A stretch of 55,658 nt of DNA from Nitrospirota bacterium (lineage in GTDB: Bacteria > Nitrospirota > JACRHL01): the NCBI GenBank assembly GCA_029858285.1, contig JAOUFN010000017.1, positions 1-55,658 of the forward strand. Reading direction: 5' to 3'. Position numbers and translations under genes: made by a program. Under the pieces are notes generated by a model, which saw nothing but the letters and a program-made list of their open reading frames with translations, did no database searches and had not been told where the DNA came from. Of this stretch, positions 1 to 55,658 are shown one piece after another. Each line of letters begins with the position of its first letter. Position 1 is the stretch's first letter.

Positions 1-341
1 GGGTGCAGGCGCAGGCGCGGGCCAAAATGTGTTTCAAGGTGTTGCCGGGGGCGTTCCGTCCGCCACCGAAGGTGACCTCGGCGGTGGTGCGCGTGGACCC
101 GTTTCCGGCGGCCACGGCCCCGGTGCCGCCCGAACTGCGGGAACGCTTCATGAGCGTGGTGCGCGCCGCCTTGGGGCAGCGCCGAAAAACCGTGGCCAAC
201 GCCCTGACCCGGGGGCTGGATTTGCCCCCGGAGGTGGTAAAACAGGCCCTCGCCGCCTGCGGCATCCCCCCCGCCACACGGGGCGAGACGCTGGGGATCG
301 GAGATTTTTTGAGTCTGACGGCGGCGTTGCCGGACGGTTGA
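1..341 (+). CDS. rsmA: 16S rRNA dimethyladenosine transferase, C-terminal part (5' truncated by window edge)
   Basis: This is the last ~112 residues of an RsmA/KsgA-type methyltransferase, which dimethylates two adjacent adenosines near the 3' end of 16S rRNA during small-subunit assembly. The visible part has the family pattern FRPPPKVTSAVVR, followed by the small helical C-terminal domain with the conserved QRRKTVANAL stretch. The SAM-binding half lies upstream of the window. The first in-frame codon begins at base 3, so no start is visible. The gene converges on ccdA with a 28-base gap and no clear terminator. Confidence 0.9.
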   Translation, partial: VQAQARAKMCFKVLPGAFRPPPKVTSAVVRVDPFPAATAPVPPELRERFMSVVRAALGQRRKTVANALTRGLDLPPEVVKQALAACGIPPATRGETLGIGDFLSLTAALPDG

Positions 342-369
342 GTCGAAGCCGTCCCGCCCTTGGCGAAGG

Positions 370-1104
370 TTACAGTTCCACCGTCCAGCCGATGCCGTGG
401 CGGGTGAGGAAGGACGAGAACACGGTAAAGAAGTCGAAGAAAATCAGGAGGCCCACCACCACCAGAAACAGGCCGCTGAGGATGGAAATCACCCGGAAAT
501 AGCGGGAGAACCCGGCAAAACGCGCCAAAAACGTGTTCAGCGCCAGCGACGTGATGAAGAACGGCACCGCCAGCCCCAGCGAATACCACGTCAGCAGGTA
601 AATCCCCCACGCCATGCTGCCGGAGGTGCTGGCCATCAGCAGAATGGTGCCCAGAATTGGCCCCACGCAGGGCGTCCAGCCCGCCGCAAAGGCCATGCCC
701 ACCAGATACGACCCCACATACCCCTTGGGCTTGTGCTGCAAATGCACGCGCTTGTCCCGCGACAGCCACAGAGGCTGGATCAACCCCATGACGTACAGCC
801 CGAACACCACCACCACGGCTCCGCCGACACGGGCCACCAGCTTCTGATGCTCGGCCAGGAAACTCCCCGCCAGCGTGGCCGACGCGCCCAGCCCGATAAA
901 GATGGTGGAAAACCCGGCGATGAACAGCAGGGAGTTGGTCAGGACGATGCGCTTGACCCGCGCCCGATCTTCGGTGGCCGTGAGCTGGTCGATGGACAGA
1001 CCGGTGATGAACGACATGTAGGACGGCAGCAACGGCAGCACGCAGGGGCTGACGAATGACAAAAAACCCGCCGCAAAGGCGATCAGGAACGATACCGGCT
1101 CCAT
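370..1104 (-). CDS. ccdA: CcdA-type thiol:disulfide electron carrier, cytochrome c biogenesis
   Basis: This 244-residue polytopic membrane protein matches the CcdA family, which carries reducing power from cytoplasmic thioredoxin across the inner membrane to periplasmic thioredoxin-like proteins. The paired redox cysteines are visible: C21 in SPCVLPLLPSY and C146 in AAGWTPCVGPILG, the two symmetry-related family signatures. About six hydrophobic segments fit the usual topology. It is the last gene of the ccm operon and lies 14 bases after the TlpA-like gene, so it probably reduces that protein and CcmG. No DsbD-type fusion protein is present in the window, so CcdA is the likely electron source. 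Start ATG at 1104. Confidence 0.93.
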   Translation of the reverse strand: MEPVSFLIAFAAGFLSFVSPCVLPLLPSYMSFITGLSIDQLTATEDRARVKRIVLTNSLLFIAGFSTIFIGLGASATLAGSFLAEHQKLVARVGGAVVVVFGLYVMGLIQPLWLSRDKRVHLQHKPKGYVGSYLVGMAFAAGWTPCVGPILGTILLMASTSGSMAWGIYLLTWYSLGLAVPFFITSLALNTFLARFAGFSRYFRVISILSGLFLVVVGLLIFFDFFTVFSSFLTRHGIGWTVEL

Positions 1105-1118
1105 GGGTCGCCCTCTCC

Positions 1119-1808
1119 CTATTCCGCCAGCCGCTGGGTGATCAGCGCCCGGTACTGGGGCTGGTTCCAGTCGAAAAATCCCACCAGGATGTTGCGGATG
1201 ATGCCATCCTTGCCGATGACGAACGTCATCGGCAGACGGTTCACGTCATACAGGTCCGCCACGCCGCCCAGGGGATCCAAAAGCGCCGGAAAGGTGGCCC
1301 CGATGGATTCCATGAAGGGTACCACCTGATCCGCGCCGTCCACGTCGCCGGACACGGCCAGAATCTGGAACGGCTTTGTCTTGAGGTCGTCGGCCAGATT
1401 CTGCAGGGTGGGCATCTCAATGCGGCACGGGCCACACCAGGTGGCCCAGAAATTGACCAGCACCACCTTCCCCCTGAGGTCCGACAGGCGCCACATTTTG
1501 CCCGCGGTGTCCTGCACCGCAAAATCGGGACCTTCCCAACCGATGCGCGCTCCCACGGGCATCACCTGCCGGGAGGTCAGCCGCGTGGACGGGCGGGGTT
1601 TGAGGCCGCCAACGCCATCCAGTTCTCCCGCGGCTCCCGACTCTGCCCAGGCCACCCCCGATTCCAGCAGTTCCTGCGGCGGCGTGTTGCCCCGGCTGCA
1701 GGCGGAGGTAAACAGCGCCAGCAGCGACAAGGCCATGGCCAGCGCCGTGGCAACGCCCGCCAGTCCAGGTCCGACGCGCAGGCAGGGGATGGTGCGAAAG
1801 AGTGGCAT
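1119..1808 (-). CDS. TlpA/ResA-like membrane-anchored thioredoxin
   Basis: This 229-residue protein has a thioredoxin fold with the active site WATWCGPCR (C125 and C128) and a following cis-Pro region near LPMTFVIGKDG. The first ~37 residues form a signal or anchor. A cysteine at C37 (TSAC) could be a lipidation site, but the -3 position is Thr, so the lipobox is weak. The gene sits between ccmI (2-base gap) and ccdA, which suggests a second periplasmic thiol reductant beside CcmG, either reducing apocytochrome CXXCH cysteines or passing electrons from CcdA. The catalytic CGPC dipeptide differs from the CVSC of the neighbouring CcmG. The specific substrate cannot be told from sequence. Confidence 0.87.
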   Translation of the reverse strand: MPLFRTIPCLRVGPGLAGVATALAMALSLLALFTSACSRGNTPPQELLESGVAWAESGAAGELDGVGGLKPRPSTRLTSRQVMPVGARIGWEGPDFAVQDTAGKMWRLSDLRGKVVLVNFWATWCGPCRIEMPTLQNLADDLKTKPFQILAVSGDVDGADQVVPFMESIGATFPALLDPLGGVADLYDVNRLPMTFVIGKDGIIRNILVGFFDWNQPQYRALITQRLAE

Positions 1809-1810
1809 GG

Positions 1811-3079
1811 TCAGGGAACTATCTCCGAGATCACCACCTTGATGCCCTGACTGCCCACCGCCACCCCGTCGACAAAGCCCTGTAAATCACCGCTCTGGGC
1901 CATGGCGGTGCCGGAGGCCGAAAGGCGTGCCCCGACCGTCACCTGCTCGAAGGCGGCAAGGCTCATCTGCGGCGACATGGCCATGGACTCGTCCAGGGTG
2001 AATGTTACCGGCAGATCGGAGGCGGCCAGGCGCTGGATCGCCAGGGGCATGCGCGGCCCACCCTGCGGGGCGCGGGCGAAGATGAAAAGTACCGCGTTGG
2101 GATTGAGCTTGCCCTTGAGCGCCGGGGCCAGTTCCACGGTGCCGGTGATGACAGTGGCGTGCGCCGCCGGGGCGGCCTGCCGGGTGCTGGCGGAGGACGT
2201 GGACACCTTGCCGCCCGCCTCGCGAATGGCATTGCGCACCTCGGCCAGATTGGCCTCGATAATCGGCCGCTCGCGGGCGTCCGGAGGCATCAGGCTGGCC
2301 AGCCGCTCCCACAGCTCCAGCGCCTGGGTGAGCTTGCCCTGTTCGTAATAGACCGTGCCCATCAGCCACAGGGATTTGCTGTGGCTGGGGTCTTTTTGCA
2401 AGGCCCGCTCAATAAGGGCCACGGATTCGGGCGTGAACTTGCCGCCGTTGGCCATGGCCAGGGCGTCGGCGTAATTGGACAGCACGTCGGGCTGATCGCC
2501 CAACAGGGCGCGGGCGCGGGCGTACGCCTCGGCGGACTCCTGAAAACGCTCCAGCACCGCGTAGGAGCGGCCCAGCATCATCCACCCTTCGGGGTCTTCC
2601 GGGTCTTCCTTCAGGCGGTCCGCCAATCCCTGCACCATGGCGGCGATTTGCTCCGGCCCCACCTGGCCCGGATCGTGGGGGCTGGCGGCGGTGGTGGCAC
2701 CGGGCACAAGCGCTGCCCGCGAACCAACCTTGAAGTACACGCCCACGGTGAGCAGCGGAATCAGCACCGCCAACACGATGGCCACCTTCTGCGACTGGGC
2801 GCGGGGGGCCGGGACGGCGGGCCGGGCGGCGTCCGGCAGGGAGGCTTCTTCCAGCACGCTGCGTTCCAGTTCCTCGCGGGCACGTTCGTACTGCTCCGCC
2901 GACAACAGCCCGGCGTCGCGTTCCGCTTCCATCTCCCGCAACTGGCCCCGGCGGATGAGCAGGTTCAGTTCCCGCAGCGAGGCCCGCGAACGCGGGGCGG
3001 AACCGCGCAACAGGGGAATTGCCACAAACAACACGCCGACGCCGATCAACAGCGCCGTCAGCAACCAGAACACGGTCAT
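1811..3079 (-). CDS. ccmI: Cytochrome c maturation protein CcmI (TPR apocytochrome chaperone)
   Basis: This 422-residue protein has the CcmI layout. An N-terminal membrane segment (residues ~1-25) is followed by a basic cytoplasmic stretch and a second membrane segment near residues 100-118. Then come tetratricopeptide repeats (~145-275, with phrases such as DPEGWMMLGRSYAVLERF) and a periplasmic C-terminal beta domain with the typical VLFIFARAP pattern. CcmI presents apocytochrome c to the CcmF/CcmH haem lyase. It overlaps ccmH by four bases (ATGA at 3076-3079), so the two are probably translationally coupled. The long bipartite form is typical where CcmH is a short separate protein, as here. 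Confidence 0.92.
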   Translation of the reverse strand: MTVFWLLTALLIGVGVLFVAIPLLRGSAPRSRASLRELNLLIRRGQLREMEAERDAGLLSAEQYERAREELERSVLEEASLPDAARPAVPAPRAQSQKVAIVLAVLIPLLTVGVYFKVGSRAALVPGATTAASPHDPGQVGPEQIAAMVQGLADRLKEDPEDPEGWMMLGRSYAVLERFQESAEAYARARALLGDQPDVLSNYADALAMANGGKFTPESVALIERALQKDPSHSKSLWLMGTVYYEQGKLTQALELWERLASLMPPDARERPIIEANLAEVRNAIREAGGKVSTSSASTRQAAPAAHATVITGTVELAPALKGKLNPNAVLFIFARAPQGGPRMPLAIQRLAASDLPVTFTLDESMAMSPQMSLAAFEQVTVGARLSASGTAMAQSGDLQGFVDGVAVGSQGIKVVISEIVP

Positions 3080-3603
3080 GCCTCGTCCTTTCCGGAACCT
3101 TGCAACAGGGCCATGGCGCGGGCGTGCTCGTCACCGCTCAGGGCGGGCTCCACGGGGGTGGCGCGACGGCGACGGAGGGTAATCACCAGCACCGTCAGTC
3201 CCCCCACCAGCAGCAACAGCGGCCCGAACCAGAGCAGGGCCGTGGTGGCCTTGAACGGAGGCCGGTAACGCACAAAATCGCCGTAACGGTCCACCAGGAA
3301 GGCGACGATCTCGTCGTCACTCTTGCCCTCCTTGATCAGGGTGCGGATTTCGCGGCGGAAATCCTCCGCCAGACTGGCTTCGGAGTCGGCCAGCGTCTGG
3401 TTCTGGCACACCAGACAACGCAGGTTCGAGGCCAGCGTTTTCAGGCGCGCCTCCACCACCGGGTCCTCGGCCACCGGGGCGGCCTCACGGGCGGCTGCCG
3501 GGTGCGTCGGCCACAGCGCGGACAGCGCCACCGCCAGCATCACCACCCGCAGCATGGACGACAGCGCGGGCGATTGCGCGGACGAAAAGAACAGCTTGCG
3601 CAT
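3076..3603 (-). CDS. ccmH: Cytochrome c maturation protein CcmH (CcmL-type thioreductase)
   Basis: This 175-residue protein has a signal peptide (residues ~15-38) and the signature LRCLVCQNQ with redox cysteines C63 and C66. It then has the three-helix region typical of CcmH, ending in a C-terminal membrane anchor near residues 120-145 and a basic tail. CcmH works with CcmG to keep apocytochrome cysteines reduced before haem ligation. It lies three bases after ccmG and overlaps ccmI. No TPR domain is fused to it; that function is in the neighbouring ccmI. Confidence 0.93.
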   Translation of the reverse strand: MRKLFFSSAQSPALSSMLRVVMLAVALSALWPTHPAAAREAAPVAEDPVVEARLKTLASNLRCLVCQNQTLADSEASLAEDFRREIRTLIKEGKSDDEIVAFLVDRYGDFVRYRPPFKATTALLWFGPLLLLVGGLTVLVITLRRRRATPVEPALSGDEHARAMALLQGSGKDEA

Positions 3604-3606
3604 CGG

Positions 3607-4179
3607 TTACGCCCCCTCCTTCTTGTCTGGCTGTGACGGGTTTTGCTGTGACGGGTTTTGCCGCAACTGCCGCACCATGGGCAGTAATTTGGTCTGGATG
3701 TCCTCGCGGGTGAAGGGGCCGACCTGCTTGTAGCGGATCACCCCCTGCTGATCAATCAGGAAACTCTCCGGCACGCCGTAGACACCGAAGTTGATGCCCA
3801 CCCGGCCGTCGCGGTCCACGATGGACATGGTGTAGGGGTTGCCCCACTGGCGCAGCCAGGTGAGAGCGGCTGCATCCTCGTCCTTGTAGTTCAGGCCGTA
3901 GATCGGCACCTCGCCGGTACCCGCCAGATCCACCAGAAGGGGGTGTTCGGCACGGCACGACACGCACCACGACGCCCACACGTTGAGCAACCACACCTGG
4001 CCGCGCATCGACTCCAGGGTGACCGGCGGCAACCGGGGCTGGTTGAGCACCGGCAGGGCAAAGGCCGGCGCCGGTTTATCGATCAACACCGAGTCCAGCT
4101 TGCGCGGGTCGAGAAACAGGCCAATGGCCAGAAATACGGCCATTACCGCAAACACGATCAGGGGTAAAAAACGTTTCAT
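3607..4179 (-). CDS. ccmG: Thiol:disulfide interchange protein CcmG/DsbE
   Basis: The start is ATG at 4179, giving 190 residues, close to the ~185 usual for DsbE. A longer upstream extension in the same frame has no family similarity and was discarded. The protein has one N-terminal membrane anchor (residues ~4-22) and a thioredoxin domain with active site WASWCVSCRAEHP (C72, C75), followed by the family GVPESFLID region. CcmG reduces CcmH or apocytochrome c in the periplasm. The start overlaps the stop of the Pmp3-like gene (ATGA). The CVSC dipeptide is less common than CPTC or CGPC and may tune the redox potential. The last residues are encoded by a 15-base tandem duplication (3631-3660). 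Confidence 0.92.
   Translation of the reverse strand: MKRFLPLIVFAVMAVFLAIGLFLDPRKLDSVLIDKPAPAFALPVLNQPRLPPVTLESMRGQVWLLNVWASWCVSCRAEHPLLVDLAGTGEVPIYGLNYKDEDAAALTWLRQWGNPYTMSIVDRDGRVGINFGVYGVPESFLIDQQGVIRYKQVGPFTREDIQTKLLPMVRQLRQNPSQQNPSQPDKKEGA
3631..3660. repeat. 15-bp tandem direct repeat in the 3' end of ccmG
   Basis: Two exact head-to-tail copies of a 15-base unit (CTGTGACGGGTTTTG, 3631-3645 and 3646-3660) encode the repeated Gln-Asn-Pro-Ser tail of CcmG. The duplication is in frame, so it lengthens the tail by five residues without disturbing the fold. Confidence 0.9.
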
Positions 4180-4379
4180 GAAACCCGGCTTCGGGCCGTC
4201 AGCGCCCGTTTGATTTTTTGGTCGGTCTGGTACTGGGAAAGGGCGTAGGTGGACCAGATCGCCGCCGGCAGCCAGCCAATAAGGGTCAGTTGCAGCACCA
4301 GACAGATCAGCCCCGCGAAGGGGCGGCCAATGGTGAAAAACTGCAGCCACGGCAGAACGATGGCCAGAAAAATGCGCAT
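4176..4379 (-). CDS. Small Pmp3/YqaE-like two-helix membrane protein
   Basis: This 67-residue protein starts at ATG 4379. It shows the Pmp3 (UPF0057) plan: a first hydrophobic helix (ILAIVLPWLQFFTIGR), a short polar turn, a second helix (LICLVLQLTLIGWLPAAIWSTYAL), then a basic tail. The LTLIGWLPAAIW phrase matches the most conserved part of the family. The stop overlaps the ccmG start and its own start lies 31 bases after the ccmF stop, so it is within the ccm operon. Pmp3 proteins affect membrane potential and ion tolerance in other organisms. A role in cytochrome c maturation is not known and would be inference from position. Confidence 0.75.
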   Translation of the reverse strand: MRIFLAIVLPWLQFFTIGRPFAGLICLVLQLTLIGWLPAAIWSTYALSQYQTDQKIKRALTARSRVS

Positions 4380-4410
4380 GTCGTCGAATCGGTTCCTTCG
4401 CCCTGCCCGC

Positions 4411-6372
4411 CTACGCCTTGGCTGCGGCCGCTGCCTCGTTCGCACGGCGACGCGACAGGGACATGCGGTAACGCGGGTCGGTCAGGGCGATCATACCGCC
4501 CAGTGCCATGATGGCAGCCCCACCCCAGATCCAGCTAACGAACGGCTTGTAGTAGACCCGCACCGCCCAGGCCCCGTCACCCACCGGCTCACCCATGGAG
4601 ACGTACAGATCGCGCACCAGGCTGCTGTGGATGGCGGCCTCGGTCATGGGCATGGTCTGCACATTGTAGATGCGCTTTTCCGGGTACAGGCGGGTGACCT
4701 CGCGGCCGTTTCGGGTAACCAGCATGGAACCCATGTAGGACTGGTAATTCGGCCCCGGCACGGTAGCCACGTTGTCGAAGCGGAAGGTGTAGCCACCCAC
4801 TGTGGTGGTGTCGCCCAGCTCCATGCGCACGTCTTTTTCTTCCTGGAAGGCGCCGACCATGGTCACCCCGACGATGAACGCCGCCACCCCCAGGTGCGCA
4901 ACGTTCATGCCGATGTACCCCTGGGGCAAGGCCAGAAAGCCGCCGGGGGTCATGCGCATGCGCCGCACGAGGTTGAGGATGCCGGCGGCGGTGATCCACA
5001 CCGCCAGCAGCAGGAACAGGGCCAACAGGGGGGTCCACTTGCCCAGAATCAGGGGCAGGACGATGGCCACCACCACCCCGGCCCCCAGCGCCCAGCGCAG
5101 GCGCACGGCAATTTCGGGCAGGTCGGCCTGCTTCCAGCGGGCATAGGGCCCCACCGCCACCAGAAACAGGGCCGGAACCATGAGGGGGATGAATACCGCG
5201 TTGAAATACGGCGGCCCCACCGAAATTTTACCCAGCTTGAGGGCGTCCATGATCAGCGGATACAGGGTGCCCAGCAGCACGGTGCCCGCCGCCGCCACCA
5301 GCAACACGTTGTTGGTGAGCAGCAACGACTCGCGGGAGAACAGTTCGAAGCGCCCGCCCATGCCCACGGCAGGGGCGCGCCAGGCATACAGGGTGAGGGA
5401 GGAGCCGATCACCACCACCAGGAAGGCGAGAATGAAAATGCCGCGCTCCGGATCGGTGGCGAAGGCGTGCACGCTGGTGAGCACGCCGGAACGCACCAGG
5501 AAGGTGCCGAGCAGACTCAGGGAAAAGGCAAAGATGGCCAGCAGCACCGTCCAGTTGCGGAAGCTGCCGCGTTTTTCCGTCACCGCCAGGGAGTGGATCA
5601 GCGCGGTGCCTACCAGCCACGGCATGAACGAGGCGTTTTCCACCGGGTCCCAGAACCACCACCCTCCCCAGCCCAGTTCGTAGTAGGCCCACCAGCTGCC
5701 AAGGGCGATGCCCATGGTGAGCACCGACCAGGCGGCGGTGGTCCAGGGGCGCGACCAGCGCGCCCAGGTGGCGTCCAGACGCCCGGAGATCAATGCCGAA
5801 ATGGCGAAGGCGAAGGCCACCGAAAAGCCCACGTAGCCCATGTAGAGCATGGGGGGGTGGATCACCAGACCCGGATCCTGCAACAGGGGGTTCAGGTCCT
5901 GGCCGTCCGCGGCGGCGGGGAGCAGGCGCTCAAAGGGGTTGCTGGTGAACAGCATGAAGGAGTGGAAACCCACCGCCACCAGTCCCATCACCCCGATCAC
6001 CCGCGCCACCATCTCTTCCGGCAGGTGGCGGGACAGGGCGGCCACAGCGACGGTCCAGCCGCCAAGCATGAATACCCACAACAGCAGGGAGCCCTCGTGA
6101 CCGCCCCACACCCCGGCGATGCGGTACTGGATCGGCAGGGCGCTGTTGGAGTGCTGGGCCACGTACAGCACCGAGAAATCGTTGGTGACAAAGGCGTGGG
6201 TGAGGGCGCAGAAGGCCACGGTCACAAAGGTGAACTGCCCCAGGGCCACCGGGCGGGCCAGCCCCATCCACACGGAGTTTCCCCGCGCCGCCCCCCAGAT
6301 GGGCAGAACCCCCTGCACCAGGGCCAGACACAGGGCGACGATCAGTGCCACATGACCAAGCTCGGGAATCAC
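4411..6372 (-). CDS. ccmF: Cytochrome c haem lyase subunit CcmF
   Basis: This 653-residue protein has many membrane segments and the hallmark periplasmic motifs: WGGHEGS (residues 89-95) and the tryptophan-rich haem-handling sequence WWFWDPVENASFMPW (about 235-250). CcmF takes haem from holo-CcmE and, with CcmH and CcmI, attaches it to the CXXCH motif of apocytochromes. Length and motifs match intact family members. It overlaps ccmE by four bases at 6369-6372 and is followed by the Pmp3-like gene. The long open frame on the opposite strand (4249-6660) is a codon-bias shadow. Confidence 0.96.
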   Translation of the reverse strand: MIPELGHVALIVALCLALVQGVLPIWGAARGNSVWMGLARPVALGQFTFVTVAFCALTHAFVTNDFSVLYVAQHSNSALPIQYRIAGVWGGHEGSLLLWVFMLGGWTVAVAALSRHLPEEMVARVIGVMGLVAVGFHSFMLFTSNPFERLLPAAADGQDLNPLLQDPGLVIHPPMLYMGYVGFSVAFAFAISALISGRLDATWARWSRPWTTAAWSVLTMGIALGSWWAYYELGWGGWWFWDPVENASFMPWLVGTALIHSLAVTEKRGSFRNWTVLLAIFAFSLSLLGTFLVRSGVLTSVHAFATDPERGIFILAFLVVVIGSSLTLYAWRAPAVGMGGRFELFSRESLLLTNNVLLVAAAGTVLLGTLYPLIMDALKLGKISVGPPYFNAVFIPLMVPALFLVAVGPYARWKQADLPEIAVRLRWALGAGVVVAIVLPLILGKWTPLLALFLLLAVWITAAGILNLVRRMRMTPGGFLALPQGYIGMNVAHLGVAAFIVGVTMVGAFQEEKDVRMELGDTTTVGGYTFRFDNVATVPGPNYQSYMGSMLVTRNGREVTRLYPEKRIYNVQTMPMTEAAIHSSLVRDLYVSMGEPVGDGAWAVRVYYKPFVSWIWGGAAIMALGGMIALTDPRYRMSLSRRRANEAAAAAKA

Positions 6373-6920
6373 AGCGCGCCTCCATTCTCCGGGGACACCG
6401 GGATTGCCGGAGTATTGGGACTGCCGGGGCCATTGTCAGACATACCGCCGGGCATACCGCCGGGCATGCCGCCGGGGTGCTCCCCACTGGAAGGATCCTT
6501 GCCGGCGCGCTTGAGGGCGTCGGCCACCTCGGGGGGCATGTATTTTTCGTCGTGCTTGGCCAGCACCTCGGTAGCGGCAAACATGCCGTCGGCGCCCAGC
6601 TTGCCCTGGGCCACCGCCCCCTGCCCCTCGCGGAACATGTCCGGCAGGATGCCCAGGTAACTCACGGTGATGCGCTGTTTCGTGTCCGTCAGCACAAAAT
6701 GCACCGTCAGGCCGTCACTCTGGCGCACCAGACTGCCCGCCTCCACCAGCCCGCCAAGACGGAAGGAGTGCCCCTGGGGCGCCTTGCCCTGGGCCACGTC
6801 GCTGGGGGAATAGAAAAACATCATGTTGCCGCGCATGGCGTAAAACACCAATGCCGAAACCACGCCCAGCGCGGTCAGCCCCACGGCCACCAGCGCAAAC
6901 CGTTTCTGTCTGGGAGTCAC
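6369..6920 (-). CDS. ccmE: Periplasmic haem chaperone CcmE
   Basis: This 183-residue protein has an N-terminal membrane anchor (residues ~8-28) and an OB-fold domain ending in VLAKHDEKYMPPE. H123 is the residue that covalently carries haem, and Y127 is the companion axial ligand. CcmE receives haem from CcmC/CcmD and passes it to CcmF. The start is GTG at 6920, overlapping the ccmD stop. The ~45-residue C-terminal tail is flexible and contains Gly-Gly-Met-Pro repeats encoded by three 12-base units at 6441-6476. Confidence 0.94.
   Translation of the reverse strand: MTPRQKRFALVAVGLTALGVVSALVFYAMRGNMMFFYSPSDVAQGKAPQGHSFRLGGLVEAGSLVRQSDGLTVHFVLTDTKQRITVSYLGILPDMFREGQGAVAQGKLGADGMFAATEVLAKHDEKYMPPEVADALKRAGKDPSSGEHPGGMPGGMPGGMSDNGPGSPNTPAIPVSPENGGAL
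6441..6476. repeat. Three 12-bp tandem repeats in the 3' end of ccmE
   Basis: Three consecutive units of the form CATACCGCCGGG (third copy CATGCCGCCGGG) encode the Pro-Gly-Gly-Met repeats in the CcmE tail. The units are in frame and lie outside the haem-binding domain. Confidence 0.85.
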
Positions 6921-7081
6921 TCCGCGTCCTTTTCCATTTCGCGCAGGCTGCGCAGCCGCGCCACCAGAGACTTGTTACGCCGCGACAGGAGCACCAACTC
7001 CGCCACCAGCAACACGGCCATCACCCCGTACGAACCCCATACGTACAGGGCATAGCCCCCCATGTGGAAAAACACGGCCAT
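6917..7081 (-). CDS. ccmD: Haem exporter small subunit CcmD
   Basis: This 54-residue protein was found by translating the gap between ccmC and ccmE. It reads MAVFFHMGGYALYVWGSYGV, then a hydrophobic helix, then a basic amphipathic tail (LLSRRNKSLVARLRSLREME). This is the CcmD pattern: a FxMGGYxxYVW(G/S)xY signature, one membrane segment and a cytoplasmic coiled tail. CcmD helps release holo-CcmE from the CcmABC complex. It overlaps the ccmC stop by one base (TGATG) and the ccmE GTG start by four bases, so translation is probably coupled. Confidence 0.92.
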   Translation of the reverse strand: MAVFFHMGGYALYVWGSYGVMAVLLVAELVLLSRRNKSLVARLRSLREMEKDAE

Positions 7082-7836
7082 CACCGTCCCCGGTTTCCGC
7101 TCGGACCATTATCCAGCAAATCGATCACCCAGTCAGCGTGTCGTTCCCGTTCCAGTATTTCACAGCGCACCCGCAGCAGGATGGTGACGAAACTGTACGA
7201 CCAGAACGCGAAGGTCAGCACCAGCATCGGCCACAGCATCGAGGGGGCCATGGCGCTGCCGGAAAATTTGAGGGACGCCCCCTGGTGCAGGGTGTTCCAC
7301 CACTTCACCGAAAAATAGATGATAGGGACATTCACCACACCCACCAGGGCCAGCAACCCCGAGGCGCGGTCGGCCCGGCCCGGCTCGTCAATGGCCGACC
7401 GCAGCGCCATCACCCCCAGATACAAAAAGAGCAGGATGAGTTCGCTGGTCAGGCGCGCATCCCATACCCACCAGGCCCCCCACATGGGCCGCCCCCAAAA
7501 GGCACCGGTCCACAATGCGGCAAAGGCGAACAGGGCGCCGGTGGGGGCGGTGGCCGCCGCCATCATCGACGACAGACGGGTTTTGTAGATCAGCCCGATG
7601 GCCGCATAAACGGCCATCACCACGTACAACCACATGCTCATCCACGCCGCAGGCACATGAATGAACATGATGCGGTAGGCCTCGCCCTGCTTGTAATCGG
7701 TGGGGGCCAGGAACAACCCCATGTACACCCCCACCGCCATCAACACCACGGTAGTCCAGACAAACCACGGCAGCATTCGCCCCGCCAGGGGGTAAAAGGT
7801 CGCCGGAGAGGCGTATTTGAACCAGTTGATGGCCAT
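7081..7836 (-). CDS. ccmC: Haem exporter/haem-handling protein CcmC
   Basis: This protein of about 251 residues has six hydrophobic segments and the tryptophan-rich signature WGAWWVWDARLTSELILLF (residues ~119-137), which presents haem to CcmE. Histidines in the IHVPAAW loop and the WWNTLHQG loop match the expected axial ligands. I chose ATG at 7836; a TTG two codons upstream (7842) is also possible. There is no strong ribosome-binding site for either. It lies 30 bases after ccmB. Confidence 0.94.
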   Translation of the reverse strand: MAINWFKYASPATFYPLAGRMLPWFVWTTVVLMAVGVYMGLFLAPTDYKQGEAYRIMFIHVPAAWMSMWLYVVMAVYAAIGLIYKTRLSSMMAAATAPTGALFAFAALWTGAFWGRPMWGAWWVWDARLTSELILLFLYLGVMALRSAIDEPGRADRASGLLALVGVVNVPIIYFSVKWWNTLHQGASLKFSGSAMAPSMLWPMLVLTFAFWSYSFVTILLRVRCEILERERHADWVIDLLDNGPSGNRGR

Positions 7837-7866
7837 GGTCAATCCAGCAAAATCAATTCGACAAAA

Positions 7867-8571
7867 TCAGTCCAGCGAAATCCGCAGGGCCGCTGCCGCC
7901 GCCCACGGTGACAGCACCGACGAGGCCACCAGAAACGCGCCCATCAGGGCCAGATGCCCCCCGGCGCCAAGCCCCGAGATGTGGGCCTCTACCGCCCCGG
8001 CGCCGAAAATCAGCACCGGAATGTACAACGGCAGCACCAAAAGCGCCAGCAGCACCCCTCCACCCCGCAGCCCCAGGGTAAGCGCCGCCCCCACCGCACC
8101 CACCAGTGACAGGGCCGGGGTGCCCAGCAGCAGGGAGACTACCAGTATCCCCAAGGTGTCCAGCCCCAGACCGTATTGCAACCCCAACACCGGGGCCAGC
8201 ACCACCAGCGGCAGTCCGGTGGACAGCCAATGCGCCCACACCTTGCCCAGAACCAGCAGGGACAAGGGATTGGGCTGCACCAGCATCTGCTCCAGGGTGC
8301 CGTCGGCGTAGTCGGACGCAAACAGGCGGCCAAGGGACAGCATGGAGGCGAGCAAGGCGCCCACCCACAATACGCCGGGACCGATGATCCGCAGGGTGGC
8401 CATCTCCGGCCCCACCCCCAGAGGGAACAGGCTGGCCACGATGACAAAAAAAACCACGCTGGTGAGCACGTCCATGCGCCGCCGCATGGCCAGGAGCACG
8501 TCGCGCCGCACCACACCACCAATCGCGGCCACCAGTCCACCACCTGCCGGGCTTGCTGCCACCCCGTTCAT
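7867..8571 (-). CDS. ccmB: Haem exporter membrane subunit CcmB
   Basis: This 234-residue protein begins at ATG 8571, overlapping the ccmA stop by four bases; the longer frame upstream is ccmA read out of frame. It has six membrane segments. It also has typical CcmB features: an N-terminal RRDVLLAMRRR stretch and LFASDYADGTLEQMLVQP, the cytoplasmic loop that contacts CcmA. CcmB is the permease-like part of the CcmAB ATPase that drives release of holo-CcmE. Confidence 0.92.
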   Translation of the reverse strand: MNGVAASPAGGGLVAAIGGVVRRDVLLAMRRRMDVLTSVVFFVIVASLFPLGVGPEMATLRIIGPGVLWVGALLASMLSLGRLFASDYADGTLEQMLVQPNPLSLLVLGKVWAHWLSTGLPLVVLAPVLGLQYGLGLDTLGILVVSLLLGTPALSLVGAVGAALTLGLRGGGVLLALLVLPLYIPVLIFGAGAVEAHISGLGAGGHLALMGAFLVASSVLSPWAAAAALRISLD

Positions 8572-9200
8572 CGCCTTGCCCCCATCTCCAGGGTCAGCAC
8601 CCGGCCGCCCTCCAGAGGCACCTCCTGATGGGTGGTGAGCACCAGCATCCCCCCTCCCGACAGGTGCCCGCGGATGGCATTTTGCAGGGTTTCCACCGCC
8701 TGCACGTCGAGGGCGCTGAACGGCTCGTCCAGTACCCACAGGGCGGTGCCCGCGAGCAACAACCGCGACAGGGCAACGCGCCGCCGCTGCCCCTGGGACA
8801 GCACCCGCACCGGCAGATGCTCGTGGCCCTTGAGCCCCATGCGCGACAGGGATGCAGCCACCTGCTCGCCGGTTACCTTCTGCCCCGACAGGGAACAGGA
8901 GATGGACAGGTTTTCCCGCGCCGACAGGTCGTCCTTGATGGCGTTCTGGTGTCCCACGTAGGTGAGGTGACGGAGGTATTCATCCCCGAGGTGGGTAATG
9001 GGCCGACCGGCCCAGTTGACGTTGCCGGCCGCCGGCCGCACCAGCCCGCACAGCATGCGCAACAGTGTGGTTTTGCCGCTGCCGTTGCGCCCGGTGACGT
9101 GCAGGAGATCGCCCGGTTCCAGGCCAAAACCGATGTCCTTGAACAGGCGCCGGTCGCCTCGCAGGCACTCCAGGCCAACCGCTTCCAGTAACTGGTTCAA
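8568..9200 (-). CDS. ccmA: Haem exporter ATP-binding protein CcmA
   Basis: This is an ABC ATPase with Walker A (GRNGSGKTTLL), signature (LSQGQRRRVALSRLLL) and Walker B (LWVLDEPFSALD). CcmA hydrolyses ATP with CcmB, C and D to release haem-loaded CcmE. The family fold begins at about LLEAVGLECLRGDRRLF, so I place the start at TTG 9200 (210 residues, against ~205 in relatives). The frame stays open to a GTG at 9356 and an ATG at 9266, but that extra sequence has no similarity, and the mapped promoter would start transcription only a few bases before 9356. The start is therefore uncertain while the gene is not. Confidence 0.9.
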   Translation of the reverse strand: MNQLLEAVGLECLRGDRRLFKDIGFGLEPGDLLHVTGRNGSGKTTLLRMLCGLVRPAAGNVNWAGRPITHLGDEYLRHLTYVGHQNAIKDDLSARENLSISCSLSGQKVTGEQVAASLSRMGLKGHEHLPVRVLSQGQRRRVALSRLLLAGTALWVLDEPFSALDVQAVETLQNAIRGHLSGGGMLVLTTHQEVPLEGGRVLTLEMGARR

Positions 9201-9390
9201 TCGGTACGGTGCACTTCCATACAGTGGCGAACGATGACACCTGCCGGGCAGCCGAAAGGGCGGCATCGGCGGCAACGGGGTCTGGCCTGCCGCCCGGTGC
9301 GGCCCCTTCTCGCCGCCGGGTCTCCCCCATATTTCCGGAGGGACCGGCAGCCCCACAACAAGAGCCGGTGATTATAGGGGACCGGGTGGG
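9201..9390. other. Leader region of the ccm operon
   Basis: These 190 bases lie between the probable ccmA start and the mlaD stop. They hold the ccm promoter at the mlaD end and a ~160-base GC-rich leader with several short inverted repeats. I see no second gene or clear terminator for mlaD. Confidence 0.5.
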
Positions 9391-9399
9391 CTAATTCAA
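9371..9399 (-). promoter_or_regulatory. Sigma70-type promoter of the ccm operon
   Basis: On the minus strand TTGAAT (9394-9399) and TATAAT (9371-9376) are separated by exactly 17 bases. The -35 box is formed from the last codons and stop of mlaD. Transcription would start near 9364 and read ccmA through ccdA. Confidence 0.72.
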
Positions 9400-10839
9400 C
9401 GAAGCGGCACCCAGAAGGTATTTGATGTCCTCGTCCTCGAAGGTCAGCCCGGCGCCCACGAAGGGCGTCTGGTACAGGCTGTTGAGGGCATTGTCGACGC
9501 CGCCCTGCACGAACAGGTAGCGGCCAAGGTCCACCCGCGCCGTGGCCTTGAGGTGGGGTGAGCCGTGCTGCACCTTCACACTGTCAAAGTCCCAGGCATT
9601 CACCGACAGGTTCAGCGGACCGAAGGCGTGCAACCGCACGCCAGCGCCGCCCGTGCTCTCCACCAGTCCCCCGTGTAACTCCAGCGGGCCAAATTCCTGG
9701 GAGAACATGGCCGACACCATGAACTTGCGATCGGTGCGCAGCACCTCGGTGGTGGTGGGCACGCCGCCGACGGTCACCGTGGCGGTACCCCAGCGGGTGC
9801 GGCCAGCCGGATCCTGCACCACTTCCAGCACATAGTCGCGCTTGCCGCCCGGATCCAGGCGAAGGCCAAAATAGCCTTTGCTCTGGCTGAAATCGGTCTG
9901 GTACTCGTTGCTGAAGGTCACGAAAGTGCGCATGGTCCCGAACTTGTTGCCAAGCTGGGAGACGCTCTTCATGGCCGAGTTGATGGAATTGATGGTGCTG
10001 TCCTCGTTCAGCAGGCGGCCGATGGTGCCATCGCCGTGGGTGGCCTTGTCGGTCACATCGCGCACGCCCTGGGCGGCTGCGGACATGTTGTTGTACAGGG
10101 CGTCGTCGTTCACCAGACGCCCCAGACTGCCCTCCCCGGCCCGCACCTTGGCCATCACCGCCTTCAGATCGGACAGGGTGCCGGTGAGTTCGTCATAGGC
10201 CCCCGGATCGTTGACCAGCTTGCCCAGGGTGCCGACGCCGTCCTCGATCTGCGCCAGGATGTGGTCCAGGCGGTCCATCACCAGGGGGCCACGTTCGCTG
10301 AGCGCCTCGGTGAAGTCGTGGATGTAGCGCACGATGGATTTCACCTGCTCACGCCCCTCCGGGGTACCCAGCGCCTCGCGCAGGGTTTCGGTCACCGAGC
10401 CCAGGTCCTCCGCCACCTTGGTGATGGAGTTGATGAGCCGGTCCATGTCGCCGCTGCTGGCGTATTGTCCCACCAGTTCACCCTCGGACAAGGGGCCCAG
10501 TTCGGGGTTGCCGCCCACCATCTCCAGGTATTTTTCCCCCAGCAGGCCGGTGGAGCGCACCGCAGCGCGGGCTCCCCGGTAGACGGTCACCCCCTTGTAC
10601 AGCAGAATGCCGACGTCGGCCTTGCCATCTTTCAGGTTGATGGTTTCCACCTCGCCCACCTTCACGCCCGCCACCTGCACCGGGCTTTTCAATTCCAGCC
10701 CGGCCACGTTGTCGAACAGGGCGTGCAGGCGCAGCCCGTCGGCATCGCCACTGCTCCATTTGCCGACACGCCCCAGCAGCAGGATGAGCAGGGCCGCCCC
10801 GAAAATGACCGCGATTCCAACCTTGGCTTCCGTCTGCAT
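9391..10839 (-). CDS. mlaD: MlaD-like MCE lipid-transport protein with long C-terminal extension
   Basis: This 482-residue protein has an N-terminal membrane anchor (~7-24) followed by one MCE domain (~35-115, with VQVAGVKVGEVETINL and the ASVRSTGLLGEKYLEI-like TGLLGEKYLEM). A long helical middle then carries three spaced copies of a G-(T/S)-(L/I)-G-(K/R)-L-(V/L)-N motif. The last ~150 residues are beta-rich and aromatic, resembling an outer-membrane strand region. MlaD binds phospholipid in the periplasm with MlaE and MlaF. E. coli MlaD is only ~183 residues, so this one is much longer and could span the periplasm. It is the last gene of mlaEFD, 11 bases after mlaF. Confidence 0.88.
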   Translation of the reverse strand: MQTEAKVGIAVIFGAALLILLLGRVGKWSSGDADGLRLHALFDNVAGLELKSPVQVAGVKVGEVETINLKDGKADVGILLYKGVTVYRGARAAVRSTGLLGEKYLEMVGGNPELGPLSEGELVGQYASSGDMDRLINSITKVAEDLGSVTETLREALGTPEGREQVKSIVRYIHDFTEALSERGPLVMDRLDHILAQIEDGVGTLGKLVNDPGAYDELTGTLSDLKAVMAKVRAGEGSLGRLVNDDALYNNMSAAAQGVRDVTDKATHGDGTIGRLLNEDSTINSINSAMKSVSQLGNKFGTMRTFVTFSNEYQTDFSQSKGYFGLRLDPGGKRDYVLEVVQDPAGRTRWGTATVTVGGVPTTTEVLRTDRKFMVSAMFSQEFGPLELHGGLVESTGGAGVRLHAFGPLNLSVNAWDFDSVKVQHGSPHLKATARVDLGRYLFVQGGVDNALNSLYQTPFVGAGLTFEDEDIKYLLGAASLN

Positions 10840-10850
10840 CCCCTCTTCCC

Positions 10851-11603
10851 CTAACGCACCTGGTAGGCGCCGCCTTCGCTGTCGCCGGTGATGAACTGGC
10901 GAACCAGCTGGTTCTGGCTGGAACGGATCTCGTCCGGTGTACCGGTGGCGACGATCCGTCCCTGATAAAGCATGGCAATGTGGTCCGCCACGTGATAGGC
11001 ACTCACCATGTCGTGGGTGATCAACACCGAGGTCACCCCCAGGCGCTCCTGAAGGGAGCGCACCAGGCGGTTGATCACATCGGACATGACCGGGTCCAGC
11101 CCGGTGGTAGGCTCATCATAGAGCAATATCTCCGGATCCATGGCAATGGCCCGGGCAAAACCCACACGTTTGCGCATGCCGCCCGACAGTTCGGCAGGCA
11201 TGCGCGGCAGCACATCGGCGGACAGGCCCACCCATTCCAGGCGTTCGCGGGCCACTTCCATGACCTCGTCCGGGGGCATTCCGGTGTGCTGCAACAGGGC
11301 GAACCCCACGTTCTGCCACACCGGCATGGAATCGAACAACGCCGCCCCCTGGAACACCATGCCAAAGCGGCGCCGTACCCGCACCAGATCGGCCGCGCCC
11401 AGGGCACACAAGTCCTCGCCGTCCACCAGCACCCGACCGCTGTCGGGGAAGAGCAGGCCGATGATGTGCTTGATGAGCACACTTTTGCCCGATCCCGAGC
11501 CGCCGATGATGGCGGTGGTTTCGCCCTTGGGCACCCTCAGGTTGACGCCTTCCAGCACCTGTTTGCGGCCAAAGCTCTTGTACAGATCCTCTACAACGAT
11601 CAT
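10851..11603 (-). CDS. mlaF: Phospholipid ABC transporter ATP-binding protein MlaF
   Basis: This 250-residue ABC ATPase has Walker A GGSGSGKSVLIK, Q-loop MVFQGAALFDSM, signature LSGGMRKRVGFARAI and Walker B ILLYDEPTTGLDP with an H-loop (LITHDM). The FQ-GALFDS and GMRKRV phrases are specific to the MlaF/MKL subfamily. It powers lipid transfer between inner and outer membranes with MlaE and MlaD. Spacing to mlaE is seven bases. Confidence 0.94.
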   Translation of the reverse strand: MIVVEDLYKSFGRKQVLEGVNLRVPKGETTAIIGGSGSGKSVLIKHIIGLLFPDSGRVLVDGEDLCALGAADLVRVRRRFGMVFQGAALFDSMPVWQNVGFALLQHTGMPPDEVMEVARERLEWVGLSADVLPRMPAELSGGMRKRVGFARAIAMDPEILLYDEPTTGLDPVMSDVINRLVRSLQERLGVTSVLITHDMVSAYHVADHIAMLYQGRIVATGTPDEIRSSQNQLVRQFITGDSEGGAYQVR

Positions 11604-11610
11604 CCGGACG

Positions 11611-12414
11611 TCACCCGGAAATCATGCTGGTGAGGAAATAATTGGAGATCAGCACCGCCATGGACGACAGCACCACCGCGCCGGTGGTGGCGCGGCCCAC
11701 CCCCTCGGCGCCGCCCTCGGTCACAAAGCCCTTGTAGCTGCTGATCAGGGCCAGCAGACCGCCAAAGACGGCCGCCTTCATCAGGCCGCCGGTCACGTCG
11801 CTGATCTCCAGATAGTCGAAGGTGCGCTTGATGTAGACGGTGGGGTTGGCGTCCAGCACATGGACCCCTACCAGGTAGCCACCACCGATGCCGACCACGT
11901 CGGAGAACACCGTGAGGACCGGCAGCATGATCACCCCCGCGATGATGCGCGGCACCATCAGGTATTTGACCGGGCTCACCCCCATGGTGACCAGGGCGTC
12001 GATCTGCTCGGTCACCTTCATGGTGCCCAGCTCTGCGGCGATGGAAGCGCCCGCCCGGCCGGAGCAGATCAGTCCGGTGAGCACCGGCCCCAGTTCGCGG
12101 GTCATGGACAGGGCCACCACGGTGCCCACCAGACTTTCGGCATTGAAGCGCTTGAAGCCGGTAAAACTCTGCAACGCCAGCACCATGCCGGTAAAAATCG
12201 CGGTGATCAGCACCACCGGCATGGAGTTGACCCCCAGCGCCTCCATCTGGCGCAGGATGTCGCGCACCCGGAAAGGGGGCCGGATGCCCTCGCGGACAGC
12301 CTGAAAAAAATAGCGGCTGATGGCGCCCACTTCGGTCACCACGCCGAGAATCACCGCCCCCACGGTGGTGGCAAAACCCATGAACGCGTTGGTTTTGGGG
12401 GGGGATTGATTCAC
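11611..12414 (-). CDS. mlaE: Phospholipid ABC transporter permease MlaE
   Basis: This 267-residue member of the MlaE family has an N-terminal interfacial helix and five membrane segments. The conserved sequence RELGPVLTGLICSGRAGASIAAELGTMKVTEQIDAL marks the coupling region that contacts MlaF. It is the first gene of the mla set. The 148-base gap to alr upstream contains no gene that I can recognise. No MlaB (STAS) or MlaC gene is in the window. Confidence 0.94.
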   Translation of the reverse strand: MNQSPPKTNAFMGFATTVGAVILGVVTEVGAISRYFFQAVREGIRPPFRVRDILRQMEALGVNSMPVVLITAIFTGMVLALQSFTGFKRFNAESLVGTVVALSMTRELGPVLTGLICSGRAGASIAAELGTMKVTEQIDALVTMGVSPVKYLMVPRIIAGVIMLPVLTVFSDVVGIGGGYLVGVHVLDANPTVYIKRTFDYLEISDVTGGLMKAAVFGGLLALISSYKGFVTEGGAEGVGRATTGAVVLSSMAVLISNYFLTSMISG

Positions 12415-12562
12415 GTGGCTTTCCGGTGCTGGAGGTTAACCTGCCGTGGCCATGGCCACCAAAGGGAGCCAGGGATACAAACACCCACCGGCGGGCCATT
12501 TGTGACCCGCGCCAGACCCGCGCCCGGCCCCCCGAAACATCCCCGGGGTCCTTCCCCAAGCG

Positions 12563-13804
12563 TCACGCTGTCTCCCGGTAACTGCGTGGCACCCGGTCGG
12601 AAACGCCGCACAGGATATCATATGCGATGGTGCCACACCGGTCGGCGATTTCCGTGGCGCCGAGCAAGGCTTCCCCCTGGCGCCCCATGAGGACCGCCTC
12701 GTCCCCCGGCCGCGCCGGGGGAATGTCGCTGACGTCCACCATGATCATATCCATGCACACCCTGCCCACTACCGGGGCGCGACGTTCGTGGATGAGCACC
12801 TCGCCGCAGTTGGACAGGTCGCGCCGGTAGCCGTCCGCGTAGCCCACCGGCAGGGTGGCGATGCGGCTGGTACGGGAGGTGACGAAGGTGCCGCCGTAGC
12901 TGATCGGGGTGCCCGCGGGAAGATCCTTTATTTGCAGGATGTTGGCCTTCCAGGTGGCCACCGGCTCCAGCCCCTTGGGCACGGCAAAGCCGCTGGCGGG
13001 GGGGTGGCCGTAGAGCATGATACCGGGGCGGCACAGTGTGGCGGGAAACACCCCGCCTCCATCCATGGCCAGGCCGCGCATCAGGGCCGCACTGTTGGCT
13101 GCGTGCCACAAGGGAATGCGTGCCGCGTGGTCGCCCAGGGCGGCGTACACTCCGCCAAGCAATTCCACCTGATGGGCGGCGGAGGCGGAATCGGCCAGAT
13201 CGGCCTCGGCGAAGTGGGTGAACACCCCCTCCACCAGCAGTTCCCGAAAATGGAGAAGCTCGCCAATGATGTCCGCCGCGTTTTTGGCCGCAAAGCCGAT
13301 GCGGCCCATGCCGGTATCCACCTTCACATGCACCGGGATGGGGCGCCCCAGGGAACGGGACGCGGCGCGCAGGGGCTCGATCAGTTCCGCGGAAAAAATC
13401 GCCGGGGTGAGGCGCGCGGCAGCAATGGTCACAGCCTCGTCACCCAAATAGCCGCCCAGCAGCAGGATCGGGCAGCGTACCCCTGCCTCGCGCAGGGCCA
13501 CCCCCTCGGCAACGGTGGCCACCCCCAGGTAGGCGGCGCCCGCCCGCTCCAGCGTGCGCGCCACCGGAATCAGCCCGTGGCCATAGGCATTGGCCTTGAC
13601 CACGGCCAGCACTCCGGTGCGCCCCGCGAGAGATTGGGCAATGCGGAAATTGCCCACCAGGGCGCCCAGGTCCACCTCCAGCACCGTGTGCCGCCCGGAG
13701 CGGGCGTCCGAGGCAGAGACGTTTGTGGACGCAACACCGGGGGGCGTCCCCGCCGGCGAACCGGCGGGTGTGACATCAGCGGCCGGACTGTCGTGCTTCT
13801 TCAC
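12563..13804 (-). CDS. alr: Alanine racemase
   Basis: This 413-residue PLP enzyme converts L-alanine to D-alanine for peptidoglycan. The PLP lysine is K70 in VVKANAYGHG, and the catalytic tyrosine is in ISYGGTFVTSR, followed by LPVGYADGYRR and the CMDMIMVDVS signature of the C-terminal beta domain. Compared with typical enzymes (~360 residues) it carries an extra ~38-residue Ala/Pro/Ser-rich N-terminus before HTVLEVDLGALVGN; a later start could remove part of it, but I see no better in-frame codon. It follows frr after 48 bases. Confidence 0.92.
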   Translation of the reverse strand: MKKHDSPAADVTPAGSPAGTPPGVASTNVSASDARSGRHTVLEVDLGALVGNFRIAQSLAGRTGVLAVVKANAYGHGLIPVARTLERAGAAYLGVATVAEGVALREAGVRCPILLLGGYLGDEAVTIAAARLTPAIFSAELIEPLRAASRSLGRPIPVHVKVDTGMGRIGFAAKNAADIIGELLHFRELLVEGVFTHFAEADLADSASAAHQVELLGGVYAALGDHAARIPLWHAANSAALMRGLAMDGGGVFPATLCRPGIMLYGHPPASGFAVPKGLEPVATWKANILQIKDLPAGTPISYGGTFVTSRTSRIATLPVGYADGYRRDLSNCGEVLIHERRAPVVGRVCMDMIMVDVSDIPPARPGDEAVLMGRQGEALLGATEIADRCGTIAYDILCGVSDRVPRSYRETA

Positions 13805-13852
13805 GGCTGGTTTCTCCCCGTTCCCGCCTGCCCCCGTTCCCGCCAGACTCCG

Positions 13853-14407
13853 CTAGACCTCCATGATCTCGTGGTCCTTGCGTTTGACGATCTCGTCCAC
13901 CTTGACGTTGTAGTCATCAGTGAGCTTCTGGACGCGGTCCTGACCGCGCTTGCTGTCGTCCTCGGAGACGTCGCCGTCCTTTTGCAGTTTCTTGATTTCG
14001 TCGATGGCGTCGCGCCGGGCGTTGCGGATGCTGACGCGGGTTTCTTCCGCCATCTTGTGGGCCTGCTTGACGAACTCCTTGCGGCGCTCCTCGGTGAGGG
14101 GCGGCATGGGCAGACGGATAATTTTACCGTCGTTGGTCGGAGTCACCCCCAGGTCGGAGGCGAAAATCGCCCGCTCGATGACTTCCAGCATCTTCTGCTC
14201 CCACGGCTGGATGGTGAGCAGGCGCGGCTCCGGCACCGACACGTTGGACACCTGAGCCACCGGCGTGGGGGTGCCGTAGTAATCCACCAGGAGGCTGTCC
14301 AGCAGGGACACCGAGGCACGCCCGGTGCGGATACGCGCCAGGTCCTTCTTGAGGTGGTCGATGGCCGCGTCCATGCTGGCGCGGGACTTGTTGATGGTCT
14401 TTTCCAT
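13853..14407 (-). CDS. frr: Ribosome recycling factor
   Basis: This 184-residue protein (family length ~185) contains the helical bundle and small domain of RRF. Typical phrases are LARIRTGRASVSLLDSLLVDYYG near residues 25-47 and RRDAIDEIKKLQKDGDVSEDD near the C-terminus. With EF-G it splits post-termination ribosomes. It is in the standard order rpsB-tsf-pyrH-frr. Confidence 0.96.
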   Translation of the reverse strand: MEKTINKSRASMDAAIDHLKKDLARIRTGRASVSLLDSLLVDYYGTPTPVAQVSNVSVPEPRLLTIQPWEQKMLEVIERAIFASDLGVTPTNDGKIIRLPMPPLTEERRKEFVKQAHKMAEETRVSIRNARRDAIDEIKKLQKDGDVSEDDSKRGQDRVQKLTDDYNVKVDEIVKRKDHEIMEV

Positions 14408-14446
14408 GGCTTCTTTTCCCGGCTGTCTGTTTGGGTGGCGATTTTG

Positions 14447-14474
14447 CCAGATTATTTTGGCCAGATTATTTTGG
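14447..14474. repeat. 14-bp tandem repeat between pyrH and frr
   Basis: Two exact adjacent copies of CCAGATTATTTTGG (14447-14460 and 14461-14474) lie in the ~130-base pyrH-frr spacer. They are AT-richer than the surroundings. Function is unknown. Confidence 0.85.
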
Positions 14475-14538
14475 CCGGAATGATTGGGCCGGAGCGTCTC
14501 CTGCTGGCGCGGGATCCCTGGGGAGGGGGGCGGCGCAG

Positions 14539-15252
14539 CTAGTGCACCAGGGTACCGATCGGCTCCCCGGACAGGAGCCGACGGATATTCTTCTCATCCT
14601 CGGCGGAGAACACAATGACCGGGAGCTTGTTGTCCATGCACAGGGTAATGGCGGTGGCATCCATCACCCCGAGTTCCTTTTCCAGCACCTGAAAATAGGA
14701 CAGTTCCTCGTATTTGAGGGCGTCTGGATGTTTCACCGGGTCCTTGTCGTAGATACCGTCCACCTTGGTGCCCTTGAGGATCACCTCGGCATGCACCTCC
14801 ATGGCGCGCAGGGCGGCGGCGGTGTCGGTGGAAAAATAGGGGTTGCCGGTACCGGCGGCGAAGATCACCACACGCCCCTTTTCCAGGTGACGCATGGCCT
14901 TGCGCCGGATGTAGGGTTCGGCCAGCTCCATCATCTCGATGGCAGACTGCACGCGGGTGTGGACCCCAAGGTGTTCCAGGCGGTTTTGCAGCGCCAGGGC
15001 ATTCAGCACTGTGGCCAGCATGCCCATGTAGTCGGCGCTGGCGCGCTCCATGCCCGAGGCCTCGTCGGACAGACCGCGGAAGATGTTGCCGCCGCCGATC
15101 ACCACTGCGACCTCGGCCCCCATGGTCTTGGCGGTTTCGATCTGGCGGGCCAGGTGGTCCACCGCTCCGGCATCAATGCCAAAGCCCAGGTCACCGGCAA
15201 GCATCTCGCCGGAGAGCTTGAGCAGAATCCTCTTGAATCTTAGTCCGGCCAC
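14539..15252 (-). CDS. pyrH: UMP kinase
   Basis: This 237-residue amino-acid-kinase-fold enzyme phosphorylates UMP to UDP. It shows the N-terminal [12 protein letters not shown] motif, [11 protein letters not shown] (nucleotide/UMP loop) and [17 protein letters not shown], all characteristic of bacterial PyrH. The start is GTG at 15252. It lies between tsf and frr as in many bacteria. Confidence 0.96.
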
Positions 15253-15341
15253 GGATCTCCCTTCAGTGCCCGTCCACCCGCTTTTGCCCGTCCGCCCGAT
15301 GCTGCCCGGTCGGCCGCCTCCCCGGCGCTGGCTCTACTGTC

Positions 15342-15950
15342 CTAGTCACCACCCAACTGGAAGCGGACAAAGCGGCGGATGCTGATGTTCTCGCCGAGCT
15401 TGGCGATCTGGCGATGCAGCACCTCGGCCACGGTGTGGTCCGGGTCCTTCACAAACGCCTGATCCATGAGCGAGATTTCGCCCAGGAACTTGCTGATGCG
15501 GCCCTCGATAATCTTGCCCCGCACCGCTTCCGGCTTGCCGGCCATGTCGGGCTGCGCGGCGATGATCTCTTTCTCGTGCTCAATGTCCTCCGGCGGCACC
15601 TGGTCGCGGGTGACGTAGCGGGGCACCGGGTTGGCACCCGCAATGTGCATGGCCAGATCGCGCACGAAGGCCTGAAATTCGTCGGTCTTGGCGACAAAGT
15701 CTGTTTCGCAGTTGACCTCCACCAGCACGGCGATTTTGCCGCCCATGTGGACATAGCTGCCCACCGCGCCCTCGGAGGTCTCGCGCCCGCTCTTCTTGGC
15801 GGCCTTGGCGATACCCTTCTTGCGCAGCACGTCCACGGCCTCGTCCAGGTTGCCCTTGGTCTCGGACAGTGCCTGCTTGCACTCCATCATCCCTGCTCCG
15901 GTGCGCTCCCGGAGCTCCTTCACCTGCTGTGCGCTTACGGCTGCTGACAT
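15342..15950 (-). CDS. tsf: Elongation factor Ts (short form)
   Basis: This 202-residue protein has the N-terminal UBA-like domain (VKELRERTGAGMMECKQAL) and the TDFVAKTDEF core loop that displaces Mg2+ from EF-Tu, followed by a C-terminal helix (VAEVLHRQIAKLGENISIRRFVRFQLG). The length matches the short EF-Ts class (about 200 residues, single core subdomain) rather than the ~280-residue form of E. coli. It follows rpsB after a strong hairpin. Confidence 0.95.
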   Translation of the reverse strand: MSAAVSAQQVKELRERTGAGMMECKQALSETKGNLDEAVDVLRKKGIAKAAKKSGRETSEGAVGSYVHMGGKIAVLVEVNCETDFVAKTDEFQAFVRDLAMHIAGANPVPRYVTRDQVPPEDIEHEKEIIAAQPDMAGKPEAVRGKIIEGRISKFLGEISLMDQAFVKDPDHTVAEVLHRQIAKLGENISIRRFVRFQLGGD

Positions 15951-15989
15951 GGCTCGTTACAAACTCGCAAAATATAAAATCCGCAAAAT

Positions 15990-16024
15990 GCCGACGGAGG
16001 CGGAATGATCACGCCTCCGTCGGC
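15990..16024 (-). terminator. Perfect 13-bp stem hairpin between rpsB and tsf
   Basis: GCCGACGGAGGCG (15990-16002) pairs with CGCCTCCGTCGGC (16012-16024) around a nine-base loop. Read on the minus strand it is followed by ATTTTGCGGATTTTATATTTTG, an interrupted U-rich stretch. It probably acts as a partial terminator or attenuator that sets S2 above EF-Ts, as known between these genes in E. coli. Confidence 0.7.
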
Positions 16025-16059
16025 CTCCAATTCCGTCGATCTTCGATCCAGGGCAGGCC

Positions 16060-16926
16060 TCAGTCCTCGCTGGCAGCCACGGCCTCTTCAACCGGCTCCG
16101 CGTCCGCGCCAGCGGATTCGGCTGCGTCTTCACTGACAGCGGCAACCGCGCCTTCAGCGGCCTTCTTGCCGGATTTTTTGCCCGCCGACTTACCGGAAGG
16201 CTTGTCGGACTCCACACCGGCTTCCTTTTCGGCCACCTGGGCCGCCGGGGAACGGCGCGATTCAAGGATCGCGTCCGCAAACCGTCCGGCCAGCAGCCGG
16301 ATGGCGCGGATGGCGTCGTCATTGCCCGGCACCGGGTAATCGATCACATCCGGGTCGCAGTTGGTGTCGGTGATCGCCACCACCGGGATACCCAGCATGT
16401 TGGCCTCGGCCACCGCGATGCGTTCGCGGCGGGGATCAACGACGAACAGCATGTCGGGTGCACCCGGCATTTCCTTGATGCCGCCCAAGGCCTTTTCGAG
16501 CTTCTCCCGCAGCCGCTCCATGCCCAGAGCTTCCTTCTTGGAGTAGCGGCTGTAGGTGCCGTCGGCACTGGCGGCGTCGAGCTCCCGCAGCTTGGCGGTA
16601 CGCCCCTTGATGGTCTTGAAATTGGTCAACTGGCCGCCCAGCCAGCGACGGTTGACGAAGTACTGGCCGCAGCGCTGGGCCTCCTGGGCGATAACATCCT
16701 GGGCCTGCTTCTTGGTGCCGACGAACAGGACGCGGCCGCCGCGACCGGCAACCTGACGCACGGCGTCCAGGGCTTTATCGAAGCAGACCGCGGTTTTGCG
16801 CAGATCGACCAGGTGGACGCCGTTGCGGGCGCCGATGAGGTAGCGCTCCATCTTGGGATTCCAGCGGTGGGCCTGGTGGCCGAAATGCACGCCGGCTTGC
16901 AGCAACTCCTTGACGGTAACAGACAT
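16060..16926 (-). CDS. rpsB: 30S ribosomal protein S2 with charged C-terminal extension
   Basis: The start is ATG 16926, preceded by AAGGAG at good spacing; the longer upstream frame is discarded. The protein has 288 residues. The family core is clear: [22 protein letters not shown] at the start, then [26 protein letters not shown] and [12 protein letters not shown]. The last ~60 residues are an Ala/Lys then Ala/Glu/Asp-rich tail not found in the ~240-residue E. coli protein. S2 joins late in small-subunit assembly. Confidence 0.96.
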
Positions 16927-17099
16927 GAATCGTCTCCTTCTGTGTTCATGCACCCGGGCTGTGCCTGCTCGGAAACAGGCTGTGCGCGGGTTAATCCTCC
17001 GGCGGGCGCACCGTCGCGATGGCGCCTGCCGTGTGTCGTTAATGCTTGTGTACGGAACTTTTCCGGCGGGATACGCCGACAACGGTACAAAGCCGGAGA

Positions 17100-17129
17100 A
17101 ATGTACCAAACTTTCGCCCTTCCCCGCAA
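17100..17129 (-). promoter_or_regulatory. Possible promoter of rpsB
   Basis: On the minus strand TTGCGG (17124-17129) and TACATT (17100-17105) are 18 bases apart. This would give a ~165-base leader before rpsB, long enough for an autoregulatory S2-binding structure, which I could not confirm. Confidence 0.35.
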
Positions 17130-17161
17130 GGGCCTCAGCAGGGGGTTCATGGGCCATGACC

Positions 17162-17190
17162 TTGACACCACGGCTTATAACCCCTAGGAT
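17162..17190 (+). promoter_or_regulatory. Sigma70-type promoter of the LolA-like gene
   Basis: A perfect TTGACA (17162-17167) and TAGGAT (17185-17190) are separated by 17 bases. Transcription would begin near 17197, only about 11 bases before the ATG at 17208, and no Shine-Dalgarno sequence lies between. Confidence 0.7.
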
Positions 17191-17207
17191 TTCGCGTTTC
17201 TGGCCGT

Positions 17208-18191
17208 ATGGCGCCACAACCCCCGGAGACGGGCCCCGTTTTGGACAAGATTGCGCGCGTGACCCCCTTGCTTCCGCCTAACACCCCGACCTCCACCCTT
17301 ACCGCCCCGCCCCCACAATCCGCCTTGTTCGCATGGCTCGCGCGGCCCGCAGGGCTCCGCTGGCGGCAAGGTCTGGTGTGTCTGCTGGCGCTGGCGGCGT
17401 TGACCGTATCCATACTGCTCACCCCTGCCCGGTCTGCGGCTGCGGACAAGGAAAAACTCTCCGCCGCCGACATCTTCGCCCGCTCGCAGGCCGTGAATCC
17501 GGGCAACGACCAGCAGTCCAAGCTGACCCTCATCATCTCCGACGCCGACGGCAACACCCGCAAGGCGATCATCAAGCGCTACTGGAAGAACTACCACGGC
17601 AAGGACAACGTCGAGGCCAAGGTACTGCTGTTCCACGAATACCCGCCGGAGAGCCGGGGCACCGCGTTCATGGTGTGGACCTATACCCCGGCCAGCGGGC
17701 TGCCGCCGGACCAGTGGCTCTACCTCCCCATCCTGCGCAAGGTGACCAAATTGCCGGTGCAGGCAGAAGAAAACATTCAGGGCTCCGACCTGCGCGGCTC
17801 CGACATGGACCCGCGGCCCGTCGGCGTGGACCGCCATACCCTGGTGCGCGAGGAAAACATCGGCACCCAGCGCTACTACGTGGTGGAATCGGAGCCGGTC
17901 AAACCCGAAAAAGGCTACGCCTACAGCAAGGTGGTGCGCTGGATCTCGGCCGATAATTTCCTGATCGACAAGGTTGATTACTTTGGCCTCGACGGCAGGC
18001 TGCTCAAGAAGCAGACCATCTCCTGGAGCCAGGTGGGAGACGCGTGGGTGTGGCGCAAGGTGGTGATCGCCAACGTGCAGACCGGCTCCAAAACCACCCT
18101 CAACCTGTCAGATGTGCAGGTGAACCAAGGGCTTAACGACGCCCGCTTCACCGAACGCACGATGCAACGCGGCGCCGAGGCGCTGCGCTGA
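17208..18191 (+). CDS. Outer-membrane lipoprotein-sorting (LolA-like fold) protein
   Basis: This 327-residue protein has a long N-terminal region containing a signal anchor (~55-80, [16 protein letters not shown]) and then a domain of the LolA-like family (Pfam LolA_like/TP0789 type). Landmarks are [21 protein letters not shown], a [20 protein letters not shown] stretch, [15 protein letters not shown] and [12 protein letters not shown]. Such periplasmic proteins often accompany RND-type or lipid transport systems, but no transporter is adjacent. The next gene, a sensor, begins ~20 bases after it, so the two are co-transcribed. A start downstream of 17208 is possible because no ribosome-binding site is visible. 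Confidence 0.8.
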
Positions 18192-18210
18192 CCGCACCCG
18201 ATTGAAGGCC

Positions 18211-19968
18211 ATGGGACGGCTGTTTACCAAAAGCGGATTTCAGCAGCGGGTGGTCACCAACATCCTGCTGGTGGGCATGGTTTCGGTTGCCTTCGGGTTG
18301 CTGTCGGTCTATTTCTTTGGCCGCGCCGCCCTCGAAAAAACCATCGGCGATACCTACGCCAAGCTGGCCGAGGTCACCGCCACCAACCTGGAGAAGGAAA
18401 TCGGTCGCCATGCCGAGGAGGCCCGGGTCCTTTCCCTGGCCAACGTCATTGTGCAGGTGGTGGCGGAGTCGAACATCTCCTACGAGGGGCTGCCCACCAA
18501 AGAGGTGGAGCGCCAGCTCCGCACCGTGGAAGAGCGCTGGAGCCAGCAGCAGGGGGTGGACGCCTACCTGCACGCGGTGCTCACCAACTCCGCCACCGAG
18601 TATCTGAAACGTTTCGACAATCACGACGCCGACCATACCGGACACATGGTGATCATGGCCGTGGACGCGCACGGCGCCGTGGTCGCCGCCACCCGCCGCC
18701 CGGACCATTACGATTTTTCCGCCTCCGCCTGGTGGCGCACCACCATGGCTTCCGGCAATACCTTCTTCAGCGACATTGAACGCTCGGAAGCCGAAAATAC
18801 CTATACCTTTTCCGTCGCCTACCCGATCCGCAACCGTGACCGGGTGATCGGCGTGCTGTACATGCGCCACGACGCCCCATCGCTGTTCCGCGTGGTTACC
18901 GACGTCAAGGTGGCGCAGACCGCCCACACCATGCTGGTCAGCTCCGACGGGTTGATCCTGTTCTGCCCCGTGCTGCCCATCAAAAGCCACAACCTGGCCC
19001 CGCATCTGCAAACCCTGGTGCTGAAGGAATCGTCCGGCTGGGTCGCCAGCGTCGAGGATGTTCATTATCCGGGCCGCCTGGCCATCAACGGTTTTTCCCC
19101 GGTGACCTTCACCTTCGGCTCCGGAACCGAAAATTTCGGCGGCAAGCAGTGGTATGTGGTGACCAGCCAGGACCCCGGCGAGGCGTTTGCACCCATCTAC
19201 GACCTGCTCAAATGGGTGGCGCTCACCGGCTTGTTGGGGGCCATCATCATCGCGGTGATGGGCTCCATCGTCGCGCGCCGCATCATCCAACCCATCCGCG
19301 TGCTGCAGGACGGCGTGGAGCGGATCGCCGCAGGCAACCTCGATCACACCATCCGGGTGGACACCAAGGACGAGATCGCCGATCTGGCCACGGCCTTCAA
19401 CCAGATGGGGGAAAAGCTCAAGGCGTCCTATTCCGGTCTGGAAGCCAAGATTGCAGAGCGTACCCGCGAACTGGAGACCAAGAACCGCGAACTCTACGCC
19501 CTTTATACCATTGTCTCTACCATCAACCGCGCTGCGCCCACCCCTGCCGGGTACACCGATGCCCTGACCAAGATCATGGTCACCCTGCGCATCGACGCCA
19601 TCAGCCTGTCGATCCTCTCCGGCGACAACCGTACGGCTCGCTACGGCGCGCCAAAGGAACTGGCGGCCACCGCACTGCGCGCCCTCGACACCCTGGACAA
19701 GAGCCTGATCGATAGCGGCGAAACCTCCCCCCTGATCATCGAAGACCTGCGCGGCAACCCGCGCTACAACCTGCTGGAGCGCGACCTGGGCCACCTGGGG
19801 GTGACCTGTGTGCCGGTAATGGGCAAAGCCCGCCAGGTCGGGATGCTGCACCTGCTCAACCGGGAGCCGCGCCTCTACACCTCTACCGAGCGCACCCTGA
19901 TCCAGTCCATTGCCAACCAGTTGGGCACCAGCATCGACGCACTGAACGCCAGCAAGAACCCGGCCTGA
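18211..19968 (+). CDS. Membrane sensor: dCache, HAMP, coiled coil and GAF, without output domain
   Basis: This protein of about 585 residues starts at ATG 18211 (TTG 18202 is an alternative). The order is: membrane segment (~12-35), large periplasmic dCache-type ligand domain (~40-330; WWRTTMASGNTFFSDIE and VSSDGLILFCPV are typical), second membrane segment (~337-355), HAMP (RIIQPIRVLQDGVERIAAGNLDHTI), a coiled coil (SGLEAKIAERTRELETKNRELYAL) and a GAF domain (~430-580). No histidine kinase, GGDEF, EAL or methyl-accepting domain follows; the protein ends after GAF. It may signal through a partner protein or through oligomer state. Confidence 0.82.
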   Translation: MGRLFTKSGFQQRVVTNILLVGMVSVAFGLLSVYFFGRAALEKTIGDTYAKLAEVTATNLEKEIGRHAEEARVLSLANVIVQVVAESNISYEGLPTKEVERQLRTVEERWSQQQGVDAYLHAVLTNSATEYLKRFDNHDADHTGHMVIMAVDAHGAVVAATRRPDHYDFSASAWWRTTMASGNTFFSDIERSEAENTYTFSVAYPIRNRDRVIGVLYMRHDAPSLFRVVTDVKVAQTAHTMLVSSDGLILFCPVLPIKSHNLAPHLQTLVLKESSGWVASVEDVHYPGRLAINGFSPVTFTFGSGTENFGGKQWYVVTSQDPGEAFAPIYDLLKWVALTGLLGAIIIAVMGSIVARRIIQPIRVLQDGVERIAAGNLDHTIRVDTKDEIADLATAFNQMGEKLKASYSGLEAKIAERTRELETKNRELYALYTIVSTINRAAPTPAGYTDALTKIMVTLRIDAISLSILSGDNRTARYGAPKELAATALRALDTLDKSLIDSGETSPLIIEDLRGNPRYNLLERDLGHLGVTCVPVMGKARQVGMLHLLNREPRLYTSTERTLIQSIANQLGTSIDALNASKNPA

Positions 19969-20111
19969 CAGGCCGGAAGCAGGTGGTCGGAAAAACCCGA
20001 CTGGAAAAACGCCCGGAAGATCGACACGCACCCGGCCAGGCAGGCACACCCGCCCGGACAGTCTTCCCCGTAATCAATTGAAATACACCCGGCGGAGCCG
20101 CCGCGTGGCGA
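19969..20111. other. Convergent spacer between sensor gene and tldD
   Basis: This 143-base spacer includes a small hairpin (GTCGG/CCGAC around 19987-20002, with an A-rich loop) that may contribute to termination of the plus-strand operon. No gene seen. Confidence 0.4.
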
Positions 20112-21557
20112 TCAGGCGGCGGTACCGCCGACGGTAATGGCATCCAGGCGGATGGTGGGCATACCCACCCCCACCGGCACGCTTTGCCCTTCCTTGCCAC
20201 AGGTGCCGATACCGGAATCAAGCGCCAGGTCGCTGCCCACCGCCGACACGCGGGTGAGAGCGTCCGGGCCGTTGCCGATCAGGGTCGCCCCCTTCACCGG
20301 TCGGGTAATTTTGCCGTCCTCGATCAGGTACGCCTCGCTGGCGGAAAACACGAACTTGCCGTTGGTGATGTCCACCTGACCACCACCGAAGGACACCGCA
20401 TACAGCCCGCGCCGCACCCCGCGGATAATCTCCTCCGGAGGGGTGGTTCCCGCCTCCATGAAGGTGTTGGTCATGCGCGGCATGGGCGCGTGGGCGTAAG
20501 ACTCGCGGCGGCCGTTGCCGGTCAGGGGAGCGCCCAGGAGGCGGGCGTTCATGCGGTCGTTGATATAGCCCTTGAGGATGCCGTTCTCGATCAGCACGGT
20601 GCGCGAGGTGGGGGTGCCCTCGTCGTCCACGTTCAGGGAACCGCGCCGCCCCAGCAGGGTGCCGTCGTCCACCACGGTGCACAGTTCGCTGGCCACGCGC
20701 TTGCCGATCATGCCGGAGAAGGCCGACACGCCCTTGCGGTTGAAATCGGCCTCCAGCCCGTGCCCCACCGCCTCGTGCAGCAAAATACCGGGCCAGCCGG
20801 AGCCAAGCACCACGTCCATGGTGCCCGCCGGGGCTTCCACTGCCTCCAGGTTGACCAACGCCTGGCGCGCCGCCTCGCGGGCGTAGTGACCAAAGCCGGA
20901 GTCCCGGGTGAATTCGCCGAACTCGCCGCGCCCGCCGCCGCCGTGGCTGCCGATCTGGCGGTTGCTGCCATCCTGGGCCACACAGGTGACGCTGAGGCGC
21001 GACAGCGGTTGCACGTCACCCACCACCAGCCCGTCGGAGGTAGCCACCAGCACCACCTTGTACTGGCTGGTGAAGGAGGCCATGACGTTGACGATACGCG
21101 GGTCATGGGCGCGGGCCACGCGGTCCACCTCGCGCAGCAGCGCCACCTTGTCGGCCACCGCCACTTCGCTGGGGGGAACGTTTACCGGGTACAGGTTGTG
21201 GGGCTTGCCGGGCGTGGTGTTCACCGCCGCAGGCGCGCTGGCACTGCCGGAATCGGCAATGGCGCGGGCGGTGCGGGCGGCGTGCTCCAGCGCGTGCAGG
21301 GTGATGTCATCGGAATAGGCGTAACCGGCCTTGTCCCCCGCCACGCCGCGCACCCCCGCCCCCTGGGAAATGTTGCGCGAGGCGCGCTTGACGATGCCCT
21401 CCTCCATGCTGACCGACTCCGAGAAGGTGTGCTCGAAGTAGATATCCGCATAGTCGATGGGGCCGCCCAGGATGTGGGACAGAACACCGTCCACCTTGTG
21501 GGTGGTCAGTTCGTTGGCGTCCAGAAGCAGGCGCCGGGGATCGGGAATCAGGTGCAT
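20112..21557 (-). CDS. tldD: Metalloprotease TldD
   Basis: This 481-residue protein belongs to the TldD/PmbA family. It has the zinc-binding motif HEAVGH (H261, E262, H266) in GWPGILLHEAVGHGLEAD and the C-terminal glycine-rich domain ending in a conserved SGIGTCGKEGQSVPVGVGMPT region. TldD with TldE digests unfolded peptides and matures some modified peptides. TldE (PmbA) is not in the window. The upstream promoter is strong and gives a ~57-base leader. Confidence 0.95.
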   Translation of the reverse strand: MHLIPDPRRLLLDANELTTHKVDGVLSHILGGPIDYADIYFEHTFSESVSMEEGIVKRASRNISQGAGVRGVAGDKAGYAYSDDITLHALEHAARTARAIADSGSASAPAAVNTTPGKPHNLYPVNVPPSEVAVADKVALLREVDRVARAHDPRIVNVMASFTSQYKVVLVATSDGLVVGDVQPLSRLSVTCVAQDGSNRQIGSHGGGGRGEFGEFTRDSGFGHYAREAARQALVNLEAVEAPAGTMDVVLGSGWPGILLHEAVGHGLEADFNRKGVSAFSGMIGKRVASELCTVVDDGTLLGRRGSLNVDDEGTPTSRTVLIENGILKGYINDRMNARLLGAPLTGNGRRESYAHAPMPRMTNTFMEAGTTPPEEIIRGVRRGLYAVSFGGGQVDITNGKFVFSASEAYLIEDGKITRPVKGATLIGNGPDALTRVSAVGSDLALDSGIGTCGKEGQSVPVGVGMPTIRLDAITVGGTAA

Positions 21558-21620
21558 GGTTTTTTTATGCTTTGCCGGTCGTTGGAGGGGGTGAATCGGG
21601 CGGAAAGGGCACGCTTTGCG

Positions 21621-21649
21621 AGTATACGGCTCTCCCGGAGGGGGGTCAA
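21621..21649 (-). promoter_or_regulatory. Sigma70-type promoter of tldD
   Basis: On the minus strand TTGACC (21644-21649) and TATACT (21621-21626) are separated by 17 bases, five of six matches in each box. The start site would be near 21614. Confidence 0.75.
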
Positions 21650-21679
21650 ACGGCGGGCAGGGAGATCACACACCCCGCG

Positions 21680-22036
21680 TTACTCCGTGCCGGGCTCTCC
21701 CCGGTCCCGCAGGTCGTCCACGTCCACCAGTTGTCCCATGCCCTGCACCTTGCGCACCAGCAGGCGGAAGCGCTCGACTTCCACCACTTCCACCAGCACC
21801 CGCGGGGCGATGGCTTCACCCTCGCTACAGGCTGCGTAGCCCGCGCCGTTGATGCGCACCACGCCGCCATGGCGGCCACAGGACTCCGTCACCACGCCGC
21901 GCTTGCCCACCTGACCCTGCAATTCGGCCAGCACTTCCTTGCGGCGTTGGCTCTCCCCGCGCAGGCGCACGAACATGTAGACGATCAGGCCGGCCATGCC
22001 CACCAGCAGCAGCAAACGCACCATGGCCACTACCAC
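21680..22036 (-). CDS. Small NfeD-like membrane protein
   Basis: This 118-residue protein has one N-terminal membrane helix (VRLLLLVGMAGLIVYMFV) and a C-terminal beta domain (GKRGVVTESCGRHGGVVRINGAGYAACSEG..., then VLVEVVEVERFRLLVRKV). The glycine and hydrophobic spacing matches the OB-fold domain of NfeD proteins, which partner with SPFH/stomatin proteins or membrane proteases. None of those is adjacent. GTG 22036 is preferred because GGGGGGA lies seven bases upstream. It begins 14 bases after the metH stop and so shares its transcript. Confidence 0.6.
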   Translation of the reverse strand: MVVAMVRLLLLVGMAGLIVYMFVRLRGESQRRKEVLAELQGQVGKRGVVTESCGRHGGVVRINGAGYAACSEGEAIAPRVLVEVVEVERFRLLVRKVQGMGQLVDVDDLRDRGEPGTE

Positions 22037-22049
22037 GCTGGTATCCCCC

Positions 22050-25610
<3,561 letters not shown>

Positions 25611-25621
25611 GGCAAGGGCCC

Positions 25622-25627
25622 ATTATA
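25622..25627 (-). promoter_or_regulatory. -10 box immediately upstream of metH
   Basis: A perfect TATAAT on the minus strand lies 11 bases before the metH ATG, so the transcript would have a leader of about five bases. No good -35 box is found at 16-18 bases. No cobalamin or SAH riboswitch fits in this space. Confidence 0.5.
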
Positions 25628-25715
25628 GCCGAAGCCCCGGCCATTGGGCAGCCGGTAACGGCGGGTTTCGGGCGCGCAACATCCCAGCGCCCCCCTACAG
25701 ATGTTTCGGACCGGT

Positions 25716-26183
25716 TTACAGCCCCCGGAGCATATTCAGTGTGGTGATGGCCAGGCCGTTGTCGGGAAATTCCCGGTGCACGCGCTCGTAAATGCCCACG
25801 GCCTCCGGCGTGCGGCCGATCTGACTGTAGCAGAAGGCCACGTTCAGCAGGGCCATTTCCCGATACGACATGCCGGAATTGGACAGCAGCACCACCGAGC
25901 GCCAGCGGTCGATCCACGGATGCCGTTCCATGAAGGCATGGGCCGCCTCGAAGCGCGGGATGGCTTCGGCAAAGCGTTTTTTGCGTACCAGCCGGATACC
26001 AAGGCGGTGATCGCGGGTGAGAAGTTCGCGTGACAGCAGCATCCACACCATCATGCCACCCCAGCCAACCAGCATGGCGGGCCAGATGAGCGGCTCCCTA
26101 ACCAGAAACGGAATGGCTCCGAATCCTGCCGTCAAAAGCGCATAAAACGGCCACGCTTTGCGGAAAGCGACCGAGTACACCAT
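25716..26183 (-). CDS. Small TPR-containing membrane protein of unknown function
   Basis: This 155-residue protein starts at ATG 26183; the long upstream extension of this frame is antisense to dapE and was rejected. Two hydrophobic helices (FYALLTAGFGAIPFLV and LIWPAMLVGWGGMMVWMLL) are followed by a cytoplasmic helical region with one or two tetratricopeptide-like units (HRLGIRLVRKKRFAEAIPRFEAAH and MALLNVAFCYSQIGRTPEAVGIYERV). I do not recognise a named family. It is divergent from dapE and ~105 bases upstream of metH in the same direction. Confidence 0.65.
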   Translation of the reverse strand: MVYSVAFRKAWPFYALLTAGFGAIPFLVREPLIWPAMLVGWGGMMVWMLLSRELLTRDHRLGIRLVRKKRFAEAIPRFEAAHAFMERHPWIDRWRSVVLLSNSGMSYREMALLNVAFCYSQIGRTPEAVGIYERVHREFPDNGLAITTLNMLRGL

Positions 26184-26279
26184 GGGAACTGTCCAGGTCA
26201 CTTCCTCTTGTCGGCGACCGCGCCGGGGGCGACAAGGCGAAGCTGTCGCATGGAGTGGGCCCAGAACTGGTTGTGCGGA

Positions 26280-26309
26280 TTGACCACCCCCCCGATAGCT
26301 GCCTATGCT
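26280..26309 (+). promoter_or_regulatory. Promoter of dapE giving a near-leaderless mRNA
   Basis: TTGACC (26280-26285) and TATGCT (26304-26309) are 18 bases apart. The predicted start near 26316 is about three bases from the ATG at 26319, and there is no Shine-Dalgarno sequence. Confidence 0.6.
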
Positions 26310-26318
26310 TCCCCGGTC

Positions 26319-27464
26319 ATGGCACACCCCCCACACCACTCCCCGCTGGATCTGGCCCGCGAACTGATCGCGGCCGCCTCCGTCACCCCCCGCGACGAAG
26401 GGTGTCAGGCCATCCTTACCGGACGACTGGCGCACATGGGGTTCCGCGTGCGCGATATGTCCGCCCACGGCATCGCCAATTTCTTTGCGCGGCGCGGCAA
26501 CGCACGTCCGATGATCTGCTTTGCCGGACACACCGACGTGGTAGCCCCCGGCCCACTGTCCGACTGGACCCATCCGCCGTTCTCCCCCACCGTGACGGAC
26601 GGTGTGCTCTACGGTCGGGGCGCCGCAGACATGAAGGGGGCCATCGCCGCCGCCCTGTGCGCCGTGGAGGCATTTTTGGCCATGTACCCGAATCCCCCCG
26701 GCTCGATTGCCTTTTTGATCACCGGCGACGAGGAGGGAGACGCCATCCACGGCACCCGACACATGGTGGAACAGCTCGCGGCGGAGGGCGAGATGCCCGA
26801 TTTCTGCATCGTCGGCGAGCCTTCGTCCACCGAAACCCTGGGGGACACCATCAAGCACGGTCGCCGGGGATCCGTGTCCGGCTCGCTGACGGTGTACGGG
26901 GTGCAGGGGCACGTAGCTTTTCCGGAGCGAGCCGACAACCCCATTCACCGCAGCATGGCGGCGCTGGATGACCTGGCCCGGCACGGCTTCGACGACGGCA
27001 ACGCGGATTTTCAGCCCACCCGCCTGCAAATGACCGACATCCGCTCCGGGGTGGGGGCGTCCAACGTGATTCCGGGACACCTTGTGGCCCAGTTCAACCT
27101 GCGCTTTTCCCCTGCCTCCACTCCCGAGTCCATCGACCTTGCGGTGCGCGGCATTCTGGACCATCACCGTCTCAAGTACGAGTTGACCTGGCTGTTGTCC
27201 GGCCTGCCGTTCGTGACCGGCCCCGGTCGGCTCACCGAGGCCATGGGCGAGGCGGTCCGGGCGGTGACCGGCAAAAAACCCACCCTGTCCACCACCGGCG
27301 GCACCTCGGACGCCCGTTTCATTGCCCCCCACGGGGTTCAAGTGGCGGAACTGGGGCTGCTCAACACCACCATCCACAAAGTGGACGAGTGCGTTGCAGT
27401 GGCCGATCTGGAGCGGCTGACGGAAATTTATGTCGGCGTGCTGGAGCGGCTGCTACCGGGCTAG
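26319..27464 (+). CDS. dapE: Succinyl-diaminopimelate desuccinylase
   Basis: This 381-residue M20-family zinc enzyme starts at ATG 26319 (MAHPPHHSPLDLARELI). Metal-binding and catalytic landmarks are FAGHTDVVAPG (His and catalytic Asp), RGAADMKGA, ITGDEEGDAIHGT (catalytic Glu pair), CIVGEPSST and the C-terminal TTGGTSDARFI and TTIHKVDE. It releases LL-diaminopimelate and succinate in lysine and peptidoglycan synthesis. Its stop codon overlaps that of the convergent methyltransferase gene at a shared CTAG. Confidence 0.95.
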   Translation: MAHPPHHSPLDLARELIAAASVTPRDEGCQAILTGRLAHMGFRVRDMSAHGIANFFARRGNARPMICFAGHTDVVAPGPLSDWTHPPFSPTVTDGVLYGRGAADMKGAIAAALCAVEAFLAMYPNPPGSIAFLITGDEEGDAIHGTRHMVEQLAAEGEMPDFCIVGEPSSTETLGDTIKHGRRGSVSGSLTVYGVQGHVAFPERADNPIHRSMAALDDLARHGFDDGNADFQPTRLQMTDIRSGVGASNVIPGHLVAQFNLRFSPASTPESIDLAVRGILDHHRLKYELTWLLSGLPFVTGPGRLTEAMGEAVRAVTGKKPTLSTTGGTSDARFIAPHGVQVAELGLLNTTIHKVDECVAVADLERLTEIYVGVLERLLPG

Positions 27465-28984
27465 GACTTCTTTTTTGGCTTCGGCTTGGTCGGCCTGGCG
27501 GGTCTCGCGGGCGGCTTCGGTTTCGCAGGTTTCGCAGGTTTCGCAGGTTTCGCAGGCTTGGCAGGCTTGGCAGGTTTCGCAGGCTTGGCAGCCTTGGCAG
27601 GCTTGGCAGATTTGGCAGCCTTGGCTTTCGCGGGCGGTTTCGGTTTGGCGGGCCGGGGCAACTTCGCGGGCAACCGGTCGCCGTGCAGCACCTCCACCGT
27701 GGCGGGCACCGACCTGTGGCGCAGCAGCATGGCGTCCGCCAAGGCAAAGCGCTCGTACACCGGGCGCCAGTCGTCCAGCAACTCCCGGTCCGTGGGCGTA
27801 TTTTTTCCCTTGCCGCGAATGCGCGCAAAAACCTCCCCCAGGGTGGCATTGCCGTCCAGGTGGCTGAAGATCGACGCGGTGTAGCGGCCCGGGGTGAACG
27901 GGAACGAACAGTCGGCGGCGTTGATGTTCACGTTCTTGCCGGGGTTGCGCAACAGGTGGTCCGCCAGCGCCCGGTGGGTGTCGGGATCGGGGAAATCCAC
28001 CAGAAACGGAATATTGTCCAGATCGCCGATGAGGGCCTTGCGGTCCGCCTCCGGCGCGGCATAGACGTGTTGACGGGTGAGGGTACCGCAGAGCAGTTCT
28101 ACCGCCGCACGCCGCTCCGGCAGCGGGAGTTTTTGCATTTTTTCCAGAAGCGCCGGCACTTTCCTGATCCAGGTTTCCGGCTCCAGCATCACCCGTTCCC
28201 GCGCCCAGGCATAATCCAGTAGCGCCAGACCGTTACGCTCCAGAAACGCGTAGGTTTCGGACACCGTGTAGGCACGGTCCTGCTCGTGTAGAAACAAATC
28301 GAAAATGCCCGCGTCGCCAAAGCGCTCATGATCGCTGGTGAGGTTGCCGCTGCGGCGGAACCAATTGGTGGCAGGCAGGCTCTCCAGCACCGCGCGGACG
28401 TTGGCCACCCGCGCCTCGATGCCGGTTTCGCCTTCGTTGATGAGGCGCATCAGTTCCTGCATCTGATAGACGGCGGTGCGCCCGTGACGGCCGTAGACCA
28501 TCAGCCCCAAGGCGCCTCCCGGATGCAACACCGCCTTGAGCGCCCTCAGGCCCGCGTCCGGATCCGCCAGATGGTGGAGAACGCCGGTGCAGTTGATGTA
28601 GTCAAACGGCTCAAACCCCATGGTGGGCAGGTCCAGCAGTGACCCGTGGCGCCATTCGATATTGGTCAGGCCGCGCACCTTGGCGCGCTGGCGGGCGATT
28701 TCGATGCTGGCCTCGCTGAGGTCCAGATGCACCACCCGCGCGCCAGGGTGACGGGTGAGTTGCAGCGCCAGGTAGATGGTGCCGTCGCCGGTCCCCGCCC
28801 CCGCGACCAGTGCCCGGAAATTGTCGAAATTGCGCCGCCCCCGGTAGCAGTGGTGGTTGAGGTTGCACAACCGTTCCGAGGTGGGGCGAATCAGGCGCCG
28901 GGCCTCGTCCTGAGTATCCCGGTGCGGATACGGCAGGTGTTCATACTGGTGGCGGACGTTGGGGAGGTAGTTGAGGGTATCCAT
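27461..28984 (-). CDS. SAM-dependent methyltransferase with histone H1-like Lys/Pro/Ala tail
   Basis: This 507-residue protein has a class I methyltransferase domain in residues ~45-200 (AGAGTGDGTIYLALQL as motif I, VVHLDLSEASIEIARQRAK as motif II, YINCTGVLHHLADPDAGL as motif IV). A helical C-terminal region follows (~220-445), of the type found after methyltransferases as a regulatory or TPR-like segment. The last ~65 residues are almost only Lys, Pro and Ala (repeated PAK units), like eukaryotic H1 tails and some bacterial nucleoid proteins. The tail could bind nucleic acid or another polyanion. The substrate is unknown. Confidence 0.82.
   Translation of the reverse strand: MDTLNYLPNVRHQYEHLPYPHRDTQDEARRLIRPTSERLCNLNHHCYRGRRNFDNFRALVAGAGTGDGTIYLALQLTRHPGARVVHLDLSEASIEIARQRAKVRGLTNIEWRHGSLLDLPTMGFEPFDYINCTGVLHHLADPDAGLRALKAVLHPGGALGLMVYGRHGRTAVYQMQELMRLINEGETGIEARVANVRAVLESLPATNWFRRSGNLTSDHERFGDAGIFDLFLHEQDRAYTVSETYAFLERNGLALLDYAWARERVMLEPETWIRKVPALLEKMQKLPLPERRAAVELLCGTLTRQHVYAAPEADRKALIGDLDNIPFLVDFPDPDTHRALADHLLRNPGKNVNINAADCSFPFTPGRYTASIFSHLDGNATLGEVFARIRGKGKNTPTDRELLDDWRPVYERFALADAMLLRHRSVPATVEVLHGDRLPAKLPRPAKPKPPAKAKAAKSAKPAKAAKPAKPAKPAKPAKPAKPAKPAKPKPPARPARPTKPKPKKKS
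27521..27619. repeat. Eleven 9-bp tandem repeats coding a PAK tail
   Basis: Eleven consecutive nine-base units, mainly TTTCGCAGG or CTTGGCAGG on the plus strand, encode repeated Pro-Ala-Lys on the minus strand. The first four units are identical, which suggests recent expansion by slippage. Each unit adds three residues and keeps frame. Confidence 0.9.
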
Positions 28985-29043
28985 CTTGCCGGTATCGAAG
29001 GGTGAGGACGGGACGAACCGGCGCGATCACCGGCCCCCGCCGG

Positions 29044-29049
29044 ATTATA
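29044..29049 (-). promoter_or_regulatory. -10 box of the methyltransferase gene
   Basis: A perfect TATAAT on the minus strand lies in the 67-base gap between cpdA and the methyltransferase gene, about 60 bases before its ATG. The -35 region is poor (TTACGA at 15 bases). Confidence 0.45.
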
Positions 29050-29051
29050 GC

Positions 29052-29957
29052 CTACGGGGGAAATTCGTAACGGCCCTCTCCGGCCTGTCCCCGGTATTGG
29101 GGATCCCCCGCCTCGCAGGTAAAGGCTGGCGCCACGGCCAGACGGGTAACGCCGGTGACGATGCGGCCGTCGTCCATCAGGTTCAGCCAGCGAAAACCCG
29201 GCGCGGCGGCGTCCAGGGTAAATTTCTGGCTGCCGGGAGTAAACTGGATGCAGGTGGAGGGGGACGTTAAATGCCGGATGCCCTCAAAAAATACGTCAAG
29301 CTCTTGGTGCACATGACCGAATAGTAGGGCGCGGGCGTGTGTGTGTCGCCGCATTCTTTTCAACACCTCGGCACCGTTTTCCAAACCAATGGCGTCGATC
29401 CACGGGCTGCCCACCGGCATCGGCTGGTGGTGGACACACACCAGGGCAAAATGGCGCGGATGGGCGCTCAGGGCCCACTCCAGGCGCAGCAGTTCGGCAT
29501 CTGAAACCTTTCCCCCCACCTTTCCCGCCACCCGGGAATGGAGCAACACCACCTGCCAGCGCCGGGCAAAGAACGAGCCGTCGGTGTGAATGGCCGGAAA
29601 CGGCTTCCGCACCGCCGCAGCAGCCCGGAACAGACCGTCCCGCAGGGCATCCGGATCGTCGTGGTTGCCGCACAGGGAAAAAATCCGCCCCGGCAGGTCG
29701 GCGCACGCCTCCGCCAGCCGGATGTAAGAGTCCGCCGTTTCGTCCTGGGACAAATCACCGGTGAGCAGGCAGGCGTCGGCCAGGGGATGATCCCGATGGG
29801 CGAGGGCCACCACGGCGGCGAACGTGTCCAGTGTGTTCACCCCCTTGAGGGTGCCTGCCGGGGTGGCAAACAGGTGCAAATCGGTGAGGTGCAGCAGGCG
29901 GACACCGTGCGGGCCGGATGGATGGCTGACATTGGTGCTGGCTGCGGAGGTGGACAT
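29052..29957 (-). CDS. cpdA: Metallophosphoesterase of the CpdA (3',5'-cAMP phosphodiesterase) type
   Basis: This protein of ~301 residues starts at ATG 29957 (GTG 29990 extends it without similarity). The five calcineurin-like metal-binding blocks are LTDLHLFA, LLTGDLSQDET, SLCGNHDD, CVHHQPMPVGSPWID and LFGHVHQELD. The phrase LLHLTDLHLFA followed by LKGVNTLDTF is specific to CpdA, which hydrolyses cAMP in E. coli. The true substrate in this organism is inferred. It is divergent from the pentaheme cytochrome gene. Confidence 0.85.
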   Translation of the reverse strand: MSTSAASTNVSHPSGPHGVRLLHLTDLHLFATPAGTLKGVNTLDTFAAVVALAHRDHPLADACLLTGDLSQDETADSYIRLAEACADLPGRIFSLCGNHDDPDALRDGLFRAAAAVRKPFPAIHTDGSFFARRWQVVLLHSRVAGKVGGKVSDAELLRLEWALSAHPRHFALVCVHHQPMPVGSPWIDAIGLENGAEVLKRMRRHTHARALLFGHVHQELDVFFEGIRHLTSPSTCIQFTPGSQKFTLDAAAPGFRWLNLMDDGRIVTGVTRLAVAPAFTCEAGDPQYRGQAGEGRYEFPP

Positions 29958-29965
29958 CACCCGCG

Positions 29966-29995
29966 AGGGTACCCGTGCCGCCCCGGCCACAGCAA
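29966..29995 (-). promoter_or_regulatory. Possible promoter of cpdA
   Basis: On the minus strand TTGCTG (29990-29995) and TACCCT (29966-29971) are 18 bases apart; the -10 box ends eight bases before the ATG. Confidence 0.4.
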
Positions 29996-30012
29996 GTGGT
30001 TCTCCCGTGGCG

Positions 30013-30040
30013 TTGTGCTTTGGACGCCGGTGCCGATAAG
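30013..30040 (+). promoter_or_regulatory. Possible promoter of the pentaheme cytochrome gene
   Basis: TTGTGC (30013-30018) and GATAAG (30035-30040) are 16 bases apart. The -10 box ends five bases before the ATG at 30046, again giving almost no leader. Confidence 0.35.
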
Positions 30041-30045
30041 TGGGA

Positions 30046-30729
30046 ATGAGTCATCCCCCATCCGATACATCACCCCGCCCCCTCCGGCGCCCCCGGGGAA
30101 GGTATCTGCTGTTGGGCGCGGCGGCGGCTTTGGTACTGGGGTGGGTCACCCTGACCGGGGTACATCACCTGGAGGAAGACAACAATTTTTGCCACTCCTG
30201 CCACATCGGCGGCAAGCCCCTGCATACCGACCAATATCTGGCGGTCACCCAGGGGCGGGGCGACAGCCTGGCGGCGGGCCACTCGGTGAGTATTCGGGAT
30301 GGGGGAAAATCCCGGCACATGCGCTGTGTGGACTGCCACACCGGCATTACCCCGGGTGAAAGCGTGCGCTTCCACTGGGTGGCCTTCGCCGATTTGGTGG
30401 AATATGTGGCGGGTCAGGGGGAGGAGCCAAAAAACCTCAGCCAGCCAATGCCGGATCACAACTGCACCCGCTGTCACGCCTCTATCCGCCACGGCGAGTT
30501 TCACCTCATCCGCGCCCACCAGGGGGACATGCAGACCAACTGCACGGATTGCCACCGGGTGCATCACCCCGGTGGCGGCCCCGCCCGCACCAACCCCGAG
30601 CACAACAAAACCGTCTGCGTCCATTGCCACAAAGGCATGGCCGACAAGGTCCTTGAACTGGCCGGAGCACTGCCCCCCGAGCCGTTGGCCAAAACCCCGG
30701 TCGACGCCCCGCCCGCCTCCCTGCCGTAA
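30046..30729 (+). CDS. Membrane-anchored pentaheme c-type cytochrome, NapC/NirT-like
   Basis: This 227-residue protein has one N-terminal membrane anchor (~19-40, YLLLGAAAALVLGWVTLTGV) and five CXXCH haem-binding sites: CHSCH, CVDCH, CTRCH, CTDCH and CVHCH. The NapC/NirT family passes electrons from quinol to periplasmic reductases and usually has four haems, so a fifth is notable. It could be a quinol dehydrogenase or a small electron-transfer cytochrome; no reductase gene is adjacent. The nearby ccm operon would mature it. Confidence 0.83.
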   Translation: MSHPPSDTSPRPLRRPRGRYLLLGAAAALVLGWVTLTGVHHLEEDNNFCHSCHIGGKPLHTDQYLAVTQGRGDSLAAGHSVSIRDGGKSRHMRCVDCHTGITPGESVRFHWVAFADLVEYVAGQGEEPKNLSQPMPDHNCTRCHASIRHGEFHLIRAHQGDMQTNCTDCHRVHHPGGGPARTNPEHNKTVCVHCHKGMADKVLELAGALPPEPLAKTPVDAPPASLP

Positions 30730-30838
30730 CACCCTGCCACCAGCCTTTGCCTGACGCCGTTAACGGGCCCCGGATGGGGGTTAGGCCGTGGTACGTTCCC
30801 CCTCCTTGTCCGAAAGTTGTTTTATTAATAACGAACGT

Positions 30839-30856
30839 TTGACCGACATAGGTCAA
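30839..30856. promoter_or_regulatory. Perfect inverted repeat TTGACC-N6-GGTCAA upstream of the chemoreceptor
   Basis: TTGACC (30839-30844) and GGTCAA (30851-30856) form a perfect dyad with a six-base centre, about 80 bases before the chemoreceptor start. The geometry resembles a site for a dimeric helix-turn-helix regulator such as a CRP/FNR relative. The regulator is unknown. Confidence 0.5.
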
Positions 30857-30910
30857 TCACGCGTCCGGGGAACCCGGGTGCGTGGGGTCTTACTTTTATT
30901 GGTATACAAA

Positions 30911-30922
30911 CGAATATATTCG
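30911..30922. promoter_or_regulatory. 12-bp palindrome CGAATATATTCG before the chemoreceptor start
   Basis: A perfect AT-rich palindrome lies 14 bases before the ATG at 30937 and just before the GGGGGAAGGGG ribosome-binding region. It could be an operator or part of the -10 region (TATATT lies within it). Confidence 0.4.
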
Positions 30923-30936
30923 GGGGAAGGGGTAAC

Positions 30937-32832
30937 ATGTTCAACAATCTCAAATTCAGCACCAAGATCATGCTGGTGGTGGTAGCCGGTTTCCTGATCA
31001 GCTACGCCGTCAATTTCTGGGTCGTCAAGGACAGCCTGGAGCAGGAAGCCATGGACGCCATGGTGGAAAAAGCCCGCGCCATTACCTAGGAGGCCGAAAA
31101 CGCCCGCGTCTTCATGGCCGAATTGCGGGGCAAGCACAATGCCTTTGACGACAAGACCCTGTTGGCCGACGTGGAGGCCAAAATGGCCGGCACCACCAAC
31201 CGGCTGGCCGACGCCAAGCGCACCGACTATTACTGGACCATCCCGGTGGTGGCCGCGTGGAACGTGGGGCAGCGCTACGCCGAACGCTCCGGTTACACCT
31301 TCAAGGTACCCAAGATACAGCCGCGCAACCCGGACAACGAACCCAACGAGATGGAGCGCGAGATGCTGCTCTCCCTCACCAAAAGCGGCGCAGAAGAACT
31401 GTATCAGGTAGACAGTAAGGACAACGTGCTGCGCTATGTGAAGCCGGTAGTGCTCTCCAAGGAGTGCATGATCTGCCACGGCACCGTCAAGGATTCCATC
31501 ACCGGCACGGACACCGATCCCCTGGGCTTCGAAATGGAAGGCTGGAAGGAAGGCGAGGTGCACGGCGGCTTTGAGGTCATTGCAGATCTTGCCCCCATGC
31601 AGGCAGCGGTGGCGGGCACCCTCAAGAAGAGTTTTCTGTTCGGCTGCATGCTCATCCCGAGCGCCATCTTTCTGATCATGCTGTGCATGAAAAAATTCGT
31701 GGTGGCGCCGGTGACCCGTGTGGTGGAAGCCCTCAAGCGCGTGGCTGCGGGTGACCTCACCCGGCAGGAGCCGGTTACCAGCCACGACGAGATCGGCGTG
31801 ATGCTGTCAGAGCTCAACACCACCATGCTGCAGTTGTCCAGGACCGTGCAGATGGTCAACAACTCGGCGGAAACGGTCACCACCGGCTCTGCGGAACTTG
31901 CCCTGGGCAACAATGAACTGTCGCAGCGTACCGAGGAGCAAGCGGCTTCGCTGGAAGAGACAGCCTCGTCCATGGAAGAGATGACGGCGGCCGTCAAGTC
32001 CAATGCCGAAAACGCCGCCAAGGCCAATCAGCTCGCGGGCGGCGCCCGCCAGCAGGCCGAGGGCGGCAGCGAGGTGGTGGGCAAGGCGGTCACCGCCATG
32101 CAGGAGATCACCCATTCGTCGCGCAAAATCGCGGAGATCATCGGCATGATCAACGAAATCTCCTTCCAGACCAACCTCCTCGCCCTCAATGCGGCGGTGG
32201 AAGCGGCCCGTGCCGGTGAGCACGGTCGCGGCTTCGCCGTGGTGGCTTCGGAAGTGCGTAACCTGGCGCAACGTTCCGGAAACGCCGCGAACGAGATCAA
32301 GAAGCTCATTGAGGACTCGGTGGTTAAGGTGGGCAACGGCTCCGCGCTGGTGGAAGAAACCGGCAAGGCGCTGATGACCATCCGCGATTCCGTGGCCAAG
32401 GTCACCGACATCGTGTCCGAGATCAACGCCTCCAGCCAGGAGCAGGCCTCGGGCATCGATCAGGTCAACAAGGCCATCGCCGAAATGGACGAGGTAACCC
32501 AGCAGAACGCCGCACTGGTGGAAGAGGCTGCCGCCACCTCCGACACCCTGTCCGAGGAGGCGCGGAACCTGATTGAGGGGATGCGCTTCTTCAAAATCAA
32601 TTCGGATGGCAACTCCCCATCCTACGGGCGGGAACATCATCCGGTCAGCGCCGGAAATTTCCGCTCCTCCGGACATGCGGACACGGACACCGGCAGGCCC
32701 GGAAGTTCCGGTCGTGCGGGGTTTGTGGCCCGCGCCGGATCCCGCACCAAGGCCCGGAAATCCGCCACTGTCCCTGACAAGGGCGCCGGGACGGGCGTCA
32801 GCACCTCGCATGGCGAGACGGAGGATTTTTAA
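30937..32832 (+). pseudogene. c-haem chemoreceptor (Tll0287-like domain, HAMP, MCP signalling) interrupted by one TAG
   Basis: From ATG 30937, with a GGGGGAAGGGG ribosome-binding site, the frame runs through a membrane helix (KIMLVVVAGFLISYAVNFWV) to an in-frame TAG at 31087-31089 (codon 51). It then continues unbroken to 32832. Downstream are a Tll0287-like (DUF3365) periplasmic domain with a CMICH haem-binding motif (codons 177-181), a second membrane helix ([18 protein letters not shown]), a HAMP domain and a full MCP signalling hairpin ([35 protein letters not shown]). The next in-frame ATG is 31114, which would drop the first membrane helix. It may be a recent nonsense mutation, a sequencing error or a readthrough site; the rest of the gene looks selected. 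Confidence 0.8.
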
Positions 32833-32861
32833 CTCCCGACGTTAAAAATCCAACGGCAACG

Positions 32862-32893
32862 GGGTCGGGAGCAGGTGTACCTGCTCCCGACCC
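32862..32893. terminator. 14-bp stem hairpin between convergent genes
   Basis: GGGTCGGGAGCAGG (32862-32875) pairs perfectly with CCTGCTCCCGACCC (32880-32893) around TGTA. It lies 30 bases after the chemoreceptor stop. There is no long U-tract on the plus side; on the minus side GGATTTTTAA follows after a gap. Confidence 0.7.
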
Positions 32894-32898
32894 ACACC

Positions 32899-32934
32899 CA
32901 CGGCCGGACCGTCCCTCAGAGCGGTCCGGCCGTG
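32899..32934. terminator. Second 13-bp stem hairpin between convergent genes
   Basis: CACGGCCGGACCG (32899-32911) pairs with CGGTCCGGCCGTG (32922-32934) around a ten-base loop, 22 bases before the nfo stop. With the previous hairpin it likely insulates the two convergent operons. Confidence 0.65.
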
Positions 32935-32955
32935 CTGCGTTCGAGAGGCTTTATC

Positions 32956-33873
32956 CTAATATCCCCGCTTCACCTCGGCGATCTCCGGCAGTGGCGGAAC
33001 CTCGCCATGGGCGGCGGCGGTGAGCCAGGCGATTTCGGCGGCATACCCCCCCTCCCCTGCCGGGGTTTCCAGCATCATCGGCACACAGCGGGTGCGCGGG
33101 TCGGTCACCAGCCGGAGGAACGCGTCGGGGCCGATGTGGCCACGCCCGATCAGGGCGTGCCGGTCTACATGGCTGCCGCGCTTCACCTTGCTGTCGTTGA
33201 CGTGAAAGGCCAGCAGCTTTTCCAACCCCAGCAGGCGCTCAAACTCCTCCCAGGTAGTGTTCCAGCCCGCCTCGGTGTCGATGGCGTACCCGGCCGCGAA
33301 CACGTGGGCGGTGTCCACGCAGATGCCAAAACGCTGCGGCTGCTCCAGCCGCTCCAGGATCGCCGCCAGTTCCGCAAAACTGCGGCCCACCGTGCTGCCC
33401 TGCCCGGCTACCGTTTCCAGCACCAGCTTGACGGGGGTGTCGGGAAAGGCCGCGGTCACCCGGTTGAGGCTGTCGGCGATGGTGGCGATGCCCCATTCGA
33501 CGCCTTTGCCCATGTGGGCGCCGGGGTGAAAATTGAGCAGGCCGATGCCCAGTCGGGTGCAACGCTCCACCTCGGCCATGAACCCCGCCAGGCTTTTCGC
33601 GTGCTTGTCCGGGTCCGGGGAGCAGAGGTTGATGAGGTAGCTGTCGTGGCTCATCACCGTGCCGATGCCGTGCTGCCGAACCCCGGCGGCAAAACCTTTT
33701 ATCTCGGCGTCACCGAGATCCTTGTGGCTCCAGCTCATCTGATTGCGGGTGAAAATTTGCATGCACCCCGCCCCCAGCTCCGCCCCCCGGGGCGGAGATT
33801 TGTCCACCCCCCCGGCGGTGGAGATGTGGCAGCCGATTTGAATTTCGTCCACTGGTTGCGCGGTCTGTGTCAT
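32956..33873 (-). CDS. nfo: Endonuclease IV (AP endonuclease)
   Basis: This 305-residue TIM-barrel enzyme cuts DNA at abasic sites. The family blocks are GCHISTAGGVDKSP, LLNFHPGAH, LVLETVAGQGSTVG (metal-binding Glu), ICVDTAHVFAAGY (Asp and His), FHVNDSKVKRGSHVDRHALIGRGHIG (metal-binding cluster) and MLETPAGEGGY. All three zinc-site regions are intact. It is the last gene of the ParA-uvrC operon, 36 bases after the VOC gene. Confidence 0.95.
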   Translation of the reverse strand: MTQTAQPVDEIQIGCHISTAGGVDKSPPRGAELGAGCMQIFTRNQMSWSHKDLGDAEIKGFAAGVRQHGIGTVMSHDSYLINLCSPDPDKHAKSLAGFMAEVERCTRLGIGLLNFHPGAHMGKGVEWGIATIADSLNRVTAAFPDTPVKLVLETVAGQGSTVGRSFAELAAILERLEQPQRFGICVDTAHVFAAGYAIDTEAGWNTTWEEFERLLGLEKLLAFHVNDSKVKRGSHVDRHALIGRGHIGPDAFLRLVTDPRTRCVPMMLETPAGEGGYAAEIAWLTAAAHGEVPPLPEIAEVKRGY

Positions 33874-33909
33874 TCGGTCCGGGTGTCCAATCTGTCTATC
33901 CGGCCCAGA

Positions 33910-34344
33910 CTATCCGATCCAGAAATGAGGGTTCCAGGCCACCTCCCACAGGTGACCATCGGGGTCGGCAAAGTAGCCAGAATGGCCACCCCAGTCGGCA
34001 TCGCTGGCGGGTTTGACCAGCGTTGCCCCGGCCTTCACGGCGGCGGCGAGGAGGGGGGCCACCGCCTCCCTGGTACGCACATTGTGGGCCAGGGAAACGC
34101 CAGAAAAAACTCCGGCGGGACTGTCTTTCACCCCGGCATCCGCCGCCAGGTCCGTACGCGAAAAAAGCCCCAGCCAGGTTCCGGAAAGATTGAGAAAAGC
34201 CACCACCCCGGGCTGACTGGCCGGGTACAGGGGAAATCCCAGGCCGTCACGGTAAAAGGCCACGGCGCGGTCCACATCGGCCACCCCCAGGGTGATCATG
34301 CTGATGCGGGGTTCCATTGGCGGGGTCGTGAGGGGAAGGCTCAT
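33910..34344 (-). CDS. VOC (glyoxalase/bleomycin-resistance fold) family protein
   Basis: This 144-residue protein has two VOC half-modules: ISMITLGVADVDRAVAFYRDGLGF with VVAFLNLSGTWLGLF, and GVSLAHNVRTREAVAPLLAAA with GYFADPDGHLWEVAWNP. The C-terminal Glu in WEVAW is a usual metal ligand. The substrate is unknown; many of these proteins are uncharacterised. It lies between uvrC (24 bases) and nfo. Confidence 0.82.
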   Translation of the reverse strand: MSLPLTTPPMEPRISMITLGVADVDRAVAFYRDGLGFPLYPASQPGVVAFLNLSGTWLGLFSRTDLAADAGVKDSPAGVFSGVSLAHNVRTREAVAPLLAAAVKAGATLVKPASDADWGGHSGYFADPDGHLWEVAWNPHFWIG

Positions 34345-34368
34345 GTGGAGTGTTCCATGCGAATAAGG

Positions 34369-36375
34369 TCATTGTTGCTTCGGGGAGATGCGGGTCAGCA
34401 CCAGGCCTCCCCCCGCTTTTTTCCGGTCCGGGGAATTTTTTTCCTCGGGCGGGCCGGGGGGAAGGATCGACTCCGCCGGGTGCAACGCCGTCCATACCGC
34501 CTCCGCCGTGGTGCGGTTCATGCCCGGCGCGGCGGTGATGTCTTCAAGAGACGCCCCGCGCAGGCCCTCCACGCTGCCAAAATTTTTCAGCAGCGCCTGT
34601 TTGCGGACCTTGCCCACACCGGCGATGCCGTCCAGCTCCGAGTCCCGCAGGCGCAGGCTGCGCAGCTTGCGGTGGTAGGTGATGGCAAAGCGATGGGCTT
34701 CGTCCCGCAGTTGCTGAAGGATGCGCGTGGCCGGTGCGCCGGGCTTGAGAACACCGGGGTTTTTGACGCCGGGGCGGAACACCCGCTCGAATTTTTCGCC
34801 CTTTTCCTTGGCCAGCGCCACCACCGCCGGACCGCCGGGCGGTGGTGGGATGCCCGCCTCGTGAAGGGCCTTCAGGGCCATGGACAGTTGCCCGCGCCCG
34901 CCGTCGATGAGGATCAGGTCAGGCAATTTTTGGCCGGTTTCCATCCCGGCTTCCCGCAGGCGCGTGTAGTGGCGACGGACCACTTCGCGCATGGCGGCAA
35001 AATCGTCCGGGCCGTCGGTGGTGCGGATGCGAAAGTGACGGTAGTCGGATTTTTTCGGCCCCGCCCCCTCCCACACCACCATGCTGGCCACGGTCAGTTC
35101 CCCCTGGATGTGGGAGATATCAAATCCTTCGATGCGGTGGGGCAAGCGGTCCAGGTGCAGGGTCTTTTGCAGGGCGACGAGGCCCCGCTCCCCGGCCTTT
35201 TCCGCCTCCAACCGCTCGGTGAGGGATTTTTCGGCGTTGGCTGCTGCCAGTTGCAACAGGGCCATGCCCCGCCCGCGCGCGGGGGATTCCAGCACGCACT
35301 TGCCCTTTTTACCTGAATGGGCGTTGCGGCGGGCACCCAGCCATTCGGCCAGCAGCGCCTCGTCCGGCACGGGCATGGGCAACAGGATTTTTGCCGGTAC
35401 CGGCACGCGACCGTCGTAAAACTGCTGGATGAAGCCGCACACCACCTCGCCGCCGTCCATGTCGGACAGCTCCTCCCACACAAAACCCTTGCTGCCCACC
35501 AGCGCCCCCTCGCGCACGAACAGTACCTGGAGTGCCAACCAGCCCCCAAGACGCGCCAGACCGTAGATGTCCACGTCGCCGCCACCGGGGGCGGTGATGC
35601 GCTGGCGGGTGAGAGTGGCCTGGATATGGTAAATCTGGTCGCGCAGGCGCGCCGCCTGCTCGAACTGGAGGGCATCGCTGGCGGCCTGCATGCGGGTGGT
35701 CAGGAGATTCACCAGTTCCCGGTCGTGGCCTTCGAGGAACATGCGCACCTCGCGCACCGTGGCGGCGTAGTCGGCGGCGCCCTGAAAACCGGTGCATGGC
35801 GCCCGGCAGCGACCAATCTGGTATTGCAGGCAGGGACGGTCGGAGGTGCCATCAATGACGATGTCGCAGTCGGCCAGAGGAAAATGGTTGTGGATCACCC
35901 TGAGGGTTTCGCGCATCGCCCCGGCGCCGACGTAGGGACCGTAGTAGCGGGCTCCGTCGTCCTGGGCGCGGCGCACCACAGTGAGGCGCGGAAACGCGTC
36001 CTGCACGCTGAGGCGGATGTAGGGGTAGTTTTTGTCGTCCCGCAGCATCACGTTGTACTGAGGGCGGTGGCGCTTGATAAGGTTGTTTTCCAGCACCAGC
36101 GCCTCCACCTCGGAAGCGGTAATGATGGTTTCGATGCGCGCAATTTTGCGCACCATCACCCGGGTGCGCGGAGTGTGGGAAGTGTCCTTGAGGAAATAGG
36201 AGCGGACCCGGTTTTTGAGGGATTTGGCCTTGCCGACGTAGAGCACCTTCCCGACGGCGTCGTGCATCAGGTAAACGCCGGGCAGTTCGGGGAGATGGCG
36301 GAGGGTTTCCCGAAGTTTTTCGGGGACACTCTCCGGGAGTTTTTTGCGGACAGACTCGGGGATCTGGGTGGTCAC
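34369..36375 (-). CDS. uvrC: Excinuclease ABC subunit C
   Basis: This 668-residue protein makes both cuts in nucleotide excision repair. It has the N-terminal GIY-YIG domain (LPGVYLMHDAVGKVLYVGKAKSLKNRVRSYF), the UVR motif (LVNLLTTRMQAASDALQFEQAARLRDQI), the RNase H-like second nuclease (EGFDISHIQGELTVASMVVW and LILIDGGRGQLSMALKAL) and the C-terminal helix-hairpin-helix (LDGIAGVGKVRKQALLKNFGSVEGLRGA). A ~35-residue charged tail exceeds the usual ~610-residue length. The start is GTG 36375, located where a promoter at 36382-36410 would begin transcription. Confidence 0.96.
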   Translation of the reverse strand: MTTQIPESVRKKLPESVPEKLRETLRHLPELPGVYLMHDAVGKVLYVGKAKSLKNRVRSYFLKDTSHTPRTRVMVRKIARIETIITASEVEALVLENNLIKRHRPQYNVMLRDDKNYPYIRLSVQDAFPRLTVVRRAQDDGARYYGPYVGAGAMRETLRVIHNHFPLADCDIVIDGTSDRPCLQYQIGRCRAPCTGFQGAADYAATVREVRMFLEGHDRELVNLLTTRMQAASDALQFEQAARLRDQIYHIQATLTRQRITAPGGGDVDIYGLARLGGWLALQVLFVREGALVGSKGFVWEELSDMDGGEVVCGFIQQFYDGRVPVPAKILLPMPVPDEALLAEWLGARRNAHSGKKGKCVLESPARGRGMALLQLAAANAEKSLTERLEAEKAGERGLVALQKTLHLDRLPHRIEGFDISHIQGELTVASMVVWEGAGPKKSDYRHFRIRTTDGPDDFAAMREVVRRHYTRLREAGMETGQKLPDLILIDGGRGQLSMALKALHEAGIPPPPGGPAVVALAKEKGEKFERVFRPGVKNPGVLKPGAPATRILQQLRDEAHRFAITYHRKLRSLRLRDSELDGIAGVGKVRKQALLKNFGSVEGLRGASLEDITAAPGMNRTTAEAVWTALHPAESILPPGPPEEKNSPDRKKAGGGLVLTRISPKQQ

Positions 36376-36381
36376 CGGCAG

Positions 36382-36410
36382 ATTGTATCAGCCACCATCG
36401 GCCGGGTCAC
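36382..36410 (-). promoter_or_regulatory. Internal promoter before uvrC
   Basis: On the minus strand GTGACC (36405-36410) and TACAAT (36382-36387) are 17 bases apart. The -10 box ends six bases before the uvrC GTG, so the message would be leaderless. This would let uvrC-VOC-nfo be read apart from the upstream ParA genes. Confidence 0.55.
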
Positions 36411-37024
36411 AGGCTGCGGAAAAACGCCTCCTCGGCGTCTGACAGGGTTATCGTCCCGGTGCGGAAGTGTGTGGAGAGATGTCCATCCCGGATCCCCTGG
36501 GGGAACCCGTGCGCCAACGACGATTGCCACGGCGTGAGCATCAGCGACAGTTCGCCACCCACGCGCAGTGCCGCCATGGTTGCCAACGCCAGATTCTCGT
36601 TGCCGGAGATCAGCAATGGCAACCCCTCGCCGATATGGGGCGCCAGCACCAGCACGCGCATGCTCTCCAGGGGGGTATCGGTCGGGATTGAGGGACACAG
36701 GCGTGCCAGCCATGCCCCACGCCCGGTGAGGGCCGCATGGGCGCTGGCCCCACCAATGAGGGCCGCACTGCCGTCTCCGAGATCAAAACTCACCACCACC
36801 GGCAGGCCCTCGGCATCCAGCGCCAGCATGGGGGCCAGCATCCGGGCCGACACATTGGAGACCGAGGCGTGGGACATTGCCGGAGACACGCCGGAGGGGC
36901 CCGGCAGCGGCAATTCCGCCACCAGCACCCGGCTCACCCCCAGCACCCCGGCCAGGGACTGGGCAATCAATGGACGCAGTTCATCTTCCGGGGGTAGCGG
37001 CTCGGCTTGGATCAGCGGCGCCAC
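36407..37024 (-). CDS. Unrecognised protein in the ParA operon (orf205)
   Basis: This 205-residue protein belongs to no family I can name. The N-terminus is helical (EDELRPLIAQSLAGVLGVSRVLVAELPL). A central part rich in small residues (LDAEGLPVVVSFDLGDGSAALIGGASAHAAL and MRVLVLAPHIGEGLPLLISG) looks like an alternating alpha/beta fold. The C-terminus is polar. No nucleotide-binding or catalytic motif is evident. Start GTG 37024, 15 bases after the previous gene; coding bias and tight packing support it as real. Confidence 0.6.
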   Translation of the reverse strand: MAPLIQAEPLPPEDELRPLIAQSLAGVLGVSRVLVAELPLPGPSGVSPAMSHASVSNVSARMLAPMLALDAEGLPVVVSFDLGDGSAALIGGASAHAALTGRGAWLARLCPSIPTDTPLESMRVLVLAPHIGEGLPLLISGNENLALATMAALRVGGELSLMLTPWQSSLAHGFPQGIRDGHLSTHFRTGTITLSDAEEAFFRSL

Positions 37025-37039
37025 CTGCCGTGCCCGCCC

Positions 37040-37876
37040 TCAGGAATTGCCCGCAGCCCGCACGGTGGCACCCCGGCTCACGGTGCGCGCACTGCCAGCG
37101 GTGGCGGCTTCCAGGTCCGCATCGCACAGGTCGGCCAGAATCAAGGTGGCGATCCCCTCCACGGCACGAGTTTGTGCGGTGTCCGGCGGCTCGGGTGCGA
37201 GCAGGTCCACCGGAGCATAGGGGTTTGGGGGAGCCGGAATGAAACCGAAACTGACCACTTCCACGCCCAGAAAGCGCCGCACCCCGTCGGCCAGCTTTTC
37301 GAAATGCAGGGCGGCGGACGGTCGGTCGCGGGCGTGCAGGATGGTCACCCCCAAGGTGACTCCCTCACGCAGCGCCAACGCCGCCTTGGAAAAGCGATAG
37401 GCCGCCAGCAGCCCATCCCGGCTGGCGGGCACACCCATCAACACTCCGCCGAACTCCACCGCCACCGTCACGTGCCGGGCCTGGAGCGGCACCAGACACA
37501 ACGCCGGGGCTGGGTCCAGGGCCGCCGCCCGTTCCCGGATCGCTGCGGAATCCAAGGCGGGGCCGCCCCCCCCCTCCGGGAGGGGGGGAGCAGCTTCGGT
37601 ATGGTGGGATGTATCCGGGGTTGAGGTGGGCGAAGCGGACTCCTGGGGCCCCCAGTAAACCTCCAGGATCCTTGCCAGCCTCCCACGGGCACAGAGCGCC
37701 TGCGCAAGGCTGTGGTGCGGGAATGGGACATCGCCGGACACCGATACAATCGGCATCACATGCGGGTGCCCCGCTTCCGGACGGGTCCGGCTGCCCGGCC
37801 CCGTCAGGAAATGGTGACTGATCTTCTCCAGCCGCTCGCGGGAGGTGCTGGCGGCGGATGCAGTGCGACTGTTCAC
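37040..37876 (-). CDS. Degenerate MinD/FleN-like protein without P-loop (orf278)
   Basis: The start is GTG 37876, overlapping the ParA stop by four bases, giving 278 residues. The N-terminal third is variable and includes a low-complexity Pro/Glu/Gly stretch. The C-terminal half (DGLLAAYRFSKAALALREGVTLGVTILHARDRPSAALHFEKLADGVRRFLGVEVVSFGFIPAPP, residues ~155-220) follows the pattern of the C-terminal part of MinD/FlhG ATPases (AYxxIKA, NMV-region, FLGVxLxxLGFIPxD). No Walker A motif is present. It may be a pseudo-ATPase partner of the ParA encoded just upstream. The family link is by pattern only and needs a profile search. Confidence 0.55.
   Translation of the reverse strand: MNSRTASAASTSRERLEKISHHFLTGPGSRTRPEAGHPHVMPIVSVSGDVPFPHHSLAQALCARGRLARILEVYWGPQESASPTSTPDTSHHTEAAPPLPEGGGGPALDSAAIRERAAALDPAPALCLVPLQARHVTVAVEFGGVLMGVPASRDGLLAAYRFSKAALALREGVTLGVTILHARDRPSAALHFEKLADGVRRFLGVEVVSFGFIPAPPNPYAPVDLLAPEPPDTAQTRAVEGIATLILADLCDADLEAATAGSARTVSRGATVRAAGNS
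37566..37588. repeat. C9/G7 homopolymer hairpin inside orf278
   Basis: A run of nine C (37566-37574), TCCGGGA, then seven G form a nearly perfect hairpin inside the low-complexity part of orf278. Slippage here would shift the frame. Confidence 0.7.
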
Positions 37877-39969
37877 AGGGCGGCGGCCTCGCCGGTTTCG
37901 TCGACGCGCAGGAGCGAATTGCTGCCGCCGTAAATGTTGGCGACCCGCACCGGATTACCGGGGTCTTCCTGCCAGATACCGTCCACGACCACACGGTACT
38001 GGTACTCGCCAGGCTCCAGTTTCATGACCTTGACCAGGTTGCCGTCACGCACCTGGGTGTTCACTCCGCGATCCGGGATCCAGCCGTTGAAATCTCCGGC
38101 CAGCTGCACGCGCTTGGCTCCCATGCCCTTGAACAGCAGGGTGACTTCGTGCTGCGACGCTTCCGCCTGGGAACGGTGGGCCAGGAACGCTGGCGGGAAA
38201 CCACTGGCGCGGCGTACCGCGGCGTTGAAGTCCGCGTCGCTGGAGACCTCGATGGACGGAGCGGCGGGCGCGGCGGCAGACATGGTGGAAAAACCCACTG
38301 AAGGCGGCTTGGACACCACATCGGAGGTAACTTCAGGATTGGCTTCGGAAGCAATTTCGAAAACCGGCTCGTCGGCGATTTGGTCGCTCGCCCGCAGCAG
38401 ATCCTGGGTCGCCTCGCCAGCGTCCGCACGAATGGCGTCGTTGTCGAAGTCGTCATTTTCCCACCCGGCTTCGGCGTCGCCCACGTCATTCCCCGGGGCA
38501 TCGCCCAGGGTCTCTGTGAGGCTGTCGTCGTGGGCCAGTATTTCTTCCGCCGCCCCTTCTGCCGTTTCTTCCGATACGGCTGCCGGGAACTGGCGGTCCA
38601 CCGACTCCAGCACCTCGAACGGTTCGCCATCGGCTTCCGCCGCCTCCGGCTCGCCGTCCATGCTCCAGGAATTGGGCTGCGACGGGGTGGCAATGCCGTT
38701 CATGCTTTCCGCCAACAGGGCGGACAGAATGGGGTCATTGGAAAACCCGGTCTGCGATCCCTCCCCGTTCTCTGCATCCTCCTCGTCATCCGTGGTGGCG
38801 GACGAGATGCGCCCCTCCTCCGCCAGAGCCGAGAGCAACTCGGCCCGATCCTTGTCGTTCAGCAGCGCGAATGCCGGAGGTTCGGCCAATTCCGGTGATC
38901 CGGCTGCGGCTTCGCGGGCCAACGCTTCGCTGACAAAGCGGGAGATCTTTGTGGTGCGCGGGGCATGGTCTGTTTCCGCATTCAGCCCGCCCGGCTGCGC
39001 CGGGCCCTCTTGATTCACCACTTCGTAGTGTGCCACACCCGCCACCGCCGCCGCAGAGACGGCGCGGGAGATCGGCTCCCCCGCAGCCGCGGCCGCCAAG
39101 GGCACATGACGGGACGGGACGGGTCGCGGCTTCTGACCGGATTTGGAGGTGGTCCGTGCGGAGCCGTTTCCACCTTCGGGGCGGGCGTTGCGGAACGCCG
39201 TCACGGTGACGCGCCCCACCTGTTCGCCCATTACCTCGCGGGCCAGACGATCGTAATCCAGGGCGCCGACGCAATCCGGGTCGTGCTGGATCACCGGCAC
39301 GCCCCGGTAGGCAGCCTCCTTGAGGCGCACCGTGGTGTGGATCAACGCCTGGGACATCAACTCGGGGAACATGCCACGCAGTTCGCGCAGGATGTCGCGG
39401 GAAAAACGCGGGCGATAATCCACCATGGTGGGAACCACGGTAATGGACATCTCGGCGTTGTATTTTTCCGCCAGCAGGTCGATGGTTTCGTTCAGCCGCG
39501 ACACCCCGTCCAGGGAGAATACGCTCAGATCCACCGGCACCAGCACCCGATCGGCAGCGCGCAGGGCGTTGAACGCCAGCAAGCCCAGGGATGGCGGACA
39601 GTCGATCACCGAAAAATCGTAGCGATCGGCCACGCTGGCCAGATGCGACGCCAGGCGCCACTCGCGCTCCGGAGTGTCGGCAAGCAGGTGCTCCACCGCA
39701 GCCAGGGAAATGGTGCCGGGCACCAGGTCCACCCCCTTGGCAACGCCGGGAACGATCACCTGCTCGAGGGTGGCCTCGCGCAGGAACACCTCGTACAGCC
39801 CCTCGCGCTCTTCGCAGGCCTGGCCCAAACCGAGGGATGCGTGCCCCTGCGGGTCCATATCGATCAGCAACACCCGCTTGCCCCGGTTACCCAGGCACGC
39901 GGCCAGATTAATGGCCGTGGTGGTCTTGCCGCACCCCCCCTTCTGGTTCGCAACTGCAATATTTTCCAT
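37873..39969 (-). CDS. ParA ATPase fused to a C-terminal glycogen-binding (AMPK/CBM48-type) domain
   Basis: The start is ATG 39969, giving 698 residues. Residues 1-~265 are a ParA/Soj ATPase: deviant Walker A ANQKGGCGKTTTAINLAA, VLLIDMDPQGHASLG, FSVIDCPPSLGLLAFNAL and VPVDLSVFSLDGVSRLNETI. Residues ~265-600 are an acidic, Ala/Glu/Asp-rich, probably disordered linker. Residues ~603-690 form a beta-sandwich of the AMPK1_CBM/CBM48 early-set type (VTLLFKGMGAKRVQLAGDFNGW, then LEPGEYQYRVVVDGIWQEDP and NIYGGSNSLLRV), with the aromatic residues expected to bind alpha-glucan. No ParB or parS is adjacent, so plasmid-type segregation is unlikely. A role in positioning a polysaccharide or protein cargo is inference. 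Confidence 0.85.
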   Translation of the reverse strand: MENIAVANQKGGCGKTTTAINLAACLGNRGKRVLLIDMDPQGHASLGLGQACEEREGLYEVFLREATLEQVIVPGVAKGVDLVPGTISLAAVEHLLADTPEREWRLASHLASVADRYDFSVIDCPPSLGLLAFNALRAADRVLVPVDLSVFSLDGVSRLNETIDLLAEKYNAEMSITVVPTMVDYRPRFSRDILRELRGMFPELMSQALIHTTVRLKEAAYRGVPVIQHDPDCVGALDYDRLAREVMGEQVGRVTVTAFRNARPEGGNGSARTTSKSGQKPRPVPSRHVPLAAAAAGEPISRAVSAAAVAGVAHYEVVNQEGPAQPGGLNAETDHAPRTTKISRFVSEALAREAAAGSPELAEPPAFALLNDKDRAELLSALAEEGRISSATTDDEEDAENGEGSQTGFSNDPILSALLAESMNGIATPSQPNSWSMDGEPEAAEADGEPFEVLESVDRQFPAAVSEETAEGAAEEILAHDDSLTETLGDAPGNDVGDAEAGWENDDFDNDAIRADAGEATQDLLRASDQIADEPVFEIASEANPEVTSDVVSKPPSVGFSTMSAAAPAAPSIEVSSDADFNAAVRRASGFPPAFLAHRSQAEASQHEVTLLFKGMGAKRVQLAGDFNGWIPDRGVNTQVRDGNLVKVMKLEPGEYQYRVVVDGIWQEDPGNPVRVANIYGGSNSLLRVDETGEAAAL

Positions 39970-40079
39970 AAAACCCCCTCCCTGTCTGTATTGGGAAGTC
40001 ACCCTGCCCCGGAAAAACCGCAACGGCCTCCGGGAACCCATCAGAACGCGCTATCCCCGGGACCTGTGGCTCCCTCTCC

Positions 40080-40562
40080 TCAGGCCGCCGCGCCGGATCC
40101 GGAGGCAGGCGCCTCACCGTCGTCCGACCATCCGGGAAACAGCTCTTCCTGGACCGGATCGGCAGCCTCCTTCCGCCGCAACCGCTCCACGTCCCGCGCC
40201 AGTTCGGCCACGGGAAACACCCACTCCTGTCCGGAGAGGGCCTCGAAGGCCGCCCCGCCATGGAACACCAGCACCACGTCTCCCGTGGCCACCAGCGATA
40301 CTTCTTCCAGGGGACGACCGACATCCGGCAAAAACCGGATCAGCGAGGTGATGCTGCTGCGGATGCGCTGCAACGAAACCCCGGCGTCAATCAGGCGCTT
40401 GGCCGTGCGCAGGGCGATTAAATCGCGGAAGGTGTAACGGGCATGCCCACCGGCGGTGGTCACCGACGGCTCAATCAGCTCCGTCTGACGCCAGTACACC
40501 AGTTGCCGACGACTGACGCCGGTCAACGCGATGGCCTGGCTGCTGCTGAATCCGTCTTCCAT
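40080..40562 (-). CDS. MerR-family DNA-binding regulator
   Basis: This 160-residue protein has an N-terminal MerR winged helix (SSSQAIALTGVSRRQLVYWRQTELIEPSVTTAGGHARYTFRDLIALRTAKRLIDAGVSLQRIRSSI). A C-terminal region follows with no obvious effector cysteines (LEEVSLVATGDVVLVFHGGAAFEALSGQEWVFPVAELARDVERL). The C-terminal region resembles that of MerR-like proteins found beside ParA genes, so it may be a DNA-binding partner of the ParA rather than a metal sensor. It ends ~110 bases before parA. The ribosome-binding site is GGAGG. Confidence 0.82.
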   Translation of the reverse strand: MEDGFSSSQAIALTGVSRRQLVYWRQTELIEPSVTTAGGHARYTFRDLIALRTAKRLIDAGVSLQRIRSSITSLIRFLPDVGRPLEEVSLVATGDVVLVFHGGAAFEALSGQEWVFPVAELARDVERLRRKEAADPVQEELFPGWSDDGEAPASGSGAAA

Positions 40563-40632
40563 CTCACCTCCCGACCGAACCCTGGCAACGGCCGCCGTCG
40601 CGACGACCGTCTTACGAACGGCACTGTAAGCC

Positions 40633-40661
40633 AGATTTGCAGGTAATCACACGCGTGTCAA
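40633..40661 (-). promoter_or_regulatory. Promoter of the merR-parA operon with overlapping palindrome
   Basis: A perfect TTGACA on the minus strand (40656-40661) lies 17 bases before AAATCT (40633-40638). The palindrome ACACGCGTGT overlaps the -35 box, so a bound regulator could control it. The -10 match is poor. Confidence 0.45.
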
Positions 40662-40670
40662 GAGGTAAAA

Positions 40671-40694
40671 TGCCAAAAATCATATTTCTTGGCA
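40671..40694. promoter_or_regulatory. Inverted repeat TGCCAA-N12-TTGGCA
   Basis: A perfect 6-base dyad with a 12-base AT-rich centre lies between the two divergent genes, just upstream of the merR promoter. It is a candidate operator for the MerR-like protein or an unknown regulator. Confidence 0.5.
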
Positions 40695-40886
40695 TTATTT
40701 ATCTCAATCACCTGGTTTACGGCCTCCCGGCTCCGCTTTCATAGGGAAGTTCCCTTATCCTTTCACCCGTCCACCGGCGCGGGGTTTCACCAATCCAGCG
40801 CGTGCGCTGTACGGTGGTCACTAACAATTAGGCAGGCATCCCGGTCGTCCAACCCGACACACTGGCGCTGCCTCCGTGAGGTCAAG

Positions 40887-41711
40887 ATGCTCCACCAGTC
40901 CGCCCCCCTATCCGACCCCAAACCCCGTCCGCCGAGGCCGCACGTTCCCGGTTTATGGTCCGGCAATTTGTGTCTCGCTCTGTGTTTTGGTGTGAGTCTT
41001 GGTGCCTGTCTTGCGGGCTGGGCCGTTCCGGCGCTGGCGGCGCTTCCCGACCTGGCACCTCTCGACCGCCTGTTGCATCGGCATGTGCGGGCCGGGGAAA
41101 TCCACGGGGTGGCCCTGAATCGGGTGGACTACGCCGCCTGGGGGGCTGACTCCGACCACGCCGCCGCCCTCGCGGCCCTGGAAAATTTCGATGCGGGGAA
41201 ACTGGCCAGTCACCAGGAGCAGCTCGCGTTCTGGATCAACGCCTACAACCTTTTGGCCATCCAGGTGGTCATTGAGCATCGGACGCAGGGCTCCATCAGG
41301 GACGCCGGCGGGCTGTTCACACCGGTATGGAAAATCCCCGCCGGGCGTGTGGGGGGGCGCGAGGTGACACTGGACCAGATCGAACACCGCATCCTGCGCC
41401 CCATGGGGGACCCGCGCATCCACATGGCCATCGTGTGCGCCTCGGTGAGTTGCCCGGACCTCAGACCGGAAATCTATGTTCCGGAACAACTCGAACAACA
41501 GCTCGACGATCAGGCGCAGACTTTTCTTGCCAACCCGAAAAAGGGGGTGGTGGGGGATGGCAACGTGCGGCTGTCGCGCATTTTTGACTGGTTCGAAGAC
41601 GATTTTGGCGGGAGGGCGGGGGTGCTGGCGTTCGTGGCCCGCTACCGGGGGGGGAATGTTCGTCGCGTGGACGGCTATTTTGACTACGACTGGGCGCTCA
41701 ATCGACAGTAG
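40887..41711 (+). CDS. DUF547-domain exported protein
   Basis: The start is ATG 40887, preceded by GAGGT at good spacing; the upstream extension of the frame is non-coding. The protein has 274 residues: a signal peptide (~35-57, LCLALCFGVSLGACLAGWAVPALAA), then a DUF547 domain with the conserved HQEQLAFWINAYNLLAIQVVI block, VGGREVTLDQIEHRILRP, DPRIHMAIVCASVSCPDLR and the YDWALN-type end. The family is widespread and of unknown function. It is divergent from the MerR-ParA operon and shares its control region. Confidence 0.87.
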   Translation: MLHQSAPLSDPKPRPPRPHVPGLWSGNLCLALCFGVSLGACLAGWAVPALAALPDLAPLDRLLHRHVRAGEIHGVALNRVDYAAWGADSDHAAALAALENFDAGKLASHQEQLAFWINAYNLLAIQVVIEHRTQGSIRDAGGLFTPVWKIPAGRVGGREVTLDQIEHRILRPMGDPRIHMAIVCASVSCPDLRPEIYVPEQLEQQLDDQAQTFLANPKKGVVGDGNVRLSRIFDWFEDDFGGRAGVLAFVARYRGGNVRRVDGYFDYDWALNRQ

Positions 41712-41727
41712 ATTCGGGGGCAGCCGA

Positions 41728-42114
41728 TCAGGCAGCGGCCAGGCGCGCCACGGCGATGCCCAGCCCCGCCGCCGCCACGCACAGCACCACATTGCCTGCC
41801 GTGTTCGCCAGGGCCAGCATCAGGTTGCCATCCCGCAGCAAGGCCCAGGTTTCCAGACTGAAGGTGGAAAAAGTGGTGAAGGCACCCAGAAAACCGGTGG
41901 CCAGCGCCACCCGGAGGGTGGGGTCAAACCCCGCACGCAACGCCCCCAGTTCGAACACCGCCCCCAGCAACAGAGAGCCGGTCACGTTCACCAGCAGGGT
42001 GCCATAGGGGAACCCGGCGGGCAGGGCACGCAACGCCCACATCCCGATCAGGTAGCGAGAGACCGCCCCCACAAACCCGGCCAGCCCGATGGCCAAAATC
42101 ACGCGCATGAGCAT
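41728..42114 (-). CDS. crcB: Fluoride channel CrcB/Fluc
   Basis: This 128-residue four-helix membrane protein has the Fluc signatures GFVGAVSRYLIG, GTLLVNVTGSLLLG and ATGFLGAFTTFSTFSLE; the FSTFS phenylalanines line the fluoride path. It works as a dual-topology dimer exporting fluoride. It begins ~78 bases after the antiporter gene; I found no fluoride riboswitch in that gap. Confidence 0.93.
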   Translation of the reverse strand: MLMRVILAIGLAGFVGAVSRYLIGMWALRALPAGFPYGTLLVNVTGSLLLGAVFELGALRAGFDPTLRVALATGFLGAFTTFSTFSLETWALLRDGNLMLALANTAGNVVLCVAAAGLGIAVARLAAA

Positions 42115-42192
42115 CTCCCGCAGGCCACACCCTGTGCCTCCCGCCTCCGTTCCCGTCCACGTCCGGGGGCGCGAGGGGCCGTGCGGAGCCGA

Positions 42193-43185
42193 TCAGTGCA
42201 ACACATAGAATGCGTAGGCCGCATAGAGCAGCCCACCCCCCGCCAGATGGATGGGCGCAAGCCCACCGCGCAGGCGCAGGAAAATCAGCAGCAATGCAAC
42301 GCTCAGGATCGACAGGCCACCGGCCACCACGATGCGCTGATCCAGTTGCCACGGCGTGCCAAGAAGGCCGACAGTGACCGGGAACGTGGCCTGGAACATC
42401 ATCGCCCCGGTAATGTTGCCAATCGCCATCTGGTCCTTGCGCTGGTACAGCCAGATGAGGCTATTCATTTTTTCGGGCAGTTCTGTGGCGATGGGGGTGA
42501 TGAGCAGGGACAGGATCAGGGCCGGAATGCCTACATGGACCGAAAGCTCCTCCACCGCCCCCACAAACAGGTGGGCCCCCCCCACGATGGCGGTCAGGGC
42601 CAGGAAAATCTGGCCCCAGATGGACAGGAAGGACGGCTCGGCGGCGCCGGGGGCCAGCATCAGGGGCGGCAGTTCCTCTTCGTGGATGTTTGCCTCCTCG
42701 GCCACCGTCTTCTTGACGTAATAGCCGTACAGCAGCACCAGGAATACGGCAATGCCAATTTTGACGCCGTGATGGGGAATGAACGCGGCCCCCATGGCAC
42801 AGGAAAACGCCAAAAGGAACAGGCGCAGTTCCAGATCAATCTGACGCGTGTCGAGGTTCAGGGAAGGCTCGCGCCGCCCCATGCGGGTGAACACGAACAC
42901 CCCCAGCGCCGCCAGGGGAAGGGACAGGGTGCTGAGCATCAGGGGGGCACCGATGATGGCGCCGATGCCAATATCTTCCGCGGACTCCGTGGTGCCAAAA
43001 AAAATCGCCATAATGGGGATCATGGTCTCCGGCAACGCAGTGCCGACCCCGGCGAAGATGCTGCCAACCACGCCATCCGCAACCCCCAGCCGCTTGCCAA
43101 GCCACTCCACGCCGTTGGTAAAGACGTGGCAGCCCACCAGGATAATGGCCAGGGAACTGACAAACAGAAGAATCTCGATCAACAT
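42193..43185 (-). CDS. Sodium/calcium (CaCA family) antiporter
   Basis: This 330-residue protein has ten to eleven membrane segments and the two alpha-repeats of the CaCA family: SIFAGVGTALPETMIPI in the first half and LLITPIATELPEKMNSLIWLYQ with GNITGAMMFQATFPV in the second. The acidic residues in the two (T/A)LPE motifs are the cation ligands. The two halves are joined by an acidic cytoplasmic loop (EEANIHEEELPP). The ion (Ca2+ or other) cannot be fixed from sequence. Confidence 0.88.
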   Translation of the reverse strand: MLIEILLFVSSLAIILVGCHVFTNGVEWLGKRLGVADGVVGSIFAGVGTALPETMIPIMAIFFGTTESAEDIGIGAIIGAPLMLSTLSLPLAALGVFVFTRMGRREPSLNLDTRQIDLELRLFLLAFSCAMGAAFIPHHGVKIGIAVFLVLLYGYYVKKTVAEEANIHEEELPPLMLAPGAAEPSFLSIWGQIFLALTAIVGGAHLFVGAVEELSVHVGIPALILSLLITPIATELPEKMNSLIWLYQRKDQMAIGNITGAMMFQATFPVTVGLLGTPWQLDQRIVVAGGLSILSVALLLIFLRLRGGLAPIHLAGGGLLYAAYAFYVLH

Positions 43186-43199
43186 GACAGGGGACTATA

Positions 43200-45347
43200 T
43201 CACAGGGATCCGGCGCCCGACGCCGGTTCCGGCGTGGCGCCCGGGGTACCAAACAGGGGGTGTGGAAACGCCGGCGTGGCATCCCTGCCGCCACCCGCAC
43301 CGGTAAGGCCTACCCGAAATCGCACCATACTGCGGTCCGGAAACTCCACATACTCCACCGCCAGCAACCAGCACGAGCCAAGCAGTGTGAAGCCGTATCC
43401 GGCCTCCGCCCAGTGCTGGCCACGCTCGTCGTAATCACCGTGGGCAGACAGCGCCAGCCCCGCCCACGGACCCACCTCCATACGTCCCCGGTGCATGTGG
43501 GCGCGGGGTTCTGACGGGACCAGAGGTGTCACTGTGTCGGCCCAGAACGGGGTGCCCACCGCCATTCCCCCCCGGTCGTACACCTCCCCTGCGGAGACCC
43601 GAAACCAGCGTCTCTTCAGCGCCAGATCGGCAATCAGGCGTTGCACCGTGGCGGAAACCGGATCGTGCAGGGAGTCCACATGCAGCACCGCCCCGGCGGG
43701 TACCGGTACATCCACCTGGGAGCGCATCGGCCCGCGTGCGTGGCCGTCAAGATCGTAAGGGGCGGTCAGCCGCCAGTGTATCGCCCCCAGTCGCTGTCCC
43801 ACTCGAAGTACCGCCTCCCTTGCCGGGGTGATGGCTTCCAGCGCGTCGAACCGCGCGGCGTTGGCCAGGTGTACCGGCACGTAGCGGTACTGCACCTGCA
43901 GCACCGCCTGGTGCGATATCCCCAGCAGGCGCCCGCGGATGCGGGTGGACAGGGCCGCCGACAGGGGGTAGGTGCGGGTTGCGGCGGGGCCGTCTCCGGC
44001 GGGGGTGGAACTGTACAGGATGGTACGCGCCTCGGCTCGGCCCGACAGGGTGAGAAACCGCCCCGGCAGGGGGGTGCTCAGGGTCAGGTGCGGGGCCAGG
44101 TCGGCGCGGGTCACCGTTCCCCCCCGGCTGCGGTACAGGTAATCCGCGTCCACCCCCACCCCGGCCCACACCGGTAACGGTCCCAGACGCCGGTCGAGGG
44201 TCTCCGCCTGCACCCGTGGCAGGTGCTGCACCGGGCTGGCCTGGGGGTCCACCAGATCCTCGGTGTGGCGCAACAGCACCGTGGTCACCGAGGCGGTGGT
44301 GGCACGGGTGGCGAACAGGTTCGACTCCAGACTTTCGGTGGTGCGCGCCTCCGCTCCTTCCCCCACAACCCGCAGGTAGTCGCGGCTGTTTACATGGCTG
44401 ACGTCGGCGTGGACGTTCCAGCCGTGGGATCGCACGGTGGCGTGTCGCCATTGGGACAACACCAGGGAGTGCCCGGCGTCCCGGTCGTACAATCCTTCGG
44501 TCCGCACCGTCCCCTGGCTGCGCGCCGAGGTCATGTAGCGGTATTCCGCCTGCCCGCCAGAACCCAGTTTCGAGCGGTAATCATAGGCCACGGCCAGATC
44601 GGACGAGGGGTTGATGGTCCAGTAAAACGGCTGCACCACGCGCATGCCGTTGCGGCTGTCGTTGCCAAAACTGGGCAGCAGCAACCCGCTCTGGCGCCCG
44701 GAGGTGGGGAACAGGAACACCGGGACGTACAGCACCGGGACGTCGCGCACCCGGAAGGTGAGGGAACGCGCCACCAGCGTTTTTCCCGGTATCGCTGACA
44801 GGGAGCGCGCCGCCACCGACCAGGGCCGGGTTTCCCCCGGCGCGCACGGGCAGGTGGAAAACACCCCACGCCGCACCAGGTAGCGGCCGTTGGCCTGGCG
44901 GGAGATGGATTTACCCTCCAGGAAGTAGCTGCCGTCCAGCACCAATTCACCCCCCAACACCTGTCCGGAATTGTCCCCCAGGTTCCACTCGAAACGATCT
45001 CCCTTGAGCCGGTGCTTCCCGTCCTCAAGCAGCACGGAGCCCTCCCCGGCCACCCGCCCGCTACCGCGCTGCCATTCCAGCCGGTTGGCGCTCAAATGGG
45101 CTGAACCACGGGTCAGATGCACGTTGCCCTCGGCGGTTACGGTGTCCGATTCGCGGCTGTAGCGCGTGCTGTCGGCAGTAAGGTTGACGTCGGTCGCGGA
45201 CGGGGTTGTGGTGCTGGCGGGAGCGGATTGGGCCAGCGACGGCACCGGTACGGACAGGAGCAGGCAAGCCGCAGCACCCCACCACCAATTGTGACGAGCG
45301 GTGCGGAATCCGCCGTGGAGAGTGCGGGGAGTGGAACTGCGGCACAT
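43200..45347 (-). CDS. lptD: LPS-assembly outer-membrane protein LptD
   Basis: The start is ATG 45347, overlapping the folC stop by one base (TGATG), giving 715 residues. A signal peptide (WWGAAACLLLSVPVPSLAQS) is followed by the N-terminal OstA/beta-taco domain (LTADSTRYSRESDTVTAEGNVHLTRGSAHLSANRLEW), then a large beta-barrel with the RDVPVLYVPVFLFPTSGRQSGLLLPSFG signature. It inserts LPS into the outer leaflet with LptE. The N-terminal domain contains a CPCAPGE cysteine pair, while the two distant pairs of E. coli are not obvious. Confidence 0.88.
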   Translation of the reverse strand: MCRSSTPRTLHGGFRTARHNWWWGAAACLLLSVPVPSLAQSAPASTTTPSATDVNLTADSTRYSRESDTVTAEGNVHLTRGSAHLSANRLEWQRGSGRVAGEGSVLLEDGKHRLKGDRFEWNLGDNSGQVLGGELVLDGSYFLEGKSISRQANGRYLVRRGVFSTCPCAPGETRPWSVAARSLSAIPGKTLVARSLTFRVRDVPVLYVPVFLFPTSGRQSGLLLPSFGNDSRNGMRVVQPFYWTINPSSDLAVAYDYRSKLGSGGQAEYRYMTSARSQGTVRTEGLYDRDAGHSLVLSQWRHATVRSHGWNVHADVSHVNSRDYLRVVGEGAEARTTESLESNLFATRATTASVTTVLLRHTEDLVDPQASPVQHLPRVQAETLDRRLGPLPVWAGVGVDADYLYRSRGGTVTRADLAPHLTLSTPLPGRFLTLSGRAEARTILYSSTPAGDGPAATRTYPLSAALSTRIRGRLLGISHQAVLQVQYRYVPVHLANAARFDALEAITPAREAVLRVGQRLGAIHWRLTAPYDLDGHARGPMRSQVDVPVPAGAVLHVDSLHDPVSATVQRLIADLALKRRWFRVSAGEVYDRGGMAVGTPFWADTVTPLVPSEPRAHMHRGRMEVGPWAGLALSAHGDYDERGQHWAEAGYGFTLLGSCWLLAVEYVEFPDRSMVRFRVGLTGAGGGRDATPAFPHPLFGTPGATPEPASGAGSL

Positions 45348-46756
45348 CACGGAACGCACGGAGAGACCGAAGGAGGAAGCATTCCCGCCCGGCGCAGGGC
45401 GGCGCGGGCCTCGCCCAATGTGTAAATGGAGCCGGTGACGCACACCCTCCCACCCGCCTCACGCGCCGCCGCCACGGCGCGGCTTACTGCGTCACCCACT
45501 TGCGGCACTGCCATGACATCGGGGCATAGCGGGCGGGCTACTTCCGCCTGAGCCTGCAAATCGCCCCGCCGCGGGGTGTCGGGCGCGGTCAACACCAGGT
45601 GGGAGATGTGTTCCGCCAACGGCGCCAGCAGGGATTCGAAATCCTTGTCGGCAAGCACCCCCAGTACCAGCCACAGCGGCCTGTCGCCCTGCCAGGAGGC
45701 CAGAAACGCCGCCAGGGCGTGGGCCGCCTCCGGGTTGTGGGCCGCATCCAGCAGTAGCGGAGGGGCGTCGCCAATCATCTCCAGACGGCCCGGCCAGTGG
45801 GTGTGGCGCAGGGCGCGGCGCACCGCTCCCTCGGCCATGGCAACTCCAGCGGGCAGGTACAGTTCCAGCGCTGCCAGCGCCAAGGCTGCGTTGGTGCGCT
45901 GGTGGGCCCCCGCCAGCCCCAGCGTCAGCCCGGTGTAGTTGGTGCGGAGGCCACGCCAGTGCAGCGAATCCCCGTCTCCCATCAAGCCGAAATCGGCACC
46001 GTGGACATACAGGGGGGCGTCCACCTGGGCGGCGCGGCGGCGGATCACCTCCAGCGCCACCCCACTGGCGGCGGTGACCACCGGTATGCCGGGTTTGAGG
46101 ATACCGGCCTTCTCTTCGGCGATGCTGGCCAGGTCCCGCCCCAGATGCTCGGTGTGTTCCAGAGAGACACCGGTGACAATGCAAACCCGGGGCACGAGGA
46201 CGTTGGTGGCGTCCAGCCGCCCCCCCAGCCCGGTTTCCACCACGGCCACATCCACGGGGTTTTCCGGCCCTCCAGCCGGCCCTCCCACCGGCTTCCCCGC
46301 CAAGACCGTCGTCCCGCCCGTCGGCAGGTGGGCAAAATGGTCCATGGCCATGGCGGTGGTGACCTCAAAAAAGGTCGGCGGCGGGGCCTCCGGAAACATC
46401 GGCACCACCCGCGCCACGCGTTCCGCCACCCGCAGCAGATCGGCGTCGGAGATCGGTTCCCCGGCCACGCAGATGCGTTCCCGGAAATCCTCCAGATGCG
46501 GCGAGGTGTAGCGCCCGGTGCGCTGGCCGAAGCCCAACAACAGGGCGTCCAGAAACGCCGCCGTGGAGCCCTTGCCGTTGGTGCCGGCAATGTGGATGGA
46601 AGGATAATTTCGCTGCGGGTTACCCAACTTCGCGAGCAGGGAGGAGATGGTGTCGAGCCCGAGTTTGATGCCAAAGCGGGTCAGGCGTTCGAGGTACGCA
46701 TCCACGTCCGCCCGCACCCGGAAGGTGGCGGGCTGCGTTGCCGGGGTTCCTGTCAC
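45347..46756 (-). CDS. folC: Folylpolyglutamate synthase / dihydrofolate synthase
   Basis: This 469-residue Mur-ligase-fold enzyme has the P-loop IHIAGTNGKGSTAAFLDALL, RTGRYTSPHLEDFRERI, a VVETGLGGRLDATNVL block, the carbamoylated-lysine region and the C-terminal LLDAAHNPEAAHALAAFL. It adds glutamate to folates and makes dihydrofolate. The GTG 46756 start is preceded by GGGAGG. It follows accD directly, a common bacterial arrangement. Confidence 0.94.
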   Translation of the reverse strand: MTGTPATQPATFRVRADVDAYLERLTRFGIKLGLDTISSLLAKLGNPQRNYPSIHIAGTNGKGSTAAFLDALLLGFGQRTGRYTSPHLEDFRERICVAGEPISDADLLRVAERVARVVPMFPEAPPPTFFEVTTAMAMDHFAHLPTGGTTVLAGKPVGGPAGGPENPVDVAVVETGLGGRLDATNVLVPRVCIVTGVSLEHTEHLGRDLASIAEEKAGILKPGIPVVTAASGVALEVIRRRAAQVDAPLYVHGADFGLMGDGDSLHWRGLRTNYTGLTLGLAGAHQRTNAALALAALELYLPAGVAMAEGAVRRALRHTHWPGRLEMIGDAPPLLLDAAHNPEAAHALAAFLASWQGDRPLWLVLGVLADKDFESLLAPLAEHISHLVLTAPDTPRRGDLQAQAEVARPLCPDVMAVPQVGDAVSRAVAAAREAGGRVCVTGSIYTLGEARAALRRAGMLPPSVSPCVP

Positions 46757-46772
46757 GATCCGGCCTCCCGGT

Positions 46773-47639
46773 TCAGGCGACCGGCTGCGCTTCCTTGAAG
46801 CCGAAAAAGGTCAGCAGCCTTCCCAGCGTCTCGCGCATCTGCTTGCGGTGCACGATCAGGTCGAGCATGCCGTGTTCGAGCAGGAATTCGGAGTGCTGAA
46901 ACCCCTCGGGGAGTTTCTGCTTGATGGTCTGCTCGATCACCCGCGGTCCGGCAAAACCGATCAGGGCGCCGGGTTCGGCGATGTTGATGTCCCCCAGCAT
47001 GCTGTAGCTGGCGGCCACACCACCGAAGGTGGGGTCGGTCATCACCGAGATGTAGGGCAGATTGCGCTCTCCCATGCGGGCAATGGCGGCGCTGGTCTTG
47101 GCCATTTGCATCAGGGACAGAATCCCCTCTTGCATGCGTGCGCCCCCGGAGGCGGAAAACAGGATCAGCGGCACACGGCGCTCAATGGCACGCTCGGCAG
47201 CGCGGGTGATCTTCTCGCCCACCACCGAACCCATGCTGCCACCCAGAAAGGTGAAATCCATCACACCGACTACTGCCGGCCAGCCCAGGATTCGGGCCTC
47301 GCCTATCACCATGGCATCATTGCGACCGGTCTTCTTCTGGGCACGCTTGACGCGCTCCCGGTAGCGGATGGTGTCCTTGAACACCAGGGGATCACCGGAG
47401 GTGAGATTCGCGGACCATTCGACGAACGATCCCACATCGCATGTCAGACTGATGCGCTCATCCACCGAGATGGAAAAGTGGTATTCGCATTTGGGGCAGA
47501 TGCGGTCGTTGCTGTCCACCTCTTTGCGGTAGATGATTTCCTTGCAGCCGGCGCATTTGATCCAGAACCCCTCGGGTATCTGGGTGCGCTCGGTGCCGGT
47601 GGTGGTCAGCTTTCTGAGTTTGCGTCGAAACCAGGACAA
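46773..47639 (-). CDS. accD: Acetyl-CoA carboxylase carboxyltransferase subunit beta
   Basis: This 288-residue protein has the N-terminal zinc ribbon (CAGC...CPKC, residues ~29-51) and the crotonase-like core (GSMGSVVGEKITRAAERAIERRVPLILFSASGGARMQEGILSLMQMAKTSAA). It forms malonyl-CoA with AccA. The start is TTG 47639 reading MSWF, the usual AccD N-terminus. Confidence 0.95.
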   Translation of the reverse strand: MSWFRRKLRKLTTTGTERTQIPEGFWIKCAGCKEIIYRKEVDSNDRICPKCEYHFSISVDERISLTCDVGSFVEWSANLTSGDPLVFKDTIRYRERVKRAQKKTGRNDAMVIGEARILGWPAVVGVMDFTFLGGSMGSVVGEKITRAAERAIERRVPLILFSASGGARMQEGILSLMQMAKTSAAIARMGERNLPYISVMTDPTFGGVAASYSMLGDINIAEPGALIGFAGPRVIEQTIKQKLPEGFQHSEFLLEHGMLDLIVHRKQMRETLGRLLTFFGFKEAQPVA

Positions 47640-47765
47640 TTTCCAAAACCCTCAACAGGTGAACGGCGACGCCGGACGGCGACCGGGCGCAGTCCCGGCG
47701 GGACTTCAGGGTAGCACAGGTTGCGGGATTTTGCGGAGGCCAAAAAGGAGAGCCCCCCCACGGCC

Positions 47766-49841
47766 TCAGTACATCTGGTGGTCCACCTTCAGGCGGTAGG
47801 CACCGTGCGGCCCGGCGGAGGGGGGGGCGTTGGCGGAGCGGGTGACGCGAATCAGGTAGCTGCCGGCCTGCAACCATACGTCGAGTTGGCTGGCCAGGTA
47901 CTCCTTCATGTAGTTCCCCGAACCATCTTTCCGCAGGTTATCGCTTTGTCCGGGGTAGTTGGCCACGTTCGGCGGGCAGATGCTCACCCCGGTGGGAATC
48001 GGTGCACATTGCCCCGCGTAGTCCCGCACCATCACCGTGGGCTGGGGGATGCAGCCCTTTTCGGTGGGAAGGCAATAGTTGATGATCAGGTCCTGGTAGT
48101 TGTCGTTGGACACCAGAACCGGTGCGAGGGAGGCGTCCGTGACACCTGTGCCATCCAACAACTCCAGCACAGTATCCGCCCCGTCGGACAGGTCGAACGT
48201 GGTGATGACGTAGTGACTGCCCATAGTCGTAGCCGGGCCTGGAACGTCCAGCCAGTACAGGTCCACGTCGCCCTCGGGGTAGAGGGTGAACTGCTCGCCG
48301 ATCGGGTAGCTGGCGGACATGCCGGAAACCGGACCAAAGCGGTGGGTTGCATCGCCGGTGCCGGAGACTGTGGCATTCAGTTCCGTCAGGGTGTCATCGG
48401 CTCCAAAAACGTCGTCGTCCAAACTCATGACCCGGTCCTGAACCATCTGTGCCCGCAACGCTACCCGCTGCTGCGATGTCAGCGTCGGCTCCAGCGTCTG
48501 CCAGAATCGCCCGAAGGTCATGATCGTGCCCGGTGGCAGGTCCCGGCTGGCCGCCAGCATGTTGTACATGCCGTCCTTGCCGATGCCCGGCGCGCTCGGC
48601 ACGCCATTGTAGATGTCCCACAGGGCGGCACTCACCGAGGCCTCGCTGGTGCCGGTCTTGACGCGGGCGCGGAAAAACGCGGAACTGACCAGGGCCGGCT
48701 CGTTGTCCGGTTTGCGGGGGTCGCCAATCAGCGCCTCGGGCGTGTCGATCTCGTAAGCCCACTGCAGCGCCTTCTGGTCCCCCTGTGTGAGGGTGAAAGC
48801 GTTGATCATCCACTGAGGCCCCTCCAGGCTGGAGGCCGCGGCAGGATTAAGGTCACGGATCATGGCCGAAACGAAGGAGGCCCACCCCTCCGACCAGGCC
48901 AGGCGCGCATCCTGTGTGTAGCCGTTGATGTAGTGCTGACCACCGTGGGAACTGTCCAGACCCAGTTGGTCGACGACGAAATGGCCAAATTCGTGGAGAA
49001 TGGTGTCGTCGTCGAACTCGTCCGAGTCGCCACCGCTCTCGCCGCTGATGTGCATGCGCCGCAGCCCCGGGTGATAGTGGGTGCCGGAGGTGAGGTCGGC
49101 GCGCCACTCCACCACCATGTCCGCCAGCAACTTTACGCCGGAGCTTGTTCCCCAGGCGCTCTGGATGGTCTGGTAGCCCGAGGTCACCACGTCGAGAATG
49201 TTGAAAGCACCACCGACGCGCACGTTTATGCCGACGGACAGGGGAACCTGGTCGTCCACATGCACACCCAGGGAGGGAAGCCGGGTAAATCCGCCGCCAC
49301 CCGCCGCCACCAGCGCGCCATTCACCCGATAGGGCTCCGCACCGGTCTCACGCAGATAAGTAACCGTGACAGTGCCGAGCCCCCCCACGTCCGGCGGGGT
49401 GGCGACCGTCTGTACCTGCACCCGGACCTCCGCCGCCGCCTGATTGGACGCCACGCAGTAGATACCGTGACTGTCGGTGATGGCATTGCCGAGTGCCACC
49501 GGCGGGGTGGAACCGTCATACACGGTCACCTTGGCATAGCGCACCGGAAGCCATCGGCTGTTGCTGAATCCGTAGCGGCTGTATGGCCGGTCCTCATAAA
49601 AAACCGCGCCGCCGTACTGGTTGCCCGATTTGTTGCACGAGACGTCCGGTGTGGGTAGGGCGCCCACGCCATAGTCACCCCCGCCACCCCCGGAAGGGCG
49701 CCCGCCACAGGACGCCAGAACCAACGCCAGCCCCAGTGCGGCCAGCGCGGCAAAAGCCCCTGTGGCGCGCCCGCCGCTACTTGGCGGGATACACGAGTAC
49801 GCCGTCCAGAAGGACCGGTTCGGGAACGGCGGGCGGGGCAT
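47766..49841 (-). CDS. Lipoprotein metalloprotease with HEFGH motif and PPC-like C-terminus
   Basis: The protein is ~690 residues from ATG 49841; the start is uncertain and overlaps the previous gene by ~65 bases. A lipoprotein signal (AALGLALVLASCGG) is followed by a beta-sandwich resembling carboxypeptidase regulatory domains (VRYAKVTVYDGSTPPVALGNAITDSHGIYCV). A zinc-protease domain follows: DDTILHEFGHFVVDQLG, with WSEGWASFVSAMI ~30 residues later, whose Glu fits the third ligand of a gluzincin. The C-terminal ~170 residues look like a pre-peptidase C-terminal domain (GDVDLYWLDVPGP, DTVLELLDGTG, GSYLIRVTRS). I do not recognise a named family. It is probably surface or periplasmic. Confidence 0.7.
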   Translation of the reverse strand: MPRPPFPNRSFWTAYSCIPPSSGGRATGAFAALAALGLALVLASCGGRPSGGGGGDYGVGALPTPDVSCNKSGNQYGGAVFYEDRPYSRYGFSNSRWLPVRYAKVTVYDGSTPPVALGNAITDSHGIYCVASNQAAAEVRVQVQTVATPPDVGGLGTVTVTYLRETGAEPYRVNGALVAAGGGGFTRLPSLGVHVDDQVPLSVGINVRVGGAFNILDVVTSGYQTIQSAWGTSSGVKLLADMVVEWRADLTSGTHYHPGLRRMHISGESGGDSDEFDDDTILHEFGHFVVDQLGLDSSHGGQHYINGYTQDARLAWSEGWASFVSAMIRDLNPAAASSLEGPQWMINAFTLTQGDQKALQWAYEIDTPEALIGDPRKPDNEPALVSSAFFRARVKTGTSEASVSAALWDIYNGVPSAPGIGKDGMYNMLAASRDLPPGTIMTFGRFWQTLEPTLTSQQRVALRAQMVQDRVMSLDDDVFGADDTLTELNATVSGTGDATHRFGPVSGMSASYPIGEQFTLYPEGDVDLYWLDVPGPATTMGSHYVITTFDLSDGADTVLELLDGTGVTDASLAPVLVSNDNYQDLIINYCLPTEKGCIPQPTVMVRDYAGQCAPIPTGVSICPPNVANYPGQSDNLRKDGSGNYMKEYLASQLDVWLQAGSYLIRVTRSANAPPSAGPHGAYRLKVDHQMY

Positions 49842-50358
49842 CGGTGACGGCAACTCCTTCGGGCACACGAATGGTGATGGTCTCGCGGTAGTGAACTCCC
49901 TGCTGCATATTCGATGCCGAACTCGCCGTAATCACCACCACCACAGTGCCGGGCTGGCCCACTTTCATCCGCCAGTCCAGCGGATGGTTGCCTGGGGCAA
50001 GCTTCCCCTTCCACATCTGCGTGCCCTTGGTGAGAGCCACGCCACGGGAAGGGGTGACCTCCACCTGCACGTTCATCGACGCCAGCGCATCCACGGTAAC
50101 GGTCAAGCCCTGGGCTCCGTCCACCCCCGGAGTGGAATCCATTTTCCAGTTTACGGAAATTGGTGGCAACGGTTTGGTGGCCCCAACAGGCCCCGAGACG
50201 CACGCCACCAGGGCCAGGGCCAGGACTATTGTGAGCCCGGCAACCCGCTGGATTTTCGGCAGGCCAGCGACCACCCCGCGGGCGGTGCTCCCAAATTGCC
50301 GCCCGGACTGCAACATGAACGCACGGACGTTTGCCAATTCCGCAGAAATTTTCATCAT
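49777..50358 (-). CDS. Putative lipoprotein of unknown function (orf193)
   Basis: The start is ATG 50358, overlapping the gspK stop (ATGA), giving 193 residues. A hydrophobic stretch IVLALALVACVSG ends in a lipobox-like LVAC, after an unusually long ~50-residue N-region. The mature part is a single beta-rich domain (LTVTVDALASMNVQVEVTPSRGVAL, GKLAPGNHPLDWRMKVGQPGTVVVVITA). No known family recognised. Its position between gspK and the metalloprotease suggests a shared cell-surface role. Confidence 0.6.
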   Translation of the reverse strand: MMKISAELANVRAFMLQSGRQFGSTARGVVAGLPKIQRVAGLTIVLALALVACVSGPVGATKPLPPISVNWKMDSTPGVDGAQGLTVTVDALASMNVQVEVTPSRGVALTKGTQMWKGKLAPGNHPLDWRMKVGQPGTVVVVITASSASNMQQGVHYRETITIRVPEGVAVTDAPPAVPEPVLLDGVLVYPAK

Positions 50359-51434
50359 TCGACGCGCCACCACAGTACCTCCATCCGTTGTTTTCCAAGC
50401 ACGTTCCCCCGCATGACCCTCCCCATCATGGCACGCACCGTGCGCTGTGTCTCCCCCACCATGCCCGTGGCCTCCACCAGAAAGTGATTACTCTGTTGTA
50501 CAAACAGGGGTTTGAGGGCATTGATCAGGCGGGTGTCGGTACCCAGTCCGTGCACCGCCAGCAGGGCACCCAGGTCCACCGTCTTGAACGGCTCGTCCGC
50601 GCGCATGCGCAGGATATCGTTCACCACACCCTGGGGCATCTCCTCGTCCAGGGCGCGCAGTAGTTCCTCCGGCGCGGTATTGATGTTGAGCTTCAGGGGC
50701 CGGACCGGAGAGGTGGTGCCCCCGGAATTACCGCTGCCAACTCCGCCGGGTGGCTCCTCGATCACTGTGATGTACTCGCCGAGGCGGGCCCGGATCTCGC
50801 GCGTGTATCCCTTTACCAGCGCCAATTCGTCCAGCGTGCGGAAGCGGGAGTTGGCCACCGGATAGGGCCGCTCCAGCGCCTGGTAATAGGACATTTCAGC
50901 GCCGCCCCCACGCTCATCGGAATCCTCGTCCAGCCAGTCCAGCAAACTGTCCACCAAGGGCGCCACATCTTCCGGTTCCAGATTCAACACGTTCTGCAGC
51001 ATGCGGCGGTAGATATCGGTCTGTGGCTGGGGGGGGCCGTCAGCATCCGGGTCGCTTTTGAGGGTGTTGATGTCAAATTTGCCGTCTTCGTCGGAAATCA
51101 GCAGATGGGCGGTGCCCCCCCCTGCCTCCATGGGCATCTGGGCCACCAGATACCAGTATTCGTCCATGCCGTCGTAGGAGCCGGATTCCACGGTATCCAC
51201 GTACAGCAACACGCTGGCGGCCTGGGCCGCCGAGTCGGCCAGCACCGAGGCTTGGGAATAGTCGCGGAAATTCCCTGCGCCACGCAGATCCATGCGGGTG
51301 TGGAAGTCCAGTTCCAGGATCAGGGTGATCATCAGGGTCACTGCGAGCAGTGTGATGATCAACGCGATTCCCCGCTGGTCGCCCCCTGCCCGCCCGGCAT
51401 TTCCGGGTCTCGGCTGCGCGTTTGATCCGTACAT
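50355..51434 (-). CDS. gspK: Type II secretion minor pseudopilin GspK
   Basis: From ATG 51434 the protein is 359 residues. It has a short basic leader and the class III signal QRGIALIITLLAVTLMITLILELD, cleaved after the glycine. The globular domain has GspK features: DEDGKFDINTL, SLLDWLDEDSDERGGGAE and PLKLNINTAPEELLRAL (the helix-hairpin-helix-like INTA motif). GspK caps the pseudopilus. No other gsp gene is in the window, so this is an orphan copy or a distant part of a split T2SS locus. Confidence 0.86.
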   Translation of the reverse strand: MYGSNAQPRPGNAGRAGGDQRGIALIITLLAVTLMITLILELDFHTRMDLRGAGNFRDYSQASVLADSAAQAASVLLYVDTVESGSYDGMDEYWYLVAQMPMEAGGGTAHLLISDEDGKFDINTLKSDPDADGPPQPQTDIYRRMLQNVLNLEPEDVAPLVDSLLDWLDEDSDERGGGAEMSYYQALERPYPVANSRFRTLDELALVKGYTREIRARLGEYITVIEEPPGGVGSGNSGGTTSPVRPLKLNINTAPEELLRALDEEMPQGVVNDILRMRADEPFKTVDLGALLAVHGLGTDTRLINALKPLFVQQSNHFLVEATGMVGETQRTVRAMMGRVMRGNVLGKQRMEVLWWRVE

Positions 51435-51473
51435 GGGCTGTGCCTTTGGCCCCGGCCGACTTCCCCCGGCCAA

Positions 51474-51602
51474 TTACTGTCTGTCCGCAGGGCGCTCGCC
51501 GCGCCCCAACATGCGGCCGAAGCAGAAGGAAATCAGGGAGATGATCACCGTCCACGATACCATCATGAAAGCTGCTCCACCCCAACTCAAACCGGTGTTC
51601 AT
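51474..51602 (-). CDS. Small single-helix protein paired with the sodium symporter
   Basis: This 42-residue protein starts at ATG 51602 and overlaps the symporter stop by four bases. It is one membrane helix (GGAAFMMVSWTVIISLISFCF) with a basic C-terminal end (GRMLGRGERPADR). The length, position and MMV...W pattern resemble MetS-type small subunits of bacterial SNF transporters (methionine/alanine importer family), but the match is by pattern only. Confidence 0.6.
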   Translation of the reverse strand: MNTGLSWGGAAFMMVSWTVIISLISFCFGRMLGRGERPADRQ

Positions 51603-53164
51603 GACGGGTGCTCCATCTCGTCCATGGGCTTGCCGCCCCAGCGCTTGTGCACGCCAAACAGGATGGCGGCGAACAACCCTAAAATCAGCAGGCGGGCCCC
51701 CCAGCGGTAGGGCACCGCCTCTGGCACCACCCCGCGCATCAGAAGCATGCCGATGGCCTCCTGCCAGGTCCACACCACCAGAATGACAACCAGAAACAGC
51801 GGGGTGACGTACTTGATGACGTAGTAAAACACCCGGGGAATGGCGAGTTCGGCCCCGCGCGTGATCTCGCCCCAGGCGCGGTCCATGCCAAATACCCAGG
51901 CGAACAGGATCACTTCAATAAGGGCCATCACCACCAGGCCGAAGGTGCCGACCCAATAGTCCATCTCGTCCAGAAAGCCGTAGCGCTGGAAGAAAATCAC
52001 CGGCTGGATAAGCACCAGCATGACCGCCCCCACCACCAGCGCCGCGCGCGGGCGGGTCAGGCGGAAGTCTTCCTGCAAAAACGCCATGGCGGGTTGCGCC
52101 ATGGCCACCGAACTGGTGACCCCGGCCAGAAACAGCAGCAAAAACCACATGCTACCGAAAAACTGCCCGAACGGCATCTGCTGAAACACCACGGGGAGGC
52201 TCAGAAAACCCAGAGAAAACGAGCCTCCGGAGGCGATGGCCTGGGTCTGCATGGGGCCGAAGAAGACCACTGCGGCGGGAATCGCCAGAGTGCCGCCGAT
52301 GATGACCTCCACCCCCTCGTTGACGCTGGCGGCGGCCAGCCCGGTGAGCGCCAGGTCCTGTTTTTCGCGGATGTAGCTGGCATAGGTCTGGATGGCGCCG
52401 AAGCCGAGGCTGAGGGTGAAAAAAATCTGCCCCGCCGCCGCCAGCCACACCTTGCCGTCGCCCAGTCGCGACAAGTCGGGGTTCCAGATGAAGCCCAGTC
52501 CGGCCCCCACGTTCCAACCGGGGTTGGCGGGATTCGGCTCCAGGGTGAGGACCCGCGCCACCAGGGCCACCCCCAGTACAAAGAGTACCGGCATGGCGAT
52601 GCGGGCCAGGGTTTCGAGGCCCTTGACGACACCGCGAGAGAGAATCCAGACCACCAGCAGCAGGGTGGCTACAAAGAAGAAATAGGCCGCTCCGATACCG
52701 GAAAAATACTGGTTTTTTTCCACCCCGAGGTAGCCGTCGAAGAAGCTCCCCATGGCCGTCTGGCTGGTCTCGCCAAAATACGTGCCCGCCGCAGAGAAAA
52801 AGGCGTAGCCCATGCACCACGAGACGATGTAGGTGTAGTAAATCACCAGCGCGCTGGTGATGAGGATGCCCAGAGCGCCCACGTACCGCGCCGCCGGGTG
52901 GCGCCACAGCAGGCCGAACATGCCGGGGGTGGTGCCGTAGCCGTACACGCCGCCCCGGCGACCCATGGCCAGTTCCACCCACATGAGGGGGATACCCATC
53001 AGGATGAGAGAGATGAAATAGGGCACCATGAAGGCGCCACCGCCGTTCTCGGCCACCTGGCGCGGAAAGCGCAGCAGGTTACCCAGCCCCACGGCATTGC
53101 CCGCCAGGGCCAGCACCAGCCCCACCTTGGTGGCCCATACCTCGCGCTGCTGGCGGGCAGTCAT
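51599..53164 (-). CDS. Sodium-dependent transporter, SNF/NSS family
   Basis: This 521-residue protein has twelve membrane segments and the family signature LALAGNAVGLGNLLRFPRQVAENGGGAFMVPYF in helix 1, which contributes the sodium and substrate sites. Also present are SLGFGAIQTYASYI in helix 6 and LLFLAGVTSSVAMAQPAMAFLQE in helix 8. Substrates in this family are amino acids or related amines; which one is not clear. It is translationally coupled to a small partner protein. Confidence 0.92.
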   Translation of the reverse strand: MTARQQREVWATKVGLVLALAGNAVGLGNLLRFPRQVAENGGGAFMVPYFISLILMGIPLMWVELAMGRRGGVYGYGTTPGMFGLLWRHPAARYVGALGILITSALVIYYTYIVSWCMGYAFFSAAGTYFGETSQTAMGSFFDGYLGVEKNQYFSGIGAAYFFFVATLLLVVWILSRGVVKGLETLARIAMPVLFVLGVALVARVLTLEPNPANPGWNVGAGLGFIWNPDLSRLGDGKVWLAAAGQIFFTLSLGFGAIQTYASYIREKQDLALTGLAAASVNEGVEVIIGGTLAIPAAVVFFGPMQTQAIASGGSFSLGFLSLPVVFQQMPFGQFFGSMWFLLLFLAGVTSSVAMAQPAMAFLQEDFRLTRPRAALVVGAVMLVLIQPVIFFQRYGFLDEMDYWVGTFGLVVMALIEVILFAWVFGMDRAWGEITRGAELAIPRVFYYVIKYVTPLFLVVILVVWTWQEAIGMLLMRGVVPEAVPYRWGARLLILGLFAAILFGVHKRWGGKPMDEMEHPS

Positions 53165-53189
53165 ACCCGGCTCCGGCGGCGGGGCGTCA

Positions 53190-53405
53190 TCACGACTCTA
53201 CCTTGACCACATTGCGCGCCTCGGGGCCGCGCCGTCCCTCCTCGCATTCAAACTCCACGGTGTCGCCCGCCTTGAGGGTTTTGAAGGTGGCGCCCACCAT
53301 GTGCACGAAGTGCAGACGCACCTTTTGCCCGTCCTCGCGCACGATCGTTCCCTGCCCGCTATCCTTGCCGAGCCGCTCCACCGTCCCCCGGTAAATCTGC
53401 GCCAT
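53190..53405 (-). CDS. Divergent cold-shock-domain protein
   Basis: The start is ATG 53405, with GGGGAGAG upstream, giving 71 residues. The five-stranded CSD is recognisable: YRGTVERLGKDSGQGTIV, QKVRLHFVHMVGATFKTLKAGDTVEFECEEGRRGPEARNVVKV. The canonical RNP1 aromatics (GFGFI) are replaced by GQGTIV, so nucleic acid binding may differ. It has its own promoter and a ~92-base leader. Confidence 0.8.
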   Translation of the reverse strand: MAQIYRGTVERLGKDSGQGTIVREDGQKVRLHFVHMVGATFKTLKAGDTVEFECEEGRRGPEARNVVKVES

Positions 53406-53503
53406 CCAGTCACTCTCCCCGAAAAAAAACCGTCCGGAACTGTCGAAACCTGCCGCCGCGCGCCGGAACCCATGGCTTTTCCGGCGACACACAGCCGTGT
53501 GCA

Positions 53504-53532
53504 AATATCCCTTTTTACAGAGAATCCGTCAA
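53504..53532 (-). promoter_or_regulatory. Promoter of the cold-shock-domain gene
   Basis: On the minus strand TTGACG (53527-53532) and GATATT (53504-53509) are 17 bases apart. The predicted transcript starts near 53497 and has a ~92-base leader with a GCCGGAA/TTCCGGC hairpin and a run of eight T. Confidence 0.6.
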
Positions 53533-53605
53533 CCGTGCCCCGGCCACACGCCGACGGGCCACCCGCAGCCGGGCGCTGCAAAGGTCAGGGGATTGCCCCA
53601 CGGCG

Positions 53606-53926
53606 TCAGAACGTCAGCACCCGGTCCGCCCCGGTGACGAGCCGGTGCAGGTCCGCCATCGTGGAGACGGGGCAGACATCGGTCCCCCCCTTTCCGCGCG
53701 CCTCCAGGCAGGTGCCGCAGGCCAGAATGGCGCCGCCGCCATGCACGAATTTCTGTATCTGCTCCGTCACAGGGAAGCGCTCCGTGTCCAGCCGTTCCGC
53801 CTCCACCCCCCTGCCGAGCAGAAAGACCGTCACGGCATCCCCCTCCTTGAGCGCGAACACCCCCAGGCGGAAGGCGTTCCACACGGTTTCCGGATCGTCG
53901 GAGTGAATCACCAGGGCGAGTTTCAT
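53606..53926 (-). CDS. DsrE-family sulfur-transfer-like protein
   Basis: The start is ATG 53926, preceded by AGGAAAGG, giving 106 residues. The DsrE fold is seen in MKLALVIHSDDPETVWNAFRLGVFALKEGDAVTVFLLG and the cysteine-bearing loop ILACGTCLEARG (C70, C73), with a third cysteine in TDVCPVSTMADL (C85). These cysteines could carry persulfide. It lies 11 bases after the SQR-like gene, linking it to sulfide metabolism. Confidence 0.83.
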   Translation of the reverse strand: MKLALVIHSDDPETVWNAFRLGVFALKEGDAVTVFLLGRGVEAERLDTERFPVTEQIQKFVHGGGAILACGTCLEARGKGGTDVCPVSTMADLHRLVTGADRVLTF

Positions 53927-53937
53927 GGGTACCTTTC

Positions 53938-55095
53938 CTAAAACCACTCGAACAGCCAGAACTTTTCAAACGCCACCTTCCCCAGGTGCAAGGCCCGGTT
54001 GGGGCCGGAAAGTTTTATTTGTGGCGCGGGCGCGGCGTAAAAATTGCCGCTGCCAAACCCCGCCTTGCCGTCGCCGGCCTCGATAAAACACTCCCCATGA
54101 CCGGCAAAGCGGCGCGGGGATCCCTTTCCGGTCAGGGTGTGGATGAGGTTGTCCGCCACCACCTCGGCCTCGCCGTGGGCAAACACCCCCGCCTTGGGCA
54201 ACGGCTTGCCTACCGGAAGGGGGATGCCCGTCACGTCACCAATCGCGTAGACGCCGGGAAAACGGCTCTCCAGGGTGCCCGCATCCACCGGCACCCAGCC
54301 GCTCTCCCCGCACAGCCCGGCCTCCCGCACCACCCTGGGCGCCCGGTGGGGCGGCACATAGGCCAACAGCCCGAAATCGGCGCTGCCGCCGTCCGCAAAG
54401 GTGATCCGCCGGGCGGTCGGGTCCACCGCCGTCACCTGCCGCCCCGGATGGTAGCTAATCCCCTTCGCTTCCAGCATGCCGCGCACCGCCCCGGACACCG
54501 CCGCCCCCGCCACCGGCATGGGGCCTGGCTCCGGGGTGTAGAGGTCCACGCTGATCCGGTCGCGGATTTTCCGCTTGCGGGCGTCGTACTCCAGCAGCAT
54601 CGCGGCCTCGTAGGGGGCGGCCGGGCATTTGAAGGGGGTGCCCGACACCAGCACGGCGATACTCCCCTCCTGCACCTTCAGGCGGGCGTCCCGCAAGGCC
54701 ATCGCCCCCTCCTGGGTGTAAAAATTGTGGCCCGCCGCCGCGAGGCCGGGCACCGATTCCGGCGCCAGTTCCGCCCCCAGCGCCACGATCAAAAAATCGC
54801 CCTCCAGGGTGCGGCCACCCACCCGCACCGTCCGGGCGGCGGGGTCAATCGCCTCGATCCCGCCCCGCACCCGCTCAATACCCTTTTTCTCCAGGACGGC
54901 CAGGGGGCGGGAGATCTGTTCGGGCTTGCGCAGCCCGGTCATCAGCCACAGGAAGGAGGGGGCGAACACAAAATGCTCCGCCCGCTCCACCAGCACCACC
55001 CGGTGTTCGCGGGAAAGGCCCCTGCGCAACCGGCTGGCCGCCACCAGGCCGCCGATGCCGCAACCAAGCACGAGAACGGTCTTGCCCTGCGCCAT
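53938..55095 (-). CDS. Sulfide:quinone oxidoreductase-like flavoprotein
   Basis: This 385-residue two-dinucleotide-fold flavoprotein has FAD-binding VLVLGCGIGGLVAASRL at the N-terminus, FAPSFLWLMTGLRKPEQI, a second FAD contact VYAIGDVTGIPLPVGKPLPKAG, and a C-terminal amphipathic KVAFEKFWLFEWF membrane-binding end. Cysteines C157 (SGTPFKCPAAPYE) and C336 (GHGECFIEAG) match the redox pair of SQR. It probably oxidises sulfide to polysulfide and reduces quinone; an NADH dehydrogenase or another SQR-like subtype is the alternative. The ribosome-binding site is AAAGGAGG. Confidence 0.85.
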   Translation of the reverse strand: MAQGKTVLVLGCGIGGLVAASRLRRGLSREHRVVLVERAEHFVFAPSFLWLMTGLRKPEQISRPLAVLEKKGIERVRGGIEAIDPAARTVRVGGRTLEGDFLIVALGAELAPESVPGLAAAGHNFYTQEGAMALRDARLKVQEGSIAVLVSGTPFKCPAAPYEAAMLLEYDARKRKIRDRISVDLYTPEPGPMPVAGAAVSGAVRGMLEAKGISYHPGRQVTAVDPTARRITFADGGSADFGLLAYVPPHRAPRVVREAGLCGESGWVPVDAGTLESRFPGVYAIGDVTGIPLPVGKPLPKAGVFAHGEAEVVADNLIHTLTGKGSPRRFAGHGECFIEAGDGKAGFGSGNFYAAPAPQIKLSGPNRALHLGKVAFEKFWLFEWF

Positions 55096-55128
55096 GACCC
55101 ACCTCCTTTCAGAAGAAACGCTTGCCGG

Positions 55129-55658: not shown

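Follow-up and report, generated by a model that had tools for sequence, protein, structure and literature searches.

The locus raises the question of why a chemoreceptor gene of a Nitrospirota bacterium carries one in-frame amber (TAG) codon in an otherwise intact reading frame. The gene lies in a window of 55,658 nucleotides (GenBank assembly GCA_029858285.1, contig JAOUFN010000017.1), the whole stretch of DNA that was analysed. This window is the entire contig C11 of a genome of 2.56 Mb, which is assembled in 57 contigs and is 99.5% complete. In an earlier note made from the sequence alone, recent inactivation, assembly error, suppressor readthrough and translational restart had been named as the options.

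Structure of the interrupted receptor

The receptor gene (30937..32832, forward strand) encodes a membrane helix (TM1), a Tll0287-like (sCache_heme) sensor, a second membrane helix (TM2), a HAMP domain and an MCPsignal domain. With codon 51 read through, the frame extends from ATG 30937 to TAA 32830-32832 and comprises 631 codons plus the stop. Its one internal stop is the TAG at 31087-31089, which is codon 51, and neither frameshifts nor other defects were found in the frame. The 580 sense codons 3' of the TAG have a position-specific G+C of 0.61/0.44/0.82, and the third-position value is also 0.82 in the codons before it, which bears out the original description of a single amber codon in an otherwise intact receptor. 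When codon 51 was read as Gln, the Tll0287-like profile (PF11845) matched residues 36-215 with 96.3 bits against a cut-off of 24.1, covering profile positions 2-142 of 144. HAMP (residues 253-300, 33.5 bits) and MCPsignal (residues 365-521, 178.1 bits) were likewise found above their cut-offs, and the hairpin tip of the MCP domain is conserved, in a region that begins at residue 407. The CMICH motif for c-type haem attachment (31465..31479, residues 177-181) is intact, and its two cysteines and its histidine are invariant across the sensor alignments. The combination of PF11845 containing CxxCH with HAMP and MCPsignal supports the predicted identity of the gene as a haem chemoreceptor, as had been proposed.

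Hydropathy peaks place TM1 at about residues 11-30 and TM2 at residues 233-255, and in the full frame the two helices bracket the sensor. The TAG falls 3' of TM1, as the earlier note had stated, and cuts this helix off from the sensor. What is left upstream (30937..31089) is a peptide of 50 residues that comprises TM1 and reaches into the first helix of the sensor. The Tll0287-like family (DUF3365, PF11845) is now termed sCache_heme, has a strictly conserved CxxCH motif and is widespread in Nitrospirota; those signalling-fused members that were tested behaved as sensors of NO, not O2 (Deshpande et al., 2026, PMC12889525). The C11 receptor shares with the sCache_heme chemoreceptors of that study (PMC12889525) an N-terminal sensor with CxxCH that is flanked by two membrane helices and followed by HAMP and MCP domains. 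It differs from them in being broken by a TAG at codon 51.

The genome inventory contains 12 MCPsignal domains and two Tll0287-like sensors. Besides the interrupted gene, an intact haem-sensor receptor is encoded on contig C56, together with ten other MCP-domain genes elsewhere in the inventory. The sensor of the interrupted receptor is nearest to that of the C56 receptor (76% over 241 residues). Its signalling part (31699-32616) is nearest to a five-gene MCP cluster on contig C26, with a similarity of about 78% in the codon alignment and up to 82% in the tree alignment; the signalling part of the C56 receptor belongs to a different clade. Since the two parts have different nearest relatives, the receptor is a mosaic. 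A match on contig C50 was examined as a second broken MCP gene with one TGA and was rejected: this TGA is where the gene normally ends, immediately ahead of a cheA-like frame, and the MCPsignal search found the domain free of stops.

Codon 51 in relatives and the decoding of TAG

Comparison of codon 51 among relatives, which the earlier note had proposed, found CAG GAG GC at this point in four close ones, namely the C56 paralog of the same genome, two genes of genome G001 and one of genome G003, both genomes belonging to the same family as the window's genome. In a more remote Nitrospirae gene this codon is ATT, and residue 51 varies among L, V, Q, A, I, M, T and S in a set of 41 sensor sequences. 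The TAG is shared by none of the relatives searched, which included no genome of the same genus. A single C-to-T transition (CAG to TAG) would explain the stop; the earlier claim that one base change would restore the gene agrees with the CAG of the four close relatives.

Further searches covered 296 genomes of the phylum. Among the approximately 150 best-scoring matches listed, two contained a stop inside the Tll0287-like domain, namely the C11 receptor (TAG) and a gene from one distant genus (TAA). The latter domain, with its in-frame TAA, is found at G206:C34:27950-28465, and other members of that genus have an intact frame of about 650 aa; this interruption is seemingly independent of the C11 TAG. 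Among the matches listed from these genomes there was no sign of conserved recoding at codon 51.

TAG is an ordinary stop codon in this genome. Release factor RF1 was found above its cut-off in a profile search of the genome. In the window, 16 of 49 reading frames in a rough set end in TAG, and in pyrH and metH the TAG stands exactly at the end of full-length NCBIfam profiles. The proposed search for a suppressor tRNA or pyrrolysine genes came back empty: PylS had no match in the genome, and none of the 43 tRNA genes (Rfam model search, ARAGORN typing) has a CTA anticodon, in a tRNA list that is not quite complete, as tRNA-Ile(GAT) and tRNA-Ala(TGC) were unseen, consistent with unassembled rRNA operons. 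Both tRNA-Gln species (CTG and TTG) are encoded. Moreover, no in-frame stops were found among 86 control domains of the genome (44 response-regulator, 30 ABC and 12 MCPsignal domains). The genome gave no hint that this stop is translated as a sense codon, and the interruption is for this reason considered ordinary.

Explanations for the in-frame stop

The age of the stop was approached through the damage that could have followed it. Downstream of the TAG, 151 single-base nonsense changes are possible (26 transitions and 125 transversions), and none has occurred. Under the assumptions of neutrality and a transition/transversion rate ratio of 3, this limits neutral divergence since inactivation to at most about 0.07 substitutions per site at 95%. 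At the 26 sensor columns with at least 85% conservation, the sole departure is G211, a residue also found in the C56 paralog and in one close relative; conservation near MEGWKEG is biased in this count, as that peptide had served as a search pattern. Pairwise dN/dS between the sensor and that of the C56 paralog is about 0.21 (0.149/0.72). Dating the stop by pairwise dN/dS was rejected because the relatives are too distant. The intact remainder and the low dN/dS fit recent loss, error or continued function alike and cannot separate them.

The likely explanation is that a nonsense mutation has recently inactivated one of the genome's two haem-sensor chemoreceptors, an option of the earlier note that gains support from the CAG of the four close relatives and the intactness of everything else. 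A CAG to TAG mutation at codon 51 would cause ribosomes to terminate after 50 residues, so that the first membrane helix would remain in a short peptide and little or no full receptor would be made. The rest of the gene would look perfect because the change is too recent for more damage to have accumulated, and the allele is possibly still polymorphic in the population, which would help to explain the intact remainder. We infer that the base change is biological rather than technical and that the gene is non-functional. Redundancy presumably let the loss be tolerated, one of two such sensors being probably dispensable. The case resembles nonsense pseudogenes of redundant chemoreceptors, in which one of several receptors is lost and an intact paralog is kept, but differs in that the C11 gene would be too young for secondary decay. 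If the allele is real, it would capture an early stage of chemoreceptor loss in a lineage whose other receptor of this sensor type is retained. The practical lesson concerns annotation: the proper label is an interrupted gene, and the locus should be entered neither as a 572-aa receptor starting at 31114 nor as support for amber recoding.

The main rival to nonsense inactivation is a sequencing or assembly (consensus) error, or a base contributed by a minority strain, with most cells carrying a sense codon and making the full receptor. An error would account for a change of one base without other damage in a gene whose close relatives all have CAG. The nearest relatives are metagenome-assembled genomes, and the window's genome, with its 57 contigs, may be one too. 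However, the control domains without in-frame stops indicate an assembly that is not visibly error-rich, and we regard this explanation as unlikely. Leaky readthrough, in which near-cognate tRNAs (e.g. tRNA-Gln CTG or TTG) would decode UAG at a low level and the gene would be a 'pseudo-pseudogene' under selection, is more doubtful still. Bacterial genes that are intact except for an in-frame stop occur widely; a TAG/CAG example has been described, and artefact, sequencing error, pseudogene formation and readthrough are given as sources (Belinky et al., 2021, PMC7918605). A lone stop with an intact remainder is the pattern for which these authors argued, and the C11 gene shares with theirs one CAG/TAG difference, the lack of a frameshift and a conserved downstream frame. 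Readthrough would also be compatible with the presence of both tRNA-Gln species and with a family position that accepts many residues, and the intact remainder and low dN/dS to the paralog are equally expected if the gene works. In contrast, the published case for readthrough rests on stops found in multiple species (PMC7918605), and the C11 TAG is found in one genome. Readthrough genes are recognized by a stop that orthologs share and by purifying selection on the codons after it; here the relatives have CAG or another sense codon, in a comparison from which same-genus genomes are absent. RF1 is present and no suppressor tRNA was found; furthermore, chemoreceptors act in large arrays, in which synthesis at the per-cent level would probably be a weak substitute. 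The C11 gene is a member of the known single-stop class, without the conservation that argues for readthrough. A special form of readthrough, in which the TAG is retained as a leaky stop of adjustable strength and a small amount of full-length NO/redox receptor arises only when conditions favour readthrough, appears scarcely credible; if true, the receptor would be conditional rather than dead.

Translation could instead restart after the TAG and produce a receptor without TM1. The TAG had been thought to create a perfect Shine-Dalgarno sequence, but the AGGAGG core (31088..31093) stems from Gln-Glu-Ala codons and is already contained in the CAGGAGG of relatives that lack the stop. The first ATG after the stop (31114, codon 60) opens a frame of 572 aa (31114..32832) and lies 20 nt from the end of the GGAGG at 31093; as no other Shine-Dalgarno motif was found within the scanned 22 nt, the earlier judgement that this ATG is too far away for normal use holds. 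A restart yielding a receptor without its first helix thus loses its support at 31114 and is possible at ATG 31183 (codon 83), a site absent from the earlier note, which is 93 nt 3' of the stop and is preceded by GGAGG with a 5-nt spacer (31173..31185). This best-placed restart is itself unremarkable, since GGAGG occurs 4-9 nt before 4 of the 251 internal in-frame ATGs in 21 reading frames of the window. Products from either start would retain HAMP and MCPsignal, and the one from codon 83 (549 aa) would lose TM1 and sensor profile positions 1-32, leaving TM2 alone and probably an abnormal topology. Without export, attachment of haem c is impossible. As this attachment occurs outside the cytoplasm (PMC12889525), a receptor that lacks TM1 should remain without its haem cofactor. 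With either start, TM1 and a portion of the sensor would be missing, which makes haem attachment and normal topology unlikely, and restart as an explanation is very improbable. Recoding of TAG in the whole genome or in this gene, by pyrrolysine or an amber suppressor tRNA, is close to negligible: PylS and a CTA tRNA were not found, RF1 is present and TAG terminates conserved genes. No supporting evidence was found for recoding, with a possibly unassembled tRNA as the caveat.

Surroundings of the receptor gene

A small cytochrome with five CxxCH motifs (30040-30729, forward strand) is encoded directly 5' of the receptor on the same strand. It resembles NrfH weakly (35.9 bits, below the cut-off of 134) and has no Pfam match. 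The cytochrome might be linked to the signal sensed by the haem receptor; it was not found near the receptor genes of relatives. No neighbour from the window was found near the C56 paralog or near the receptors of family relatives, and conserved synteny of this region was rejected on that ground. A perfect inverted repeat, TTGACC-N6-GGTCAA, stands at 30839-30856, about 80 bp ahead of the start codon of the receptor gene. Its TTGA...TCAA ends are as in Crp/Fnr-type sites, with a spacing 4 bp wider. It is the only match in the window with at most 2 mismatches, a count not above chance.

Two other genes of the window were recorded, both on the reverse strand. The first (53938-55095) encodes a flavoprotein that matches the NCBIfam type III sulfide:quinone reductase, selenoprotein subtype, with 216 bits, below the cut-off of 525. 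The second (27461-28984) encodes a protein with a methyltransferase domain and a long tail of lysine-alanine-proline repeats.
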